Assembly: GCF_030815125.1 (NCBI RefSeq)
Contig: NZ_JAUSWH010000004.1
Location: 248,001-312,000 of the forward strand
Direction of reading: 5' to 3'
From: Allorhizobium paknamense
GTDB taxonomy: Bacteria > Pseudomonadota > Alphaproteobacteria > Rhizobiales > Rhizobiaceae
DNA: 64,000 nt
Shown piece by piece: positions 1 to 64,000 of this stretch (its first letter is position 1; each line of letters opens with the position of its first letter). The position numbers were made by a program, and so were the translations under genes. A model generated the notes under the pieces. The model saw only the letters and a program-made list of their open reading frames with translations, was not told where the DNA came from and searched no databases.

Positions 1-2
1 AG

Positions 3-56
3 GCGGCGTTTCAGGCGGCGCGGTCCTTGATCGATGCGGCGTTGAAAACCATATGA
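3..56 (+). CDS. cmk: 3' end of probable cytidylate kinase (partial)
   Basis: An open frame enters from the left edge and stops with TGA; the 17 visible residues end in SLIDAALKTI. The call rests mainly on context: cmk directly precedes rpsA in most alphaproteobacteria, and Cmk proteins tend to end in a helix of this kind. The product would phosphorylate CMP/dCMP with ATP in the cytosol. Too little is visible to test any catalytic motif, so the identity is inferred. Confidence 0.5.
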   Translation, partial: AAFQAARSLIDAALKTI

Positions 57-63
57 GCATGCC

Positions 64-86
64 TCAGGCCCGGTTTTCCGGCCTGA
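64..86. other. Intergenic hairpin after cmk
   Basis: Perfect 7-bp inverted repeat TCAGGCC / GGCCTGA around a 9-nt loop, 7 bp after the upstream stop codon. There is no T-run behind it, so it is more likely an mRNA-stabilising or attenuating hairpin between cmk and rpsA than an intrinsic terminator. Confidence 0.4.
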
Positions 87-211
87 ACCTGTCGATCCCC
101 TGTCCTCGCGCCGGAATGCCCTTTTTGAAGGGCGGGCAGCCCGATCGGCAATGTCAACTCTAACCCACCGGCGCGATGGCGTTCCTGATGGAGCGCATTT
201 CAGGAGATTTC

Positions 212-1915
212 ATGTCTGTTTCTACTCCCACGCGGGACGATTTCGCGGCCCTGCTCGAAGAGTCCTTCGCCAAGTCCGATCTGGCCGAAGGCTATGTTGC
301 CAAGGGCATCATCACGGCCATCGAGAAGGACGTCGCCATCGTTGACGTCGGCCTCAAGGTCGAAGGCCGCGTTCCGCTGAAGGAATTCGGCGCCAAGGCC
401 AAGGACGGCTCGCTCAAGGTCGGCGACGAAGTTGAAGTTTACGTCGAGCGCATCGAAAACGCTCTCGGCGAAGCTGTTCTGTCGCGCGAGAAGGCTCGCC
501 GCGAAGAAAGCTGGATCAAGCTCGAAGCCAAGTTCGAAGCAGGCGAGCGCGTCGAAGGCGTTATCTTCAACCAGGTCAAGGGCGGCTTCACGGTTGACCT
601 CGACGGCGCCGTTGCCTTCCTGCCGCGCTCGCAGGTCGACATCCGTCCGATCCGCGACGTCACGCCCCTCATGCACAACCCGCAGCCCTTCGAAATCCTC
701 AAGATGGACAAGCGTCGCGGCAACATCGTGGTTTCGCGCCGTACGGTTCTGGAAGAGTCCCGCGCCGAGCAGCGTTCTGAAATCGTTCAGAACCTCGAAG
801 AAGGCCAGGTTGTTGACGGCGTCGTCAAGAACATCACCGATTACGGTGCGTTCGTTGACCTCGGCGGCATCGACGGCCTGCTGCACGTGACCGACATGGC
901 ATGGCGCCGCGTCAACCATCCGTCGGAAATCCTGTCCATCGGCCAGCAGGTCAAGGTTCAGATCATCCGCATCAACCAGGAAACCCACCGCATCTCGCTC
1001 GGCATGAAGCAGCTCGAGTCCGATCCGTGGGATGGCATTGCCGCCAAGTACCCGGTTGGCAAGAAGATCTCCGGTACCGTCACCAACATCACCGACTACG
1101 GTGCATTCGTTGAGCTGGAGCCGGGCATCGAAGGCCTCATCCACATCTCCGAAATGTCCTGGACAAAGAAGAACGTTCATCCCGGCAAGATCCTGTCCAC
1201 CAGCCAGGAAGTTGACGTGGTCGTTCTCGAAGTCGATCCGTCCAAGCGCCGTATCTCGCTCGGCCTGAAGCAGACGCTGGAAAACCCGTGGCAGGCCTTC
1301 GCCTACAGCCATCCGGCTGGCACGGAAGTTGAAGGCGAAGTCAAGAACAAGACCGAATTCGGTCTGTTCATCGGCCTCGAAGGCGATGTCGACGGCATGG
1401 TCCACCTGTCGGATCTCGACTGGAACCGTCCGGGCGAGCAGGTCATCGAAGAGTTCAACAAGGGCGATGTCGTCAAGGCTGTCGTTCTGGACGTTGACGT
1501 TGAGAAGGAGCGCATCTCGCTCGGCATCAAGCAGCTCGGCCGCGACACCGTTGGTGAAGCTGCCCAGTCCGGCGACCTGCGCAAGAACGCTGTCGTTTCC
1601 TGCGAAGTCATCGGTGTGAACGATGGCGGCGTCGAAGTGAAGCTCGTTGCTCACGAAGACATCACCTCCTTCATCCGCCGCGCCGACCTGGCTCGCGACC
1701 GCGACGAACAGCGCCCCGAGCGCTTCTCCGTCGGCCAGGTCTTCGACGCCCGCGTCGTCAACTTCTCCAAGAAGGACCGCAAGGTCATGCTGTCGATCAA
1801 GGCTCTCGAGATCGCAGAAGAGAAGGAAGCCGTTGCTCAGTTCGGTTCGTCCGACTCGGGCGCTTCGCTCGGCGATATTCTGGGTGCAGCCCTGAAGAAC
1901 CGCGGCGCCGAATAA
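212..1915 (+). CDS. rpsA: 30S ribosomal protein S1
   Basis: 567-residue S1 protein, which brings mRNA to the 30S subunit for initiation. The chain is a series of S1 (OB-fold) repeats: two divergent N-terminal ones that bind the ribosome, then repeats with the typical D-Y-G-A-F-V core (for example NITDYGAFVDLGGIDGLLHV and NITDYGAFVELEPGIEGLIH), and less conserved C-terminal ones. Length fits the family (about 557-570). The ATG at 212 is chosen because CAGGAGAT precedes it and MSVSTPTRDDF begins like rhizobial S1; an upstream in-frame ATG lacks a binding site. A strong terminator follows. Codon use is highly biased, as expected for a very highly expressed gene. Confidence 0.97.
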   Translation: MSVSTPTRDDFAALLEESFAKSDLAEGYVAKGIITAIEKDVAIVDVGLKVEGRVPLKEFGAKAKDGSLKVGDEVEVYVERIENALGEAVLSREKARREESWIKLEAKFEAGERVEGVIFNQVKGGFTVDLDGAVAFLPRSQVDIRPIRDVTPLMHNPQPFEILKMDKRRGNIVVSRRTVLEESRAEQRSEIVQNLEEGQVVDGVVKNITDYGAFVDLGGIDGLLHVTDMAWRRVNHPSEILSIGQQVKVQIIRINQETHRISLGMKQLESDPWDGIAAKYPVGKKISGTVTNITDYGAFVELEPGIEGLIHISEMSWTKKNVHPGKILSTSQEVDVVVLEVDPSKRRISLGLKQTLENPWQAFAYSHPAGTEVEGEVKNKTEFGLFIGLEGDVDGMVHLSDLDWNRPGEQVIEEFNKGDVVKAVVLDVDVEKERISLGIKQLGRDTVGEAAQSGDLRKNAVVSCEVIGVNDGGVEVKLVAHEDITSFIRRADLARDRDEQRPERFSVGQVFDARVVNFSKKDRKVMLSIKALEIAEEKEAVAQFGSSDSGASLGDILGAALKNRGAE

Positions 1916-1943
1916 TTCCGGCGTAACGGACTGACATTGCAAG

Positions 1944-1976
1944 CCGCCGGATGGCAACATCCGGCGGTTTCTTTTT
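1944..1976 (+). terminator. Rho-independent terminator of rpsA
   Basis: Perfect 10-bp stem CCGCCGGATG / CATCCGGCGG with a GCAA loop, followed by TTTCTTTTT. It lies 28 bp after the rpsA stop codon and separates it from the repeat array before lepA. Confidence 0.93.
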
Positions 1977-1986
1977 GCTCCAGCTC

Positions 1987-2202
1987 TCTGGAAAACCGGT
2001 TTCCACTTTTCCTGGAAATGCTGGCTCTCTTTTTTCGCATTCCCGGACGGAAAACCGCTTCACACTTTTCCTGGAAATGCTGGTTTTCTTTTTTCGCATT
2101 CCCGGACGGAAAACCGCTTCACACTTTTCCTGGAAATGCTGGTTCTCTTTTTTCGCATTTCCGGACGGAAAACCGCTTCACACTTTTCCTGGAAATGCTC
2201 TA
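1987..2202. repeat. Tandem RIME-like repeat array (one partial and three full units)
   Basis: Three units start at about 2036, 2095 and 2154 (59-bp period) after a partial unit. Each contains GCATTyCCGGACGGAAAACC, then CACTTTTCCTGGAAATGCT, and a T-rich spacer; the last ends in GCTCTA at 2202. The two halves are partly complementary, so each unit can form a long hairpin. Many other copies occur in this window. It resembles the RIME (Rhizobium-specific intergenic mosaic element) family; that family assignment is from memory, not alignment. The array fills the space between the rpsA terminator and the lepA start. Confidence 0.9.
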
Positions 2203-2213
2203 TATGCCCAGCC

Positions 2214-4034
<1,821 letters not shown>

Positions 4035-4077
4035 GAGAGGGCAACCACAGCCCTTATGGTCCGTTTATAAAACAAAG

Positions 4078-4103
4078 GCGAAGGTGGGTGCCCCCATCTT
4101 CGC
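4078..4103. terminator. Terminator hairpin between convergent lepA and the thioesterase gene
   Basis: GCGAAGGTGGG / CCCATCTTCGC stem (11 bp, one G-U) with a short loop. On the minus strand it is followed by a T-rich run (CCTTTGTTTTATAA), which suits the thioesterase transcript; it may also stop lepA read-through. Confidence 0.7.
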
Positions 4104-4116
4104 TATCCTCTTGCCC

Positions 4117-4617
4117 TTATTCGGCCAGTTCTGGCGTTGTCTTCAGCTCTGCATGCCGCGTCTCGATTTCATGACGCAGTTCACGCCGCGCCTTTGCGGC
4201 TTGTTCACGGCGCCTCTTGGTCTCGGTATCGAGCGCAAGCGGCGGCACGGCAATCGGCTTGCCCTGCTCGTCCACGGCCACCATGGTAAAATAACAGCTG
4301 TTGGTGTGGCGGCGCTCGCCGGTGCGGATGTTTTCCGCCTCGACGCGGATGCCGATTTCCATTGAGGTGCGACCCGCATAATTCACCGAGGCGCGGAAGG
4401 TGACGAGTTCGCCCACATGAATGGGCTGGCGGAACATCACCTGGTCCACCGAGAGCGTTACGGCATAATGCTGGGAAAAGCGTGAGGCGCAGGAATAGGC
4501 CACCCGGTCCAGAATATTGAGCAGGGCGCCGCCATGCACCTTGCCGGAAAAATTCGCCATATCCGGCGTCATCAGCACCACCATTTCAAGCTGGCTCGGG
4601 TCGTGGGCGCGGTCCAT
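4117..4617 (-). CDS. Acyl-CoA thioesterase, hotdog fold (YciA/BACH type)
   Basis: 166 residues. Members hydrolyse acyl-CoA to free acid and CoA. The N-terminal half has the hotdog pattern: MTPDMANFSGKVHGGALLNI, with the HGG helix start and nearby N/D residues of the catalytic surface, followed by beta strands with VTLSVDQVMFRQPIHVGELV. The C-terminal 40 residues are charged and helical (TKRRREQAAKARRELRHE), common in this family. Start at 4617, behind an AAGGA sequence. It converges on lepA. The substrate chain length cannot be read from sequence. Confidence 0.87.
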   Translation of the reverse strand: MDRAHDPSQLEMVVLMTPDMANFSGKVHGGALLNILDRVAYSCASRFSQHYAVTLSVDQVMFRQPIHVGELVTFRASVNYAGRTSMEIGIRVEAENIRTGERRHTNSCYFTMVAVDEQGKPIAVPPLALDTETKRRREQAAKARRELRHEIETRHAELKTTPELAE

Positions 4618-4695
4618 ACGTCATCCTTTTTCTCTCCTCCCGGAAACCAAGATGATCTACAACAGGATGGATTGGCAAGACATGAAAAAGGGCGC

Positions 4696-4754
4696 TAGAG
4701 CAATTCCAGCAAAAGTGTAACACGGTTTTGCGTCCGGAAATGCGCAAAACAAAA
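4696..4754. repeat. RIME-like repeat unit
   Basis: TAGAGCAATTCCAGCAAAAG then GGTTTTGCGTCCGGAAATGC and an A-rich tail; a diverged single unit of the family seen before lepA, in the opposite orientation. Confidence 0.8.
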
Positions 4755-4758
4755 CGTG

Positions 4759-4797
4759 AGAGCGCTTCAGTGTTTCCATGAAACACTGAAGCGCTCT
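4759..4797. repeat. Perfect 17-bp palindrome (AGAGCGCTTCAGTGTTT arms)
   Basis: Arms AGAGCGCTTCAGTGTTT and its exact reverse complement around a 5-nt CCATG loop. A relative lies at 12138-12174. Because it abuts a RIME-like unit in both places, it is probably a further module of the same mosaic. Confidence 0.85.
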
Positions 4798-4942
4798 AGG
4801 GTGTGTGGGGATTTAGTTTTGGGGGAGGCGAAAACGGTGATTTTCGAGAACCGGAGCGGAGTGTACTTGAGTACATGAGCACCGGAAGCGCAGGAAATTG
4901 CCGTTTGCAGCCCGCCCAAAGCTGAATACCCACACACCCTAG
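4796..4942. mobile_element. 147-bp MITE-like element with terminal inverted repeats
   Basis: The ends are imperfect 25-bp inverted repeats (22 matches by eye) beginning CTAGGGTGTGTGGG. The interior has a palindromic GTACTTGAGTAC core and no coding capacity. It lies between the thioesterase promoter side and fabI, directly joined to the preceding palindrome. Small size, TIRs and lack of genes fit a non-autonomous element; no transposase partner is in this window and no clear target duplication was seen. The stretch 4618-5022 contains only repeats. Confidence 0.65.
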
Positions 4943-5022
4943 ACCGGCATCCAGCGCCCTTTTTAACGTCCATACCGGGTTTTTCCCGGGAGACGGCCCC
5001 GGCATTGCCGGTTACACTTGTT

Positions 5023-5829
5023 TCAATCGGCGTCTGCGTTGCGCAGAACCTCCAGCGTCGGCAGGGAGGTGATGTTGTAGCCGCCGTCGACATAATGCAC
5101 TTCGCCCGTCACCCCGGCCGACAGGTCGGAGAGCAGGTAGAGCGCGGAACCGCCAATATCGTCGATTGTCGGCGTCCGGCGCAGCGGCGCGTTCTTCTGG
5201 TTCCAGCTCAAAATAGCGCGTGCATCGGAAATTCCCGCACCCGCCAGCGTGCGCACGGGACCGGCAGAGATGGCATTGACGCGAATGCCGCGCGGGCCGT
5301 AATCGGCAGCCAGATAGCGTGTGGACGCTTCCAGCGCGGCTTTCGCCACGCCCATGACGTTATAATTGGGAATGACGCGCGTGGAGCCGCCATAGGTCAG
5401 CGTCAGCACCGACCCGCCATCGCTCATCAGATCAGCGGCGCGCTTGGTGATTTCCGTGAAGGAAAAGCATGAGATCACCATGGTGCGGGTGAAATTGTCC
5501 CGCGTGGTGTCGGCATAAAGCCCCTTGAGCTCGTTCTTGTCGGAAAATCCGATGGCATGCACCAGAAAATCCAGCTTGCCCCAGCGCTCCTTCAGCGCCG
5601 CGATGGTCTGATCCACCGAAGACAGATCCTCCACGTCGCAGGGAAGAATGAAATCGGACCCGAGTTCCGCGGCAAGCGGCTTCACCCGCTTGCCCAGCGC
5701 CTCGCCCTGATAGGTAAAGGCCAACTCCGCCCCGGCCCCGGCCAGGGCCTTGGAAATTCCCCAGGCGATAGAGTGATTGTTCGCGACGCCCATGATGAGC
5801 CCGCGTTTGCCTTGCATCGAAACGACCAT
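5023..5829 (-). CDS. fabI: Enoyl-[acyl-carrier-protein] reductase (NADH)
   Basis: 268 residues, SDR superfamily. Reduces trans-2-enoyl-ACP in the last step of each fatty-acid elongation cycle. The FabI-type nucleotide motif GVANNHSIAWG is at residues 14-24, the catalytic pair is Y156 and K163 (Y-x6-K, diagnostic of FabI rather than FabG), and SAGPVRTLA follows. Last gene of fabA-fabB-fabI, 6 bp after the fabB stop, so probably translationally coupled. Start 5829 is used; an internal ATG at 5817 (MQGKRG) is possible. Confidence 0.96.
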   Translation of the reverse strand: MVVSMQGKRGLIMGVANNHSIAWGISKALAGAGAELAFTYQGEALGKRVKPLAAELGSDFILPCDVEDLSSVDQTIAALKERWGKLDFLVHAIGFSDKNELKGLYADTTRDNFTRTMVISCFSFTEITKRAADLMSDGGSVLTLTYGGSTRVIPNYNVMGVAKAALEASTRYLAADYGPRGIRVNAISAGPVRTLAGAGISDARAILSWNQKNAPLRRTPTIDDIGGSALYLLSDLSAGVTGEVHYVDGGYNITSLPTLEVLRNADAD

Positions 5830-5835
5830 GGACGT

Positions 5836-7059
5836 TTATCCGTTGTAGCGCTGGAAAACCAGCGTGGCGTTTGTGCCGCCAAAGCCGAAGGAGTTGGAAA
5901 GAACAGTATCGATCTTGGCATTGTCGATACGGCTGCGCACGATCGGCACGCCGTCGAATTCCGGATCGAGTTCGGTGATATGGGCGCTCTCGCCGATAAA
6001 GCCCGCCTGCATCATCAACAGACCGTAGATGGATTCCTGCACACCGGCAGCGCCGAGCGAATGGCCGGTCAGCGACTTGGTAGACTGGACATGCGGGATC
6101 TTGTCGCCGAAAACTTCGCGGATCGCGCCGATTTCCTTGCTGTCCCCCACCGGCGTGGAGGTGCCGTGGGTGTTGATGTAATCCACTTCGCCCTTCACCG
6201 TCGACAGCGCCTGACGCATGCAGCGGATCGCGCCCTCGCCCGAAGGCGCAACCATGTCATAGCCGTCCGAGGTGGCGCCGTAGCCCACAACTTCTGCATA
6301 GATCTTGGCGCCGCGCGCCTTGGCATGTTCCAGCTCTTCCAGAACCAGCACGCCGGCGCCGCCGGCGATGACGAAGCCGTCGCGGCTGACGTCATAGGCG
6401 CGGGAGGCCGAAGCCGGGGTCTCGTTATACTTGGTGCTCATCGCGCCCATGGCGTCGAAGAGGTCGGACATGGTCCAGTCGAGATCTTCATGGCCGCCGG
6501 CAAACATCATGTCCTGTTTGCCCCACTGGATCATTTCAACGGCATTGCCGATGCAATGCGCCGAGGTGGAGCAGGCCGAGGAGATGGAATAGTTGACGCC
6601 GTGCAGCTTGAACCAGGTGGCAAGCGTCGCGGACGCCGTGGACGACATGGCCTTCGGCACGGCGAAGGGGCCGATGCGCTTCGGGCTGTTGTTCTGGCGC
6701 ACGATATCCGCGGCCTCGACGATCTGCTTGGTAGAGGCGCCGCCGGAGCCCATGATGATGCCGACACGCTCATTGGCGGCATAATCCTTCTCTTCCAGCC
6801 CGGCATCGGCAATGGCTTGCTTCATCGCCACATGGTTCCACGCGCCGCCCTCGGAGAGGAAGCGCATGGCGCGGCGATCGACCAGTTCAGCGGGATCGAG
6901 CGAAGGCCGGCCCCAGACCTGGCACTTGAAGCCGTGCTCGGCGAAATCCGGCGAAAAACTGATGCCGGATTTGGCGTGACGCAAGGATTCGGTGACTTCA
7001 GCCGCATCGTTGCCAATAGACGATACGATGCCAAGACCTGTTACGACGACCCGTCTCAT
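5836..7059 (-). CDS. fabB: 3-oxoacyl-[acyl-carrier-protein] synthase I
   Basis: 407-residue decarboxylating condensing enzyme that elongates unsaturated acyl-ACP with malonyl-ACP. The thiolase-fold triad is complete: C163 in [11 protein letters not shown]298 in [10 protein letters not shown] and H333 in TGHSLGAAG, with K328. The C-terminal glycine-rich [10 protein letters not shown] motif is present. It lies 36 bp downstream of fabA, the classic pairing of the anaerobic unsaturated-fatty-acid pathway. Confidence 0.96.
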
Positions 7060-7095
7060 GGAATAGACCTTTGTATTGAATTCGGACTGTGCGGT

Positions 7096-7611
7096 TTACT
7101 CGGCTTTTTGCTGGAAAAGGCCGACGCGCAGATCGCTTGCCTTATAGATGACTTCGCCATCCGCCTTCATCCAGCCATCGGCGATGCCCAGCACGAGGCG
7201 GCCGCGCATGACACGCTTGAAGTCGATCCCGTATTCCACCAGCTTGGTGGCGGGGGTGACCATGCCGGTAAACTTTACCTCGCCGGTGGAGATGGCGCGG
7301 CCCTTGCCGGGTTCGCCCAGCCAGCCGAGGAAGAAACCGGTGAGCTGCCACATGGCATCAAGGCCGAGGCAGCCGGGCATGACCGGATCGCCGAGGAAGT
7401 GGCAGGGGAAGAACCACAGGTCCGGCTTGATGTCGAATTCGGCGCGAATGAAGCCCTTGTCATGCGGGCCGCCGGTTTCGGAAATCTGGGTGATGCGATC
7501 GAACATCAGCATCGGCGGCATGGGAAGCTGGGCATTGCCCTGCCCGAACATTTCGCCGCGGGCGCAGGTGAGGATTTCCTCATAGTTGTAGCTGGACTGT
7601 CTTTGGCTCAT
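7096..7611 (-). CDS. fabA: 3-hydroxydecanoyl-ACP dehydratase/isomerase
   Basis: 171 residues from ATG 7611 ([14 protein letters not shown]). FabA dehydrates 3-hydroxyacyl-ACP and isomerises trans-2- to cis-3-decenoyl-ACP, the branch point to unsaturated fatty acids. Active-site H71 and D85 ([20 protein letters not shown]) correspond to E. coli H70 and D84. An upstream in-frame ATG at 7632 would add seven residues and has no visible ribosome site. First gene of the fabA-B-I operon, divergent from irr. Confidence 0.95.
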
Positions 7612-7846
7612 CGAACTTTCATTTCCCCCCATCAGGCTCGTGGGTACAGGAGACTTAAATCAATATCGCGGCAAAGAGAAGCCGAGTGTCCGCAGCGAAG
7701 GCTGCCGGACGAAAAAGGGAAGGCTTGCACCCCTTGCCGCGGTCTGTTCGTCGCATTACAGGAAGCCGACACCCTCCACCAGAGGTAAAATCGCCTCGCC
7801 TGCCGAATCCAGAGGCTTTCTCCGGGTCTTACCCCCGGCAGGCCTA

Positions 7847-7875
7847 TTGAAACTCGACAACGCAAGAGATATATC
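7847..7875 (+). promoter_or_regulatory. Candidate sigma-70 promoter of irr
   Basis: TTGAAA (7847-7852), 17 bp, TATATC (7870-7875), about 50 bp before the irr start in the shared irr-fabA intergenic region. Chosen by eye; the rest of 7612-7923 shows no gene. Confidence 0.45.
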
Positions 7876-7923
7876 GATATTGCGCAACTGGATTTTCAAG
7901 AGAGCCTTCGGAGATTGCAGGAT

Positions 7924-8343
7924 ATGATGGCTGAGGCCAGCAGACAGGTGGAAGACAAACTGCGCCGCTCGGGCCTTCGTCCGACGCGGCAACGGGTTGC
8001 CTTGGCCACTTTGCTGTTTGCCAAGGGCGACCGTCACCTGACCGTCGAAGAATTGCACGAAGAAGCGCTGGACGCCGATTTTCCGGTGTCGCTTGCCACC
8101 GTCTACAACACCCTGCACCAGTTCACCGAAGCGGGGATGATCCGCGTGCTGGCCGTGGAAGGGTCGCGCACCTATTTCGACACCAATGTGTCCGACCACC
8201 ACCACTTCTTCGTGGAGGGCAAGAACGAGGTGCTCGATATTCCGGTGAATAATATTTCCATCGGCAACCTGCCGGAACCGCCGGAAGGCATGGAAATCGC
8301 CCATGTGGACGTCGTGATCCGCCTGCGTGAAAAGCGCAGCTAG
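7924..8343 (+). CDS. irr: Iron response regulator Irr (Fur family)
   Basis: 139 residues. In Rhizobiales, Irr is a Fur-superfamily repressor/activator of iron-uptake and heme genes that is inactivated or degraded when heme is available. The winged-helix part includes LRPTRQRVALATLLF and SLATVYNTLHQF; the HHH motif (H92-H94, DHHHFFVEG), linked to heme sensing, is present. No N-terminal heme regulatory motif of the Bradyrhizobium type is seen. Start ATG 7924 follows GGAGA with 9-nt spacing. The stop TAG is also the first three bases of a RIME-like repeat. Confidence 0.93.
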   Translation: MMAEASRQVEDKLRRSGLRPTRQRVALATLLFAKGDRHLTVEELHEEALDADFPVSLATVYNTLHQFTEAGMIRVLAVEGSRTYFDTNVSDHHHFFVEGKNEVLDIPVNNISIGNLPEPPEGMEIAHVDVVIRLREKRS

Positions 8344-8452
8344 AGCATTTCCAGGAAAAGTGGAAGCCGGTTTTCCGTCCGGAAATGCGTAGAAACAAAA
8401 AGCTAGAGCATTCCAGGAAAAGTGTGATCGCGGTTTTCCGTTCGGAAATGCG
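8341..8452. repeat. Two tandem RIME-like units, first sharing the irr stop codon
   Basis: TAGAGCATTTCCAGGAAAAG begins at 8341 on the irr stop codon; a second unit begins near 8404. Each ends with TTTTCCGTyCGGAAATGCGT. Confidence 0.88.
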
Positions 8453-8457
8453 TGAGC

Positions 8458-8553
8458 CTCCTTGCCTTGAAGGCATTTCGAATATCTCAAATATACCAAA
8501 GGCTTGAGATATTTGAAAAAAGAATACGAAGAGTCATCTTCAATGACTCTTCG
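8458..8553. repeat. Intergenic repeat with two palindromes (pairs with 63036-63131)
   Basis: Contains TTTCGAATATCTCAAAT facing TTGAGATATTTGAAA, then the 11-bp palindrome CGAAGAGTCAT / ATGACTCTTCG (8528-8538, 8543-8553). The reverse complement of 63036-63131 matches along nearly its whole length. The rest of the gap, 8554-8784, has no gene; it contains CATCCTCGGGCTCG-type sequence that looks like degenerate intergenic repeat. Confidence 0.85.
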
Positions 8554-8784
8554 TCTCAGTTGCGCCGCCAGCTTGATGACAAACCTCTGCCTTGCCTTTT
8601 GGTCATCCTCGGGCTCGCCCCGCGGATCCACGTTTCCAACGGCTGATGGATGATCGGGTCGAGCCCGACCATGACGGAGGAGAGCGTGCGGCCCTTTGTC
8701 ATTGGTCTGGCGGCACTCCTCAACTGTGCCGCTTCGGATGCCGATCTCTTCGGGTCGATGATTTCAGCCGCCTTGAGGGGGAAG

Positions 8785-9759
8785 TTACCCCTGCGGGTTC
8801 TCACCAAGCCCCGTGGCCACCACCGAGACGCGGAAGGTGCCGTCGAGTTCCTTGTCGAAGATTGCACCGACGACGATGTCGGCCTCGTCATAGACTTCAT
8901 CGCGGATGCGGGTGGCGGCTTCGTCCACCTCGAACAGCGTCATGTCCATGCCGCCGGAAATGGAAATCAGCACGCCACGCGCGCCGCGCATGGACACCTC
9001 GTCCAGCAGTGGGTTGGCGATGGCCGCTTCCGCCGCCTTCATTGCGCGGCTGTCGCCCGTGGCCTCGCCGGTGCCCATCATCGCGCGGCCCATGCCCTTC
9101 ATCACCGATTTCACATCGGCGAAGTCGAGGTTGATCAGGCCTTCCTTGACGATCAGATCGGTGATGCAGGACACGCCGGAGAACAGCACCTTGTCGGCGA
9201 TGACGAAGGCATCGGAGAAGGTGGTCTTGGCATCGGCGATGCGGAAGAGGTTCTGGTTCGGGATAACGATCACCGTATCGGCGGCTTCACGCAGCTTTTC
9301 GATGCCGTCTTCCGCCGACATCATGCGACGGCGGCCTTCGAAGCTGAAGGGCTTGGTGACGACGCCGACCGTCAGGATGCCCGCTTCCCGCGCCGCACGC
9401 GCGATCACCGGGGCAGCGCCCGTGCCGGTGCCGCCGCCCATGCCGGCGGTGACGAAGCACATATGGGTGCCGGCCAGGTGATCCATCACCTCATGCAGAC
9501 TTTCTTCCGCCGCCATGCGGCCGGTTTCGGGAATGGAGCCCGCGCCGAGGCCCTGCGTCATCTCCGCACCAAGCTGAATGAGGCGCGGCGCCTTCGACAT
9601 GGTCAGCGCCTGCGCGTCGGTATTGGCGGCGATGAAGTCCACGCCCTGCAGGCCCTGCGTAATCATGTTGTTGACGGCATTGCCGCCACCGCCGCCCACC
9701 CCGATCACGGTAATCTTCGGCCGCATTTCCTCGATTTGCGGTTTTCTGATCTCGATCAC
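8785..9759 (-). CDS. ftsZ: Short FtsZ paralogue without C-terminal tail
   Basis: 324 residues from GTG 9759, which follows AAGGAG with 6-nt spacing ([20 protein letters not shown]). FtsZ polymerises with GTP to form the division ring. [14 protein letters not shown], the tubulin signature [16 protein letters not shown] and the T7-loop region are intact, so GTP binding and polymerisation are plausible. The chain ends right after the globular domain ([14 protein letters not shown]): the variable linker and the terminal peptide that binds FtsA are missing. It resembles rhizobial FtsZ2/FtsZ1 paralogues, not the main FtsZ of the dcw cluster. Divergent from the XRE-cupin gene. Confidence 0.92.
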
Positions 9760-9943
9760 GTCTCTCTCCTTGGGGTTCTGGCGCCACAAATCGGCGGCGC
9801 GAATCACACTGTCTCTTGGCACGGGAAAAAGGCCGTGAGTGGGGCAAGTTTCAAGAGCATTGTTGATAAAAGCGTCTTTGCCTTGAGCGAAGATGACCAG
9901 GAACAGGCTTGACTCCACTATACGAGAGTGAAATTCTACTATC

Positions 9944-10519
9944 ATGGAAAAATCAGTCGATCAGGCCGTTGCGGAACGGTTGCGCTCCCTGCGTGTGGCG
10001 CGAGGATTAACCTTGGACGGGCTGGCGGAGATCTCCGGCGTCAGCCGGGCGATGATTTCCCGCATCGAGCGCGCCGAGGCGAGCCCCACGGCCTCGCTTC
10101 TCGCCCGGCTCTGTTCGGCACTGGGGCACTCGCTTTCGGCCTTCTTTGCCGACACGGACAAGGCCGTGCCGCTCCTGCGGCGCGCCGACCAGCCGGTCTG
10201 GCGCGACCCGGAGAGCGGCTATCTGCGCCGGGCGGTCTCGCCGGGCGGTACGGGCTCGAAAGTGGACGTGGTGGAGGTGGAGTTCCCCCCGGGTGCGACG
10301 GTGCGCTTTCCCGATCCCAGCCCCGGACGCAGGCAATGGCAGCATGTCTGGCTCTTCGAGGGCCGGATGGAGCTGACGGTGGCGGAAACGGTCCATCGGC
10401 TGGAGGCAGGGGATTGCCTCTACATGAATGTGGCGGAGGTGCGCGGTTTTCACAATCCCGGCCCCGAGAGGGCGCGCTATGCGGTGATCATCGATCTGGA
10501 TCGCCTTCCCGACCCGTAA
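9944..10519 (+). CDS. XRE-type HTH regulator with C-terminal cupin domain
   Basis: 191 residues. Residues about 8-65 form an HTH_XRE domain ([19 protein letters not shown], then [16 protein letters not shown]); residues about 105-185 form a small cupin barrel ([23 protein letters not shown]). Such proteins regulate a neighbouring metabolic or transport gene in response to a small ligand. It lies 47 bp before an acetyltransferase gene on the same strand, probably co-transcribed. Ligand unknown. Confidence 0.88.
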
Positions 10520-10566
10520 AAGCTCCCCTCCTGGCGAGCGATACACAAACAAGGACAAAGGATAGA

Positions 10567-11091
10567 ATGATGGAAATCCGGCTGTTGACCGCGGATGCAA
10601 TGACGCATGCCCTCTCCGACCTGACGGAGGTGCTGCGTGACTGTGTGGAAGGGGGAGCCTCGGTGGGTTTCATGTTGCCGTTTTCTCAAGGGGAGGCGCT
10701 CGCCTTCTGGGAAGGGGTGCAGCGCGCCGTGGCGGCGGGCGAGGTGCTGTTGCTGGTGGCCGAGCAGGCAGGCCGCGTTGTGGGTACGGTGCAGGTGGGC
10801 CTCAAGCTGCCGCCCAATCAGCCGCACCGGGGCGAGATCAAGAAGCTGCTGGTGCATACCCGCGCACGTGGGCAGGGCCTGGCCCGGCACCTGATGACGG
10901 CAGCGGAAAAGGCTGCCACGGAGGCCGGCAAGCAACTTCTGGTGCTGGACACGGCGACGGGAGAGCCTGCCGAGGCGATTTACGAGCGGCTGGGCTGGAG
11001 CAAGGCAGGCGTCATTCCCAACTATGCCCTGTTTCCCGATGGCCGGTTTTGCGCGACAACCATTTTCTACAAGTTGGAGCCTGCCCGGTGA
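10567..11091 (+). CDS. GNAT family N-acetyltransferase
   Basis: 174 residues. The acetyl-CoA binding core is clear: strand IKKLLVHTRARGQGLARHLM contains the R-x-x-G-x-G/A pyrophosphate loop, followed by AEKAATEAGKQLLVLDTATG and the C-terminal AEAIYERLGWSKAGVIPNYAL typical of GNAT enzymes. Substrate is not predictable. Probably in an operon with the XRE-cupin regulator upstream. Tandem ATGs at 10567 and 10570. The last codons and the stop TGA (11089-11091) lie within the left arm of an intergenic palindrome. Confidence 0.87.
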   Translation: MMEIRLLTADAMTHALSDLTEVLRDCVEGGASVGFMLPFSQGEALAFWEGVQRAVAAGEVLLLVAEQAGRVVGTVQVGLKLPPNQPHRGEIKKLLVHTRARGQGLARHLMTAAEKAATEAGKQLLVLDTATGEPAEAIYERLGWSKAGVIPNYALFPDGRFCATTIFYKLEPAR

Positions 11092-11186
11092 AAACCGGTT
11101 CACCGGACAGGCTCTAACTTTAACTTTTTGTTTTCACGCATTTCCGGACGGGAAACCGGTTCCCACTTTTCCTGGAAATGCTCTAG
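11077..11186. repeat. Palindrome plus RIME-like unit after the GNAT gene
   Basis: GAGCCTGCCCGGTGAA / TTCACCGGACAGGCTC (11077-11114, one mismatch) starts inside the GNAT coding sequence. A RIME-like unit in the reverse orientation occupies about 11127-11186, ending in CTCTAG. Confidence 0.85.
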
Positions 11187-11212
11187 CCGCGTGATCAGAT
11201 GGGGAGAGCGCC

Positions 11213-11509
11213 ATGACGGACAGGCCACGGATTTCCATTCTCTATTGTACGCAATGCAACTGGCTGCTGCGCGCCGGCTGGATGGCGCAGGAGCTGCTGC
11301 AAACCTTCGGCGACAGCCTTGGCGAGGTGGCCCTCATTCCCGGCACAGGCGGCAATTTCGAAATCCGGCTGGATGATACGGTGATCTGGGAGCGCAAGCG
11401 CGATGGCGGCTTTCCCGGTCCCAAAGAGTTGAAGCAGCGGGTACGCGATATCATCGATCCGCAGCGCGATCTGGGGCATGTGGATCGTCCCGGAAAGACC
11501 GAGCCTTGA
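11213..11509 (+). CDS. SelT/SelW/SelH (Rdx) family selenoprotein-like protein
   Basis: 98-residue thioredoxin-like protein. The N-terminal strand leads into a CxxC redox motif, YCTQCNWLLRAGWMAQELL (C18 and C21 region), where animal SelW homologues have CxxU; here the second position is ordinary cysteine, so no selenocysteine machinery is implied. The GTGGNFEIRLDDTVIWERKRDG stretch is split across the typical strands. The role in bacteria is unproven; a thiol redox function is inferred. GGGGAG precedes the ATG and a strong terminator follows. Confidence 0.88.
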   Translation: MTDRPRISILYCTQCNWLLRAGWMAQELLQTFGDSLGEVALIPGTGGNFEIRLDDTVIWERKRDGGFPGPKELKQRVRDIIDPQRDLGHVDRPGKTEP

Positions 11510-11511
11510 AG

Positions 11512-11539
11512 AAGGCCCGCACGACGCGGGCCTTCTCTT
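11512..11539 (+). terminator. Rho-independent terminator of the SelW-like gene
   Basis: Perfect 9-bp stem AAGGCCCGC / GCGGGCCTT, loop ACGAC, followed by CTCTT, directly after the stop codon. Confidence 0.88.
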
Positions 11540-11646
11540 AGAGCACGTCCGGTGAACAGGGGGTTACCGGACGTGCTCTAAGCTTTTGTTTTTACGCATT
11601 TCCGGACGGAAAACCGCAACGAAGCTTTTCTCGGGACAATGCTCTA
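11538..11646. repeat. Perfect 16-bp palindrome plus RIME-like unit
   Basis: TTAGAGCACGTCCGGT / ACCGGACGTGCTCTAA arms (11538-11553, 11566-11581), then a RIME-like unit at about 11584-11646 ending in GCTCTA, 10 bp from the BA14K stop codon. Confidence 0.85.
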
Positions 11647-11656
11647 TCTTCCCAGC

Positions 11657-12097
11657 TCAGCCGAAGGGCGAGCGGCAGGTGCGCGGACGGCCATAGGCGT
11701 CCAGATAGCGGTTGGTATCCGGATTGTAGGACCGGTAACGGTCCAGGCACCACTGAATATGGCGGCGCCAGGCGCGCGGGGGGCCATCCGGGCGATAGTA
11801 ACCGGGCGGCGGCGGCGCGGGGCGATAATAATCCGGCGGCGGCGGCGGGCGATACCCCGGCGGTGGCGGGGGTGGCGGCGGACGATAGCCGGGCGGGGGC
11901 GGCGGCGGATAATCCGGGCGATCATAACAGCCATAGGCATCGCAGACATAGCGAACATCCAGAACCGGTGCGGTAGCCTGGTCCTGAGCACCGCTTACCA
12001 GCGGTGCCTTGGCAAAAGGCATGGTCGCGAAACCGGCTTCGGGCGCAAGCGCCGTGGCCGCAATCGCAAGCCCCAGCACGGCTTTAGAGCATTTCAA
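11657..12097 (-). CDS. BA14K-family exported protein, proline-rich
   Basis: 146 residues from TTG 12097. Order: signal peptide (KCSKAVLGLAIAATALA), short linker, a segment of YRPPPPP-type repeats (about residues 60-100), and a C-terminal BA14K motif WCLDRYRSYNPDTNRYLD followed by GRPRTC. BA14K proteins were described as immunoreactive, lectin-like proteins of Brucella; function is poorly known. The start is unusual: the Shine-Dalgarno GGAGGG (12107-12112, minus strand), the TTG and the first codons all lie in a RIME-like repeat. A far upstream in-frame ATG (12157) has no ribosome site. Confidence 0.78.
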   Translation of the reverse strand: MKCSKAVLGLAIAATALAPEAGFATMPFAKAPLVSGAQDQATAPVLDVRYVCDAYGCYDRPDYPPPPPPGYRPPPPPPPPGYRPPPPPDYYRPAPPPPGYYRPDGPPRAWRRHIQWCLDRYRSYNPDTNRYLDAYGRPRTCRSPFG

Positions 12098-12174
12098 ACC
12101 GGTTTTCCCTCCGGAAATCTGTGAAAACTGAGAGTGCGAGCGTTTCAGCGTTTGCATAAAACGCCGAAACGCTC
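12085..12174. repeat. RIME-like unit and GAGCGTTTCAGCGTTT palindrome at the BA14K start
   Basis: The RIME-like part (about 12085-12130) has TTTTCCCTCCGGAAAT where other copies have TTTTCCGTCCGGAAAT. A palindrome GAGCGTTTCAGCGTTT / AAACGCCGAAACGCTC (12138-12174) follows, related to 4759-4797. The remaining gap, 12175-12523, has no recognisable gene; it is relatively A+T-rich and should hold the BA14K promoter. Confidence 0.82.
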
Positions 12175-12523
12175 TGGGAACTGAAAACATGGGTAGTGGC
12201 CTCCTCAAACGACCGCCGCGACACATTCTTCCCTTCGAAGGTGCGGCAACGGACAAAAAATGCATTCGATCCGCTCACAGACCGGAAGCTTTGCGAAACT
12301 TAACAATATGCGCTCTGCCCCAAGTGAGCCTTCCTGCATATAGAGCGCCGTGAAACAGGCCAAAAACAAGGAATTTTTGTCGGTCCGCCGATTTTTTTCA
12401 ATTACGGCATAAATCTCTGGATTTAAACGGCTTTAAAATCTCATAGCCGACGGTGAGCGCCGGATTTCCGGGCTTTTTCAAGACCCCCGCCCAGGCTTTG
12501 ACACGAAAGCTTCAAAAACCGTG

Positions 12524-12552
12524 TTGACAGGAAAGGGGAGGCCCTTTAAACG
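12524..12552 (+). promoter_or_regulatory. Promoter of tRNA-Leu
   Basis: Consensus -35 TTGACA (12524-12529), 16-17 bp spacer, -10-like TTAAAC (12546-12551), with the mature tRNA starting 11 bp later. Confidence 0.7.
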
Positions 12553-12562
12553 GCTCCTCGTC

Positions 12563-12647
12563 GCCCAGATGGCGGAATTGGTAGACGCGCAGGTTTCAGG
12601 TACCTGTGCCGCGAGGCGTGGAGGTTCGAGTCCTCTTCTGGGCACCA
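12563..12647 (+). tRNA. tRNA-Leu(CAG)
   Basis: 85-nt class II tRNA with encoded CCA. Acceptor arms GCCCAGA / TCTGGGC pair; D-loop AATTGGTAGACGC has the conserved GG; the anticodon stem CAGGT / ACCTG encloses TTCAGGT with anticodon CAG (12597-12599); a variable arm and the T-arm GGTTCGAGTCC follow. It decodes CUG, the dominant leucine codon in this GC-rich genome. Confidence 0.97.
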
Positions 12648-12679
12648 AATTCCAAAGCTTGCTGTAAAAACAGCATGTT

Positions 12680-12709
12680 GCAAAAGGCCCGGTCTTCCGG
12701 GCCTTTTGC
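12680..12709 (+). terminator. Rho-independent terminator after tRNA-Leu
   Basis: Perfect 13-bp stem GCAAAAGGCCCGG / CCGGGCCTTTTGC with a TCTT loop. A small hairpin GCTGTAAAAACAGC (12661-12674) precedes it. Confidence 0.9.
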
Positions 12710-12804
12710 ATGTCCAGCCTTTGATTTTCCCGGAACTGTCATATCGCCGTCAGAAAAATCGGTCAGAAGGCGCTGATCATTTTCTCCTACACGGTGTCTT
12801 TCCC

Positions 12805-13665
12805 ATGTCCCCTGCCAGCATGTCCTACGCCCCTGCCCTGTCGCGGCTTTTTCCGGAAGCTTCCGATGGTCTGGTGGCCATGGCAGAGGCCGCACTGTGT
12901 GCCGGAGAACTGGCACGCACAGCGCTGAAACGGCGCCATGCCGCCTCCATCGTCCACAAGGCGCCTCGCGATTACCAGACCGAAATCGACGTTGCCGTGG
13001 AGGCGCTGATCGTTGAGCGGATGCGGCTGGCTTTCCCCGATCACGCCATTGCCGGGGAAGAAGGCGTTGGCAACCGCGCCGCCGAGGGCCAGCCGGTGAT
13101 CGTCATCGACCCGATCGACGGCACCACCAATTATGCCTGGGGCCTGCCGCATTTCGGCATCGTCATCGCCATTGCCGACCAAGGCGAAATCATCTCCGGC
13201 ATTGTGTATGACTGCATGCAGGACGAGTTGTTTTGCGCCGAAAAGGGCAAGGGTGCCTGGCTCAACGGAGAACGGCTGCATCTCACGCCCCTACCGGGTG
13301 AAAAGCTCCAGGAAAATGCTCTGATCGGCGCGAGCCTGCCCGTGCCGGGTCAGGTCCAATCGGTGAGCGAAGAGGTCTATTACGCGGCACTGCGCCGTCT
13401 GATGGCCACCACGGCCGGCGTGCGCCGGCTAGGTTCCGCAGCGCTTTCCACCGCCTACGTGGCCTGCGGGCGTCTGGACGGGTTTTTCGAGGACGGGCTT
13501 TCCCTGCATGATTACGGCGCCTCGCTGCTCATGGTGCGCGAAGCAGGCGGGCTTGTGACCGGCTTTAACGGCAAGGAAATCGGCGCCCATGGCGACGTGC
13601 TGGCCGCCCATCCCGATCTGCATGGCTGGCTGGTCGAGGGTTTTACCGCCAGAGCGTTGTCCTGA
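12805..13665 (+). CDS. Inositol monophosphatase family protein
   Basis: 286 residues from ATG 12805. Mg-dependent phosphatase fold: GEEG, the metal-binding DPIDGTTNYAWGLPHF signature, and a second metal motif LHDYGASLLMVREAGG where canonical enzymes have WDxAAG. The family includes myo-inositol-1-phosphatase, 3'(2'),5'-bisphosphate nucleotidase and histidinol phosphatase, and the modified second motif leaves the substrate open. A start at 12820 is also possible. Its last codons (RALS, stop) are read from the left end of a RIME-like repeat. Confidence 0.87.
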   Translation: MSPASMSYAPALSRLFPEASDGLVAMAEAALCAGELARTALKRRHAASIVHKAPRDYQTEIDVAVEALIVERMRLAFPDHAIAGEEGVGNRAAEGQPVIVIDPIDGTTNYAWGLPHFGIVIAIADQGEIISGIVYDCMQDELFCAEKGKGAWLNGERLHLTPLPGEKLQENALIGASLPVPGQVQSVSEEVYYAALRRLMATTAGVRRLGSAALSTAYVACGRLDGFFEDGLSLHDYGASLLMVREAGGLVTGFNGKEIGAHGDVLAAHPDLHGWLVEGFTARALS

Positions 13666-13702
13666 GAAAAGTGGAATCCGGTTTCCCGTCCGGAAACACT
13701 GC
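13651..13702. repeat. RIME-like unit overlapping the phosphatase 3' end
   Basis: AGAGCGTTGTCCTGAGAAAA then GGTTTCCCGTCCGGAAACA; the TGA inside it ends the upstream gene. Confidence 0.8.
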
Positions 13703-13720
13703 TGTCGCTGAGAACCGGCG

Positions 13721-14191
13721 TTACTTCTTTGAGATCGTCACGAAGGTCACGCCGCGTACCCGCACGATCATCTCGCAGGGCTCGCTATCCGTCCGGTCGC
13801 AAAAACGCGGATGCATCTTGAAGGCAAAGACCATGTTGCCGAAGCGCTTCATGAATTCATAGCTGTAGATGCGGGCGGTGGCGATGAGGAGATAGCCGCC
13901 CTCTTTCACCTGGACATAAAAGTTATACGGGCAGCCATCGCCGTCACATTGCGGTCCCCGCGCGCCATCGCAACTGAACGCCCCCTCATTGACCACGGCA
14001 TCCGTCAGCCCGTCATTGTTGATGTCGATGCGGCTGATGAAATCACTGTCGTATTGGGCGATCTTGCACTGCTCGTTGAAATGGCTCTTCTCATAAATTT
14101 CCGGGTCGGTGACCAATTGCTGCTGGGCCATCGCCAGAGGTGCGGAAAGAGCGAGAAGAAGAGCGCATAAAACGGTCAGGATCGGCTTCAC
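13721..14191 (-). CDS. Exported protein of unknown function
   Basis: 156 residues. Clear signal peptide (MKPILTVLCALLLALSAPLAMA-Q). The mature part has RIDINNDGLTDAVVNEG, an aspartate/asparagine-rich loop like the calcium-binding loops of FG-GAP or dockerin proteins, and six cysteines that could form disulfides. It looks periplasmic. Convergent with the upstream phosphatase; the promoter lies toward the tandem repeats at 14281-14437. I do not recognise a named family. Confidence 0.75.
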   Translation of the reverse strand: MKPILTVLCALLLALSAPLAMAQQQLVTDPEIYEKSHFNEQCKIAQYDSDFISRIDINNDGLTDAVVNEGAFSCDGARGPQCDGDGCPYNFYVQVKEGGYLLIATARIYSYEFMKRFGNMVFAFKMHPRFCDRTDSEPCEMIVRVRGVTFVTISKK

Positions 14192-14280
14192 GGCTGCACC
14201 TTGGTAAAGGAAGGGATAATTCGTTATAGAATCTTTCCCTTGCTGCTTTCTTACCGGAATGGCCTCTCTCCCGGTATTGG

Positions 14281-14437
14281 CGCATGTCCGATCGGAAAAC
14301 CGGGCTCCACTTTTCCTGGAAATGCTTGTTTTTACGCATGTCCGATCGGAAAACCGGGCTCCACTTTTCCTGGAAATGCTTGTTTTTACGCATTTCCGGA
14401 CGGAAAACCGGGCTCCACTTTTCCTGGAAATGCTCTA
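14281..14437. repeat. Three tandem RIME-like units, 54-bp period
   Basis: Units start at 14282, 14336 and 14390. The first two are identical over most of their length (GCATGTCCGATCGGAAAACC then CACTTTTCCTGGAAATGCTT); the third has the commoner GCATTTCCGGACGG and ends in GCTCTA. Near-identity indicates recent tandem duplication. Confidence 0.9.
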
Positions 14438-14471
14438 AAACAGAAAAGGAATGTGACCGTGGCGGAGCGTG

Positions 14472-15107
14472 ATGTCCCTTCTTCTTTATCTGGATTATGC
14501 AGGCGTTGCGCTATTTGCCGCAACGGGGGCGCTGGCGGCGTCCCGCAAGCAGTTGGATATCATCGGCTTCCTGTTCTTCGCCATCATCACCGGGACCGGC
14601 GGTGGCACGGTGCGCGATATCATTCTCGGGCGGCTTCCGGTGTTCTGGGTGATCGATCCCGGCTATATCGTTACCTGCTGCGCCATGGGCGTGGTGGTCT
14701 TCTTCACCGCGCCGCTGGTGGAATCGCGCTATAAACTGCTGATCTGGCTGGATGCGGTGGGATTGTCCGCCTATTGTGTCATGGGCGCGGCCAAGGGGCT
14801 GGCGGCCACGGGCTCGGCCACGATTGCCATCGTCACCGGCACGATGACGGCGACGCTGGGCGGCGTGCTGCGCGACCTCATCGCCAATGAGCCCTCGGTG
14901 CTGCTGCGCCCGGAAATCTACATTACCGCTGCCCTGATCGGCGCTTCGATCTTCACAGGCGCCTATATGCTGGGCGCGCCGCTCTACTGGGCCTCGGCAG
15001 GCGGCGCGGTGGCGGCCTTTGCCGTGCGCGGCGGCGCGCTGTATTTCGGCTGGACCTTCCCGACCTACAAGCACAAGCCCGGTCGCCATCCGGACGACGT
15101 ATTATAG
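14472..15107 (+). CDS. TRIC-family (UPF0126, YicG/YadS-like) membrane protein
   Basis: 211 residues with about seven transmembrane segments in two homologous halves, each with a glycine-rich motif: FFAIITGTGGGTVRDIILGR in the first and GTMTATLGGVLRDLIANEPS in the second. The family relates to trimeric intracellular cation channels and some bacterial members conduct K+; others are proposed glycine or amino-acid channels, so the permeant is uncertain. ATG 14472 follows GGCGGAG. The stop TAG (15105-15107) is also the start of a repeat. Confidence 0.88.
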   Translation: MSLLLYLDYAGVALFAATGALAASRKQLDIIGFLFFAIITGTGGGTVRDIILGRLPVFWVIDPGYIVTCCAMGVVVFFTAPLVESRYKLLIWLDAVGLSAYCVMGAAKGLAATGSATIAIVTGTMTATLGGVLRDLIANEPSVLLRPEIYITAALIGASIFTGAYMLGAPLYWASAGGAVAAFAVRGGALYFGWTFPTYKHKPGRHPDDVL

Positions 15108-15316
15108 AGCATTGCCCCGAGAAAAGCGGCAACTTTGCGAAGGCTCTACAGCGCCGTGCGCCATATATGGCGCACAAAGGTTCGCTGTAGCGCTTTATAT
15201 CTGCTGCATAATTTTATCCTTAAATCGATTAGGATTTAAGGAATTATGCAGTAAATCTTTGTTTTTACGCATTTCCGGACGGAAAACCGGATTCCACTTT
15301 TCCTGGAAATGCTCTA
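15105..15316. repeat. Composite mosaic: RIME-like half, A module, B module, RIME-like unit
   Basis: TAGAGCATTGCCCCGAGAAA overlaps the TRIC stop; then module A (CTACAGCGCCGTGCG ... CGCTGTAG, about 15146-15190), module B (CTGCATAATT ... AATTATGCAG, 15204-15253, with inner arms CCTTAAATC / GATTTAAGG), and a RIME-like unit (about 15258-15316) whose GCTCTA supplies the stop codon of the methyltransferase on the other strand. Confidence 0.9.
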
Positions 15317-16339
15317 TTTCTTGGCCCACAGCACCTTGAAGCGGGCATTGCGGCAGGTCTCGCCATGCTGGCGGAAATGCGCCGCCAGCGCCGTCTCGTA
15401 GGGAAGGCCGCGATTGGCGACCAGCAACAGATCGCCGCCCTGGCTGAGCGCCGCAGCCGCCGTCTTGATCATCGCTTCGCCAATGGAGGGCTCCGCCGCA
15501 TGGCCTTCATGGAAGGGCGGGTTCATGATGATCAGATCGTATTTTTCCTTGGGCGCTTCCGCCGTGAGATCCTGCCAGAAGAACCGCGCCGTCAGATCCG
15601 GGCAGTTGCGGGCAAGATTGATCTTCGCCTGCTCCAGCGCGTCGTAATTGGCCTCGAAGAGATCGATGCGATGGGTGCGCGGCGCTCTTTCCTTCAGCAT
15701 CACCGAAAGATAGCCCCAGCCCGCGCCGAAATCGGCAGCATTGCCATCGAAATCCTGCGGCAGGCGGCTCGCCAGAAGTTCGGAGCCGGGATCGACATGG
15801 GCATGGGAAAACTGGCCGGCAAAGGTCTCGAACCTGTCCTCGATCATCACCGGCTTTGAAGCAAGCGCCGCAATCGCCGGCGCCCTCTCTTCCGGCACCG
15901 GGAACCACACGGCCACACCATGATATTTCGGCATGGACTCCGGCTGCAGCCCCAACCGGTCCAGTTGCTTGCGCAGCGACTGGATGCCATCTTCCTTGGA
16001 CCCGGCGATCACCACCATGCCGCCCGTTTTGACGCGCTGCAGCGCCTCGGCAATGCGGTTTTCGTTCAGCCCCTTGTGCTTGGTGGCAAGGATCAGCGCT
16101 GCGTCGTAATCCTCACCCTCCACCACCGGCACCGGCGTGTGGCGGGCCGTTTCAAGGCGGCGAAAATCCGGGCGGAAGCCCTGAACCAGAACCAGATCCG
16201 CCGCAAAGCCCTCCGGCTTCACGAACCCCGCTTCCGCGCCGAGAAACAGGATGCGTTCACCTGCCTGCGGCAGGGCGATGGTTTCGGTCACATAGGGGTG
16301 AAACAGGGTCTTCAGCGTTTCGCGGCTCATGGTCTTCAT
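15314..16339 (-). CDS. Class I SAM methyltransferase, RsmC-like (16S rRNA m2G1207 type)
   Basis: 341 residues from ATG 16339. Two related domains: a degenerate N-terminal methyltransferase-like half, and a C-terminal catalytic half with the SAM motif AADFGAGWGYLSVML and the N6/N2-amine signature IMNPPFHEGH (NPPF). This layout matches RsmC/RlmG enzymes that methylate guanine in rRNA. ATG 16330 is another possible start. The stop codon comes from the repeat to its right end. It may receive read-through past the pnp terminator. Confidence 0.85.
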   Translation of the reverse strand: MKTMSRETLKTLFHPYVTETIALPQAGERILFLGAEAGFVKPEGFAADLVLVQGFRPDFRRLETARHTPVPVVEGEDYDAALILATKHKGLNENRIAEALQRVKTGGMVVIAGSKEDGIQSLRKQLDRLGLQPESMPKYHGVAVWFPVPEERAPAIAALASKPVMIEDRFETFAGQFSHAHVDPGSELLASRLPQDFDGNAADFGAGWGYLSVMLKERAPRTHRIDLFEANYDALEQAKINLARNCPDLTARFFWQDLTAEAPKEKYDLIIMNPPFHEGHAAEPSIGEAMIKTAAAALSQGGDLLLVANRGLPYETALAAHFRQHGETCRNARFKVLWAKK

Positions 16340-16354
16340 TTTTCCAGTCAATAT

Positions 16355-16382
16355 AAAAAAGGCGCGGAATAGCTTCCGCGCC
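16355..16382 (-). terminator. Rho-independent terminator of pnp
   Basis: Perfect 9-bp stem GGCGCGGAA / TTCCGCGCC with a TAGC loop (16361-16382); on the minus strand it is followed by TTTTTT. Confidence 0.9.
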
Positions 16383-16404
16383 CTGTAGAAAGACGAAACG
16401 CGGC

Positions 16405-18543
16405 TTATTCAGCGGCGGCTTCGCCGTCCTGCTTCTTTTCCAGTTCCTTGCCGGTGGCCTGATCCACAACCTTCATGGACAGGCGCACCTTGCCGCGCTC
16501 GTCAAAGCCCATAAGCTTGACCCAGACCTTGTCGCCTTCCTTGACCACATCGGTGGTCTTGGCAACGCGCTCGGAAGCCAGCTGCGAAATGTGCACGAGG
16601 CCGTCACGCGAACCGAAGAAGTTGACGAAGGCGCCGAAATCGGCGGTCTTCACGACCGTGCCTTCGTAGATGGCGCCGACTTCCGGCTCCGCCACGATGG
16701 AGTGGATCCACTTGCGGGCCGCTTCGATCTCCTTGCCGGAGGAGGAAGCGATCTTCACGGTGCCATCGTCCTCGATGTTGATCTTCGCGCCGGTCTTTTC
16801 AACGATTTCGCGGATGACCTTGCCGCCGGAGCCGATGACTTCGCGGATCTTGTCGACCGGGATGTTCATCACTTCAATACGCGGTGCAAACTCGCCGAGC
16901 TGCGACCGGCTCTCGGTGATGGCCTTGGCCATTTCGCCGAGGATGTGCTTGCGGCCACCCTGTGCCTGGTTGAGAGCGACCTTCATGATCTCTTCGGTGA
17001 TACCGGCGATCTTGATGTCCATCTGCAGCGAGGTGATGCCTGCTTCCGTACCGGCAACCTTGAAGTCCATGTCGCCGAGATGGTCTTCGTCACCGAGAAT
17101 GTCGGAGAGAACCGCGAAGCGCTCGCCTTCGAGGATCAGGCCCATGGCGATACCGGCAACCGGCTTTGCCAGCGGCACACCGGCATCCATCAGCGCCAGC
17201 GAGGTGCCGCAGACGGTGGCCATGGAGGACGAACCGTTGGATTCGGTGATTTCGGACACGACGCGCAGCGTGTAGGGGAACTGTTCCGCCGTCGGCAGCA
17301 TCGGGTGGATGGCGCGCCATGCCAGCTTGCCATGGCCGATTTCACGGCGGCCCGGGGAGCCCATGCGGCCCGTTTCACCGACCGAATAGGGCGGGAAGTT
17401 GTAGTGCAGCATGAAGTTTTCCTTGTACATGCCCGTCAAGGAATCGACATACTGCTCGTCTTCGCCGGTGCCGAGCGTGGCAACGACGATGGCCTGGGTT
17501 TCGCCGCGGGTAAAGAGGGCCGAACCGTGGGTACGCGGCAACAGGCCAACTTCGGCAACGATGGGGCGAACCGTTTCAAGATCGCGGCCGTCGATGCGGC
17601 TCTTGGTGTCGAGAATGTTCCAGCGAACGATCTTGGCCTGCAGGTGCTTGAACACCGCGCCAACCACTTCCGGCGTGTACTTGGCTTCGCCTTCGGCCGG
17701 CAGGAAGTGCGCCTTGACCTTGGCCTTCACGGCGTCGACGGCAGCGTAGCGATCGGCCTTCTGGGTGATCTTGTAGGCGGCGCGCAGCTCGGTTTCGGCA
17801 ATCTTCAGCATTTCGGCTTCGAGTTCGGAATGATCTTCCGGCTCGAATTCGCGCGGCTCCTTGGCAGCCACTTCCGCCAGCTTGATGATAGCGTCGATCA
17901 CCGGCTGGAAGCCCTTGTGGCCGAACATGACGGCGCCGAGCATGACCTCCTCGTTGAGTTCCTTGGCTTCGGATTCAACCATCAGAACGGCGTCGGAGGT
18001 GCCGGCCACAACCAGATCCAGCGTGGATTCGTCCATCTCGTCGAGATGCGGGTTCAGCACGTATTCGCCATTGATGTAGCCAACGCGCGCGCCGCCGATC
18101 GGGCCCATGAAGGGAATGCCCGACAGCGTCAGTGCAGCCGAGGTGGCGACCATGGCGAGGATGTCCGGATCGTTTTCCAGATCGTGCTGGATCACGGTGA
18201 CGACAACCTGCGTGTCGTTCTTGTAGCCTTCCGGGAAGAGCGGGCGGATCGGGCGGTCGATCAGGCGGGAAACGAGGGTTTCGTTTTCGCTCGGACGGCC
18301 TTCACGCTTGAAATAGCCGCCCGGGATCTTGCCGGCGGCATAGGTCTTTTCCTGGTAGTTGACGGTGAGCGGGAAGAAATCCTGACCCGGCTTCGGCTCC
18401 TTGGCGGACACCACGGTGGCGAGAACGACGGTTTCGCCGTAGGTGGCGACAACGGCGCCATCGGCCTGACGGGCAACCTTGCCCGTTTCCAGCTTCAGCG
18501 GGCGGCCTGCCCACTCGATTTCCACGCTATGAATATCGAACAT
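16405..18543 (-). CDS. pnp: Polyribonucleotide nucleotidyltransferase (PNPase)
   Basis: 712 residues. Phosphorolytic 3'-5' exoribonuclease of the RNA degradosome. Two RNase PH-like cores (the second holds [14 protein letters not shown] and the [10 protein letters not shown] active-site region), an alpha-helical linker, then a KH domain ([15 protein letters not shown], near residues 555-610) and an S1 domain (about 622-690, [19 protein letters not shown]). Length and order are normal. ATG 18543 follows AGGAACAGGAC. Downstream of rpsO, the usual order, with a large leader hairpin between. Confidence 0.97.
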
Positions 18544-18624
18544 GTCCTGTTCCTTTATAGGCTGCACCTCCGCGCCCGGTGACGGGCGAAGCGCAAGATG
18601 CGATGCCTGATGCTGACACATCAC

Positions 18625-18690
18625 GGGCAAGACAGCAGGAGACTTCGGGGATGCGGGCTTAAAGCCCGGAAGTCTCCGACAATCCTGCCC
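18625..18690 (-). promoter_or_regulatory. Leader hairpin upstream of pnp
   Basis: Core 9-bp stem GGAGACTTC / GAAGTCTCC (18638-18646, 18669-18677) with an inner CGGGC / GCCCG stem, and outer GGGCA / TGCCC pairing across bulges. Placement between rpsO and pnp matches the E. coli pnp leader, which is cut by RNase III and used for PNPase autoregulation; that function here is inferred. Confidence 0.5.
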
Positions 18691-18801
18691 CATGACAGGT
18701 CATCGGTTTCATTCGGCAGGTCCGGCCCATCCGGGCTGCCGGGATGTTTCCGCCTTGTGGCGAAAACGGAGGCGGGCCTTTGAAAAAGCCCCGTAAACCA
18801 G

Positions 18802-18833
18802 CCGGCGGGCCTTCCCTTCGGAAAGCCCGCCGG
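18802..18833 (-). terminator. Hairpin after rpsO (weak terminator)
   Basis: 9-bp GC stem CCGGCGGGC / GCCCGCCGG directly after the rpsO stop. The nearest T-run on the minus strand (CTTTTT) is about 14 nt further on, so part of the transcript may read into pnp. Confidence 0.6.
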
Positions 18834-18840
18834 AAGGAGA

Positions 18841-19110
18841 TTAGCGGCGAATGCCCAGACGGCCGATCAGGCTGGAGTAACGAGCCTCGTCCTTCTTCTT
18901 CAGGTAGTCGAGAAGCGAACGGCGGCTGGAAACCAGCGTCAGCAGGCCACGGCGGGAATGGTTATCCTTCTTGTGGCCCTTGAAGTGTTCCGTCAGGTTG
19001 TTGATCCGCTCGGTCAGGATGGCAACCTGTACTTCCGGCGAACCCGTGTCGCCTTCCTTGGTTGCATATTCCTGGATGAGGGCGGCCTTGCGCTCTGCGG
19101 TGATCGACAT
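18841..19110 (-). CDS. rpsO: 30S ribosomal protein S15
   Basis: 89 residues, the exact usual length. Primary 16S rRNA-binding protein of the 30S platform. The family core is visible: [20 protein letters not shown], then [20 protein letters not shown] and [10 protein letters not shown]. Start ATG 19110 gives [11 protein letters not shown]; the upstream extension is not S15-like. The gene has its own promoter region (19111-19352) rather than following truB as in many bacteria. That gap contains no other gene. Confidence 0.97.
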
Positions 19111-19352
19111 CGGATGATCCTTTCTATCGAATGGAGGAATGGGACGCCGCAAGCCGGGATGTCGTCCAGCATCGGCCATGAAAGCACCAAAATACCTTGA
19201 ATGCTGGCGGTCCTATACAGGATCGGCCGCCATAAGGAAAGTTTAATTTGGACTGATATGTCCGCGCTCAATATAGCTATGGCGGAAAACCATTTGCCTG
19301 TGTAGGATTCCGGCACGGGCGGAGAGATCAAGACGGACCGGGAAGGCAATCA

Positions 19353-20009
19353 TTGCGAATTCTGCTGGCTGAGGACGATGAAAATATTGGCGCCCACGTG
19401 GCCGCCACCCTTAAGGATGACGGCTATCAGGTGGATGTGCTGACGGATGGACCCGCGATCTGGGAAGCCGGCGAGGAAGAAGGCTACGACGCCATTATCC
19501 TCGATCTTGGACTGCCGGGGCTGGACGGGCTCTCCATTCTGCGACGCTGGCGCAAGGAAAAGATCGACACGCCGGTGCTGGTCCTGACGGCACGCGGCTC
19601 CTGGATGGAGCGCGTGGACGGCTTCGACGCGGGCGCCGACGACTATCTTCCCAAACCCTTCCGGGCCGAGGAATTGCTGGCCCGCCTGCGCGCCCTGCTG
19701 CGCCGGGCCGGCAAACGGGGCGACAGCACCCGCCAGGCGGGACGGTTTCAGGTGGACGAGGCCGGGTTTCGCGTCACCTTCGACGGCCAGCCACTGGAGG
19801 TCAGCCCTTCCGAATTCCGGCTGATCCAGTTGCTGGTGGAAAACAAGGGGCGCGTCCTTTCTCCTTATGAAATCGCCGCACATGTCCAGGGCCGCGATGA
19901 CGATGCCTCCAAGAATGCCGTGGAGGCAATGATCGCCCGCATTCGCAAGAAAACCGGCAGTGACGCCATCGAAACCCGCCGGGGCTTCGGTTACCGGCTG
20001 GCGGAGTAG
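19353..20009 (+). CDS. OmpR/PhoP-family response regulator
   Basis: 218 residues. Receiver domain about 1-115 with acidic D8/D9, phospho-acceptor D51 (IILDLGLPGLDG), T83 and K105 regions (VLVLTARG, DYLPKPF); winged-helix DNA-binding domain about 125-218 (EFRLIQLLVENKGRVLSPYE, ETRRGFGYRLAE). Translation probably starts at TTG 19353, since MRILLAEDDEN is the normal beginning and GGAAGG lies upstream. Sixty-two bp before its kinase. The pair resembles PhoP/PhoQ and FeuP/FeuQ; which of these cannot be decided here. Confidence 0.92.
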   Translation: MRILLAEDDENIGAHVAATLKDDGYQVDVLTDGPAIWEAGEEEGYDAIILDLGLPGLDGLSILRRWRKEKIDTPVLVLTARGSWMERVDGFDAGADDYLPKPFRAEELLARLRALLRRAGKRGDSTRQAGRFQVDEAGFRVTFDGQPLEVSPSEFRLIQLLVENKGRVLSPYEIAAHVQGRDDDASKNAVEAMIARIRKKTGSDAIETRRGFGYRLAE

Positions 20010-20070
20010 ACGGAATTGCCGGTATGAGCACGGCTTGGGGACACCATGTGAGGGAAGAGGGGCAAGGCCG

Positions 20071-21423
20071 ATGCTGTCGTCATTGAGGCTGCGCCTGGCC
20101 GCGGGTTCCGTCGTGGCGATTGCGCTGGCCCTGCTGGTGCTGTGGCTCGCCACTGGTTTCCTGTTCATCGATTATGTCGAACAGCAATACAAGACGGAGA
20201 TGAGTAGGATCGCCGATGCCCTGGCCGCCCGGCTGAAGGTGCGCGACGGCAAGCTCGAACTCGTCTCCTCCCCCACCGATGCCAGCTTCATCACCCCCAC
20301 CTCTGGCCGGTACTGGCAGATCAATACCGCCGATGGCCGCATCTTTCGCTCCCGCTCGCTCTGGGATGTGGAAATTCCCGATCATGTGCCCGCTATTCGC
20401 CCCGTCGGCTTCGGGCGGATCGAAGGCCCGGATGGCAAGGGCATTATCGTGCAGCGCACGCCCATGGAGGTGGCGGATCAGGGCAAGACCTATTCGGTCG
20501 TCATTCACACCGGCTTTCCCGAGGACGAACTGATAGCCGCCCTTGAAAAGCATCGCAATCGCTCACAGGTCGTCATGCTGGCGGCGGCGGTGCTGCTGCT
20601 CGGCTCGGCTTTGTTTCAGACGAGCGTCGGCCTGAGGCCGCTTTCGCGGCTGCGCGATCAGGTGGCGCTGGTGCGCGGCGGCAATCTTTCCCATCTCGAC
20701 GAGGCGGTGCCGAGCGAGGTCAAGCCGCTGGTCAACGAGATCAATCTTCTGCTGGCCGAGCGGGAGGCGGCGCTGGAGAAGGCGCGCGCCCGGGCGAGCG
20801 ATCTCGCGCATGGGCTGAAAACGCCACTGACCGTGCTGTCCCAGCTTGTCCCCAATCTACCGGCCTCGGACCGGCGCACGGCCTTCGAGCAAATCGACCT
20901 CATCCGCCAGCGCGCCGATCGGCAATTGCAGGCGGCCCGGCTCGGCGTGGAGCAGATGCAGACCACCGATGCGGAAAAACTGATCCGCAAGCTTGTGGGC
21001 GTACTGGACCCGGTGGCGCAAAGCCGTGGCCTGACCTGGGCGGTGACCGTGGACCCGGATCTGAAGGTGGAGGCCGACGCGGCGGATCTGGCGGAGGCCA
21101 TCGGCAATCTGCTGGACAATGCGGTGAAATGGGCGGCAGGTGAAATTTCCGTCGAGGCCACCACCCGGGAGGGCATGGTGGCGATCACCATTTCCGATGA
21201 CGGGCCGGGCGTGAAGAATGCCGACCGGGAGCGGGTTCTGCGCCGGGGCGAGCATCTGGGGGCGGAGCAGGCAGGCTCCGGCCTCGGCCTTGCCATCTCC
21301 TCCGATATCGTCACGGCCTATGGCGGCACGCTGATCCTTTCGGAGGCGGCAGCGGGCGGGCTTGCCGTCACCATGGAAATTCCCGAGCGGGGCGGGCGGC
21401 GCATTCCGCCGCACCCGGTGTGA
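20071..21423 (+). CDS. PhoQ-like sensor histidine kinase
   Basis: 450 residues. N-terminal transmembrane helix (about 10-35), periplasmic sensor domain to about residue 168, second transmembrane helix, HAMP-like linker, DHp domain with DLAHGLKTPLTVL (H247), and HATPase with N box DNAVKW and G boxes DDGPGV and GSGLGLAI. The DLxHxLKTPL form of the H box is characteristic of PhoQ-type kinases, which sense Mg2+, low pH or envelope stress. Partner is the regulator just upstream. The signal in this organism is unknown. Confidence 0.92.
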   Translation: MLSSLRLRLAAGSVVAIALALLVLWLATGFLFIDYVEQQYKTEMSRIADALAARLKVRDGKLELVSSPTDASFITPTSGRYWQINTADGRIFRSRSLWDVEIPDHVPAIRPVGFGRIEGPDGKGIIVQRTPMEVADQGKTYSVVIHTGFPEDELIAALEKHRNRSQVVMLAAAVLLLGSALFQTSVGLRPLSRLRDQVALVRGGNLSHLDEAVPSEVKPLVNEINLLLAEREAALEKARARASDLAHGLKTPLTVLSQLVPNLPASDRRTAFEQIDLIRQRADRQLQAARLGVEQMQTTDAEKLIRKLVGVLDPVAQSRGLTWAVTVDPDLKVEADAADLAEAIGNLLDNAVKWAAGEISVEATTREGMVAITISDDGPGVKNADRERVLRRGEHLGAEQAGSGLGLAISSDIVTAYGGTLILSEAAAGGLAVTMEIPERGGRRIPPHPV

Positions 21424-21589
21424 ACGCAGCAAAGATTCGCGTTTCGCCAGGCCTTTGCCCGTTGCACTTTATCCCCTTCGCGGTTATAAGCGCGCGTCCG
21501 AACGGTCCGGCAGGGCATGCCGTGGCCGTTTCTATGCTTGAGGCTGATCTCGTCAATCGGCCTCGATACAAGAATAATGGAGTAGCAAA

Positions 21590-21793
21590 ATGCCCAAGAT
21601 GAAGACGAAGTCTGCCGCCAAGAAGCGGTTCAAGGTTACGGCAACCGGTAAGGTTGTCGCAGCAGCTGCTGGCAAGCGCCATGGCATGATCAAGCGGTCC
21701 AACAAGTTCATCCGCGATGCACGCGGCACGATGATCCTCGCCGAAGCTGACGGCAAGAAGGTCATCAAGAACTACCTGCCGAACGGTCTCTGA
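21590..21793 (+). CDS. rpmI: 50S ribosomal protein L35
   Basis: 67 residues, starting [14 protein letters not shown], the universal L35 opening, and ending NYLPNGL. Small basic 50S protein. Next to rplT as usual, but infC, which normally precedes it, is at 49881-50417 on the other strand. The 166-bp region upstream should carry the operon promoter. Confidence 0.97.
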
Positions 21794-21832
21794 GACCTGA
21801 AGCCCATTGGATCATTTTAAGGAGATCATGAT

Positions 21833-22237
21833 ATGTCTCGCGTAAAACGCGGCGTTGCCGCTCACGCCAAGCACAAAAAGGTTCTGAAGGCTGCCAAGGG
21901 TTTCTACGGCCGTCGCAAGAACACCATCCGCGCCGCCAAGGCTGCGGTTGACCGTTCCAAGCAGTACGCTTACCGCGACCGCAAGGTGAACAAGCGCAAC
22001 TTCCGCGCCCTGTGGATCCAGCGTATCAACGCTGCCGTCCGCGAATTCGGCCTGACCTATGGCCGCTTCATCGACGGCCTGAACAAGGCTGGCATCGAAG
22101 TGGACCGCAAGGTTCTGTCCGACATGGCCATCCATGAGCCGGCTGCCTTCGCAAAGCTGGTCGAAGCCTCCAAGAAGGCTCTCGAATACCTCAAGGAAGC
22201 CGGTACGGCTAACGAGTTTGAAAGCGCGGTTAACTAA
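21833..22237 (+). CDS. rplT: 50S ribosomal protein L20
   Basis: 134 residues. Basic protein needed for early 50S assembly. [37 protein letters not shown], and [20 protein letters not shown] are family hallmarks; a short lysine/alanine-rich tail extends it beyond E. coli L20 (118), as in other alphaproteobacteria. AAGGAG precedes the start. In enterobacteria L20 represses its own operon; not evident here. Confidence 0.97.
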
Positions 22238-22269
22238 CCAGCGCTTCCCAGACTGAATTTGGTATTGGG

Positions 22270-22302
22270 AAACCCGCGCTGGCAGGGCTGGCGCGGGTTT
22301 TT
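22270..22302 (+). terminator. Rho-independent terminator of rpmI-rplT
   Basis: 10-bp stem AAACCCGCGC / GCGCGGGTTT around an 11-nt loop, followed by TTCC, 32 bp after rplT. Confidence 0.9.
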
Positions 22303-22359
22303 CCTATGTGATCATGCGGCGCTGTAAGGCTCGCCGACCTTTGGGCAGGAAAACGGAAG

Positions 22360-23445
22360 ATGTCCGATCTCGACAGTTTGAAAACCACGCTTCTGGCCGA
22401 TATTGCCGCCGCGGGCGACGAGGCCTCCATTGAAGCCGTGCGCGTCGCCGCCATGGGCAAGAAGGGCTCGGTCTCCGAGCTTTTGAAGACGCTGGGCACG
22501 ATGAGCCCGGAAGAGCGCCAGACACGGGGGGCATCAATTAATGCGCTCAAAAACGAGATTACCGAGGCGCTGAATGCCAAGAAGGCGGCGCTCAAGGATG
22601 CCGCCATCAACGCCCGTCTTGCGGCTGAGACCGTGGATGTCTCGCTGCCCGTGCGCTCCTCTCCCGCCGAGCGCGGTCGCATTCACCCGATCAGCCAGAT
22701 CATTGACGAGATCACCGCGATCTTCGCCGACATGGGCTTCTCCATTGCCGAAGGTCCGGATATCGAGACCGACTATTATAACTTCACGGCGCTGAATTTC
22801 CCGGAAGGCCACCCGGCGCGGGAAATGCACGACACCTTCTTCCTGCAACCGGACGAAAAGGGCGAGCGCAAGGTGCTGCGTACCCATACCTCGCCGGTGC
22901 AGGTGCGCACCATGGAAGCACAAAAGCCGCCGATCCGCATCGTCATTCCGGGCAAGACCTATCGCCAGGACTCGGATGCGACGCACTCGCCGATGTTCCA
23001 TCAGGTCGAGGGCCTCGTCATCGACAAGACCGCCAATGTCGGCCATATGCGCTGGATTCTGGAAGAATTCTGCAAGTCCTTCTTCGAGGTCGATAACGTC
23101 ACCATGCGCTTCCGCCCGTCCTTCTTCCCCTTCACGGAGCCGAGCTTCGAGGTGGATATCCAATGCGACCGCTCCTCCGGCCCGATCGTCAAGTTCGGCG
23201 AAGGCAAGGACTGGATGGAAATCCTCGGCTGCGGCATGGTCCACCCGAACGTGCTGCGCGCCGGCGGGCTCGATCCCGATGAATATCAAGGCTTTGCCTG
23301 GGGCATGGGCCTCGACCGCATCGCCATGCTGAAATACGGCATGCCAGACCTGCGCGACTTCTTCAACGCCGATGTGCGCTGGATGAGCCATTACGGCTTC
23401 CGCCCGCTGGACGTACCGACGCTGTTCGGCGGTCTGAGCGTTTAA
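22360..23445 (+). CDS. pheS: Phenylalanyl-tRNA synthetase alpha subunit
   Basis: 361 residues. Class II synthetase catalytic subunit of the alpha2-beta2 enzyme. N-terminal coiled coil, then motif 2 ([20 protein letters not shown] and [17 protein letters not shown]) and motif 3 ([20 protein letters not shown]). Start ATG 22360 behind a purine-rich site. pheT follows after 23 bp. Confidence 0.97.
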
Positions 23446-23468
23446 TTCCGGCCCTAGGAGGACATACC

Positions 23469-25892
23469 ATGAAATTCACACTCTCCTGGCTGAAGGATCA
23501 TCTGGAAACCGATGCGACGCTGGACGAAATCTGCGAGCGGCTGACGGCGATTGGCCTTGAGGTCGAGGATGTCGATGACCGTGCGGCCTATAAGCCCTTC
23601 ACCATCGCCAGAATCCTGACCGCCGAAAAACACCCGGAAGCAGACCGGCTGAAGGTTCTGACCGTCGATGCCGGGGACGGCAAACCGGTGCAGATCGTCT
23701 GCGGCGCGCCGAATGCGCGTGCGGGGCTGGTCGGCGCCTGGGCGCGGCCCGGCACCTATGTTCCGGGCATCGATGTGACGCTGTCGGTCGGCAAGATCCG
23801 TGGCGTCGAAAGCCATGGCATGATGTGTTCCGAGAAGGAGCTGAACATCTCCGAGGATCATAATGGCATCATCGACCTGCCGGAGGATGCGCCGATTGGC
23901 ACTTCCTTCGCGTCCTATGCGGGGCTGGATGACCCGGTCATCGAGATCAACCTGACGCCGAACCGTCCGGATTGCACCAGCATCTACGGCATCGCCCGCG
24001 ATCTCGCCGCCTCCGGCCTCGGCACGCTGAAGGCGCCCAAGGCGCCGTCCTTCACCGTGGAAGGAGAAACCGCGCAAGAGGTTCGCATCGAGTTGGATGA
24101 CGCCCGCCTCTGCCCCGGTTTTGCCTACCGTCTCGTGCGCGGTGTGAAGAACGGCCCCAGCCCGAAATGGATGCAGCAGCGGCTGAAATCCATTGGCCTG
24201 CGCCCGATTTCGGCGCTGGTGGATGTGACCAATTACATGACCTTCGATCAGGGCCGCCCGATGCATGTCTTCGATGCGGACAAGGTGAAGGGTGCGCTGA
24301 CCGTGCGGCGCGCCAGGCAAGGCGAAGAAATCCTGGCGCTTGATACCCGCACCTACAAGCTCACGCCCAATACGGTGGTGATTGCCGATGACAATGGCGT
24401 CGAATCCATCGGCGGCATCATGGGCGGCGAGCATTCCGGCTGCGATGAAAACACCGTCAACGTGCTGGTGGAATCGGCGCTGTGGGACCCGATCAACATC
24501 GCCAAGAGCGGCCGCAGCCTCGGCATCATCACCGATGCGCGCTACCGTTTCGAGCGCGGCGTTGATCCCGAGTACATGATCCCCGGCCTGGACCGCACCA
24601 CGCAACTGATCGTCGAGATGTGTGGCGGCACGGCGGCGGCATCCAAGGTGGTGGGCTACAAAGGCCATGAGAAGAAGGTCGTCAGCTTCCCCTTCTCGGA
24701 AGTGAAGCGCCTGACCGGCCTGACCGTCTCCAATACCGAAGCCCGCACCATCCTGACCGGTCTCGGCTTCGAGGTTGAGGGCGATGGCGAGGTGGTGCAG
24801 GTTGCCGTTCCCTCCTGGCGGCCCGATGTGGATGGCAAGGCCGATCTGGTGGAAGAGGTCATGCGCATTCACGGCGTTGACAAGATCAAGCCCGAGCCGC
24901 TGCCGCCGACAGGCAGCGTCAATGGCCGGATTCTCACCACGCTGCAAATCCGCACCCGCACGGCGCGGCGGGCGCTGGCCGCGCGCGGCATGCTGGAAGC
25001 CGTGACTTGGTCCTTTATCCCGGAAGATCAAGCCAAGCTCTTCGGCGGCGGCAGTGCGGCACTCAAGCTTGCCAACCCGATTGCCGCCGATATGTCGGAC
25101 ATGCGTCCTTCGTTATTGCCAGGCCTGCTGACCGCTGCCCAGCGCAATGCCGACCGTGGCTTTGGCGATGTGGCGATCTTCGAAGTGTCCGGCACCTATG
25201 AGGGCGACACGCCGGAAGGACAACGCCGCGTGGCGGGCGGCATTCGCCGCGGCACCGCCTCGCTCGCCGGTTCTGGCCGGTTGTGGTCCAACGCCGCAAA
25301 GGGCGGCGGCAAGCCGGTGGATGTCTATGACGCCAAGGCTGATGCCATGGCCGTGCTGGAAGCCTGCGGATTGCCGATGGCCAATGTGCAGATCGAGCAG
25401 GGTGGACCGGACTGGTACCATCCGGGCCGTTCCGGCACGATCAAGATGGGGCCGAAGGTGGTGCTGGGCCATTTCGGCGAATTCCATCCGAAGACGCTGG
25501 CAGCACTGGATGTGTCCGGCGCGCTCTGCGGCTTCGAGATCTATCTCGATGCCATGCAGGAGCCGAAGAAGAAGGCCACCCGCACCAAGCCTGCCCTGGA
25601 GCTTTCGCCGTTCCAGATGGTGAAGCGCGACTTCGCCTTCGTGGTCGACAGCAAGGTGGAGGCCGGCAGCCTGATCAAGGCCGCCACCAGCGCCGACCGC
25701 AAGCTGATCACCGGCGTCAACGTCTTCGACGTGTTCGAGGGCGCAAGCCTCGGCGAAGGCAAGAAGTCGATTGCCATCGAAGTGCTGATCCAGCCGGTGG
25801 ACAAAACCCTGACGGATGAGGATTTCGACGCACTGACGAAGAAGATTGTCGGCAATGTCGAAAAAACCACCGGCGGCACGCTGCGCGCCTGA
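23469..25892 (+). CDS. pheT: Phenylalanyl-tRNA synthetase beta subunit
   Basis: 807 residues. Order: tRNA-binding (EMAP-like) domain about 40-150, B3/B4 editing domain, B5 domain ([12 protein letters not shown] region), a class II core-like domain without catalysis, and a C-terminal ferredoxin-fold anticodon-binding domain ([14 protein letters not shown] onward). TAGGAGG precedes the ATG. Normal length for the family. Confidence 0.97.
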
Positions 25893-25915
25893 GTGAAACG
25901 GTCAGGCAAGATCAT

Positions 25916-25955
25916 CCGCCGCGCCTTCCGGGAAGCCGGGACGCGCGGCGGTTTT
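25916..25955 (+). terminator. Rho-independent terminator of pheST
   Basis: 9-bp stem CCGCCGCGC / GCGCGGCGG followed by TTTT, 23 bp after the pheT stop. Confidence 0.85.
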
Positions 25956-26024
25956 GCGATAACGGCATGCGTTAAAACAAGAAGGTAAAGCACGGTGCAT
26001 GAGGCTGATAAGCCGCAACGTGAT

Positions 26025-26075
26025 TTACAGCGCCGTGCGCCCTATAGGGCGCACAAAGGTTCGCTGTAGCGCTTT
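26025..26075. repeat. Mosaic repeat module A (solo)
   Basis: TTACAGCGCCGTGCGCC facing GGCGCACAAAGG then CGCTGTAGCGC; module A without B, C or D. Confidence 0.85.
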
Positions 26076-26096
26076 CCATCCGCGATCGCGGCAAAC

Positions 26097-26510
26097 TCAC
26101 CCAAAGCGCTCCAACAACATCAGCAGCATCGGCTTCAGCCTGCGAATTTCTTCGCGATGCGTGGCGGACAGGGAGGCAAGAACCCTTTCCGCATGGGGCG
26201 TCAGATGGATCATGGTCTTTCGCCGATCCTCACCATCGGCGCGGCGCACGACAAAGCCAAGTGCTTCAAGCCGGTTGACGAGTTCGGAGGCGCTGTGCGG
26301 CTTGAGGATCAGGCGTTCGGCCACATAGCCCACCGTCGCCCTTTGTCCCTCCGCCCCCCGAATGGCCAGGAGCGCCTGATGCTGTTGCGGTGTCAGTCCG
26401 GCCTCGACGGCTTTGTCCTCGCTGAAAGCCTGAAAGCCGCGCAAAGCCGCACGGAAATCCGCGAGATCTGCGTAGTCACTGTCCTTGAGCGACGGGGTCT
26501 CTTCCGCCAT
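26097..26510 (-). CDS. MarR-family transcriptional regulator
   Basis: 137 residues from ATG 26510. Winged helix: LTPQQHQALLAIRGAEGQ, then GYVAERLILKPHSASELVNR (recognition helix) and the wing DGEDRRKTMIHLTP; the end is leucine-rich for dimerisation. Divergent from a ClC channel gene with a 17-bp palindrome between them, so it probably represses that gene and itself. Ligand unknown. Confidence 0.9.
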   Translation of the reverse strand: MAEETPSLKDSDYADLADFRAALRGFQAFSEDKAVEAGLTPQQHQALLAIRGAEGQRATVGYVAERLILKPHSASELVNRLEALGFVVRRADGEDRRKTMIHLTPHAERVLASLSATHREEIRRLKPMLLMLLERFG

Positions 26511-26531
26511 CACGTCATCCAATCTTGATAA

Positions 26532-26548
26532 ATATCGTATTACGATAT
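26532..26548. promoter_or_regulatory. Palindromic operator between marR and clc genes
   Basis: ATATCGTA-T-TACGATAT, perfect 8-bp arms, 21 bp before the marR start and 32 bp before the clc start. Best candidate for the MarR-family binding site. Confidence 0.7.
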
Positions 26549-26580
26549 AATTGCGTGGTGAACCGTTCAGGAGCCCCGCC

Positions 26581-28344
26581 ATGACTAGCACGCCTGCCGC
26601 GCCAACCAAACGCCCACGCCTTGGCGATCATAGTGCAGATCACCGCTTGATACTCTTGGCGGGCATGGCGCTCGGGGTCGGCGCGGCGGGCGCGGTGGGC
26701 GCATGGCTTCTGCTGCGCCTCATCTCCCTTGCCACCAATCTCTTCTGGTTTGGTCGTTTCGCCACCGCGGAAGCCCTGATCACGGATAGCGCCGTCGGTC
26801 TGGGTGTGATTGCCATCCCTGTCATCGGCAGTGTCATCGTCGGATTAATGGCCCGGTTCGGATCGGAGAAAATCCGGGGCCACGGTATTCCCGAAGCCAT
26901 AGAGGCGATTCTCTATGGGGAAAGCCGCCTGTCCCTCAAAGTCGCGCTTCTGAAGCCGCTCTCCTCCGCGATTTCCATTGGCAGCGGTGGCCCGTTCGGC
27001 GCGGAAGGGCCGATCATCATGACGGGAGGGGCTCTGGGCTCGCTCTTTGCCCAGTGTTTTCATCTGAGCGCTGCCGAGCGCAAGACGCTGCTGGTTGCTG
27101 GCGCTGCATCCGGCATGACCGCAATTTTCGGCACGCCTTTTGCCGCCATTCTTCTGGCCATCGAGGTCTTGCTGTTTGAATGGAAACCCAGAAGCTTCGT
27201 ACCGGTGGTTGCCGCCGTGATGGTTTCCTGGACCTGCCGCCCCCTATTGATTGGCGCTGGCCCGATGTTTCCTTTCGCCGCATCCCTGCCGGCGGGCGCA
27301 TGGCCCGTGCTGGCCGCAGCCGGGATCGGCTGTCTGGTCGGGCTTGAGGCAGCACTCCTTTCGTCCATTCTGTACCGGATCGAAGATGCGTTTCATCGCC
27401 TGCCCCTGCATTGGATGTGGTGGCCAGCCATCGGCGCGCTTGCAGTCGGCGTCGGCGGCCTGATCGATCCCCGCGTTCTCGGCGCTGGCTATGCCAACAT
27501 CCAGTCCATGCTGGACGGCTCCATGACGCTGAAAATGATCCTCCTGCTGCTTGTGGTGAAAGCGGCCGTCTGGCTGATTGCACTCGGCTCCGGCACATCC
27601 GGCGGGGTGCTGGCGCCGCTTCTGATCCTTGGAGGCGCCACGGGCTGTTTCGTGGGCCACTGGCTTCCGGGAGATGCCGGGTTCTGGGCCATGATCGGTA
27701 TGGCCGGAATCATGAGTGGCGCGATGCGGGCCCCCATGACCGGTGCGCTTTTTGCCGCAGAACTGACCGGGCGCTTCGAAGCCCTGCCCTTGACAGTGGC
27801 GGCAGCAGCGGCGGCCTACGGGATCAGCGTGCTCATCATGCGCCGCTCGATCCTGACGGAGAAGATCGCGCGCCGGGGACGGCATATCCTGCAGGAATAT
27901 ACGGTCGATCCTCTCGACCTGATGCAGGCACACCAGATCATGACATCTGGTCCGAAGACCTTGCCGGGGGACATGTCAATCCCGTCCGCGCTTGCCTTTT
28001 TCAGAGATGAGGCCCGCCACCGCAGCTACCCCGTCGTGGACGAACAGGACCGCCTCCTCGGACTCGTCTCCAGATCCGATGCACTGCGCTGGCAAAATGG
28101 AAACGTGCCGGATAACGCCACGCTTGCCGAAACGCTTTCCGACATCTCCCAGCCCGCCGTTCATGCCGATACGCCAAGCGGCGAGATTGCCGATCTCATC
28201 ATCGCCACCGGCATCGGCCGCGTGCCGGTCATCGATGCGCAAACCCGCCGCGTGATCGGGATTGTCTCCCGCCAGGATCTCCTGAAGGCCCGCAGTGTCA
28301 GCCGCAGCAGCGAAACCCTGAGAAGCCGCGCCATCGGTCAATAA
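26581..28344 (+). CDS. ClC-family chloride channel/transporter with CBS pair
   Basis: 587 residues. Ion-pathway motifs: GHGIPEA near residue 101 (GSGIP position), GPFGAEGP at 137-144 with the gating glutamate E142, and GTSGGVLAPLLILGG (GxFxP position). E142 fits a Cl-/H+ exchanger or gated channel. About ten membrane helices to residue 430, then two cytosolic CBS domains (about 455-570) that usually bind adenine nucleotides. Fluoride-type CLC-F features were not checked. Divergent MarR regulator. Confidence 0.92.
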   Translation: MTSTPAAPTKRPRLGDHSADHRLILLAGMALGVGAAGAVGAWLLLRLISLATNLFWFGRFATAEALITDSAVGLGVIAIPVIGSVIVGLMARFGSEKIRGHGIPEAIEAILYGESRLSLKVALLKPLSSAISIGSGGPFGAEGPIIMTGGALGSLFAQCFHLSAAERKTLLVAGAASGMTAIFGTPFAAILLAIEVLLFEWKPRSFVPVVAAVMVSWTCRPLLIGAGPMFPFAASLPAGAWPVLAAAGIGCLVGLEAALLSSILYRIEDAFHRLPLHWMWWPAIGALAVGVGGLIDPRVLGAGYANIQSMLDGSMTLKMILLLLVVKAAVWLIALGSGTSGGVLAPLLILGGATGCFVGHWLPGDAGFWAMIGMAGIMSGAMRAPMTGALFAAELTGRFEALPLTVAAAAAAYGISVLIMRRSILTEKIARRGRHILQEYTVDPLDLMQAHQIMTSGPKTLPGDMSIPSALAFFRDEARHRSYPVVDEQDRLLGLVSRSDALRWQNGNVPDNATLAETLSDISQPAVHADTPSGEIADLIIATGIGRVPVIDAQTRRVIGIVSRQDLLKARSVSRSSETLRSRAIGQ

Positions 28345-28410
28345 CGGCGTCACCAGAGTTTTTGCCGGACCGTTGTGCCGGTCGACCCGTCACGTCCTGT
28401 CGCCACAAGC

Positions 28411-29397
28411 CTATACCGGTTCCCAGCCGTCCTTGTCCGCCGCACGGAAAATGGCATCGATAAACCGCTGGTTCTCCCGCGAGTTCTCCAGGGTGACGAT
28501 CTCGGCGGCTTCACCACGGGCGGCGCGGGAGAAGGTCTCCACCTCCCGGCGATACTGGCGGCTGTCCTGGAACCGGAAGATTTGCGATTGGCTGTGGGCG
28601 CGGTTGGAAAGTTCGATTTCCTCTGCCCCCCAACGCTCGGCATTGAAGGGGGATTTGACTTCGATGAAGCCATCCGTGCCATGAAAACTCATGGTCTGGC
28701 GGTTGGCCATCTGGGTGGAAACATAGAAGCTGAGTTCAAAACCACCGAAATCAGCCTTGACGCTGGAATAGATGTCCGTGCCGAAATCCGGGTCACGCTC
28801 CACCGTGGCCTGCACGCGCCGGGGTTCCTGCCCGGTCACGAAACGCGTGGTCATGGTGGGATAGACGCCGATATCCGGCAGGGCACCGCCGCCCAGTTCC
28901 GGGATATTGCGCATATTGCCGGGATCCCGGTTGAAATAGGAAAAGCTGCCCTGCACATGCCGGAGCGTGCCGATGGCGCCGCCGCGCACCAGTTCCCGCA
29001 CCTTGTGCCAGACGGGGGTGTAGGTGACCATATAGGCCTCGGAGATGACCACGCCATTGCGGTCGCGGGCGGCGATCACGGCGTCAATGTCCTCAGCCTT
29101 CAGCGCCAGCGGCTTTTCGCAGAGCACATGCTTGCCCGCATCGGCGGCCTTGATGGCCCATTCCACATGCTGCGATGTCGGCAGCGGCACATAGACGGCG
29201 TCGATCTGGCTGGAGGCGAGCATTTCCTCATAGGAGCCGAAGGCATGCGGCACGGAAAACCGGTCGGCCAGCGCGCTGGCTTTTGCAAGATCACGGCTGG
29301 CAATGGCGGTCACCACGGCATTTTCCGCATCCTGAATGGCAGGGATCACCAGTTCCCGCCCGATCTTCGCCGTCGAAAGAATACCGAACCGCAGCAT
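28411..29397 (-). CDS. Gfo/Idh/MocA-family oxidoreductase
   Basis: 328 residues. NAD(P)-dependent sugar or polyol dehydrogenase. Rossmann start [20 protein letters not shown], catalytic lysine in [12 protein letters not shown], and the C-terminal alpha/beta domain with [27 protein letters not shown] precedes the ATG. Convergent with clc. Substrate unknown; no specific transporter or kinase is adjacent. Confidence 0.9.
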
Positions 29398-29528
29398 TGC
29401 ACACTCCTCCCATTTTCAGGGGCCGACTTTACGCAGAGAGTCGCGGCCAGACAACGGCAAAGCGGTGCGGTTGCCATTTCCCACGGTAGCGCTAGGTTTC
29501 CAAGCAACTATTTCTGAAGGAGTTTCCC

Positions 29529-30479
29529 ATGCAGCATCGTGCCTTGGGCCGCAGCGGCCTTTCCATCGCCCCGGTCGTGTTTGGCGGCAATGTCTTCGGC
29601 TGGACGGCGGATGAGCCAACCTCCTTCCGCCTGCTCGATGCCTTTACCGATGCCGGCTATAACGCCATCGACACGGCAGATCTCTATTCCCGCTGGGTGG
29701 ACGGCCATCAAGGGGGCGAATCGGAAACGGTGATCGGCAACTGGCTTTCCCGCGGCGGCGTGGCGCGGGACAAGGTGGTGATCGTCACCAAGGTCGGCAT
29801 GGATATGGGCCAGGGCAAGCCTGCACTCTCAGCGCGCTGGATCATGCAGGCGGCAGAAAACTCCCTTCGCCGGCTCAAGACCGATTATATCGACCTCTAC
29901 CTCAGCCACACCTTCGATGCTGAAAGCCCGCATGAGGAGACCCTTGCCGCCTATGCCAGGCTGAAAGAGCAGGGCAAGATCCGCGCCATCGGCTGCTCCA
30001 ACTTTTCGGCCGAGCAGATGCAGTCCTCCTTTGACGTGGCGAAGGCGGCGGGCCTTCCCGCCTATGACGTTCTGCAGCCTGAATACAATCTCTACAGCCG
30101 GGACAAATTCGAGGGACCGCTGGCCGAACTGTGCCAGCGCGAGGCGATCGGCGTGATCAGCTATTATGCGCTGGCCGCAGGCTTTCTCACCGGCAAATAC
30201 CGGAAAAAGGAAGACACCGAGGGCAAGGCGCGCTCCTACCGTGTCGGTGACTATCTGAACACGAAAGGCTTTGCGATCCTCGGCGCCCTCGATCAGGTGG
30301 CCACTGAGACCGGCACAACGCCTGCGACCGTGGCGATTGCCTGGGTCGCCGCCCGTCCGGGCATCACCGCGCCTATCGCCTCGGCCACCAGCCTTTCCCA
30401 ATTGGAAAGCCTTACCCGGGCCGGTGATTTACAGCTGACGGAAGATCAGCTAGCAAGATTGAATGCTGCGGGCATTTGA
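29529..30479 (+). CDS. Aldo/keto reductase
   Basis: 316 residues, (beta/alpha)8 NADPH oxidoreductase. GYNAIDTADLYSRWVDG carries the catalytic Asp and Tyr, VIVTKVGM the lysine, LYLSHTFD the histidine-position segment, and GCSNFSAEQM the next conserved strand; the coenzyme-binding end is PIASATSLSQLESL. Closest in style to AKR family members of the YajO/Tas type. GAAGGAG before the ATG. Divergent from the Gfo/Idh/MocA gene. Confidence 0.92.
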   Translation: MQHRALGRSGLSIAPVVFGGNVFGWTADEPTSFRLLDAFTDAGYNAIDTADLYSRWVDGHQGGESETVIGNWLSRGGVARDKVVIVTKVGMDMGQGKPALSARWIMQAAENSLRRLKTDYIDLYLSHTFDAESPHEETLAAYARLKEQGKIRAIGCSNFSAEQMQSSFDVAKAAGLPAYDVLQPEYNLYSRDKFEGPLAELCQREAIGVISYYALAAGFLTGKYRKKEDTEGKARSYRVGDYLNTKGFAILGALDQVATETGTTPATVAIAWVAARPGITAPIASATSLSQLESLTRAGDLQLTEDQLARLNAAGI

Positions 30480-30581
30480 TCTCTTCCCTGCTTCGGGGCG
30501 CATGGGGCAGGAAGAATGCTACACCCGCCAGCATGGGGCGAAAGCCGGTCTTGAGCCGGCTCATTTATCGTGGGGATGATA

Positions 30582-30920
30582 ATGAAAATTGCAAAGTGGA
30601 TGGCAGGCCTTGCAGCCCTCGCCATGCTTCCCGGCTGTATGACGGAACGAGAATATGCCGCTTATCAAACCGCCTTTGAGGGCAGCCCGAAGCTCCGGCA
30701 GGAGGCTATCAAACGCTGTATCGCACGCGGGAAGGGCAAGGACATGAAGCTTCTGTCCATGCTGGCCAATACCACGCCGGAAAAGACCCCGGTGGTGATC
30801 TGCACGCGGATCATGAACGCCGTCGTTGACGGGAAACTGACCTATGACGACTACCTGTCGATCATGCGCTACGAAACGCCATCGCCAAAGCAGATCAAGA
30901 TCATTCAGGGCCGCCTCTGA
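30582..30920 (+). CDS. Small putative lipoprotein
   Basis: 112 residues from ATG 30582 (GGGGA 5 bp before). Lipoprotein signal: MKIAKWMAGLAALAMLPGC with the lipobox LPGC and modified C19. The mature part is short, basic, with a helical C-terminus (YDDYLSIMRYETPSPKQIKI). No family recognised. A small hairpin (AGCCGG / CCGGCT, about 30542-30560) lies between it and the aldo/keto reductase, and a terminator follows. Confidence 0.75.
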   Translation: MKIAKWMAGLAALAMLPGCMTEREYAAYQTAFEGSPKLRQEAIKRCIARGKGKDMKLLSMLANTTPEKTPVVICTRIMNAVVDGKLTYDDYLSIMRYETPSPKQIKIIQGRL

Positions 30921-30936
30921 GCAGGCGATGACCGTT

Positions 30937-30976
30937 CGTGACGGCGAAGAGACCCTTCGCCGTCACGCGAATTTTT
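30937..30976 (+). terminator. Rho-independent terminator of the lipoprotein gene
   Basis: Perfect 13-bp stem CGTGACGGCGAAG / CTTCGCCGTCACG followed by CGAATTTTTT. Its right arm contains the stop codon of the convergent EamA gene. Confidence 0.9.
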
Positions 30977-31841
30977 TAGCGCCAGCAACGCTTGCCACCA
31001 CGAAGAGCGCGGTAAAAAGCATGGCCCCACTCACCTGCTCATGCAGCAGGGCAGCCGCCAGCACGAAACCGAAAAACGGCTGAAGAAGCTGCAATTGCCC
31101 GACGGCGGCGATGCCGCCCAATGCCAGCCCCCGATACCAGAAAACGAAGCCCAGCATCATGCTGAACAGGGAGACATAGGCAAGCCCGGCCCAGCCTGCT
31201 GCGGAGATGGCCGTGAGGCTTGCGGGCAAGGTGATGAAAGCCACCGGCAGCATGCAGGGAAGAGATAGAAGCAGCGCCCAGCTGATCACCTGCCAGCCGC
31301 CCAATGCGCGGGACAATCGCGCCCCTTCCGCGTAACCCAGCCCGCAGACGGTAATGGCCGCCAGCATGAAGCCTGCGCCGCGCAGCGGCATGGCAGAGGC
31401 TGAAAATCCGGCAAAGCCAGCGACCAGCACGGCACCGAAACCGGCACAGAGCCAGAAGGCAGGCTTGGGCCGCTCGCCCGCCCGCACCACGCCGAACAGT
31501 GCTGTCACCAGGGGTAGAAGACCGATGAACACGATGGATTGCGCAGAGGTGATGCTCTGCAAGGCCAACGCCGTCAGCAGCGGAAAGCCGACGACCACGC
31601 CCAGCGCCACAACGGCGAGCGAAACCAGCTGAGCGGGTTCAGGCCGACGCTGACGCAGCACCAGAAGCAGGCCAGCGCCGAGAATTGCGGCAATCACCGC
31701 CCGCGCCGAGGTGAGAAACAGCGGCGGAAAATCCTGCAGCGCAAGCCGCGTCGCCGGAAGCGAGCCGCTGAAAATCAGAACACCCGCAAGGCCACTCCCC
31801 CAGCCTTTGAGAGAGGCATGGCTTGCCACGATTGTCGTCAT
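30963..31841 (-). CDS. EamA (DMT superfamily) transporter
   Basis: 292 residues with ten predicted membrane helices in two EamA repeats. Family members export amino acids or metabolites. N-terminal GLAGVLIFSGSLPATRLALQ is the typical first repeat start; GWAGLAYVSLFSMMLGFVFW and ALGGIAAVGQLQLLQPFFGF are second-repeat signatures. Divergent from a MocR regulator with operator-like repeats between, so likely its target. Confidence 0.9.
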   Translation of the reverse strand: MTTIVASHASLKGWGSGLAGVLIFSGSLPATRLALQDFPPLFLTSARAVIAAILGAGLLLVLRQRRPEPAQLVSLAVVALGVVVGFPLLTALALQSITSAQSIVFIGLLPLVTALFGVVRAGERPKPAFWLCAGFGAVLVAGFAGFSASAMPLRGAGFMLAAITVCGLGYAEGARLSRALGGWQVISWALLLSLPCMLPVAFITLPASLTAISAAGWAGLAYVSLFSMMLGFVFWYRGLALGGIAAVGQLQLLQPFFGFVLAAALLHEQVSGAMLFTALFVVASVAGAKKFA

Positions 31842-31924
31842 AGATGCATTCCCGTTCTATCGTTTCACAAAACTTGACCCTTGCTCTTTTCCTCTGTCAG
31901 CTCTTGGCAGACCAGAAACACACG

Positions 31925-31970
31925 CATACAATTTTGCCAAACTGTATGGACGACAAAAGGCATACACTTT
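31925..31970. promoter_or_regulatory. Candidate MocR operator (direct plus inverted repeats)
   Basis: CATACAATTT (31925-31934), inverted AAACTGTATG (31939-31948) and a second direct copy CATACACTTT (31961-31970). Two direct repeats plus one inverted repeat is the arrangement reported for MocR/PdxR proteins. It ends at the MocR start codon and would overlap both divergent promoters. Confidence 0.65.
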
Positions 31971-33383
31971 ATGCTTGATACACCCTTTTCACCAAATCGA
32001 TCCCGCCTGGCGGCGGTGGTGACGGCCATCCGGGATCGGCTGGCGGCCCGGCAACTGGCGGCGGGGGACCGGCTCCCCTCGATTCGTAAACTGGCTGAGG
32101 ACATGGGCGTTTCACCGTCCACCGTGGTCGAGGCCTATGACCGGCTGGTGGCGGAAGGATTGATCCGTGCGCGCAAGGGCTCCGGCTTTTACGTGGCAGA
32201 CCAGTTGCCGCCGCCTCTGAAGCTGGCGGAAAGCGAGGCTGAACGGCCCCGCAGCATCGACCCCTTCTGGGTCTCGCGGCAATCGCTGGATTCAGCACCC
32301 GGCAGTTCCCGCCCGGGCTGCGGCTGGCTGCCGCCAGACTGGATGCCGAATGCCGCCCTTGCCGCCGGGCTGAAGGCTGCAAGCCGCCGGGTGGAAGCGC
32401 TGACGGCCTATGGGACGTCGCGTGGCAGCGCGGCGCTGCGCAAGCTCCTGGCATCCCGGCTTTACGATCAGGGGCTTCCCGTGCAGGAGGAGCAATTGAT
32501 CTTGACCGGCTCCGGCACGCAATCGCTCGATCTCATCTGCCGTCTTCTGCTCAGGCCGGGCGACGGCGTGATTGTCGACGATCCCTCCTATTTCAACTTC
32601 CAGACCTCGCTCAAGGCGCATCAGGTGCGGATCATTCCCGTGCCCATGACGCCGCAGGGGCCGGACATTGAGGCTTTCGAGACTGCGGTCAACCGGGAGA
32701 AGCCCCGGCTCTATCTCACCAATTCCGCCCTGCACAATCCGACCGGCGCAACGCTTTCGCCGCAAATCGCCTTTCGGCTGCTCAGCATCGTCACGCGGGC
32801 AGAGATGCTGGTCATAGAAGATGACATCTTCACGGATTTCGAACCGGACCCCTCCCTCACCTATCCCAGGCTGGATGGGCTGGAGCGGGTCATCCGGATC
32901 GGCAGCTTTTCAAAGACGCTGTCGGCATCGCTCCGCTGCGGCTATATCGCCACCCGGCCGGACTGGATCAAGGCCCTGACCGATTTGCAGATCGCCTGTC
33001 ATTTCGGCGGCCCCAGCCCGCTGATCACCGATATGGTGCAGCATGTCCTGTCCGGCGGCGCCTATCGCCGCCATCTCGACCAATTGCGCAGCCGCCTTGC
33101 CGCAAGCCGCAGTCAGGTGGCGGAAAGGCTGGCGGGGCTCGGCGTCACGCCCTGGCTGATGCCGCGCGGCGGCTTCTATCTCTGGTGCCGCCTGCCGGAA
33201 GGCATAGGATCCAGTGATGTCGCCCAGCGCGCCTTGCAAGCGGGCGTCATCTTCGCGCCCGGCAATGTCTTCAGCCCCTCGCTGACAGCAGAGACGTTCA
33301 TGCGCTTCAATGTGGCCCATATGGACGATGCGCGTCCCTGGCGGGCGCTGGAGGCGGCGCTGGCTGCCGGACGAGGTAACTGA
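31971..33383 (+). CDS. MocR-type regulator (GntR HTH fused to aminotransferase-like domain)
   Basis: 470 residues from ATG 31971. N-terminal GntR winged helix (RLPSIRKLAEDMGVSPSTVV, about residues 15-85), a linker, then a fold-type I aminotransferase domain with PLP lysine K315 (IGSFSKTLSASLRCGYI) and the NPTG motif (SALHNPTGATLS). PLP or an amino acid acts as effector in this class; enzymatic turnover is usually absent. Divergent EamA gene is the obvious target. Confidence 0.93.
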   Translation: MLDTPFSPNRSRLAAVVTAIRDRLAARQLAAGDRLPSIRKLAEDMGVSPSTVVEAYDRLVAEGLIRARKGSGFYVADQLPPPLKLAESEAERPRSIDPFWVSRQSLDSAPGSSRPGCGWLPPDWMPNAALAAGLKAASRRVEALTAYGTSRGSAALRKLLASRLYDQGLPVQEEQLILTGSGTQSLDLICRLLLRPGDGVIVDDPSYFNFQTSLKAHQVRIIPVPMTPQGPDIEAFETAVNREKPRLYLTNSALHNPTGATLSPQIAFRLLSIVTRAEMLVIEDDIFTDFEPDPSLTYPRLDGLERVIRIGSFSKTLSASLRCGYIATRPDWIKALTDLQIACHFGGPSPLITDMVQHVLSGGAYRRHLDQLRSRLAASRSQVAERLAGLGVTPWLMPRGGFYLWCRLPEGIGSSDVAQRALQAGVIFAPGNVFSPSLTAETFMRFNVAHMDDARPWRALEAALAAGRGN

Positions 33384-33407
33384 GAGAAAATTTGCGACGG
33401 AAGAGCC

Positions 33408-33514
33408 TTACAGCGCCGTGCGTTTTATCAAACGCACAAAGGACGCTGTAACACTTTAAATCTGCTGCATAATTTTATCCTTAAATCGATTCCGATTTAA
33501 GGAATTATGCAGTA
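33408..33514. repeat. Mosaic repeat, modules A plus B
   Basis: A: TTACAGCGCCGTGCG ... ACGCTGTAA (33408-33451); B: CTGCATAATT ... AATTATGCAG (33465-33514) with inner CCTTAAATC / GATTTAAGG. The 33384-33631 gap has no other feature. Confidence 0.9.
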
Positions 33515-33631
33515 GGCACTTGGCCTGCTGCCAAATGGCAGCGATATGCTATAAGACCACGTCAGGCGGCGGAACGATCCGGCAAGGAAACCCCGTTCCA
33601 TCGGCATTTTTAAGAGCAAGGCTTATTATTC

Positions 33632-34252
33632 ATGGTTTCGATTTTCTGTGTTTTGCGGTCGGGCGGCGAATACAAGCCCGATCACGTCCAGCGGCTCAAA
33701 CAGCAGGTCATCCGCCATTATCCCGAGGCCGATTTCCGCTGCCTTGCGGATTGCCAGGTCGATGGCGTCACCACGCTGCCGCTCCTACATGACGGGCCGG
33801 GCTGGTGGTCGAAGATGGAACTGTTTCGCCCCGACATCAAAGGCGATATCCTGTTCATGGACCTCGACACCTCCATTGTCGGCGACCTGTCGGACATTGC
33901 CGCCATTCGGGAGCTGACGCTGATGCGTGACATCTACCGTCCCGACGGGCTGCAATCCTCGATCATGGTTCTCCCGGAGGCCGCGCGAGCGCCCGTCTGG
34001 CAGGCCTGGATCGAGCAGCCGGACCACTGGATGCGCACCTATGAAAAGGGTGGCGATCAGGCCTTTCTGGAGCGTTTCTGGCTGGGCAATGCCAAGCGTT
34101 TCCAGGATCTGCTGCCCGGCCAGATCGTTTCCTGGAAATCGCATGTCCGGCCAGCCGAACATGATGACGAGACGGGCAATGGCACCGTTCCGGACAATGC
34201 CCGCATCGTCATCTTCCACGGCAAGCCCCGTCCCTGGGATATCGGCTGGTAA
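33632..34252 (+). CDS. Putative glycosyltransferase-like protein (GT-A type, DxD)
   Basis: 206 residues, no signal peptide. LLHDGPGWWSKMELFRPDIK is followed by DILFMDLDTSIVGDLSDI, where DLDT fits the metal-binding DxD of nucleotide-sugar transferases, and the C-terminal IVIFHGKPRPWDI has the histidine typical of GT8-like folds. Shorter than most GT8 enzymes. Function is inferred only at fold level; substrate unknown. Fifty-seven bp ahead of the SUOX-like gene on the same strand, possibly co-transcribed. Confidence 0.7.
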   Translation: MVSIFCVLRSGGEYKPDHVQRLKQQVIRHYPEADFRCLADCQVDGVTTLPLLHDGPGWWSKMELFRPDIKGDILFMDLDTSIVGDLSDIAAIRELTLMRDIYRPDGLQSSIMVLPEAARAPVWQAWIEQPDHWMRTYEKGGDQAFLERFWLGNAKRFQDLLPGQIVSWKSHVRPAEHDDETGNGTVPDNARIVIFHGKPRPWDIGW

Positions 34253-34309
34253 GCCGGTTTCCCCGACCCGCCGCTCCCCGGCCACCCCCTCTATTTGCGG
34301 ACCAGACCG

Positions 34310-34837
34310 ATGATGCGCTTCAAGACGATCTCCATGCTCCTGATTGCGGGCGCCGTATTCATGGAGGCTCGGATTGCCCAGGCAGGGGAAATCGTTCCGA
34401 ATGGCTGCGTGAGCCATGCCTTCCTGAACGTTTCCGGTAATATCGCGACCATCAAGGACAAGGACACCAACTCCTATCAGTTCAGCGAGCAGGATTTCAT
34501 GGCCCTGCCCGCACACGACATCACGACGGCGACGCTCTGGACGGAAAAGAGCCGATTCACCGGCCCGCTGCTCAAGGATGCTCTGGACAAGGCCGGTGCC
34601 ACGGGCGACAAATTACGGCTTGTGGCGCTGGATAACTTCGCCGTGGAAGCGAGCCGGGCGTTTCTGGAGAAATACGGCGCGATACTGGCGCATAGCAAGG
34701 ATAACGAGCGGCTGAAGATCTCGGATTTCGGGCCGATCTTCGTGATGCTGCCCAGAGACCAGTACAGGGAAGATATCGATACACCGCTCGGCACTTCCTA
34801 CATGGTCTGGCAGCTTTGCGGGATCGAAGTGGAATGA
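34310..34837 (+). CDS. Exported SUOX-like (molybdopterin-binding fold) protein
   Basis: 175 residues from ATG 34310. Signal peptide (MMRFKTISMLLIAGAVFMEA ... AQA). The mature part follows the sulfite-oxidase/YedY-type fold outline: ALPAHDITTATLWTEKSRF, GPLLKDALDKAG, then FGPIFVMLPRDQYRED and a terminal MVWQLCGIEVE. The usual Mo-ligand cysteine loop is not evident, so it may bind a ligand without catalysis. Overlaps the following hybrid kinase by 4 bp (ATGA), suggesting a periplasmic partner of that sensor. Confidence 0.7.
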   Translation: MMRFKTISMLLIAGAVFMEARIAQAGEIVPNGCVSHAFLNVSGNIATIKDKDTNSYQFSEQDFMALPAHDITTATLWTEKSRFTGPLLKDALDKAGATGDKLRLVALDNFAVEASRAFLEKYGAILAHSKDNERLKISDFGPIFVMLPRDQYREDIDTPLGTSYMVWQLCGIEVE

Positions 34838-36537
34838 AAAAGACCGGCCTGCTCTGGTTCCTGATCCCGGCGATCTTCGTCGTCATCTGCTTCAGCGTCG
34901 GCGCCTATCACTGGCTGCAGATCGAAGGCGAGATCGACAGGCAGGATTCCTCGACCGAGGCCAATCCGCTTTACTTCTATTGGCAGACCACCCAGGTCAT
35001 CCGGCAATTCGACAGGGTTGCCGACGATCTCAACCGCATCGCCAATGGCGATGCGCTGCCCGATGGTGCGCTCAGCCTGCATACCAATGTGGCGATCTCG
35101 GGTATCAATATCCTGATCCGCCCCTCCGAACTCAGCAGGAGCTATAGCAAGCTTCCCGGCTATTCCGAGATGGCCCCCCTTCTCCGGGAGTTTTCTGAGA
35201 CTGTTCTTCCAAGCATTCCGGAAAATCCGAACGGCCCGCAGGCCCGGGACTACATGCGGAAGATCGATGTCATCAAACAGCATCTGAACAGGCTGTCCGA
35301 TATCGCCTGGACACGGGACAATCTGCTCAAGGAAAAATATTTCCGCAGCATCAGGTCACTGAAGAAGGCGGTGCTGATCGTCTCGATCGTTCTCATTCTG
35401 GCCATCCTCTCCTTCATCCTGATTTCCATTTCCTATTTCCGGATGATTTTTTCCCGCACCCGCGCGGTGGAGGCTGCGGAGGCCGCGGTCTCCGACAAGG
35501 TCACCTTCCTCGCCATGGTCAGCCATGAGTTGCGGACCTCGCTGCAGGTGATCATTTCGGCCCTGGATCTGCTGGAAAAACCGCAGGAGGCAGCCACGCG
35601 GGTGGAGCTCAACGGCCGCATTCGCCGCGCCGCCAACAGCCTGGCCGTGCAGCTTCGCGACATGCTGACGCTTGCCCGGGCGCAGACAGGCTATATCGAA
35701 TTGCAGCCTTTCGCTTTCGAAGCCCGGGAACTTGTGCATGAGGTGGTCAGGACCTATCTCGGGGATGCCAGGGCGAAGAACCTCGAAGTGCAGGAAGCCT
35801 ATCCCGATCAGGATATCTTCGTGGTGGCCGATGGCGAACGCATCGGGCAGATCCTGCACAATCTGATCTCCAACTCGATCAAATACACCTCCACCGGCCA
35901 TGTCAGGATCGAGATCGTCTCTTTCAACCCTGAGGCCGGAATGCTCACCTTCCGCATTTCCGATACCGGGCCGGGCCTGCCGCCCCGCGTGATTAAGCAG
36001 AGCTATGCGGCCAAGGGCCTGCACAGCCTTGGCCAGGGGCGCGGCATCGGGCTTTCGGTTGTCCATACGCTGGCCACCCAGCTTGACGCGCGCATCGCCA
36101 TTCGAAACCAGCCCGACCACGGCACGATTTTCGACGTCACCATCCCGGTGGTTGCCGTTTCCGAACAACCTTCGAAAGGCATGGACCAGGACGACAAACG
36201 CGTGCTTGTCGTGGATGACGAGACCCATCTGCTGACAGGTCTTTCCGATGTCCTGCAAAGCCTCGGCTACAGCACCGACACTGCCAATTCCGGCATGTCG
36301 GCGCTCAACCATATCGCAGCGCATCGCTACAGCGCGATCTTCATCGACCTGAACATGCCGGTCATGTCCGGCCCGGAACTGGCGGCCCATATCCGAAAGA
36401 CGGAAAAATGGCGCAAGATGAAGCTGATCGGCATGTCAGCCGCCTCGCACCAGAGCCCCGAGGAAGCGGCGCATTTCGACGTACTGCTGGTCAAGCCGCT
36501 CCACCGGCATCAATTGACAGACATCATCCGGTTTTGA
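34834..36537 (+). CDS. Hybrid sensor histidine kinase with C-terminal receiver
   Basis: 567 residues. Transmembrane helix 1 (about 5-25), a roughly 150-residue periplasmic helical domain, transmembrane helix 2 (about 180-205), DHp with FLAMVSHELRTSLQVI (H231), HATPase with N box NLISNSIKYT and G boxes DTGPGL and GRGIGLSV, then a receiver domain (about 455-567) with FIDLNMPVMSG (D505). Starts within the SUOX-like gene (ATGA) and its last 14 bp overlap the convergent BetR gene, so the three form a compact module. Signal unknown. Confidence 0.92.
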   Translation: MKKTGLLWFLIPAIFVVICFSVGAYHWLQIEGEIDRQDSSTEANPLYFYWQTTQVIRQFDRVADDLNRIANGDALPDGALSLHTNVAISGINILIRPSELSRSYSKLPGYSEMAPLLREFSETVLPSIPENPNGPQARDYMRKIDVIKQHLNRLSDIAWTRDNLLKEKYFRSIRSLKKAVLIVSIVLILAILSFILISISYFRMIFSRTRAVEAAEAAVSDKVTFLAMVSHELRTSLQVIISALDLLEKPQEAATRVELNGRIRRAANSLAVQLRDMLTLARAQTGYIELQPFAFEARELVHEVVRTYLGDARAKNLEVQEAYPDQDIFVVADGERIGQILHNLISNSIKYTSTGHVRIEIVSFNPEAGMLTFRISDTGPGLPPRVIKQSYAAKGLHSLGQGRGIGLSVVHTLATQLDARIAIRNQPDHGTIFDVTIPVVAVSEQPSKGMDQDDKRVLVVDDETHLLTGLSDVLQSLGYSTDTANSGMSALNHIAAHRYSAIFIDLNMPVMSGPELAAHIRKTEKWRKMKLIGMSAASHQSPEEAAHFDVLLVKPLHRHQLTDIIRF

Positions 36538-37387
36538 AGCTGGAATTCAAGGCGGCGATCAGGATCGGCATGCTGACGGGCTTGGTGAAGAACTTCAGGT
36601 CATAGCGGGTCAGCGCCACGGCAATGCTATCGGCATCGGCATTGCCGGTGTTGATCTCCCCGGTCAGAATGACGATCGGGCAATAGACATCCGTCGCCCG
36701 GATCTTGCTGACCAGTTCGAAGGCCGTTTGCGGACGGTTCTCGGCCTTGATCACCCAATCCAGAATATAGGCATCGAAGCTGATATTGTCGGCAAGCGCG
36801 TGGACGTCGTTGAAGATCTCCGCCTCGAAACCGGCCGTTTCCACATATTGCAGAATGGTTTCGGCCGTATCGGCGTGATCCTCCAGAATGGCGATACGGC
36901 GTTTGCGCGACGTGTTCTCGATCCACACGCGGCTAACCAGATGCACCGGCGCGCCCGGCTTGGCATCCGCCGTCATCACCTGCCACTTCTCGTCGATCTT
37001 CTTGGCAATCAGCGTACCGGGCAGCACATTGGCGGAGAGATGGCCAAGCTGTATCCGGCAAGGAATGATATGGCCATTGATGACAATCGACGCTTCCGTG
37101 AAGGCATCGGCGCGGTAGGAGGCTATCAGTTCCTCCAGCGTCTCGTTGAAATGCTCGGCAATGCGCTTCAACTCCTCCAGCGACCAGGAGGAAGCCATGG
37201 TCATGCGACGGTTGCCGGCGGAATAGGAAAGGCCGAGAATTTCCGAAACGGTGACGGCGTAACGATATTTCGGAATGCCATGCCGCGCCAAAAGCAGTGC
37301 CACACACCGTGACGCCAGCCCCACCTCGTCGTCATCTGCGCGCATAACGCTCATCTCCGCAGAAATATCGCTTGATTCGCTTTTCAT
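36524..37387 (-). CDS. BetR-type response regulator (HTH plus receiver)
   Basis: 287 residues. N-terminal BetR-like HTH (about 22-92: ASRCVALLLARHGIPKYRYA, then SLEELKRIAEHFNETLEELI), a linker beta domain, and a C-terminal receiver (about 164-285) with acidic E169/D170, phospho-acceptor D210 (FDAYILDWVIK) and K at LKFFTKPVS. Domain order is the reverse of OmpR regulators. The 3' end overlaps the hybrid kinase tail by 14 bp on the opposite strand, the likely cognate kinase. 37388-37666 shows no other gene. Confidence 0.88.
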   Translation of the reverse strand: MKSESSDISAEMSVMRADDDEVGLASRCVALLLARHGIPKYRYAVTVSEILGLSYSAGNRRMTMASSWSLEELKRIAEHFNETLEELIASYRADAFTEASIVINGHIIPCRIQLGHLSANVLPGTLIAKKIDEKWQVMTADAKPGAPVHLVSRVWIENTSRKRRIAILEDHADTAETILQYVETAGFEAEIFNDVHALADNISFDAYILDWVIKAENRPQTAFELVSKIRATDVYCPIVILTGEINTGNADADSIAVALTRYDLKFFTKPVSMPILIAALNSSFKTG

Positions 37388-37666
37388 TCAGTGTTCCTAT
37401 CGTTTCAATCTGCGGTTTGTGAAAAGGGGGAAGCCTTCATAGGGTAGAATGCAGGCGGATTGTCAGCCTTGCGCGTCCCAGCTCATCCTTGAAATGATCG
37501 TAGCAATACAGACTTGAATTTTCGTGGGATTTTATCGCATGCGGGCGTTTATTCGCAAGCAGATCAGAGGTTGTTGAACCTGCCTGTTTTGAGAACAACG
37601 CCCGATTTTCATTTCCGAGCCATTTTCGACATTCATATTTATTCCAACCATCCAAGGGGTTCTGCC

Positions 37667-38098
37667 ATGGGCAGCAGGAATGCCAAGCGGGTTGATCCGA
37701 TCGATGCAAAAATTGGCGAACGCGTTCGCTTGCGGCGCGTGATGCTGGGTTTGACCCAGCAAAAACTGGGCCAGGAACTGGGCGTCACCTTTCAGCAAGT
37801 TCAGAAATATGAAGGCGGGTATAACCGCATTTCGCCAAATCGCATGAACATTATCTCAAGGGTGCTGCATGTGCCAGTGGGCTATTTCTTCGATGACACA
37901 TCAGAGCAGGACTGTAGGCCAGAAACGGCAGAGGATTCGGAGGATCTGATCCGTTTTGCCTCTTCCCGGGAGGGGCGGGAACTAAACATGGCGTTTCCGA
38001 AGATCAAAGACAAGACAATCCGTGACAAGGTTCTCGAATTGATGCGCACACTCGCCCAAAACCCCACAGATGCGGGCGGACTTGAAACCGGAACGTGA
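37667..38098 (+). CDS. XRE-family transcriptional regulator
   Basis: 143 residues from ATG 37667 (AAGGGG upstream). HTH about 12-68: IGERVRLRRVMLGLTQQKLG, then VTFQQVQKYEGGYNRISPNR. The sequence style (R-x-R-R-x-M-L-G ... FQQVQKYE) matches the alphaproteobacterial group that includes PraR-like regulators of attachment and quorum sensing. C-terminal 60 residues are variable. An upstream in-frame extension without a ribosome site was not used. Confidence 0.87.
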   Translation: MGSRNAKRVDPIDAKIGERVRLRRVMLGLTQQKLGQELGVTFQQVQKYEGGYNRISPNRMNIISRVLHVPVGYFFDDTSEQDCRPETAEDSEDLIRFASSREGRELNMAFPKIKDKTIRDKVLELMRTLAQNPTDAGGLETGT

Positions 38099-38205
38099 AA
38101 GACTGCGCGGCGACAGGACTTTTTCGGGGCCCGCCATCATGGCAACTTGCCCGCGCAGGGATACGACTTCATAAACCACCCGTGACATGAGTGGTATCGG
38201 AGCCG

Positions 38206-39105
38206 ATGACGAATTTCCTGTTGTTTTTCTCGACCGTGCTGATCTGGGGCACCACCTGGATCGCCATTGCGCTGCAAGTCGGTCCCGTGCCGGTCCTGGT
38301 CTCGGTATTCTATCGTTTTGCCACCGCAGCCCTGCTGCTGGTGGCGGCGCTGGTCCTGACCGGTCGCCTGACATGGCCGGCGATGAAGCATCACCCCTTC
38401 ATCGCGGCCCAGGCCCTTTGCCTGTTCTGCTGCAATTTCATCTGCTTCTACCAGGCCTCCCATTATATTCCCTCCGGCCTGATCTCGGTGATTTTTTCGC
38501 TGGCGACGATTTATAATGTCTTCAATGCCAGGCTGTTCTTCGGTGATGGCATCAGCCCCCGCGCGCTTCTGGCAACAGCGCTCGGCGCCTCCGGTCTGGT
38601 GCTGCTGTTCGGGCCGGATATTGCCGCCAGCAGCAATCCTGAAGCCTGGAAGGGCATAGGCCTTGCAGCACTCGGCACGCTGTTCTTTTCCCTGGGCAAC
38701 ATGGCGTCCCGTCGCAACAGCGCCTCCGGTGTCGCGCCGGTCATCGCCAATGCCTGGGGGATGAGTTACGGCGCGCTACTGCTGCTGTTTCTGATTGCCG
38801 TTACCGGCACGCCGATCGTCCCGCCGCCGAACCCCACCTATCTGGCCGCCATGCTCTATCTGGCCGCCATTGGTTCGGTGGTTGGCTTCACCACCTATCT
38901 GATGCTGGTATCCCGCATGGGATCACAGAGGGCAGCCTATGCGACGGTGCTTTTCCCTGTCGTGGCCTTGACGCTTTCGACATTTTACGAGGATTATCAC
39001 TGGACGATTGCCGCCATGCTGGGTCTTGCCCTGACACTGGCCGGAAACGTGGTCATGTTCATCCGCCTGCCAGAGCGACCGGCCCCGCAGTTGCAGCAGA
39101 GATAG
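38206..39105 (+). CDS. EamA (DMT superfamily) transporter
   Basis: 299 residues, ten membrane helices in two EamA repeats (FSTVLIWGTTWIAIALQVG in the first; AAIGSVVGFTTYLMLVSRMG and AYATVLFPVVALTLSTFYED in the second). Unrelated in detail to the EamA protein at 30963-31841. Start ATG 38206 chosen over 38191 (GTG-like). Same strand as the XRE gene, 107 bp apart. Substrate unknown. Confidence 0.9.
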   Translation: MTNFLLFFSTVLIWGTTWIAIALQVGPVPVLVSVFYRFATAALLLVAALVLTGRLTWPAMKHHPFIAAQALCLFCCNFICFYQASHYIPSGLISVIFSLATIYNVFNARLFFGDGISPRALLATALGASGLVLLFGPDIAASSNPEAWKGIGLAALGTLFFSLGNMASRRNSASGVAPVIANAWGMSYGALLLLFLIAVTGTPIVPPPNPTYLAAMLYLAAIGSVVGFTTYLMLVSRMGSQRAAYATVLFPVVALTLSTFYEDYHWTIAAMLGLALTLAGNVVMFIRLPERPAPQLQQR

Positions 39106-39194
39106 ATATTTCTGATAAAAGTCCAATTGCGGCTTTAAGGGAACGACACGTTTTTGGCGTTACGGCGTTCTATACCTGCCCTATGATTTTCACC

Positions 39195-39300
39195 TTACAG
39201 CGCCGTGCGTTTTATCAAACGCACAAAGGACGCTGTAACACTTTAAATCTGCTGCATAATTTTATCGATCCTCATTTCACTCCGGTCGAATTATGCTCTA
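39195..39300. repeat. Mosaic repeat: module A plus a B/D chimera
   Basis: Module A (39195-39238) is followed by CTGCATAATTTTATC, the left arm of B, joined to CTCATTTCACTCCGGTCG and ATTATGCTCTA, the right arm of D (39252-39300). The hybrid still pairs because both modules share GCATAAT / ATTATGC. Confidence 0.9.
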
Positions 39301-39352
39301 AACAGGTTCCCCTGGGCGAAATCATGCAGCAGTCTCGCAAAGGAGCATCATC

Positions 39353-40351
39353 ATGAAAAACCGTCTGTTGGGATCCTCGCTCTCCGTCTCAAGCCTCGGT
39401 CTCGGCTGCATGGGCATGAGCCACGCCTATGGCACGCCGCTCAGCGAGGCGGACGCCTTTGTCCTTCTGGACCGCGCCGTTGAGCTGGGTGTGACGCTGT
39501 TCGACACGGCCGAGGTCTACGGCCCCTTCACCAATGAAGAACTGGTGGGCCAGGGCCTGAAAAGACATCGCGACAAGGTCGCCATCGCTACCAAGTTCGG
39601 CTTCACCATCGGCGACGCCGCCAAGGCGGAGCGTCCTTCCGGAGTCGATAGCCGCCCGGCGCATGTGAAGGCGGTGGCGGAAGCCTCGCTCAAGCGGCTG
39701 GGCGTAGAGGTGATCGATCTCTTCTATCAGCACCGGGTGGACCCGGACGTGCCGATCGAGGAGACCGTGGGGGCCATGGCCGATCTGGTGAAGGAAGGCA
39801 AGATCCGCTATCTCGGCCTGTCAGAGGCGAGCGCCGCCACGCTGCGCCGGGCGCATGCCACCCACCCGATTGCCGCCATTCAAAGCGAGTATTCGCTCTG
39901 GAGCCGGGAGGTGGAGGAAAACGGCGTGCTGGAAACCTGCCGGCAGCTTGGCATCGGCTTTGTTCCCTTCTCACCGCTTGGCCGTGGTGCGCTGACCGGC
40001 GCGTTGAAGGATGTAAAAACCCTTTCCGATACGGATTTCCGCCGGGCGCTCCCGCGCTTCCAGGCGGAGAATTTCGAGGCTAATCTCACGCTCATCGAAA
40101 CGCTGCAAGCCATGGCCCATGAGAAGAACACCACCGCCGGTCAATTGGCGCTCGCCTGGGTCCTTGCGCAGGGCGATTTCATCGTGCCCATTCCCGGCAC
40201 GACGAAAATCGCCAATCTGGAAAACAATATCGCTGCCGCCGACCTCACCTTGAGCGCCGGCGATCTGCTCACGCTCCGGGATCTGCTCTCGCCCGCCAAA
40301 GTCAAGGGTGAACGCTATCCCGAGCAGATGGCGCGGATGGCAAACCGGTAA
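39353..40351 (+). CDS. Aldo/keto reductase (AKR13/YakC-like)
   Basis: 332 residues. Typical opening LGSSLSVSSLGLGCMGMSHA, catalytic FDTAEVYGPFTNEELVG, lysine in VAIATKFGF, FYQHRVDPDVPIEETVG, and the coenzyme loop VPIPGTTKIANLENN. AAAGGAG before the ATG. Reduces aldehydes or ketones with NADPH; natural substrate not predictable. Confidence 0.92.
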   Translation: MKNRLLGSSLSVSSLGLGCMGMSHAYGTPLSEADAFVLLDRAVELGVTLFDTAEVYGPFTNEELVGQGLKRHRDKVAIATKFGFTIGDAAKAERPSGVDSRPAHVKAVAEASLKRLGVEVIDLFYQHRVDPDVPIEETVGAMADLVKEGKIRYLGLSEASAATLRRAHATHPIAAIQSEYSLWSREVEENGVLETCRQLGIGFVPFSPLGRGALTGALKDVKTLSDTDFRRALPRFQAENFEANLTLIETLQAMAHEKNTTAGQLALAWVLAQGDFIVPIPGTTKIANLENNIAAADLTLSAGDLLTLRDLLSPAKVKGERYPEQMARMANR

Positions 40352-40393
40352 GGAAAAGCAGCTTCCGCGAAGATCTTTTTACTGCATGATTCC

Positions 40394-40434
40394 TTACAGC
40401 GCCGTGCGCTTGATAAAAACGCCCGGCGCTGTAG
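40394..40434. repeat. Mosaic repeat module A (diverged)
   Basis: TTACAGCGCCGTGCGC ... GGCGCTGTAG, preceded by ACTGCATGATTCC, a remnant of module B. It sits between two convergent genes and may end transcripts from either side. Confidence 0.75.
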
Positions 40435-40456
40435 CGGAAGAAGGCAGCGGCGCGGT

Positions 40457-41266
40457 TCAGGGATTGTCGCGCTTGAAGATCCAGTCGTGATCGGGGTGGT
40501 TCCTGAAGCGCCATTTGCGCATCGGCCCGGCCATGACGTTGAGATAATACATCTCATAGCCATAGGGAGCGCCGCAGGGGTGATGGCCCTTGGGCACCAA
40601 CACCACATCGCCATCGGCCACGGCCATGGTCTCGTCCAGCGAGCCATCCTCGGTGAAGACGCGCTGGAAGCCGAAACCCTGCGCAGGGTTGAGACGGTGG
40701 TAATAGGTTTCTTCCAGATAGGTCATATCGGGGAAATTATCCTCGTCATGCCGGTGTGGCGGATAGGAGGACCAGTTGCCCTGCGGGGTGAAGACTTCCG
40801 TCACCAGCAGACTGTCGGCCACGTCGCGCTCTTCCATGGCAATCGGGAAGATATAGCGGGTATTGGCGCCCTTGCCACGCTCGGTCAGGCTGACCCCTTG
40901 GGGGCCGATCACCTGAGCTTCGCGCCCCGGCTTGCCCGGTGCGGTGCAGACGGCAAGCGTCACGTCGGTGGTGGCGACAGCCGACCAGTCGCTGCCAGCG
41001 GGAACATAGACGCAATGTGGCGGCTTTTTTTCGAACACGTTCATCCGGTCGCCCAGCGTGCCGAAGCATTTGCCTGCGGCGGATATGTCCGCCTTGCCTT
41101 CCACCAGAACGAGGATGACTTCCGTTTCGCCGGTCGGCTCGGCAGCTTTTTCGCCCGCCTTCAGCTTGTACAGGCCAAAGCCGACATAGCCCCATTCGGC
41201 ACTTGCAGGCGTGATGTCGTGGACCTTGCCGCTTTCGGCAACGGGCTTCCTCAGAAGCTTGCTCAT
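40457..41266 (-). CDS. iolB: 5-deoxy-glucuronate isomerase
   Basis: 269 residues. Converts 5-deoxy-D-glucuronate to 5-dehydro-2-deoxy-D-gluconate in myo-inositol catabolism. Two cupin-like halves; the metal-site region SSYPPHRHDEDNFPDMTYLE and GHHPCGAPYGYEMYYLNVMA are family signatures. Last gene of iolR-C-D-E-orf-B; its ATG overlaps the stop of the preceding small gene (ATGA). Confidence 0.95.
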   Translation of the reverse strand: MSKLLRKPVAESGKVHDITPASAEWGYVGFGLYKLKAGEKAAEPTGETEVILVLVEGKADISAAGKCFGTLGDRMNVFEKKPPHCVYVPAGSDWSAVATTDVTLAVCTAPGKPGREAQVIGPQGVSLTERGKGANTRYIFPIAMEERDVADSLLVTEVFTPQGNWSSYPPHRHDEDNFPDMTYLEETYYHRLNPAQGFGFQRVFTEDGSLDETMAVADGDVVLVPKGHHPCGAPYGYEMYYLNVMAGPMRKWRFRNHPDHDWIFKRDNP

Positions 41267-41475
41267 GGTGTCTCTCCCTTGTCCTTGCCGGGTTTCTTGT
41301 AAAACACCCAGAAGAGCTGCAACGCGGCGTAAAAGGCGAGCGCGAAGGAAATGATCGCCCAGCCGGCCTCACCGCTGTAAAGCTCGACCCCCGCCCAGAC
41401 CAGCGGCACCAGAACAGTGAGAACACGCACCCAGAGCGGTTTGAAGAACGGGTGGTGGGGATCGAGAAAATTCAT
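41263..41475 (-). CDS. Small membrane protein in the inositol operon
   Basis: 70 residues: MNFLDPHHPFFKPLWVRVL, then two transmembrane segments (VLTVLVPLVWAGVELY and WAIISFALAFYAALQLFWVF) and a short basic tail. Similar short proteins are often annotated as DUF3329-like, which I cannot confirm. It is 41 bp after iolE and overlaps iolB by 4 bp, so it is co-expressed with inositol catabolism. Function unknown. Confidence 0.78.
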   Translation of the reverse strand: MNFLDPHHPFFKPLWVRVLTVLVPLVWAGVELYSGEAGWAIISFALAFYAALQLFWVFYKKPGKDKGETP

Positions 41476-41516
41476 CGGCCTTGTCCTTGTTTGATGAAGA
41501 AGGCCGTAAAGCCTTT

Positions 41517-42419
41517 TTATGAATTTTTATCCAGCCCGGCAGCCTTGGCCATGGCCTTGAGCGAGGCAAGGCCGAGGCTCTGGTAGTCATAGGGCTTGCG
41601 GACATTCGGATCCTGCTCGGCCTCGATCACCAGCCAGCCCTCATAGCCGTGTTCGGCTGCGATTTTAAGCACCGGCGGGAAGTTTACGCCGCCTTCGCTA
41701 TCGCCCGGCACGGTGAAGACACCACGGCGCACGCCTTCGAGGAAGGACAGCTTTTCATCACGCACCTGCTTGGCAATGAGCGGACGGACGTTCTTGCAAT
41801 GGATATGACCGACGCGGTCCATGTATTTCTGCGCGACACGCTCCGGATGACCACCACCGAAGAAGCAATGGCCGGTATCCAGCAGCAGCTTGGTATGCGG
41901 GCCGGTATGGGCCATGAAGGCGTCGATTTCCTCTTCGCTTTCGACAATCGTCCCCATATGGTGGTGATAGACCAGCGCAATGCCCTGATCGGCGGCATAT
42001 TTCGCCAGTTCTTCGACACCGGCGCCGAATTTCACCCATTCATCCTTGGAGAGCCGGGGACGGTCGACCAGCGGCTTGCCGTCATCGCCGTGAATGGCAT
42101 TGGAGGTCTCGCAGGTGATGATCACCTTGCAGCCCATGGCCTTGAGCAGGTCGAGGAAGGGCTGCATGGCGGCCTTTTCCTCTTCGATGCTGTTGGTCAG
42201 CACGTTCAGCGAGTGCCAGCCGGAGACGAATTTCAGGCCACGCGGCGACAGAACCTCGTTCAGGCCTTCCGGCGTGGTGGGCAGCTTGTGGCCCTTTTCG
42301 ATGCCGTCGAAACCGATCTTGGCGGTTTCATCCAGGCACTGTTCCAGGCTGATATGCGCGCCGAGGGTGCGGTCGTCATCATTGGACCAGGCAATCGGGT
42401 TGGTTCCGTAGAGGATCAT
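41517..42419 (-). CDS. iolE: Myo-inosose-2 dehydratase
   Basis: 300 residues. Dehydrates scyllo-inosose (2-keto-myo-inositol) to 3D-trihydroxycyclohexane-1,2-dione. Xylose-isomerase-like TIM barrel with [11 protein letters not shown] at the start, [36 protein letters not shown] and HIHCKNVRP providing metal ligands. One base after the iolD stop, so translationally coupled. Confidence 0.95.
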
Positions 42420-42420
42420 C

Positions 42421-44244
42421 TTACTGTCTTTCCTTGATCATAGCCTCGTATTGCGCACGGGCATCCTTGACTTCCTGACGTACCGACACTTCCGGCACGG
42501 CGACATCCCACCAGAAACCGCCTTCCTCCATGGCCGGATAGGGGTCGGTGTCGATGACAATGACGGTGGTATTGGTGGCCTCCCGGGCCGCGGCCAGCGC
42601 CTCTTCCAGCTCGGCAATGCTGGAAACCTTGCGGGCATCCGCGCCCATGGCAGCCGCATGGGCGGCAAAATCGATGGCAGGCGGGTTCACATGCGAGGTG
42701 TGGGCGTAGAGATTGTTGAACTCCGCACCGCCGGTGCCCATTTGCAGCCGGTTGATGCAGCCATAGCCGCGATTATCGGTGATCACCAGGGTAATCTTCT
42801 GGTTCAGCGCCACGGCGGTGACCAGTTCCGAGTTCATCATCATGTAGGAACCGTCGCCCACCATGACGATCACGTCACGATGCGGCTCGGCCATCTTGAT
42901 GCCCAGACCGCCCGCCACTTCATAGCCCATGCAGGAAAAGCCGTATTCCATATGGTAGGAAAGCGGCAGCTTGGCCTTCCAGAGCTGGTGCAATTCGCCC
43001 GGCATGGTGCCGGCGGCGCACATCACCACCGTATTGTCGCGCGACTGGCGCTGCACCGCGCCGATCACCTGCATGTCGGTAGGCAGGCTGTTGCCATCCT
43101 GCGGCGCGGCGGTGGCGGCATCGGCCCTGGCAAACCAGTCAGCCTTGAGGCGGGCATCGGGAGAGGGGAAACGATGGTCACCCAGCGCCTTCGATATCAG
43201 CTCCAGCCCGACCTTTGCGTCCGCGACGAGCGGGATCGCATCGTGCTTGGCACTGTCATAGGGCTGGATGTTGAGCGCCAGCAGCTTGCGGCGCGGATTT
43301 TTAAACAGCGCCCAGGAGCCGGTGGTAAAGTCCTGGAAGCGGGTGCCGACACCGATGACAAGATCGGCGGTTTCGCACAGCGCATTGGCAGCCGCCGTGC
43401 CGGTCACGCCGACAGCGCCGAAATTCATCGGCTCATCCCAGGCGAGCGAGGATTTGCCGGCCTGCGATTCCACCACCGCAATCTGGTGCTTTTCCGCAAA
43501 AGCCTTCAGCGTGTCCGTGGCGCCGGAAAAATGCACGCCGCCGCCGGCCACGATCACCGGCTGTTTCGCGGCCTTGATGGCGGCAATGGCGCGGGCAAGC
43601 TCTTCCTCGTCGGGACGCGGGCGGCGAATATGCCAGACCTTCGGTTCGAAGAAGCTTTCCGGATAGTCATAGGCTTCGGCTTGCGTATCCTGGCAGAAGG
43701 CAAGGGTGACCGGACCGCAATCCGCCGGGTCGGTCATGGTGCGGAAGGCGCGCGGCAGCGCCGTCAACAGATGCTCGGGCCGGGAAATCCGGTCGAAATA
43801 GCGGCTGACCGGGCGGAAGCAATCATTGACGGACATCAGGCCGTCGTTGAAATCCTCGATCTGCTGCAGCACCGGATCAGGGCCGCGATTGGCAAAGACA
43901 TCACCCGGAATGAGCAGGACCGGCAGGCGATTGACATGCGCCAGAGCAGCCGCCGTCACCATATTGGCAGCACCCGGACCGATGGAAGAGGTCACCGCCA
44001 TGGCGCGGCGGCGGCCAAGCTGCTTGGCATAGGCAATGGCCGCATGCGCCATGGACTGTTCATTCTGGCCGCGCCAGGTGATCACAAGATCGCGTCCGCT
44101 GTGCAGCGCCTCGCCGATGCCTGCCACATTGCCATGGCCGAAAATCGCCCAGACGCCGGAAATGAAGGGCACGCCCTCCGGGGTCAACTGATTGGCGATA
44201 TAGCGCACCATGGCCTGCGCGGCGGTCAAACGCACCGTCTTCAT
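42421..44244 (-). CDS. iolD: Trihydroxycyclohexane-1,2-dione acylhydrolase
   Basis: 607 residues. ThDP-dependent ring-opening enzyme yielding 5-deoxy-glucuronate. Acetolactate-synthase fold: N-terminal [19 protein letters not shown], central domain, and C-terminal ThDP motif [16 protein letters not shown] with the matching N about 28 residues on. Start ATG 44244. Separated from iolC by a 199-bp gap filled with a mosaic repeat. Confidence 0.95.
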
Positions 44245-44300
44245 CTCTCTCTCCCTTTGGAAAGCCTTGCAACGACCTTCCACCTCTTGTTTCTTGCCTC

Positions 44301-44403
44301 CTGCATAATTGCTTAAATCGGAATCGATTTAAGGTGAAAATTATGCAGCAGCTTTAAAGTGTTACAGCGTCCTTTGTGCGTTTGATAAAACGCGGCGCTG
44401 TAG
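44301..44403. repeat. Mosaic repeat, modules B and A, inside the iol operon
   Basis: Reverse-oriented B (CTGCATAATT ... AATTATGCAG, 44301-44348) then A (TTACAGCG ... CGGCGCTGTAG, 44362-44403). It lies between iolC and iolD, which are on the same strand in one operon. Confidence 0.9.
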
Positions 44404-44443
44404 CCTTCTCGTGGGCTTCCGCTTTTCCTCGAGAAGCTAAAGT

Positions 44444-46366
44444 TCAGGCGCTTTTCAGTTCACGGGCGCCGCCGCGCGCCAGATCCCAGACACTCGCCAG
44501 ATCGCGGTAGCGGCGCGCCATGTCGGCAATGGCATCCTCATCGGAAAGTGCGCCCGCCAGCCATTGCCGCGCCGCCTCGCCGAAAATCGTTCGCCCAACG
44601 GCAAAGCCCTTCACCAGATCGAAGCTTGCCGCCGTCTTGAAGCTTGCTTCCAGTTCGGCAGCAGGCGCATCGAGACCCAGCACCACAATACCACGCGTAT
44701 AGGGGTCATTGTGGGAGATGGTGTCGCAGGCATTGGCCCAGGCGGCCTCAGTCTTCATCGGCTCCAGCTTCCACCAGTCGGGATAGACGCCGATGTCATA
44801 GAAGCGCTGGATGATCGTGGCGGCGGTATCGTCATCGGTCGGTCCGACCTTGGACGGGATGATTTCCAGCAGCATTTCCAGCCGGTTGCGTCGTGCGGCG
44901 GTAAAGAGCCGCTTGACGGTTGCCTCCTGCTCCGCCTTCATCTCAGCCGTATCGTCGGGGTGATAGAAGCAGAGAACCTTGACGACATTTTCCAGCGGCC
45001 ACTCGGAAAGCCCGCCGAAATCGATGCCCAGTTCCGGCTCCAGCGTCAGCGGACGCGACCCCGGCCATTCCACGGGACGTCCAATCCACAAACCGCTGCC
45101 GGAGGCCTGGTAAAGCGCATCGCGGCCCAGACGGCCATCGCAGAGAATGCCGTAGCCCGGCTGCCCGCCCGAGACCTCGAGCGCAGCCTTGAGACACAGT
45201 TTCTTGAAGTCACCGATACGATCATGCGAGACGCCTGCCTCATCGCACATGGCTTCCAGTTGCATGCGGTGATCAAAGGCGAAAACGCGCATTTCCGGCC
45301 ATTCGCGATCGCGATTGGTGGACCAATGCACCTGTTCCAGCGCCTCATCCTTGCGCAGCGCCTTGTTGCGAATGCCGGTGCGGTAGAAATATTGCAGCTC
45401 TTCCCAGCTCGGATAGGCCGGCGTGCAGCCGTGGCGGGAGACGGCGAAAGCCCCGCAGGCATTGGCATATTTCAGAGCCGTCGGCCAATCCGCGCCCGTC
45501 AGCCAGCCCTTGAGAAGACCGGACATGAAGCCGTCACCGGCGCCAAGCACGTTGAACACCTCGATGGGGAAGCCGGGACCGGTCTGACCCTTGTCCAGAC
45601 TGTCGGGAACATCCCCCTCAAACACCACCGCGCCCATGGGGCCGCGTTTGCAGACCAGTACCGCCTGCGAAACCTTGCGCACCGCCTTCAGCGCCTCCAC
45701 CGTATCGGTGCTGCCCCCGGCAATGTGGAATTCTTCTTCCGTGCCGACGATGAGATCGAACCAGTGCAGCGTCGATTGCAGTTTGGCGGTCACGGCAGCC
45801 GATTCGATATAGCGGCTTTCACCATCGCCGTGGCCTGCAAGACCCCAGAGATTGGGGCGGTAATCGATGTCCAGCGCCGTTTTCGCGCCGTTTTCCCGGG
45901 CCAGGCGCAGCGCTTTCAGCACGGCGGCCTCGGTATTGGGATGCGACAGATGCGTGCCGGTGACGCAGACGGAACGGCTTTCGGCAATGAAGGCCGGATC
46001 GATATCGTCTTCGCAGAGCGCCATGTCGGCACAGTTTTCGCGGTAGAAGATCAGCGGAAACTGATGCTCGTCGCGAATGCCGAGCAGAACCAGCGCCGTC
46101 AGGCGCTTGGGATCGGTCTTGACGCCGCGCACATCCACGCCTTCGCGCAGCAGCTGTTCGCGGATGAAACGGCCCATATGCTCATCACCCACCCGGGTAA
46201 TCAGCGCGGATTTGAGCCCGAGCCGCGCCGTTCCCGCCGCGATATTGGTTGGCGAGCCGCCGATATATTTATTGAAGGAGGCCATGTCCTCCAGCCGCCC
46301 GCCGACCTGCGCACCGTAAAGGTCCACGGAAGACCGGCCGATCGTGATCAGATCGAGTTTCGACAC
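44444..46366 (-). CDS. iolC: 5-dehydro-2-deoxygluconokinase fused to DUF2090 domain
   Basis: 640 residues from GTG 46366 (GGGAGGAAACAG before it). Residues about 1-325 are a PfkB/ribokinase-type kinase (GGSPTNIAAGTARLG; anion hole/catalytic GAGD at 275-278, D278). Residues about 335-635 are a DUF2090 aldolase-like TIM barrel, a fusion common in rhizobial and other proteobacterial IolC. It phosphorylates 5-dehydro-2-deoxygluconate; the second domain may supply the IolJ-type aldolase step, which is inference. Confidence 0.93.
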   Translation of the reverse strand: MSKLDLITIGRSSVDLYGAQVGGRLEDMASFNKYIGGSPTNIAAGTARLGLKSALITRVGDEHMGRFIREQLLREGVDVRGVKTDPKRLTALVLLGIRDEHQFPLIFYRENCADMALCEDDIDPAFIAESRSVCVTGTHLSHPNTEAAVLKALRLARENGAKTALDIDYRPNLWGLAGHGDGESRYIESAAVTAKLQSTLHWFDLIVGTEEEFHIAGGSTDTVEALKAVRKVSQAVLVCKRGPMGAVVFEGDVPDSLDKGQTGPGFPIEVFNVLGAGDGFMSGLLKGWLTGADWPTALKYANACGAFAVSRHGCTPAYPSWEELQYFYRTGIRNKALRKDEALEQVHWSTNRDREWPEMRVFAFDHRMQLEAMCDEAGVSHDRIGDFKKLCLKAALEVSGGQPGYGILCDGRLGRDALYQASGSGLWIGRPVEWPGSRPLTLEPELGIDFGGLSEWPLENVVKVLCFYHPDDTAEMKAEQEATVKRLFTAARRNRLEMLLEIIPSKVGPTDDDTAATIIQRFYDIGVYPDWWKLEPMKTEAAWANACDTISHNDPYTRGIVVLGLDAPAAELEASFKTAASFDLVKGFAVGRTIFGEAARQWLAGALSDEDAIADMARRYRDLASVWDLARGGARELKSA

Positions 46367-46473
46367 CTGTTTCCTCCCCGTCGCATGTCCCTCAGCCGTG
46401 CAACACGGCCCATGGAATGTCTGAATTGAAAATGGACTTTATATTCTATTTTTCCTCATTTCAATCCAAATAT

Positions 46474-47292
46474 TCAATCTTCCTGACGGGCCGTTCCCAC
46501 GGCGACCGAGAGCGCAATGGCAAGACAGAGCGTGGCCGAGAGCGAGCGGAATGCTCCGAAATCCACCTCCTGCACCGTCAGCATCACCGTATCGCGCTTG
46601 CGCAACGGGCTGATCACCGTATCGGTCATGGCGACGACGGGAATACCGCGATTTTCCGCATATTCCACGAGATCGATGGTCTCGGCGGAGTAAGGCGCAA
46701 AGGTAATGGCCAGCAGCGCATCGCCTTCGCGCAGCGCATGATGGCTTTCCAGCTTGCCCACAGCGGCGTGCAGCATGGCGGGCACCTGCATTTTTTCCAG
46801 CGCATAGGCCATATAGCTTGCCACCGGCAAGGAGCGGCGAAGGCCCATGATGTGAATGAGCCGTGCCTTGGAGAGCACCTTGACCGCCTCATCCAGCACC
46901 ACGGGATCGATGCCCTGGAGCAGGCTTTCCAAGGAAACACGCCCTGCCTCGACAAACTCCGCAAGAAGGGCGGCGGGGCTGCCGGTGCCGGTCTCGCGCA
47001 GATGGTTCAGGCGGGTGGAATAATCCGGCCAGCCACCGACGAAACTGTCGCGAAACAGCCGCTGCATCTCCGAAAACCCGGAAAAGCCGAGAATCTGACA
47101 GAAGCGCATGAAGGCCGAGGGCTGCACGCCCGCCCCCTCCGCCATTTCCGCAACGGTGGAAACGGCAATGCGGTCCTTGTTGGCAGCCACGTAATCCGCA
47201 CATTGCTTCAGCCGCTTCGGCAGCCGGTCCGTCACCTCCGCAAGACGGTCTTCGAAGGCCTTGATGCTGTCCGGCGGCTGATCTGTCTGCAT
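46474..47292 (-). CDS. iolR: RpiR-family repressor of inositol catabolism
   Basis: 272 residues from ATG 47292. N-terminal RpiR HTH (about 1-80: VSTVAEMAEGAGVQPSAFMR, FCQILGFSGFSEMQRL) and a C-terminal SIS sugar-isomerase-like sensor domain (about 125-260, GLRRSLPVASYMAYALEKM). In Sinorhizobium, IolR represses iol genes until an inositol intermediate binds. First gene of iolRCDE-orf-B; divergent idhA, with an exact GGAA-N6-TTCC site in the gap. 107 bp to iolC leave room for a second promoter. Confidence 0.93.
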   Translation of the reverse strand: MQTDQPPDSIKAFEDRLAEVTDRLPKRLKQCADYVAANKDRIAVSTVAEMAEGAGVQPSAFMRFCQILGFSGFSEMQRLFRDSFVGGWPDYSTRLNHLRETGTGSPAALLAEFVEAGRVSLESLLQGIDPVVLDEAVKVLSKARLIHIMGLRRSLPVASYMAYALEKMQVPAMLHAAVGKLESHHALREGDALLAITFAPYSAETIDLVEYAENRGIPVVAMTDTVISPLRKRDTVMLTVQEVDFGAFRSLSATLCLAIALSVAVGTARQED

Positions 47293-47351
47293 GCGTCCCC
47301 TCTGCGGCCTTCGGCGGCCTTGACATAAACACGCGACCATTCTAGCAAAAT

Positions 47352-47365
47352 GGAACGTATATTCC
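47352..47365. promoter_or_regulatory. IolR operator GGAA-N6-TTCC
   Basis: GGAACGTATATTCC, an exact match to the motif described for Sinorhizobium meliloti IolR, between the divergent iolR and idhA genes. A weaker relative, GGACTTTATATTCT (46434-46447), lies before iolC. Confidence 0.8.
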
Positions 47366-47457
47366 AAACGCGAATATCTGCCCCCCACGGCAAGGGTCCG
47401 GGGCGTCATGTTCACATCACAGGTCAGGCCGGCAAGAGGCTGGCGGGAGGACATCTC

Positions 47458-48447
47458 ATGGTAAAGAAACTGGCTCTTCTGGGCGCAGGCCGCATTGGCA
47501 AAGTGCATGCCCGCGCCATTGCCGAGGACAAGCGCGCGCGCCTCGTGGCGGTGGCCGACGCCTTTGCGGAGGCCGCACAGGCGATTGCCGATGCGTCCGG
47601 TGCGGAGGTCAAGACCATCGAGCAAATCGAGGCGGACGCCTCCATTGACGGCGTATTGATCTGCACGCCCACCAACACCCATGCCGACCTGATCGAGCGC
47701 TTCGTGCGCGCCGGCAAGGCGGTCTTCTGCGAAAAGCCGATCGACCTCGACGTCAAGCGGGCGGAAGCCTGCGCCGAAGTGGTGCGTTCCGTTGGCGGCA
47801 AGGTCATGCTCGGCTTCAACCGCCGCTTCGATCCGCATTTCCGCGCCGTGCGCAGCGCCATCGACGAGGGCCGGATCGGCAAGGTGGAAATGGTCACGAT
47901 CACCAGCCGCGATCCCGGCGCACCGCCTGCCGAATACATCAAGGTCTCCGGCGGCATTTTCCGCGACATGACCATTCATGATTTCGATATCGCCCGCTTC
48001 ATGCTGGGAGAGGAAATCACCTCCGTCATGGCCTCCGCCTCGGTTCTGGTCGATCCGAAGATTGGCGAACTCGGCGATTTCGACAGCGCCAGCATTGTGC
48101 TGACCACCGCCTCGGGCCGCCAGGCGATTATTTCCAACTCGCGCCGCGCCACGTACGGCTACGATCAGCGGGTCGAAGTGCATGGTTCGCTGGGCTCGGT
48201 TGCTGCGGAAAACCAGCGGCCCGTCTCCATCGAAGTGGCCAACAAGGACGGCTATACCCGCCCGCCGCTGCATGATTTCTTCATGACGCGCTACACCGCA
48301 GCCTATGCGGCGGAAATCTCCAGCTTCCTCGACTATATGGAACAGGACGCCGCGCCCTCGCCCTCCATCGAGGACGGGCTGATTGCCCTGAAACTGGCGG
48401 ATGCAGCGCTGAAATCCGCCCGCGAAAAGGTCGTCGTAACCCTTTGA
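47458..48447 (+). CDS. idhA: Myo-inositol 2-dehydrogenase
   Basis: 329 residues from ATG 47458 (GGGAGGA upstream). Oxidises myo-inositol to 2-keto-myo-inositol with NAD+, the entry step of the pathway. Rossmann GAGRIGKVHARAI, catalytic lysine in FCEKPIDLD, and GGIFRDMTIHDFDIARFML with the catalytic D/H pair of inositol dehydrogenases. Divergent from iolR. An iolA-type methylmalonate-semialdehyde dehydrogenase and an inositol transporter are not in the window. Confidence 0.94.
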   Translation: MVKKLALLGAGRIGKVHARAIAEDKRARLVAVADAFAEAAQAIADASGAEVKTIEQIEADASIDGVLICTPTNTHADLIERFVRAGKAVFCEKPIDLDVKRAEACAEVVRSVGGKVMLGFNRRFDPHFRAVRSAIDEGRIGKVEMVTITSRDPGAPPAEYIKVSGGIFRDMTIHDFDIARFMLGEEITSVMASASVLVDPKIGELGDFDSASIVLTTASGRQAIISNSRRATYGYDQRVEVHGSLGSVAAENQRPVSIEVANKDGYTRPPLHDFFMTRYTAAYAAEISSFLDYMEQDAAPSPSIEDGLIALKLADAALKSAREKVVVTL

Positions 48448-48452
48448 ACGGC

Positions 48453-48504
48453 AAGAGCATCGGGCCGAAAAGTGGAAACCGGTCCTCGGCTCGATGCGAA
48501 AACA
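48453..48504. repeat. Diverged RIME-like unit after idhA
   Basis: AGAGCATCGGGCCGAAAAGT then CTCGGCTCGATGCGAAAACA; outer arms GCATCGGGCCGA / TCGGCTCGATGC pair imperfectly. Confidence 0.65.
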
Positions 48505-48535
48505 GGAAACGACAGCAGGCTGTAAAGCTATGCAG

Positions 48536-48563
48536 GGCGCGAGATGGATCTCGCGCCTTTTTT
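48536..48563 (+). terminator. Rho-independent terminator of idhA
   Basis: Perfect 10-bp stem GGCGCGAGAT / ATCTCGCGCC with a GG loop, followed by TTTTTT. Confidence 0.9.
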
Positions 48564-48607
48564 ACAGCTGCGGATGGAGGCAAAAAACCCGGCTCCCGGG
48601 AAACCGC

Positions 48608-49135
48608 CTACTGCGCCTGATCGCCGGTGCGGGCATCGACCTCTATCGAATGCACGCGTCCCGAAGGCTCTCTCAACGTCATGATGTAAAGATCGGCACT
48701 GCCGACTGTCTGAAAATTGACATCGATGATGCGCACGTCATCGGCCAGTCCAAGTTTGCGGATGACCGCGCTTAGAGACTTGAAGCGCCCGCTTTTCACG
48801 CCCTCCAGCACCTTCTGGTGCACGGCTTCTTCAGCCGCATCATCCTTGCCGTCGTTGAGAGCAGGTGTGGAGGGGCTATCCCCTCGGGCATCCGTATCCT
48901 CCATACGGTTGAATCTTTGGCCACCACCAGGGCCAGGCCCCATACCAGCGCCAGGGCCACCGCCAGGGCCATGGTCACGCCCGGCATCAGGGCCACCCCT
49001 CGAACCGGGGCTGCCGGGCATATCCCGGGCCATAAGAGAGCTTGGCTCAAGCAGGCTGAGAGAGATCAGGGCGATCGCTGCCGTCATGCGCCAGCACGAG
49101 GGAAGGCTGAGCCTGGAGATAGAGACAGAAAGCAT
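48608..49135 (-). CDS. Exported PepSY-like protein
   Basis: 175 residues from ATG 49135. Signal-peptide-like N-terminus (about 1-36), then a glycine/proline-rich low-complexity segment (GGGPGAGMGPGPGGG, about 45-70), a charged helix, and a C-terminal domain with two strands (IIDVNFQTVGSADLYIMTLR, VHSIEVDARTG) matching the PepSY outline. PepSY domains are often inhibitory or sensory in the periplasm. No partner is next to it. Confidence 0.7.
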   Translation of the reverse strand: MLSVSISRLSLPSCWRMTAAIALISLSLLEPSSLMARDMPGSPGSRGGPDAGRDHGPGGGPGAGMGPGPGGGQRFNRMEDTDARGDSPSTPALNDGKDDAAEEAVHQKVLEGVKSGRFKSLSAVIRKLGLADDVRIIDVNFQTVGSADLYIMTLREPSGRVHSIEVDARTGDQAQ

Positions 49136-49570
49136 GCGCGGCCCACGCAAACACGCGTCGGCAACCGAATGAGAGAACCGCTGGTGTGAACGGTAAAACA
49201 TGCCTTCGAACCCGACTCGTCTCCCGGAAACCTTTTCGTCGCAAAGGTCCTTATAACGCCTTTTGCTTTCCAGCGAAGCCTCATACTTCGCGGCATGATG
49301 ACCGCGCCGTGCTGCATTTCTCCGCTTTGTGCGAAGTCGCGCGTTCGGCCCCTGTCCGAACCGGCACACCCTGAATGATCAGGCTATGACAGAAACTCCG
49401 CCGATGCGATGCATGCGGCGGAGTTTCTTCTCAGGCGATCATAACCTGATATCCAACCCAGGGGCATAGGGTCGGTAAACAGGACAGGGAACGTTGTGGG
49501 GACGTGGGTGTCTGTCCTGTGAGAAGCAATATGGCTGAACAGCCCTGACGGCTTACTGACGGCTTTGTCA
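49136..49570. other. 435-bp stretch without a recognised gene
   Basis: Apart from the hairpin at 49393-49430 described separately, I see no coding region with normal codon bias on either strand. It should contain the promoter of the PepSY-like gene at its left end. Confidence 0.6.
49393..49430 (+). terminator. Orphan terminator-like hairpin
   Basis: Perfect 10-bp stem AAACTCCGCC / GGCGGAGTTT (49393-49402, 49417-49426) followed by CTTC. No plus-strand gene ends nearby (idhA has its own terminator about 830 bp upstream), so it may end an unannotated small RNA. Confidence 0.55.
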
Positions 49571-49630
49571 GCATTCTGTCAGGAATGTCGGACGCAAAAC
49601 CGAAGCCCCCTTTTCTCGGGACCATGCTCT
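49570..49630. repeat. Diverged RIME-like unit
   Basis: GGAATGTCGGACGCAAAACC then CCTTTTCTCGGGACCATGCT and CTA. Confidence 0.65.
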
Positions 49631-49656
49631 AAAAAGCAATGGGGCCAAAAGGCCCC
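49631..49656 (-). terminator. Probable terminator of infC
   Basis: GGGGCC / GGCCCC stem with an AAAA loop (49641-49656); on the minus strand it is followed by ATTGC and CTTTTT. Confidence 0.6.
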
Positions 49657-49673
49657 TGCTCTTGTCTCGCGCC

Positions 49674-49883
49674 TTACAGCGCCGTGCGTTTTCTCAAACG
49701 CACAAAGGACGCTGTAACACTTTAAATCTGCTGCATAATTTTGACCTTAAATCGATTCCGATTTAAGGAATTATGCAGTAGAGCGATGTCCGATCTGATC
49801 GAATCAGACCGGTGCTCCAATATGTCAGGCTCAAAGCATAATCTTACCGATCCTTGCTTCACGCCGGCCGGATCATGGCTCTA
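49674..49883. repeat. Full mosaic repeat, modules A-B-C-D
   Basis: A (49674-49717), B (49731-49780), C: GAGCGATGTCCGATCTGATC facing GAATCAGACCGGTGCTC (49781-49818), D: AGCATAATCTTACCGATCC facing CGGCCGGATCATGGCTCTA (49835-49883). The longest composite in the window; the last CTA is the infC stop codon on the minus strand. Confidence 0.9.
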
Positions 49884-50417
49884 TTTCGGCGCCAGCACCA
49901 TCATCATCTGCCGGCCTTCCAGCTTCGGCTCGGCCTCGACCTTGGCGATCTCGAGGGTGTCTTCCTTCACCTGCATCAGCAGTTTCATGCCCAGTTCCTG
50001 ATGGGCCATTTCGCGGCCGCGGAACTTGAGCGTGACCTTGACCTTGTCGCCGTCTTCGAAGAACCGGTTCATCGCCTTCATCTTCACCTCATAATCATGG
50101 GTGTCGATATTGGGGCGCATCTTGATTTCTTTGACTTCGACGATCTTCTGCTTCTTGCGGGCTTCAGCCGCCTTCTTCTGGTTGGCGTATTTCAGCTTGC
50201 CCAGATCCAGGATCTTGCAGACGGGCGGTTCGGCATTGGGCGAAATCTCAACCAGGTCAAGCCCGGCCTCTTCCGCCATGCGCAGCGCCTGATCGGTCTG
50301 CATGACGCCAAGATTCTGGCCCTCTTCATTGATCAACTGTACCCGGGGAACGCGAATCTCCCGGTTGGCGCGCGGCCCGTCCTTAACGGGGGCATCGGCT
50401 TTGAACGGTCTGCGAAT
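49881..50417 (-). CDS. infC: Translation initiation factor IF-3
   Basis: 178 residues from the rare start codon ATT at 50417, preceded by GAGGAGA with 8-nt spacing. IF-3 binds the 30S subunit, prevents subunit joining and rejects non-canonical starts. N-domain ([20 protein letters not shown]), a [19 protein letters not shown] linker, and C-domain ([36 protein letters not shown]). The ATT start, conserved in infC, allows IF-3 to limit its own translation. It is separated from rpmI-rplT, its usual neighbours. 50418-50696 is leader/promoter region with no other gene. Confidence 0.95.
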
Positions 50418-50696
50418 GGTCGTATTCTCCTCAGTCGTTTCGGACTTTTTTTTGAAAAAGTTTGGCGGGCAGGCGCAGGACCAGATCAAACCCGTCAGCA
50501 TCGCCTTGAAGAAGACATACGTGCCGGGTTGCCTGTTTCAACAGGAATGCGCCGAAAACCGGTGGCCAATTTTCGGAAATCCTGCTTAGCCCTTGCATTG
50601 CGGCGCGCACTCTAGCACCTCTCCTTAAAAAAATCACCAGTCGTCATGGGGCTGTGATCCTGTTTTATTCGCTTTGGAATGTTTTTGGAGAGATTT

Positions 50697-51497
50697 ATGA
50701 CGGAAGAGACACAGGCAGCGGCGATCAAAAACCTTGTCGTGGGCTCCGGCGACGCCGCAAGGGAGATCGCAACCCTCCACAGGCCGGGTCTCGACGCCTC
50801 GCGCCCGGCGCTTGTCTGGCTCGGCGGCTACCGCTCCGACATGAGCGGCACCAAGGCGCTGGAGATGGACCGCGTGGCGGCTGAAACGGGTGCGGCAGCC
50901 CTGCGTTTCGACTATTCCGGCCATGGCCAATCGGGCGGTGCCTTTCGCGACGGCACGATTTCGCGCTGGCTGGAAGAGGCGCTGGCGGTCATCGACCATT
51001 ACGGTTATCGCCGCCTCGTCCTGGTCGGCTCGTCCATGGGCGGCTGGATTGCGCTACGCGCCGTGCAGGAACTGGTAAAACTGAAGACAGCCGACGTTAC
51101 CGTTCAAGGTATGGTTCTGGTGGCTCCTGCCCCGGATTTCACCCATGATCTCATCGAGCCCAATCTCACCGACAGGGAGCGCGCAGCGCTTGCCGAAAAA
51201 GGCTATTTCGAGGAAGTGTCCGAATACAGCCCGGAGCCGAACATCTTCACGCGCGGCCTGATCGAGGATGGCCGCGCCAATCGGGTCCTGACCGGCATGA
51301 TCGAAACCGGCTGCCCCGTTCACATCCTGCAAGGCATGGCCGATCCGGACGTGCCCTGGCGGCATGCCTTGAAGTTGATGGAACATCTGCCCGCCGACGA
51401 TGTGGTTCTGACACTGGTGCGGGACGGCGACCACCGCCTGTCCCGGCCACAGGATCTGGCAAAGCTCGCCGCAGCGCTGCACGCCATGCTGGAGTGA
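50697..51497 (+). CDS. Alpha/beta hydrolase
   Basis: 266 residues from ATG 50697 (GGAGAG upstream). Oxyanion region WLGGYRSDMSGTKA, nucleophile serine in VGSSMGGWIALR, acid in the HILQGMADPDVPW loop and histidine in VRDGDHRLSRPQ. Resembles carboxylesterase/palmitoyl-thioesterase-like hydrolases. Divergent from infC; convergent with the photolyase gene, 6 bp apart. Confidence 0.9.
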   Translation: MTEETQAAAIKNLVVGSGDAAREIATLHRPGLDASRPALVWLGGYRSDMSGTKALEMDRVAAETGAAALRFDYSGHGQSGGAFRDGTISRWLEEALAVIDHYGYRRLVLVGSSMGGWIALRAVQELVKLKTADVTVQGMVLVAPAPDFTHDLIEPNLTDRERAALAEKGYFEEVSEYSPEPNIFTRGLIEDGRANRVLTGMIETGCPVHILQGMADPDVPWRHALKLMEHLPADDVVLTLVRDGDHRLSRPQDLAKLAAALHAMLE

Positions 51498-51503
51498 GCG
51501 AAG

Positions 51504-53036
51504 CTATAACGCGTCCAGTCTCCCCAGCACATCGGCGGCGGCCTGTCTCAGGTCTTGCCGCTTGCCTTCGTCCATGCGGTTCCAGCTGGCATATATCGTG
51601 GTCATGCGCGGATTGCCCTTCAGCACCTTTTCGTTCCGGGCAATAAAATCCCAGTAGAGGGCGTTGAAGGGACAGGCCTTGTCGCCGGTGGATCGCTTGA
51701 CATCATAGGCGCAGGAGCCGCAGAAATTGCTCATGCGGTCAATATATTTGCCGCTGGCGGCATAGGGCTTGCTGGCCATCAACCCGCCATCGCCATAAAG
51801 CGCCATGCCCAGCGTGTTTGGCAATTCCACCCAGTCATAGGCATCGGCATAGACCAGCAAATACCAGTCGCAGACCTGTTTTGGCTCGATCCCCGCCAGC
51901 AAAGCGAAATTGCCGGTCACCATCAATCTCTGGATATGGTGGGAATAGGCATGCTCGATGGTATCGCCGATGGCCGCCGCCATGCAGGCCATTTTGGTCT
52001 TGCCGTCCCAGTAATAGCGCGGCAGCGGGCGCTTGGCGTTGAGGTGGTTGCGCTCGGCATAGCCCGGCATCTGGGTCCAGTAGAGCCCGCGCACATATTC
52101 GCGCCAACCGAGGATCTGGCGGATGAAGCCTTCCACGGCATTGAGCGGCGCCTTGCCATCACGATAGGCTTTTTCTGCCCGCCGGATGACCTGCAGCGGC
52201 AGAATCAGCCCGGCATTCAGATAGGACGAGATCAGCGAATGGTAGAGATAGGGTTCACCCGCCACCATCGCATCCTGATAGTCACCGAAATTCGGCAGCA
52301 CCTTTTCGACGAAATGCTCGTACTCCTTCCAGGCCTGCTCGGCGGTCACGGCAAAATGAAAAGGCCTGAGCGTGCCGAAATGGTCGCCGAAGCGCTCCTC
52401 CACCATGTCCAGCACCGCGTTGACGATGGCATCCTTGCGATGGCTCACACGCTTCGGGCCTTTGAGGCCCTTGGGCGGGGACTTGCGGTTGTCTTGGTCG
52501 AAATTCCACTGGCCGCCGGTCGGCGCGCCATCGGGCTCCATCAGCACCTCGTAGCGGCGGCGCTTGTCGCGGTAGAAGAATTCCATCCGCAATTGCTTGC
52601 GGCCCTTGGCCCATTCGCGAAACTCATCCGGGGTACAGAGAAAGCGATCATCGCCGCGGATTTCGACGGGCCGGTTCAGCTTGCGCTGCCAGCTGCGCAT
52701 CTCCTGCATCAGCCGGTATTCGCCGGGCTCGGTCACCACGATATTCCCGGGCTGAAGATCTGCAACCGCACGGCGCACCTCCCCGAACAGGCTCTGGCTG
52801 TTGTCCGGATCGTCCAGCGTTACATAGCGCACGCTAAAGCCGCGTTTGCGCAAATCTTCGGCGAAATGGCGCATGGCGGAAAAGAGAAAGGCGATCTTTT
52901 TCTTGTGATGCGGCACATAGGTCGCCTCGCCCATCACTTCCGCCATCAGCACGGTGGCGGTGGCCGGATCCACCGCCCGCAACGACGACAGCGACGCGCT
53001 CAACTGGTCGCCCAGAACGAGAATCAGCGATTTCAT
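51504..53036 (-). CDS. phrB: Iron-sulfur photolyase (FeS-BCP, PhrB-like)
   Basis: 510 residues. Cryptochrome/photolyase family protein related to DUF523/deoxyribodipyrimidine photolyase-related proteins; light-dependent repair of (6-4) photoproducts is known for Agrobacterium PhrB. N-terminal alpha/beta domain (LILVLGDQLSASLSSL), helical FAD-binding domain, and a [4Fe-4S] site: C351, C439, C442 and C455, each one residue offset from PhrB C350, C438, C441, C454. Co-transcribed behind a small exported protein (4-bp overlap), inside the ECF sigma-linked cluster. Confidence 0.93.
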   Translation of the reverse strand: MKSLILVLGDQLSASLSSLRAVDPATATVLMAEVMGEATYVPHHKKKIAFLFSAMRHFAEDLRKRGFSVRYVTLDDPDNSQSLFGEVRRAVADLQPGNIVVTEPGEYRLMQEMRSWQRKLNRPVEIRGDDRFLCTPDEFREWAKGRKQLRMEFFYRDKRRRYEVLMEPDGAPTGGQWNFDQDNRKSPPKGLKGPKRVSHRKDAIVNAVLDMVEERFGDHFGTLRPFHFAVTAEQAWKEYEHFVEKVLPNFGDYQDAMVAGEPYLYHSLISSYLNAGLILPLQVIRRAEKAYRDGKAPLNAVEGFIRQILGWREYVRGLYWTQMPGYAERNHLNAKRPLPRYYWDGKTKMACMAAAIGDTIEHAYSHHIQRLMVTGNFALLAGIEPKQVCDWYLLVYADAYDWVELPNTLGMALYGDGGLMASKPYAASGKYIDRMSNFCGSCAYDVKRSTGDKACPFNALYWDFIARNEKVLKGNPRMTTIYASWNRMDEGKRQDLRQAAADVLGRLDAL

Positions 53037-53428
53037 AGGGTCTGGCCGATGCGCGCCGTGCCCTTCTGGCCATTATCGCGGATCCAGCGCAGCTGGTTCT
53101 CGCCCGTCCGGTAAAGCTCGAAACACATGGGCGCGCCCTTATACCAGGTGTTAAAGCGCTGGCAGAGCCGGTCGCCGTCGATCCACCATTTGCCGGTGTC
53201 GTTCGGCTTGACGAAACGGCCAAGCCCAAGCGCCTGACCATCGCCATCCACCACGCCGTTGCGGCGATAGTTCAGCGGAAATTCACCCCCCATCGGCGTT
53301 GCGAGAAACACCCGCTTCCCGACGATACTGCGCTGGATGTCCCGCGCTGAATAGCGATCTTCCATGGCCGCGGCAGAACAAGCCGCAGCGATTACCAAGA
53401 CAAGACCTACCGTAAACCCTCTGATCAC
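53033..53428 (-). CDS. Small exported protein coupled to the photolyase gene
   Basis: 131 residues from GTG 53428, which follows AGGAGGG. Signal peptide (RGFTVGLVLVIAAACSAAA). Mature part: DIQRSIVGKRVFLATPMGGE, PLNYRRNGVVDGDG, then WWIDGDRLCQRFNTWYKGAP, suggesting a small beta-barrel (lipocalin- or DUF995-like outline, unconfirmed). Its end overlaps the photolyase start (ATGA). A sigma-type promoter shared by the cluster lies upstream (53476-53503). Function unknown. Confidence 0.75.
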   Translation of the reverse strand: MIRGFTVGLVLVIAAACSAAAMEDRYSARDIQRSIVGKRVFLATPMGGEFPLNYRRNGVVDGDGQALGLGRFVKPNDTGKWWIDGDRLCQRFNTWYKGAPMCFELYRTGENQLRWIRDNGQKGTARIGQTL

Positions 53429-53439
53429 AGTCACCCTCC

Positions 53440-53468
53440 TGATCCAACCTGTGGCCATTAAACGTATT
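53440..53468 (+). promoter_or_regulatory. Candidate ECF promoter of the SDR-DUF3833-SDR operon
   Basis: TGATCC (53440-53445), 17 bp, CGTATT (53463-53468), 62 bp before the SDR start. Shares its pattern with the candidates at 53476, 59337 and 59391. Confidence 0.5.
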
Positions 53469-53475
53469 GCTTATG

Positions 53476-53503
53476 AATACGCTGCCATGCAGCGTTCGGA
53501 TTG
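53476..53503 (-). promoter_or_regulatory. Candidate ECF promoter of the exported protein-photolyase operon
   Basis: On the minus strand CAATCC (53503-53498), 16 bp, CGTATT (53481-53476), 48 bp before the GTG start. The -35 element differs from TGATCC at two positions. Confidence 0.42.
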
Positions 53504-53530
53504 ATCGCGATCAGGAAGGGAGGGCTGAAG

Positions 53531-54247
53531 ATGAGCCAGTTTACGGGGTTGTCGGCGCTGCAGGAGGGCTATCAAGCGGTGGTTCTGGGGGCATCCGGCG
53601 GTATTGGCGGCGCCATTGCCGCCCATCTGGCAGCCGATCCCCGCTGCGGGAAACTGATCGCGCTGTCGCGAAGCGGGACCGGCCTCGACCTGACCCGGGA
53701 GGAAACGGTCGCCGCCGCCGCCGAAGCCGTCAAGGCGCAAGCGGGCGAGATCGATCTTCTCTTCTGCGCCACCGGCGCGCTCACCTTAGACGGCACCGGG
53801 CCGGAAAAGACCATCCGAGCCATCACGCCCGAGGCCATGGCGGCACAATTTGCGCTGAATGCGCTGGGACCGGCGCTGGTGCTCAAGCATTTCGCGCCGC
53901 TTTTTGCCCGCAACCGCCGGGTGATAGCGGGCTTTCTCTCCGCCAAGGTCGGCTCCATCGGCGATAACCGGCTGGGCGGCTGGATTTCCTACCGTGCTTC
54001 CAAGGCGGCCCTCAACCAGATCCTGCGCACCGCCGCCATTGAAATTGCCCGGACGCGGCCGGAAGCCGTGGTTGCCGCCCTGCATCCCGGCACCGTCGCC
54101 ACCAGCCTTTCCGCCGCCTATTCGGTCAACCACGAGCGGCTGGAGCCGACAGACAGCGCCGCCCGGCTTCTCTCCGTGCTCGATGGCATGACACCGGCGG
54201 AAACCGGCAGTTTCCATGGCTATGACGGCAAGGTGATCGAGTGGTAG
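53531..54247 (+). CDS. Short-chain dehydrogenase, CsgA/C-factor-like
   Basis: 238 residues. NAD(P) motif VVLGASGGIGGAIA, FCATGAL (NAG-type strand), catalytic Y and K in WISYRASKAALNQIL, and LHPGTVATSLSAAYS. Similar SDRs lie in ECF11/ChrR-linked clusters. First of three same-strand genes (62 bp to the next). Start ATG 53531 behind GGGAGGG. Confidence 0.88.
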   Translation: MSQFTGLSALQEGYQAVVLGASGGIGGAIAAHLAADPRCGKLIALSRSGTGLDLTREETVAAAAEAVKAQAGEIDLLFCATGALTLDGTGPEKTIRAITPEAMAAQFALNALGPALVLKHFAPLFARNRRVIAGFLSAKVGSIGDNRLGGWISYRASKAALNQILRTAAIEIARTRPEAVVAALHPGTVATSLSAAYSVNHERLEPTDSAARLLSVLDGMTPAETGSFHGYDGKVIEW

Positions 54248-54309
54248 CGAAATCCGCCGAGGCCGGGCCTGCGTATCGGGAGCAGAACTCATGTCAAAGG
54301 AGCCGAACC

Positions 54310-54861
54310 ATGCCGCGTTTGAAATATGCTCTGCTGGGCCTTGGGGCGGGGCTTGCAGCGTCCCTGTCGCCAGCGCTTGCCAGGGATTTTACCTTCGAAG
54401 ACTACTTCACCGGCAAAACCGTGGCGGAAGGGCGCTTTTCGGCCATTAACGGGGTCAAGCGCAGCTTCACCGTCGATCTGACCGGAAAATGGGATGGCCG
54501 CCTGCTGATCCTGAGGGAGGATTTCCGCTTCGATGACGGCAGCCGCGACACCAAGACCTGGCGCTTCGTCAAGACCGGCCCGAAGACCTATGTCGGCACC
54601 CGCGAGGATGTGGTGGGCCAGGCGCCTGTGACGCTCACTGGCGATACGGCGCGTTTCAGCTACCTTGTTTATCTTTCACCGGAAACCCAAGGCAACAAGG
54701 TGCGTTTTCATGACAAGATGGTGCTGCGCCCGGATGGGAGCGTGTTGAACACCGCCCTTGTCACCAAGTTCGGTCTGCCGGTGGCCTGGACGCGGGTGGA
54801 ATTCCGCAAACCCGAAGCTATCACGCACAAGCACAGGCCCCTTCACAAAGCCGCAAAGTGA
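54310..54861 (+). CDS. DUF3833-type exported protein
   Basis: 183 residues. Signal peptide (RLKYALLGLGAGLAASLSPA), then FTFEDYFTGKTVAEGRFSAI, KRSFTVDLTGKWDG, FRFDDGSRDTKTWRFVKTG and NKVRFHDKMVLRPDGSVLN, the usual outline of DUF3833 lipocalin-like proteins. Here the N-terminus lacks an obvious lipobox. DUF3833 genes commonly accompany SDR and cyclopropane-synthase-like genes. Overlaps the next reading frame. Confidence 0.82.
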   Translation: MPRLKYALLGLGAGLAASLSPALARDFTFEDYFTGKTVAEGRFSAINGVKRSFTVDLTGKWDGRLLILREDFRFDDGSRDTKTWRFVKTGPKTYVGTREDVVGQAPVTLTGDTARFSYLVYLSPETQGNKVRFHDKMVLRPDGSVLNTALVTKFGLPVAWTRVEFRKPEAITHKHRPLHKAAK

Positions 54862-54869
54862 GAACCGTC

Positions 54870-55643
54870 ATGATGATGTCTTCCGTCTCCCGCTCGAAAA
54901 TCGCCTGGATCACCGGCGCAAGCTCCGGCATTGGCCGCGCACTGGCGCTGAAGCTTGTCGGTGAGGGTTTTCGGGTGGCGGCCAGCGCCCGCAATGCGGA
55001 CGCACTGGCAGCACTTGCCTCGGAGGCGGGGGACAGCATCCTTGCCTATCCGCTGGACATCACCGACCGTGACGCGGTGAAGGCCACGGCCGCCCGCATC
55101 GAGGCAGATCTCGGCCCTATCCAATGGGCGGTGTTTTCGGCAGGCAATTACCTGCGCGAACGCCCAACCGCCTTCGATTCCGAAAAATTGCGGCAGATGG
55201 TGGAGTTGAATATCGTCGGCACCGGGCATTGTCTGGAAGCCGTCATTCCCTCGATGGTGGCACGCGGAGAAGGCCGGATCGGCCTGATCGCCTCGGTTTC
55301 CGGTTATACCGGCCTGCCCGGCGGCGGCATTTATGGCGGCAGCAAATCCATGCTGATCACGCTTGCCGAGGCCATGCATCCGGAACTGGCGGAAAAGGGC
55401 GTGACGCTCTCCATCATCAATCCCGGCTTCGTAAAGACACCGCTCACCGACAAGAATGATTTTCCGATGCCCTTCCTGATCACGGCGGAAGAGGCCGCAG
55501 ATCACATCGTCCATGGCATGAGCAAGCGCCGTTTCGAGATCGCCTTCCCCTGGCAGATGGTGCTGATCCTGAAACTGCTGCGGCGGCTGCCCTACGGGCT
55601 TTATTTCGCCATCACGCGAAAAATGTTGCGCAAGGACCGGTAA
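54870..55643 (+). CDS. Short-chain dehydrogenase
   Basis: 257 residues from ATG 54870. NAD(P) motif AWITGASSGIGRALALKL, FSAGNYLRERP, VSGYTGLPGGGIYGGSKSML with the catalytic Y and K, and NPGFVKTPLTDKN. The C-terminus has a hydrophobic, basic stretch (MVLILKLLRRLPYGLYFAIT) that may associate with membrane. A GTG at 54858 overlapping the DUF3833 stop is an alternative start. Third gene of the operon. Confidence 0.88.
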   Translation: MMMSSVSRSKIAWITGASSGIGRALALKLVGEGFRVAASARNADALAALASEAGDSILAYPLDITDRDAVKATAARIEADLGPIQWAVFSAGNYLRERPTAFDSEKLRQMVELNIVGTGHCLEAVIPSMVARGEGRIGLIASVSGYTGLPGGGIYGGSKSMLITLAEAMHPELAEKGVTLSIINPGFVKTPLTDKNDFPMPFLITAEEAADHIVHGMSKRRFEIAFPWQMVLILKLLRRLPYGLYFAITRKMLRKDR

Positions 55644-55659
55644 GAGAGAGCCTTTACGT

Positions 55660-55763
55660 GTTTCCTGACGGAAAACCGGTTCCCACTTTTCCTGGAAACC
55701 TGTAGTTCTTTGTTTTTCGTGTTTCCGGACGGAAAACCGGTTCCCACTTTTCCTGGAAACACT
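55660..55763. repeat. Two tandem RIME-like units
   Basis: TGTTTCCTGACGGAAAACCG and TGTTTCCGGACGGAAAACCG, each followed by CACTTTTCCTGGAAAC, about 58 bp apart. Both arms have changed in parallel (GTTTCC / GGAAAC rather than GCATTTCC / GGAAATGC), keeping the pairing. Confidence 0.85.
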
Positions 55764-55765
55764 TT

Positions 55766-55794
55766 AAAGCCCCCATCTTCCGGATGAGGGCTTT
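55766..55794. terminator. Bidirectional terminator between convergent SDR and CFA-like genes
   Basis: AAAGCCC / GGGCTTT with an inner CATC / GATG stem and TTCC loop; T-runs flank both sides. Confidence 0.8.
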
Positions 55795-55797
55795 ACG

Positions 55798-57012
55798 TCA
55801 TCGCGCCAGTTCGAACTGCACGACATCCAGCCTGCCGGTCCTGAAGCCCGCCGCGCAATAATGCAGGTAGTAGCGCCACATGCGGAAGAAGCGCTCATCG
55901 AAGCCCAGCGGTGCAATCTGCGGCCAGTGGGCGGTGAAGCTGCGGTCCCAGGTCAACAGGGTGCGCTCGTAATCACGCCCGAAGCGGAAGGCATCGAGAA
56001 CCTTCAGCCGCGAAGCACTGGCGGTACTTTCGAAGGTTTCGACGCTCGGCAACATGCCGCCGGGGAAGATGTAGGTCTGGATGAAATCGGCGCCACGGCG
56101 ATATTGCTCGAACCGGCTTTCATCGATGGTGATCACCTGCACGATGGCGCGCCCGCCTTCCACCAAGAGAGCCCGCACACGATCGAAATAAAGCGGCCAA
56201 TGCTCCTCGCCCACCGCCTCGAACATTTCGATGGACACGATCCGGGTGAAGCTGCCTTTCACATCGCGGTAATCCTCAAGGCGAATATCGGCGTTTGCAC
56301 CAAGCCCGGCTTTGGCCAGCCGGTCGCGGGCATAGGCCGCCTGTTCGCGTGACAGCGTCAGACCGGTCACGCGGCAGCCGGTGCGGCGAATGGCATATTC
56401 GGCAAAACCGCCCCAACCACAGCCAATTTCCAGCACGTGATCGTGCGGGCCGATCTGCAATTGCTCGACGATTCGGGCATATTTCGCCTCCTGCGCCTCG
56501 GCCAGGGGCTGGTTGGGATGCGCATAAAGCGCGGAGGAATAGGTCATGGTTTCATCCAGCCACAGCCGGTAGAAATCATTGCCGAGATCGTAGTGGAAGG
56601 CGATGTTGCGACGGCTTCCCGCTCTCGAATTGGCCCGCAGACGGTGCTTCAGCCAGGCGACGCGGCGAAACAGGCTGGAAGGCGACATGACCTTTTCCCA
56701 GCCCTGCTGGTTGGCAATGGCCAGTTCCAGAAAGGTGGCGATATCCGGGCTGTCCCAGTCACCCTCCAGATAGGCACGGGAAAAGCCGAGCCCGCCGCCG
56801 GTCAACAGCCGCCAGACGGTGCGGGCCCTGTTGATCTTCAAAACGGCAGAAGGGCCAGCCTCGCGGCCCTCGACATGCATTTCACGGCCATCGGGAAAGA
56901 TCACCGTCAGCCGTCCATGGCTGAGGCGCGCCGCCCACCGGCCAAGCACCCGCTGCCAGAACGGCGCTTTGGTAAGGCTTATGGTCGATGCCTGCTGGTC
57001 TGCATGGGTCAT
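55798..57012 (-). CDS. Cyclopropane-fatty-acid synthase-like SAM methyltransferase
   Basis: 404 residues from ATG 57012. N-terminal lipid-binding part (LTVIFPDGREMHVEGREAG), then IAFHYDLGNDFYRLWLDETM, TYSSALY, and SAM motif VLEIGCGWGGFAEYAI, with EMFEAVGEEHW in the active-site region. It alkylates double bonds in phospholipid acyl chains; in Rhodobacter a relative (UfaM) makes methylated unsaturated chains en route to furan fatty acids. Last gene of the FAD oxidase-DUF1365-CFA-like operon, 73 bp after DUF1365. Confidence 0.9.
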   Translation of the reverse strand: MTHADQQASTISLTKAPFWQRVLGRWAARLSHGRLTVIFPDGREMHVEGREAGPSAVLKINRARTVWRLLTGGGLGFSRAYLEGDWDSPDIATFLELAIANQQGWEKVMSPSSLFRRVAWLKHRLRANSRAGSRRNIAFHYDLGNDFYRLWLDETMTYSSALYAHPNQPLAEAQEAKYARIVEQLQIGPHDHVLEIGCGWGGFAEYAIRRTGCRVTGLTLSREQAAYARDRLAKAGLGANADIRLEDYRDVKGSFTRIVSIEMFEAVGEEHWPLYFDRVRALLVEGGRAIVQVITIDESRFEQYRRGADFIQTYIFPGGMLPSVETFESTASASRLKVLDAFRFGRDYERTLLTWDRSFTAHWPQIAPLGFDERFFRMWRYYLHYCAAGFRTGRLDVVQFELAR

Positions 57013-57014
57013 GA

Positions 57015-57088
57015 CAGGGTCCTCAACGTTGCAGCATATCCAGGAAACTCTTCGGTTTTCCGTTCGGAATGCGTAAAAACAAAAGTTA
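57015..57088. repeat. Diverged RIME-like unit between DUF1365 and CFA-like genes
   Basis: GCATATCCAGGAAACTCTTC then GGTTTTCCGTTCGGAATGCG and an A-rich tail. On the minus strand the DUF1365 stop TAA lies at its edge. Confidence 0.7.
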
Positions 57089-57892
57089 AAGCGCGTCCGC
57101 CCGACGTGTGCCGGGTTCCGGCGCAATCACGGAGCTGGCAACGGCAGACGCAGCCTTGCGATGGCGGTGGATCGGCACGCCTTTCAGCCATAGCCGCAAC
57201 GCTTCCCAATGAATGGCGCCCATCACCTTGAGCGTCATCAACGGGTAGGAAAACAGCGCCCGCAGCAGGGAGCCATCTGTCAGGCCTTCGCGCCGCCCCT
57301 GGAAGGAGGCAAAGAGCAGCGGGCCTTCCGGATCGCTTTCATGAATGGCAATCATCACGCCGTCAGCAGGCGGCTGGATGCGGAAACGATACAAGCAGTC
57401 CATCGGCACGAAGGGCGACACATACATTTCCTTGGCGCAGGCATGGCGGATGGCGCCATCCGCGTCAGGCGCAACCGGAATGATATAGGTGTGGCGCTCG
57501 TGGAACGTGTTGCAGACCTCGTAGAGGATCGCGGTCAGCACCCCATCCCCATCCCGGCAGAAATAAACGGTCAGCGGATTGAAGACATAACCGAAGATGC
57601 GCGGATAACAGAGCATCGTCACCTGAGCGCCGCCTCGTTCCAGCCCGGCCTCAGCCAGCCGCTCCGCGACCCAAGCCCGTAATCCCCCCTTTTTGCCATG
57701 GCCGTGATCTGAATCATGCACGCTGAACACGGCGCGGCGATTGTGGCCGAACAGCTTCAGCCCGCGATCGAGCAGGGGCAGTTCATCGAGATCGATGAGC
57801 AGGGAAAAGACGCGGTAACGCAGCGCGTGCCGCTTCGGCTTGAAGCGCTGATGCACGACCTCTCCGCGGTAGAGTGCGCTTGCTCCGCTCAT
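57086..57892 (-). CDS. DUF1365 family protein
   Basis: 268 residues. Conserved DUF1365 pieces: LYRGEVVHQRFKPKRHALRY, then VFSLLIDLDELP, MLCYPRIFGYVFNPLTVYFC and CNTFHERHTYI, and KEMYVSPFVPMDCLYRF. Biochemical role unproven; it nearly always stands between a FAD-dependent amine-oxidase-like protein and a CFA-synthase-like protein, as here. Overlaps the FAD gene by 4 bp. Confidence 0.9.
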   Translation of the reverse strand: MSGASALYRGEVVHQRFKPKRHALRYRVFSLLIDLDELPLLDRGLKLFGHNRRAVFSVHDSDHGHGKKGGLRAWVAERLAEAGLERGGAQVTMLCYPRIFGYVFNPLTVYFCRDGDGVLTAILYEVCNTFHERHTYIIPVAPDADGAIRHACAKEMYVSPFVPMDCLYRFRIQPPADGVMIAIHESDPEGPLLFASFQGRREGLTDGSLLRALFSYPLMTLKVMGAIHWEALRLWLKGVPIHRHRKAASAVASSVIAPEPGTRRADAL

Positions 57893-59247
57893 TGCGCCGC
57901 CATCAGCTGCGTATCGACGAAAATTCTGCCGGAGGGCTCATCCACCGTCCAGGGACGGGCGACACCCCCCAATTGCTCGGCCACGGCAAGACCCGCCTGC
58001 AAGCCATCCTCATGGAAGCCACTGCCGAAATGCGCACCGCAGAACCAGGTCCGGCGGCGACCCTGCAACTGCCAGATCCGGCGCTGGGCGGCGATGGCCT
58101 TGGCGTCAAACAGCGGATGACTGTAATCAAAGCTGGCGTGAATGGTCTTCGGGTCTATGTCCCGGCTGGGATTGAGGGTTACGAACAGCGGCACGGCCGG
58201 ATCGAGGCTTTGCAGGCGGTTCATCCAATAGGTGACGCAGAGTGCCGCATCCGCCGTCTCATTGCGGTTGCCGATATAATTCCAGCTGGACCACACAGCC
58301 CGGCGTTTCGGCATCAGGGCCGGGTCGGAATGCAGAACGGCGGTGTTGGCCGTGTAGCCGAAAGCCCCCAGAAGCGCGCGTTCCTGCCCGTCAGCATCCT
58401 CGAGAAGCGCCAGCGCCTGATCGGCATGGGTAGCAATCACCACGTCATCGAAGCGGTCGCGCTGGCCATCGGCGGTCACCACATCGACACCGCCTTCATG
58501 ACGCTCGACACGCACCACCTTTCTGCCAAGCCGCACCTCGCCGGCAAAGGCCGAAAGCAGCCTGCCGACATATTCCCGGCTGCCGCCGGAGACAGTGCGC
58601 CATTGCGGCCGGTTCTTCAGCTCCACCAGACCGTGGTTGATGAAAAAACGCAGGAAAGCATGCAGCGGATAGGCCCGCATATCGGCAGCGGTCGTAGACC
58701 AGATCGCCGCCCCCATCGGCAGCAGATGATCTTCGATAAAGGCCTCGCTATACTGCTCAAGCGCCAGATAATCGCCGAGCGTCGCGGCAATCAGATCCGA
58801 GCGCTCCAGAAGCGCATCGGCGGATTTGTAGAAACGCATGATATCCGACACCATGCGCCAGAAACGCGGGCTGAACGCGTTTCGGCGCTGGCCGAGCAGG
58901 CCGCCAAGGCCGGAGCCGGAATATTCAAAGCCACCGGAGCGCAGCGAGACGGCAAAGGACATGTTTGAGTCGAGCGTCGGCACCTTCAGCTGCTCGAACA
59001 GCGCCACGAGATTGGGGTAGTTGCGCTCATTATAAACAATGAAGCCGGTATCCACCGGCACCGTTTTGCCTGCGGCGGCAACCTCGACCGTGTTGGAATG
59101 GCCGCCTGCCCTGGTCTCTGATTCGTAGAGCACGACCGGGCGGCTGCGCGACAAAAGCCATGCGGCGGAAAGCCCTGAAATGCCGGAGCCGATGACCGCC
59201 ACGCGCTGGCCGCCACGGGGCGGAAACCTGTCTTCCTTGAGTGCCAT
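57889..59247 (-). CDS. FAD-dependent amine oxidase/desaturase-like protein
   Basis: 452 residues. Dinucleotide-binding VAVIGSGISGLSAAWLLSRS at the N-terminus, second FAD motif YESETRAGGHSNTVEV, substrate domain, and C-terminal FAD loop FCGAHFGSGFHEDGLQAGL. Family members include phytoene-desaturase-like enzymes; in the furan fatty acid pathway a desaturase (UfaD) acts on methylated acyl chains, and this protein is a plausible but unproven equivalent. First gene of the three-gene operon, divergent from the ECF sigma gene. Confidence 0.88.
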   Translation of the reverse strand: MALKEDRFPPRGGQRVAVIGSGISGLSAAWLLSRSRPVVLYESETRAGGHSNTVEVAAAGKTVPVDTGFIVYNERNYPNLVALFEQLKVPTLDSNMSFAVSLRSGGFEYSGSGLGGLLGQRRNAFSPRFWRMVSDIMRFYKSADALLERSDLIAATLGDYLALEQYSEAFIEDHLLPMGAAIWSTTAADMRAYPLHAFLRFFINHGLVELKNRPQWRTVSGGSREYVGRLLSAFAGEVRLGRKVVRVERHEGGVDVVTADGQRDRFDDVVIATHADQALALLEDADGQERALLGAFGYTANTAVLHSDPALMPKRRAVWSSWNYIGNRNETADAALCVTYWMNRLQSLDPAVPLFVTLNPSRDIDPKTIHASFDYSHPLFDAKAIAAQRRIWQLQGRRRTWFCGAHFGSGFHEDGLQAGLAVAEQLGGVARPWTVDEPSGRIFVDTQLMAAQ

Positions 59248-59336
59248 GATCCCTCCCCTGAACGATCCTGGTGTTTCCCGACCGGCACTGCCGCTTCAGC
59301 AAACGAATCGCTGTTCCGTTGAAATTCTTGCCACTC

Positions 59337-59364
59337 TTTACGAGATGAAGAAGCTCGTGGATTA
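59337..59364 (-). promoter_or_regulatory. Candidate ECF promoter of the FAD oxidase-DUF1365-CFA operon
   Basis: On the minus strand TAATCC (59364-59359), 16 bp, CGTAAA (59342-59337), about 90 bp before the start codon. Confidence 0.5.
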
Positions 59365-59390
59365 GCGGATACGGAACTTTTTTGGGTCTG

Positions 59391-59418
59391 TGATCCAGTG
59401 GAAAGCAGGCTGCGTAAT
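59391..59418 (+). promoter_or_regulatory. Candidate autoregulatory promoter of the ECF sigma gene
   Basis: TGATCC (59391-59396), 16 bp, CGTAAT (59413-59418). TGATCC is the -35 element reported for Rhodobacter sphaeroides RpoE, the sigma factor paired with ChrR. Confidence 0.6.
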
Positions 59419-59548
59419 GGGGAACATGACAATAACCATTTCCCATACGGCCTTTGAATGCCACAATACCAGGAGCCCGGTCGCACGTCCGAGGGGACGG
59501 CGTGGGATTGCCGGTCAACAGGCGCCTTCGCGCGCCAACGGGATGGTT

Positions 59549-60118
59549 ATGGACGCAAAGACCGAGGACATGTCTCACCTTCTCGCGGCTGTGGCGCGGG
59601 ACAGGGACAAAGAGGCATTCGAGACACTGTTTCGCCATTATGCTCCGCGCGTGAAGGCCTACATGGCCCGGCAGGCGCGTGACAGCCAGGCGGCTGAGGA
59701 ACTGATGCAGGAAACCATGATGGCCGTCTGGAACAAGGCGGCACTTTTCGATCCGGAGCGGGGCAATGTCTCGGCCTGGATTTTCACCATTGCCCGTAAT
59801 CTCAGGGTTTCGGCCTACCGCAAGGATCGCAGACCGGAATTCGATCCGCAGGATCCCGCCTTCGTGCCGGATGACGTGCCCTCCGCCGACGAGGAATACC
59901 AGAGCCGGCAGGAGGCGGAGCGCCTGCGCATCGCCATGCAGGATCTGCCCAGCGAGCAGCGCGAACTGCTCCAGCTTTCCTTCTTTAACGAAGTCTCTCA
60001 CAGTACCATAGCCAAGGATCTCAACCTGCCGCTGGGAACGGTCAAATCCCGCATCCGCATGGCCTTTGCGAAGTTGCGTGCCGCCCTCGACGACAGGTTG
60101 ATGGAGGACCATCGATGA
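59549..60118 (+). CDS. rpoE: ECF sigma factor of the RpoE-ChrR (ECF11) type
   Basis: 189 residues from ATG 59549 (59543 is an alternative). Region 2 about 20-90 (FETLFRHYAPRVKAYMARQA, ETMMAVWNKAALFDPERGNV, SAWIFTIARNLRVSAYRKDR) and region 4 about 130-185 (LPSEQRELLQLSFFNEVSHS, GTVKSRIRMAFAKLRAAL). The next gene, chrR, overlaps its stop by 4 bp. Under singlet oxygen ChrR releases this type of sigma factor. A matching promoter lies upstream, so autoregulation is likely. Confidence 0.92.
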   Translation: MDAKTEDMSHLLAAVARDRDKEAFETLFRHYAPRVKAYMARQARDSQAAEELMQETMMAVWNKAALFDPERGNVSAWIFTIARNLRVSAYRKDRRPEFDPQDPAFVPDDVPSADEEYQSRQEAERLRIAMQDLPSEQRELLQLSFFNEVSHSTIAKDLNLPLGTVKSRIRMAFAKLRAALDDRLMEDHR

Positions 60119-60795
60119 GCGTGCGCCACCATGTCAGTGATGAATTGCTGCTGGATTATGCCAGCGGAAGTCTCAGCGAGGGCTGGGGACTGGCGGTTGC
60201 GACCCATCTGGCGCTGTGCCCGGAATGCCGGGTGCGGCTGGGACGTATCGAAGCGGCTGCCGGTGCCTTGATGGATGCGGATGACGTGACGGACGCGCAG
60301 GCTGCATCGGTGGACGCCTCCTGGGCCGCCATGCAGGCCCGAATGGCGGAGGCTGACGCACCCGCAACGGCAAAAACGCGGTCATCGACGCAGACGATGG
60401 GCAGGCCGGCTGCGATCCTGCCCGAACCTCTGCGCTCCTATGTCGGTGGTGATGTCGGGGAGTTGAAATGGAAGGCGCTTGGACGCGGGGCCTATCACAT
60501 TCCCATCCGCACCAATGACGGTGAGACGAGCGTGCGGCTGCTGAGGATTCCCGCCGGCAAACCGGTGCCCGAACACACCCATGGCGGGCGGGAGCTGACG
60601 CTGGTTCTCGCTGGCAGTTTCCACGATGAAACCGGTCGCTTTGGCCGCGGCGATCTGGAGGACGCCGATTCCTCGCTGGAACACCAGCCGATCGCCGATG
60701 AAGGTGAAGACTGCATCTGTCTTGCCGTGACGGACGCGCCTTTGAAATTCAAAAGCCGTCTTTTGCGGATTATCCAGCCGGTTCTGGGGATCTGA
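60115..60795 (+). CDS. chrR: Zinc anti-sigma factor ChrR
   Basis: 226 residues. N-terminal zinc anti-sigma domain with H6, H31, C35 and C38, exactly the numbering of R. sphaeroides ChrR, and a C-terminal cupin domain with H154, H156, E160 and H190, which keep the spacing of the Rhodobacter ligands (H141, H143, E147, H177) with a 13-residue offset. All metal ligands for sigma binding and for singlet-oxygen sensing are therefore present. Translationally coupled to the sigma gene (ATGA). Confidence 0.95.
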   Translation: MSVRHHVSDELLLDYASGSLSEGWGLAVATHLALCPECRVRLGRIEAAAGALMDADDVTDAQAASVDASWAAMQARMAEADAPATAKTRSSTQTMGRPAAILPEPLRSYVGGDVGELKWKALGRGAYHIPIRTNDGETSVRLLRIPAGKPVPEHTHGGRELTLVLAGSFHDETGRFGRGDLEDADSSLEHQPIADEGEDCICLAVTDAPLKFKSRLLRIIQPVLGI

Positions 60796-60863
60796 CCGGT
60801 CATTGCTGAGGTTATGACGACACTCTGGGGCGCCGCCGCGAGAACGGCTGCGAAGGGATATTC

Positions 60864-61271
60864 ATGCTGAAATTTGGCATCGCCTACCTCTCGACCGCCA
60901 TCGTTTTCTTCGGTCTCGATTTCGTCTGGCTGGGAAAAGTTGCGACCAGTTTTTACAAATCCCGCATCGGCGAGATCATGCTGGACAAGCCGAATTTCAC
61001 GGCGGCGGCGATCTTCTATCTCTTCTATGTCGCGGGCATTGTCTACTTCGCCGTCGCCCCTGCCCTGCAGAGCGGCAGCCTCGCCACGGCCATCGTCAGC
61101 GGCGCCATCCTGGGTCTCATCGCCTATGGCACCTACGACATGACCAATCTGGCGACCCTGAAAAACTGGTCGCTGTCCATGAGCCTTGTGGACATGGCCT
61201 GGGGCACTTTTCTCACCGCCATTGCCGCAGCTGCCGGTTATGCCGTGACCAGCCGCTATCTGGCGGGCTGA
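60864..61271 (+). CDS. DUF2177 membrane protein
   Basis: 135 residues with four transmembrane helices (FGIAYLSTAIVFFGLDFVWL first; MSLVDMAWGTFLTAIAAAAG last). Conserved DUF2177 pieces: DFVWLGKVATSFYKSRIGEI and YDMTNLATLKNWSLSMSLVD. Sixty-eight bp after chrR on the same strand, behind GAAGGG. DUF2177 genes recur in sigma-ChrR and DUF1365/CFA clusters. Function unknown. Confidence 0.88.
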   Translation: MLKFGIAYLSTAIVFFGLDFVWLGKVATSFYKSRIGEIMLDKPNFTAAAIFYLFYVAGIVYFAVAPALQSGSLATAIVSGAILGLIAYGTYDMTNLATLKNWSLSMSLVDMAWGTFLTAIAAAAGYAVTSRYLAG

Positions 61272-61531
61272 CCTCCTGGTTTATAGTTTTCGCACCCCTG
61301 CTTCGTGACTGCGATGCTCCTTGAAGGACCGGGTTTCACGTGAATCCGGCTTGATTGATCAAACGGAACTGCCACATTCTTCGCGTAACACGACCATCAT
61401 GCCTTGCTTTGAGCCGCGATTGGACGCAAACGACTGAGAGCAGGACAGGATACCTCTTTCGAAGAAGAGCATTGACCGCAAAGGCGGCTGCCGGTTTTCC
61501 GGTCAATGCGTCAGGTTTACGCGAGGATGCC

Positions 61532-62428
61532 ATGAGCGACACGAAATTTCCGCCGGAAAACAATTTGCCTGCCGGCTATGAGCCACCGAAGGTCTGGAGC
61601 CCGGAGGCGGGCAATGGCGGCCAGTTCGCCAGTATCAACCGGCCTGTTGCCGGCCCGACCCATGACAAGGACTTGCCGGTGGGCAAGCATGGGCTCCAGC
61701 TTTATTCGCTGGCGACGCCCAACGGCCAGAAGGTCACCATCCTGCTCGAAGAATTGCTGGAAGCAGGCCACAAGGATGCTGACTACGATGCCTGGCTGAT
61801 CACCATCGGCAAGGGTGAGCAGTTCGGTTCCGGCTTCGTGGACGTCAACCCCAATTCCAAGATCCCGGCGCTGATGGACCACAAGCCGAAGGACGGCGGC
61901 GCGCCGGTGCGGCTGTTCGAATCCGGCTCCATCCTCGTCTATCTGGCCGACAAGTTCGGCGCCTTCCTGCCCACGGAGCCGCGGGCCCGCGCCGAGGTGA
62001 TGAACTGGCTGTTCTGGCAGATGGGCTCCGCCCCCTTTGTCGGCGGCGGCTTTGGCCATTTCTTCGCCTATGCGCCGGTCAAGATCCAGTATGCCATCGA
62101 CCGCTATGCCATGGAGGCCAAGCGGCAGATGGACGTGCTGAACCGGCAGTTGGCCCATCATCGCTTCGTGGCCGGGGATGCGTATTCCATCGCCGACATG
62201 GCCATCTGGCCGTGGTATGGACGGCTGGCGCTTGACCAGTCCTATCCGAATGCGGGCACCTTCCTCGCCACCCACGAATATGAACATGTGGTGCGCTGGG
62301 CCAAGGAGGTCGCGGCCCGTCCGGGCGTCAAACGTGGTATTGTGGTCAACAAGGCCTCCGGCGATCCCGGCACCTTCCTGCCCGAACGCCACGATGCCTC
62401 GGACTTCGATGGGCTGACGCTTGGTTGA
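61532..62428 (+). CDS. YghU-like glutathione S-transferase
   Basis: 298 residues from ATG 61532 (GCGAGGA upstream). Long N-terminal extension (PPENNLPAGYEPPKVWSPEA) typical of YghU/nu-class, thioredoxin-fold domain (LQLYSLATPNGQKVTILLEE, SKIPALMDHK, FESGSILVYLADKFG) and alpha-helical domain (FVAGDAYSIADMAIWPWYGR). Such enzymes bind glutathione disulfide and reduce disulfides or peroxides. Lies behind the sigma-ChrR operon; no matching promoter was found. 61272-61531 has no other gene. Confidence 0.93.
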   Translation: MSDTKFPPENNLPAGYEPPKVWSPEAGNGGQFASINRPVAGPTHDKDLPVGKHGLQLYSLATPNGQKVTILLEELLEAGHKDADYDAWLITIGKGEQFGSGFVDVNPNSKIPALMDHKPKDGGAPVRLFESGSILVYLADKFGAFLPTEPRARAEVMNWLFWQMGSAPFVGGGFGHFFAYAPVKIQYAIDRYAMEAKRQMDVLNRQLAHHRFVAGDAYSIADMAIWPWYGRLALDQSYPNAGTFLATHEYEHVVRWAKEVAARPGVKRGIVVNKASGDPGTFLPERHDASDFDGLTLG

Positions 62429-62500
62429 TCCTGAAGTGATCTGACAATAACGGATGAAGGAGCAGTTTTTGCTCCTTCTCGCAATCCAAAATACGGACTT

Positions 62501-62604
62501 AGAGCGCTTTTCGATCTGATTGAATCAGATCAGCGCTCTAAATATTTTATTTTTGAAGCATAATCTTGTCGACCCTCGTTTCACTCCGGTCGGATTATGC
62601 TCTA
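62501..62604. repeat. Mosaic repeat, modules C plus D
   Basis: C: AGAGCGCTTTTCGATCTGAT facing TGAATCAGATCAGCGCTCT (62501-62539); D: AGCATAATCTTGTCGACCC facing CGGTCGGATTATGCTCTA (62557-62604), with TTTCACTCC in the loop. Same modules as the right half of 49674-49883. Confidence 0.88.
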
Positions 62605-62621
62605 GACGACTGGAGAGACGC

Positions 62622-62999
62622 GTGGCCAACCTTCCCGAGATGACGAAACACCGGGGCTTTCCTTCGGGAATGCCGGGAACGGGCATCCAGTTCACCATTC
62701 GCCGCGCCAATCCGAAAGGCGTGACCCCGCTAAAGAACATCCCCCGACGGGGCCGTCCCGGCACCAAGGAACACCGCATCGACGCGGCCTTCCTGCATGC
62801 GCTGTGGCATCATTTCGGTGCGGAACCCTTTGAACGCGGCAATCTCGATGCCGCGCGTCTCAACCTGCTGTTTGGCCGCGAGGTCATACCGGCGGGCAAG
62901 GATTTCGATCCGCTCTCCTATGAGGCGATGCTGGTCATCAACGAAAAAGTGGCAAGGCAGACCTTTCCGGAATCCTTCGAGGACGAGTTCGAGGTGTAA
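62622..62999 (+). CDS. Hypothetical protein
   Basis: 125 residues from GTG 62622 (GGAGAG upstream, 4-nt spacing); ATG 62640 is an alternative. Mostly polar and basic in the first half (MTKHRGFPSGMPGTGIQFTI, PRRGRPGTKEHRID) with a helical second half (FLHALWHHFGAEPFE, YEAMLVINEKVARQTF). No membrane segment, signal peptide or recognised domain. It starts 17 bp after a mosaic repeat and ends just before another repeat. Confidence 0.65.
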   Translation: MANLPEMTKHRGFPSGMPGTGIQFTIRRANPKGVTPLKNIPRRGRPGTKEHRIDAAFLHALWHHFGAEPFERGNLDAARLNLLFGREVIPAGKDFDPLSYEAMLVINEKVARQTFPESFEDEFEV

Positions 63000-63035
63000 C
63001 ACCCCGTCTCCCGGAGCGGGCAGCGGCTTATACGA

Positions 63036-63131
63036 GGAGTCATTGAAAATGACTCTTCGTATTCCCCTTTCGAATATCTCAAGCCGTTGATGCATTTGAG
63101 ATATTCGAAATTCTTTCAAGGCGAGGATGCG
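63036..63131. repeat. Intergenic repeat with two palindromes (pairs with 8458-8553)
   Basis: CGAGGAGTCATTGAAAATGA and CTCTTCG, then TTTCGAATATCTCAAG facing TTTGAGATATTCGAAA and CTTTCAAGGCGAGGA. Reverse orientation of the copy near the left end. Confidence 0.85.
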
Positions 63132-63153
63132 TTAGCATCTTCGAGCCTTGGTA

Positions 63154-63918
63154 TTACGCCATCAACTGTCCGCCATTCACCTCCAGAACCTGACCGGTGA
63201 TATAGCCGGAAAGGCTTGCCGCCGCGAGAAACAGATAGGAGGGCGCGCAGTCTTCCGCCGTGCCCAGCCTTTGCAGCGGTATGGACTTGCGGGTCGCCTC
63301 CAGCTTTTCGGCGCTGGAATAGCGCTGGTGAAAATCCGTATCGATGGTGCCGGGAGAGACGCAATTGACGCGGATGCCATCTGGCGCAAGTTCCCGCGCC
63401 AAAGCCCGCGACCATGTAGAAATGAAGGCCTTGGACGCCGAGTAAAGAGAAGAACCGGGGCTGCCGCCGGTGCGGGCCGAAATCGATACCGTGTTGACGA
63501 TCGCCGCTTCCTTGGCCTGTTTCAGCAGCGGTAACAGCGCCGTGGTCAGTTCCACCACCGAAGTCTGGTTGAGACGCACCACGCTTTCATATTGTTGCGG
63601 GGTCAGCCCTTCGGCGGGAAACCGGCCCTGCATGGTCCCGGCATTGTTGATAAGAACGTCGATATGATCCGTTTCCGCCTGCACGGTGTTGGCGAAGAGG
63701 TCCACGCCATTATGGCTCAGAAAATCCGCCGCGATCAATCGTGCCCGGCCCTGCCGCTCCGCCTCGGCCAGCGGCCCCTCCTTCGGCAGGCTGCGCCCCG
63801 CATGGGCAATCACCATCGCCCCATGCGCCAGAAAGGCCTCAGCCGTCGCCAGCCCGATGCCGCGTCCCGCCCCGGTGATCACCACCGTCCTGCCCTTGAA
63901 AAGCTCCCTGTCGAACAT
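63154..63918 (-). CDS. Short-chain dehydrogenase/reductase
   Basis: 254 residues from ATG 63918. Classical SDR: TVVITGAGRGIGLATAEAFL, NNAG in VLINNAGTMQG, catalytic S-Y-K (NTVSISARTGG, LYSASKAFISTW) and NCVSPGTIDTDFH; ends QVLEVNGGQLMA. Resembles FabG/glucose-dehydrogenase-type enzymes; substrate unknown. 63919-64000 is upstream sequence with no further gene visible. Confidence 0.9.
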   Translation of the reverse strand: MFDRELFKGRTVVITGAGRGIGLATAEAFLAHGAMVIAHAGRSLPKEGPLAEAERQGRARLIAADFLSHNGVDLFANTVQAETDHIDVLINNAGTMQGRFPAEGLTPQQYESVVRLNQTSVVELTTALLPLLKQAKEAAIVNTVSISARTGGSPGSSLYSASKAFISTWSRALARELAPDGIRVNCVSPGTIDTDFHQRYSSAEKLEATRKSIPLQRLGTAEDCAPSYLFLAAASLSGYITGQVLEVNGGQLMA

Positions 63919-64000
63919 GCATCCTCCCTTTCGTTTTCTTTCGGTTTTTGACTCTACCCACCTTTTCGAAAATTGCACCCGCCCGAGTTATTTGAAGTCC

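Follow-up and report, generated by a model that had tools for sequence, protein, structure and literature searches.

The rpoE cluster of Allorhizobium paknamense carries five sites of the form ATCC-N16/17-CGTA, which are almost certainly promoters read by the RpoE-ChrR sigma factor (group ECF11, singlet oxygen/peroxide) encoded in the same cluster. They lie in a window of 64 kb, i.e., the whole stretch of DNA analysed here, where a reading as promoters of a Rhodobacter RpoE-like sigma factor had already been put forward in an earlier note; the conservation of the sites before rpoE and the FAD oxidase gene, as well as their linkage to chrR, supports it. The regulon as such is ordinary; the motif has been published for ECF11 systems of Rhodobacter, Pseudomonas syringae and Shewanella.

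Sites and genes of the cluster

The genes and sites are as follows.

51504..53036, − strand: photolyase-related protein (Pfam DPRP)
53033..53434, − strand: small protein with a signal-like N-terminus (the exported protein), no family match; alternative start ATG 53458
53440..53468, + strand: TGATCC-N17-CGTATT, predicted sigma-E promoter of the SDR1-DUF3833-SDR2 operon
53476..53503, − strand: CAATCC-N16-CGTATT, predicted sigma-E promoter of the exported protein-photolyase-related operon, facing the SDR1 promoter
53531..54247, + strand: SDR1, short-chain dehydrogenase (family match)
54250..54277, + strand: AAATCC-N16-CGTATC, fifth, weaker internal site between SDR1 and the DUF3833 gene (pattern search)
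54310..54861, + strand: DUF3833 protein (family match)
54870..55643, + strand: SDR2, short-chain dehydrogenase (family match)
55798..57012, − strand: cyclopropane-fatty-acid-synthase-like (CFA-type) methyltransferase, candidate UfaM (family match)
57086..57892, − strand: DUF1365 protein, candidate UfaO (family match)
57889..59247, − strand: FAD-dependent amine-oxidase-like protein (FAD oxidase), candidate UfaD (family match)
59337..59364, − strand: TAATCC-N16-CGTAAA, predicted sigma-E promoter of the FAD oxidase-DUF1365-CFA operon
59391..59418, + strand: TGATCC-N16-CGTAAT, predicted sigma-E (ECF11) promoter of rpoE-chrR; predicted transcription start 59426
59543..60118, + strand: rpoE, ECF sigma factor (regions 2 and 4; 191 residues when read from the conventional start, ATG 59543)
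60115..60795, + strand: chrR, zinc/cupin anti-sigma factor (TIGR02451, 225.7 bits; cut-off 124.5)

The four ATCC-N16/17-CGTA(A/T) sites of the earlier note are all present, as found both by reading the sequence and by pattern search. Its count of four sites for four units is confirmed for these four, but has to be extended by the fifth site, which precedes the DUF3833 gene and has a counterpart (A/C-AATCC-N16-CGTA) in four relatives showing the same gene order (L049, L050, L051, L158). Three of the five sites deviate from TGATCC at positions 1–2 of the -35 element; at the FAD oxidase site, these positions are off consensus here and likewise in all 22 loci from L049 to L070. The spacer of the SDR1 promoter measures 17 bp, as it also does in five relatives with the facing pair.

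The SDR1 and exported-protein sites had been described as divergent within 64 bp (53440–53503). Both are indeed located there, but they face each other, -10 to -10, instead of standing back to back: in the window and in five relatives, the pair consists of two complete predicted promoters with -10 boxes 2–8 bp apart. The back-to-back pair is rpoE/FAD oxidase, with 27 bp between the first bases of the -35 boxes. According to the excerpt consulted of PMC12825309, a bidirectional (pseudo-symmetric) promoter is an element to which RNA polymerase can bind in either orientation, but not in both at once; the facing SDR1/exported-protein arrangement was not found described in the literature searched. 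Of nine tblastn matches to SDR1 among relatives, only those in L049–L051 were accepted as the same gene in place; those in L066, L067 and L070, which coincide with SDR2, and those in L084, L087 and L123, which are located elsewhere (39–57% identity), were dropped. The exported protein has six matches in relatives, two of them (L068, L075) without a good site.

Conservation of the sites and identity of the sigma factor

ATCC-N16/17-CGTA occurs six times in the window (1.89 expected), a number reached by two of 100 shuffles, with a maximum of seven. Five matches fall in the cluster, each upstream of a gene, while the sixth is at 48414. This count alone is only suggestive; the case for promoters is carried by conservation.

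We defined a perfect site as TGATCC-N16/17-CGTA at most 300 nt upstream of the gene, with wrong spacings as controls. Enrichment upstream of orthologues, which the earlier note had proposed as a check, was recovered, with perfect sites before 60 of the 80 rpoE genes and 20 of the 62 FAD oxidase genes taken from relatives, versus 0/480 and 0/372 wrong-spacing tests, respectively. Before rpoE, nine of the ten letters are matched in eight further relatives (nine letters are reached in 4.6% of wrong-spacing tests, a perfect site in 0.1% of 1600 shuffles), and 12 of the 80 have neither a 9- nor a 10-letter site. Before the FAD oxidase gene, 17 of the 62 sites match only eight letters; since wrong spacings reach eight in 27% of tests, these sites rest on their fixed position and on the invariant ATCC and CGTA. 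When the loci L049–L070 were aligned by fixed gene distance, regardless of the motif, TGATCC and CGTA stood out and the spacer did not. Finally, in a second set of 54 loci, the site was found before 23 of the 31 sigma genes whose locus contains a chrR match and before none of the 23 others.

The sigma factor itself has regions 2 and 4 only (PF04542 and PF04545), and its closest solved structure is R. sphaeroides RpoE (2q1z/2z2s; E-value 4.7e-44, next best 4e-16). For the anti-sigma factor, the closest structure is R. sphaeroides ChrR (E-value 1.1e-54), and the alignment retains all eight zinc ligands named in the excerpt of PMC6852236; with the narrower NCBIfam model NF051881, ChrR scores 147 bits, below the 300-bit cut-off. 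Judged from sequence, the pair qualifies as ECF11 (RpoE-ChrR), i.e., a sigma factor restricted to regions 2 and 4, closest to R. sphaeroides RpoE and adjacent to a ChrR-type anti-sigma factor (anti-sigma zinc site and cupin domain). Its predicted TGATCC-N16-CGTA targets, as indicated by sequence and conservation, include the sigma gene itself, and promoter prediction places the genes of the core regulon under the motif, namely rpoE-chrR, those for photolyase and the CFA-type enzyme, and ufa. The FAD oxidase-DUF1365-CFA operon is a candidate ufaD-ufaO-ufaM, by gene order and family type only: on both counts it fits the ufaD-ufaO-ufaM genes of R. palustris (RPA2571–2569, furan fatty acid; excerpt of PMC7380195).

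Three characterised systems can be compared, as far as the excerpts of the cited reports go. TGATCC, named in the earlier note as the reported -35 element of Rhodobacter RpoE, is in print within the R. sphaeroides motif TGATCC(N15)GCGTA (PMC5036791). Here, unlike in R. sphaeroides, the CFA-type methyltransferase gene lies inside the FAD oxidase-DUF1365 operon and the GTP cyclohydrolase belongs to Pfam GTP_cyclohydroI; moreover, the excerpts on R. sphaeroides RpoE-ChrR mention neither facing promoters nor a leaderless rpoE as predicted for Allorhizobium (see below). PSPTO_1043/1042 of P. syringae shares the motif (ChIP consensus TGATCC-n16-CGTA), a peak in front of its own sigma gene and a phrB/CFA locus, but belongs to a gammaproteobacterium with another gene layout and other targets, such as katG (PMC5507510). 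RpoE2-ChrR of Shewanella oneidensis likewise uses TGATCC with CGTATT or CGTAAT, two starts being mapped, and its predicted targets (cfa, photolyases, an SDR gene and the ferrochelatase gene hemH2) resemble those predicted here; yet its hemH2 is a paralogue adjoining a glutathione peroxidase gene (PMC4336711), whereas only one ferrochelatase gene was found in the A. paknamense genome.

That the sites would be chance look-alikes in intergenic sequence is extremely improbable. Such a reading could draw on the matches expected by chance in 64 kb and on the shuffles mentioned above, as well as on the many genome-wide matches without a known counterpart in relatives, but it does not account for site positions kept in dozens of relatives before rpoE and the FAD oxidase gene, nor for a signal absent at wrong spacings and before sigma genes lacking chrR. 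For these two promoters, the conservation tests refute it, while the SDR1, exported-protein and DUF3833 sites have fewer relatives to draw on. It is also very unlikely, if slightly less so, that the sites serve another sigma factor, e.g., EcfG, or are shared by several ECF sigma factors. The EcfG general stress motif, GGAAC-N16/17-CGTT, is similar in layout, and the genome may hold other ECF genes (16 first-look candidates, only one above threshold); against this, the site tracks chrR (see the second set of loci), and the EcfG motif has no match in the 64-kb window.

A predicted start codon tied to the rpoE promoter

Upstream of the conventional start of rpoE, an in-frame ATG lies shortly after the promoter.

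59426..59542, + strand: predicted leaderless start (ATG 59426) with an in-frame extension of 39 codons at the N-terminus of RpoE (230 residues in total)

From the fixed promoter-to-ATG distance, the mRNA made from the rpoE promoter is predicted to be leaderless and to encode an N-terminally extended sigma factor. We regard it as fairly probable that promoter and start codon of the ECF11 sigma gene form a fixed unit in Rhizobiaceae as well as in many other Alphaproteobacteria, the start codon coinciding with the transcription start, such that induction would yield both a leaderless mRNA and a sigma factor about 40 residues longer; in many Rhizobiaceae, the predicted extension carries an A/E-C-H-N motif around residue 12. 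No report of a promoter-linked rpoE ATG, or of a translational arm of the sigma loop, was found in the literature searched.

The competing reading, which bears on the leaderless start only, is translation from an internal ATG (59543 or 59549), the upstream stretch being an ordinary 5' leader. Against it, 47 of 68 loci carry an ATG 6–7 nt past the -10 box, and in every one of these the ATG is in frame with the sigma gene, with no stop codon in between; in five-nt windows further downstream, an in-frame ATG occurs in only 1–9 of the 68. Among 20 additional non-duplicate loci, 18 show the promoter-linked ATG as well. Moreover, the extension frame is open in 19/19 loci of equal geometry (0 and 2 for the other two forward frames), and its codons 2–7 have 38% GC versus 61% afterwards. 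In the window, the CGTA of the promoter ends 9 nt before ATG 59426; the S. meliloti rpoE9 operon has a CGTC 9 nt ahead of its mapped start (excerpt of PMC3616915). In favour of an internal start, 18 of the 68 loci lack an ATG after the -10 box, the third codon position of the extension is hardly more variable than the others (0.58 vs. 0.50 and 0.55; core sigma: 0.50 vs. 0.24 and 0.20), and dN/dS of the extension over 12 close pairs (0.17–0.63 in ten, 0.87 and 1.2 in two) is far above that of the core. Shine-Dalgarno strength does not decide the matter, because the best internal rpoE start is on average no weaker than the FAD oxidase start (medians -6.1 and -5.8 kcal/mol; chrR: -9.3). In the window itself, the best internal rpoE start is the weakest of the three (-4.1 vs. 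-11.6 for FAD oxidase and -9.3 for chrR), which counts against it. Altogether, we hold an internal start to be rather unlikely.

Predicted distal targets and significance of the regulon

Across the A. paknamense genome, exact sites number 16 at N16 versus 128 over 28 other spacings (N16 and N17 excluded; about 4.6 each; Poisson 2e-5), and among the 100 places listed, N16 accounts for 12 and the next spacing for six. Some exact N16 sites precede phrA, hemH, folE and a PAS chemoreceptor gene. In the sister genome G254, five of six exact N16 sites lie before orthologues also preceded by exact sites here (rpoE, phrA, hemH, folE, PAS chemoreceptor), while the sixth (L157), located some 230 nt upstream of a gene judged by eye to be sdhC-like, lacks a counterpart in the A. 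paknamense loci used for comparison. At hemH and the PAS gene, conservation of the boxes says little by itself, because the spacers of the two genomes differ at only 3 of 16 bases.

Family-wide, the enrichment is slight: 195 N16 versus 159 N13 sites in 27 genomes with ChrR (one-sided p 0.03), and 39 versus 48 in nine without. Absence of a sigma match at E ≤ 1e-50 was rejected as a criterion for ECF11-negative genomes, since nine of the 18 genomes so labelled and used carry ChrR above its cut-off. Perfect sites precede hemH in five and folE in three of 25 ChrR-positive genomes; the "perfect" folE match of G207 was not counted, as it lies inside coding sequence, with a similar coding stretch in several relatives. 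Mechanical ORFs of at least 100 residues overlap 16 of the 18 own-genome exact matches listed (19 in total), true promoters included. Where the position of a site is not conserved, the motif by itself predicts only weakly, and counting patterns genome-wide was rejected as sole regulon finder owing to the slight family-wide surplus.

By analogy with characterised relatives, we infer that the sigma factor binds these sites and that stress induces them. Without stress, ChrR would hold RpoE; under photo-oxidative stress, ChrR would be lost, and the freed RpoE-RNA polymerase would transcribe rpoE-chrR itself together with the neighbouring operons, which encode membrane-lipid-modifying enzymes, the short-chain dehydrogenases and the photolyase-related protein. 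Elsewhere in the genome, RpoE probably also transcribes phrA, hemH, folE and the PAS chemoreceptor gene.

This would bring a plant-associated group that is not photosynthetic into the singlet-oxygen response. The regulon is short and testable, and comprises, besides photolyase and lipid-modifying genes, those for GTP cyclohydrolase and for ferrochelatase, the enzyme that consumes the photosensitiser protoporphyrin. Should the leaderless start prove correct, the conventional rpoE start would be wrongly annotated, the N-terminus of a much-studied sigma family being misplaced in many genomes, and messages from other promoters could make a shorter sigma factor. The autoregulatory loop would then gain a translational arm: stress may set both the amount and the form of the sigma factor, and may favour its translation by stressed ribosomes.

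Organisation of the cluster and its promoter-like sites

The four promoter-like sites described in the earlier note were found where it had placed them, both by sequence reading and by pattern search, in a cluster whose gene order is read here from left to right:

51504–60795, both strands: whole cluster
Leftmost group, minus strand: photolyase-related protein (Pfam DPRP), then a small protein with a signal-like N-terminus (exported protein)
Second group, plus strand: short-chain dehydrogenase SDR1, DUF3833 protein, short-chain dehydrogenase SDR2
Third group, minus strand: CFA-type methyltransferase, DUF1365 protein, FAD-dependent amine-oxidase-like protein (FAD oxidase)
Rightmost group, plus strand: ECF sigma factor (rpoE), then ChrR anti-sigma factor
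53440–53468, plus strand: site ahead of SDR1
53503–53476, minus strand: site ahead of the exported protein
59364–59337, minus strand: site ahead of the FAD oxidase
59391–59418, plus strand: site ahead of rpoE
59426–59542, plus strand: predicted N-terminal extension of RpoE, from ATG 59426

The pattern ATCC-N16/17-CGTA occurs six times in the window (1.89 expected), five of them inside the cluster. A fifth site (AAATCC-N16-CGTATC, 54250–54277), ahead of the DUF3833 gene, is weak and internal, with counterparts in four relatives. Among the matches listed, the closest named rpoE genes (79% identity) are those of Agrobacterium vitis and Allorhizobium taibaishanense. The cluster also carries an intergenic repeat (55653–55760 and 57053–57083; TTTCC-GACGGAAAACCGGTTCCC...), comprising a direct pair of 47-nt copies, 96% alike, plus an inverted partner, 81% alike; it is perhaps a rhizobial intergenic palindromic element, the name being a guess.

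The proposal that these sites are promoters of a sigma factor similar to Rhodobacter RpoE is supported, and the kind is already known. The nearest solved structures to the sigma/anti-sigma pair are R. sphaeroides RpoE and ChrR, and all eight zinc-ligand residues of ChrR given in the accessible part of a review (PMC6852236) are retained in our alignment. As far as the available portions of the papers go, the motif is TGATCC(N15)GCGTA in R. sphaeroides (PMC5036791), TGATCC-n16-CGTA, by ChIP, in P. syringae (PMC5507510), and TGATCC with CGTATT or CGTAAT in Shewanella, where two starts were mapped (PMC4336711). By analogy with characterised RpoE–ChrR systems, stress would release RpoE from ChrR, and the freed RpoE would transcribe its own operon and the neighbouring genes. 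The FAD oxidase–DUF1365–CFA operon resembles ufaD-ufaO-ufaM of R. palustris (excerpts of PMC7380195) in order and family type.

Conservation in relatives and association with chrR

Relatives were the best 80 of at least 588 confirmed candidates from a single scan of named genomes, and the best match to TGATCC-N16/17-CGTA (10 letters) was scored in the 300 nt preceding the rpoE start as placed by extrapolation. The rpoE site is perfect in 60/80 relatives, reaches nine letters in eight and is lower in 12, while six wrong spacing pairs on the same sequences gave no perfect match in 480 (score 9 in 4.6%) and 1600 shuffles gave 0.1%. When columns are set by fixed distance from rpoE rather than picked by score, those conserved (75% or more) before rpoE in the 22 relative loci L049–L070 are only TGATCC, CGTA, one T upstream and ATGA downstream. 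One of these loci, L057, lies on a metagenome-assembled contig labelled Arenimonas, with a Rhizobium-like rpoE cluster (rpoE 72% identical), perhaps a binning error.

For the FAD oxidase, 62 loci score 10 (20 loci), 9 (20), 8 (17) or 7 (5), against wrong-spacing controls of 0/372 perfect, 9 in 5% and 8 in 27%; because of this last frequency, the eight-letter cases are unsupported by score. Its −35 box in L049–L070 is CAATCC (10), CGATCC (6), AAATCC (3), GCATCC (2) or TAATCC (1), never TGATCC, and that of rpoE is TGATCC in 20/22 and TGATCT in 2/22; in the remaining 40 loci with a FAD oxidase match, 20 sites are perfect. Our guess is that this promoter is weaker, and kept so for a reason. The two sites lie back to back. 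Both were recovered under the strict pattern in 20 loci of the set, and there the first bases of their −35 boxes are separated by 24–32 bp in 19 cases and by 39 bp in one.

The exported-protein site is perfect in one and scores 9 in three of six loci, and the SDR1 site is perfect in L049–L051, the three loci (of nine hits in total) with the same gene in place. DUF3833, SDR2 and CFA each head their own unit in some relatives; perfect and nine-letter sites number 2 and 8 (n = 19), 1 and 11 (n = 42), and 0 and 5 (n = 49), respectively.

In 54 further loci from two other scans (29/30 and 25; window and sister copies left out), TGATC(C/T)- or AGATC(C/T)-N16-CGTA lies upstream of 23/31 sigma genes with a chrR match versus 0/23 without, presence being a tblastn match in the same locus, which a very divergent chrR could escape. 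Three of the 23 come from loci already in the first set. A second, weak ChrR-like match in the genome that contains the window (G000:C5:273137-273367; cupin part, 43 bits, under the family cut-off) has comparable counterparts in other genomes searched for ChrR.

The start of rpoE and the facing promoters

Among 82 loci (80 relatives, the window and the sister genome G254), 68 have the rpoE site. In 47/68, the −10 hexamer of this site is followed at offset 6 or 7 by an ATG, in frame and open in 47/47; at offsets 5–9, an in-frame open ATG occurs in 50/68 (24/24 for the window, G254 and L049–L070; 26/44 elsewhere), and in-frame ATGs are present in five-nt windows further downstream in 1–9 of 68. 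In the further chrR-linked set, 20/23 loci have such an ATG (18/20 without repeats). In the window, 9 nt separate the end of CGTA from ATG 59426. From these sequences, we read the rpoE message as probably leaderless, with a predicted sigma factor of 230 residues. All 19 loci of equal length keep this ATG's frame open; of the other two forward frames, one is open in none and the other in two. The GC content of codons 2–7 is 38% versus 61% for codons 8–37 (23 loci); many extensions of the Rhizobiaceae-like set carry an A/E-C-H-N motif near residue 12. Against a coding extension, one antisense frame is also open in 18/19 loci and third codon positions are barely more variable than the others. Shine–Dalgarno scores at internal rpoE starts do not separate the two start readings. 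For the extension, dN/dS over 12 close, non-independent pairs (0.17–0.63 for ten of them, the remaining two at 0.87 and 1.2) indicates weak constraint past the first dozen codons.

Six loci (window, G254, two A. vitis strains, A. taibaishanense and Agrobacterium sp. a22-2) have the SDR-side and exported-side promoters in a facing arrangement, with −10 boxes 2–8 bp apart and an SDR-side spacer of 17 bp in 6/6; in Agrobacterium sp. a22-2, where SDR1 was not found, the pair precedes SDR2. Such a pair thus occurs in 4/80 relative loci, with none in the other 76 under the strict pattern and none with four wrong spacing pairs. If the distance of S. meliloti rpoE9 holds (start 9 nt after the −10 tetramer, in the accessible text of PMC3616915), transcription would start at 53476 (+) and 53468 (−), and simultaneous binding of two polymerases would therefore be unlikely.

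Among the open-licence papers listed, none could be recognised as dealing with a leaderless start in RpoE/ChrR or other ECF sigma factors, or with these points for ChrR/ECF11 in Agrobacterium, Allorhizobium or A. vitis. What merits a specialist's attention here is the facing pair of promoters, together with the predicted leaderless start.

Genome-wide sites and the extended regulon

Exact matches to TGATCC-N16/17-CGTA number 19 in the genome as a whole (N16, 16; N17, three). Spacings 4–33 total 147 exact sites, of which the 28 other spacings account for 128, or 4.6 each (16 versus 4.6, Poisson 2e-5); among 100 of these 147 places listed, N16 has 12 and the next spacing six. G254 has six exact N16 sites, five ahead of orthologues that also have exact sites here: rpoE, phrA (DNA photolyase), hemH (ferrochelatase), folE (GTP cyclohydrolase I) and a PAS-domain chemoreceptor. 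Spacers are mostly altered between the two genomes at rpoE, phrA and folE; at hemH and the PAS gene 3/16 bases differ, about the divergence of the flanks. Reported or predicted targets elsewhere, in the accessible parts of the sources, include folE2 and phrA in Rhodobacter (PMC7074977) and, by prediction, hemH2 in Shewanella (PMC4336711).

Across 30 genomes (own and sister included; status by ChrR search), perfect upstream sites occur for phrA in 7/22 ChrR-positive versus 0/2 ChrR-negative genomes (wrong spacings 1/144), for hemH in 5/25 versus 0/5, with one negative at nine letters (0/180), and for folE in 3/25 versus 0/5 (0/180). Across the family, N16 sites show little excess over N13 sites (195 versus 159 in 27 ChrR-positive genomes; 39 versus 48 in nine ChrR-negative ones). 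The core regulon is solid, the extended target set looks lineage-specific, and published comparative gene lists (Dufour 2008) may already include some members of the regulon.

Other exact sites of the genome include one on contig C5 (L039:1499-1526) that overlaps no ORF of 100 residues and lies about 45 nt ahead of a 57-residue ORF without Pfam match. Two more (L007:1499-1526, L001:1501-1526) lie inside ORFs whose DUF1045 and cold-shock domains start well downstream, and may, judging from this arrangement, be promoters of those genes.

The hemH site (L047:1499-1526, contig C22), perfect and 34 nt before the ferrochelatase gene, is also perfect in G254 and three further genomes (G267, G166, G247); it would bring the removal of protoporphyrin, a photosensitiser, into the response.
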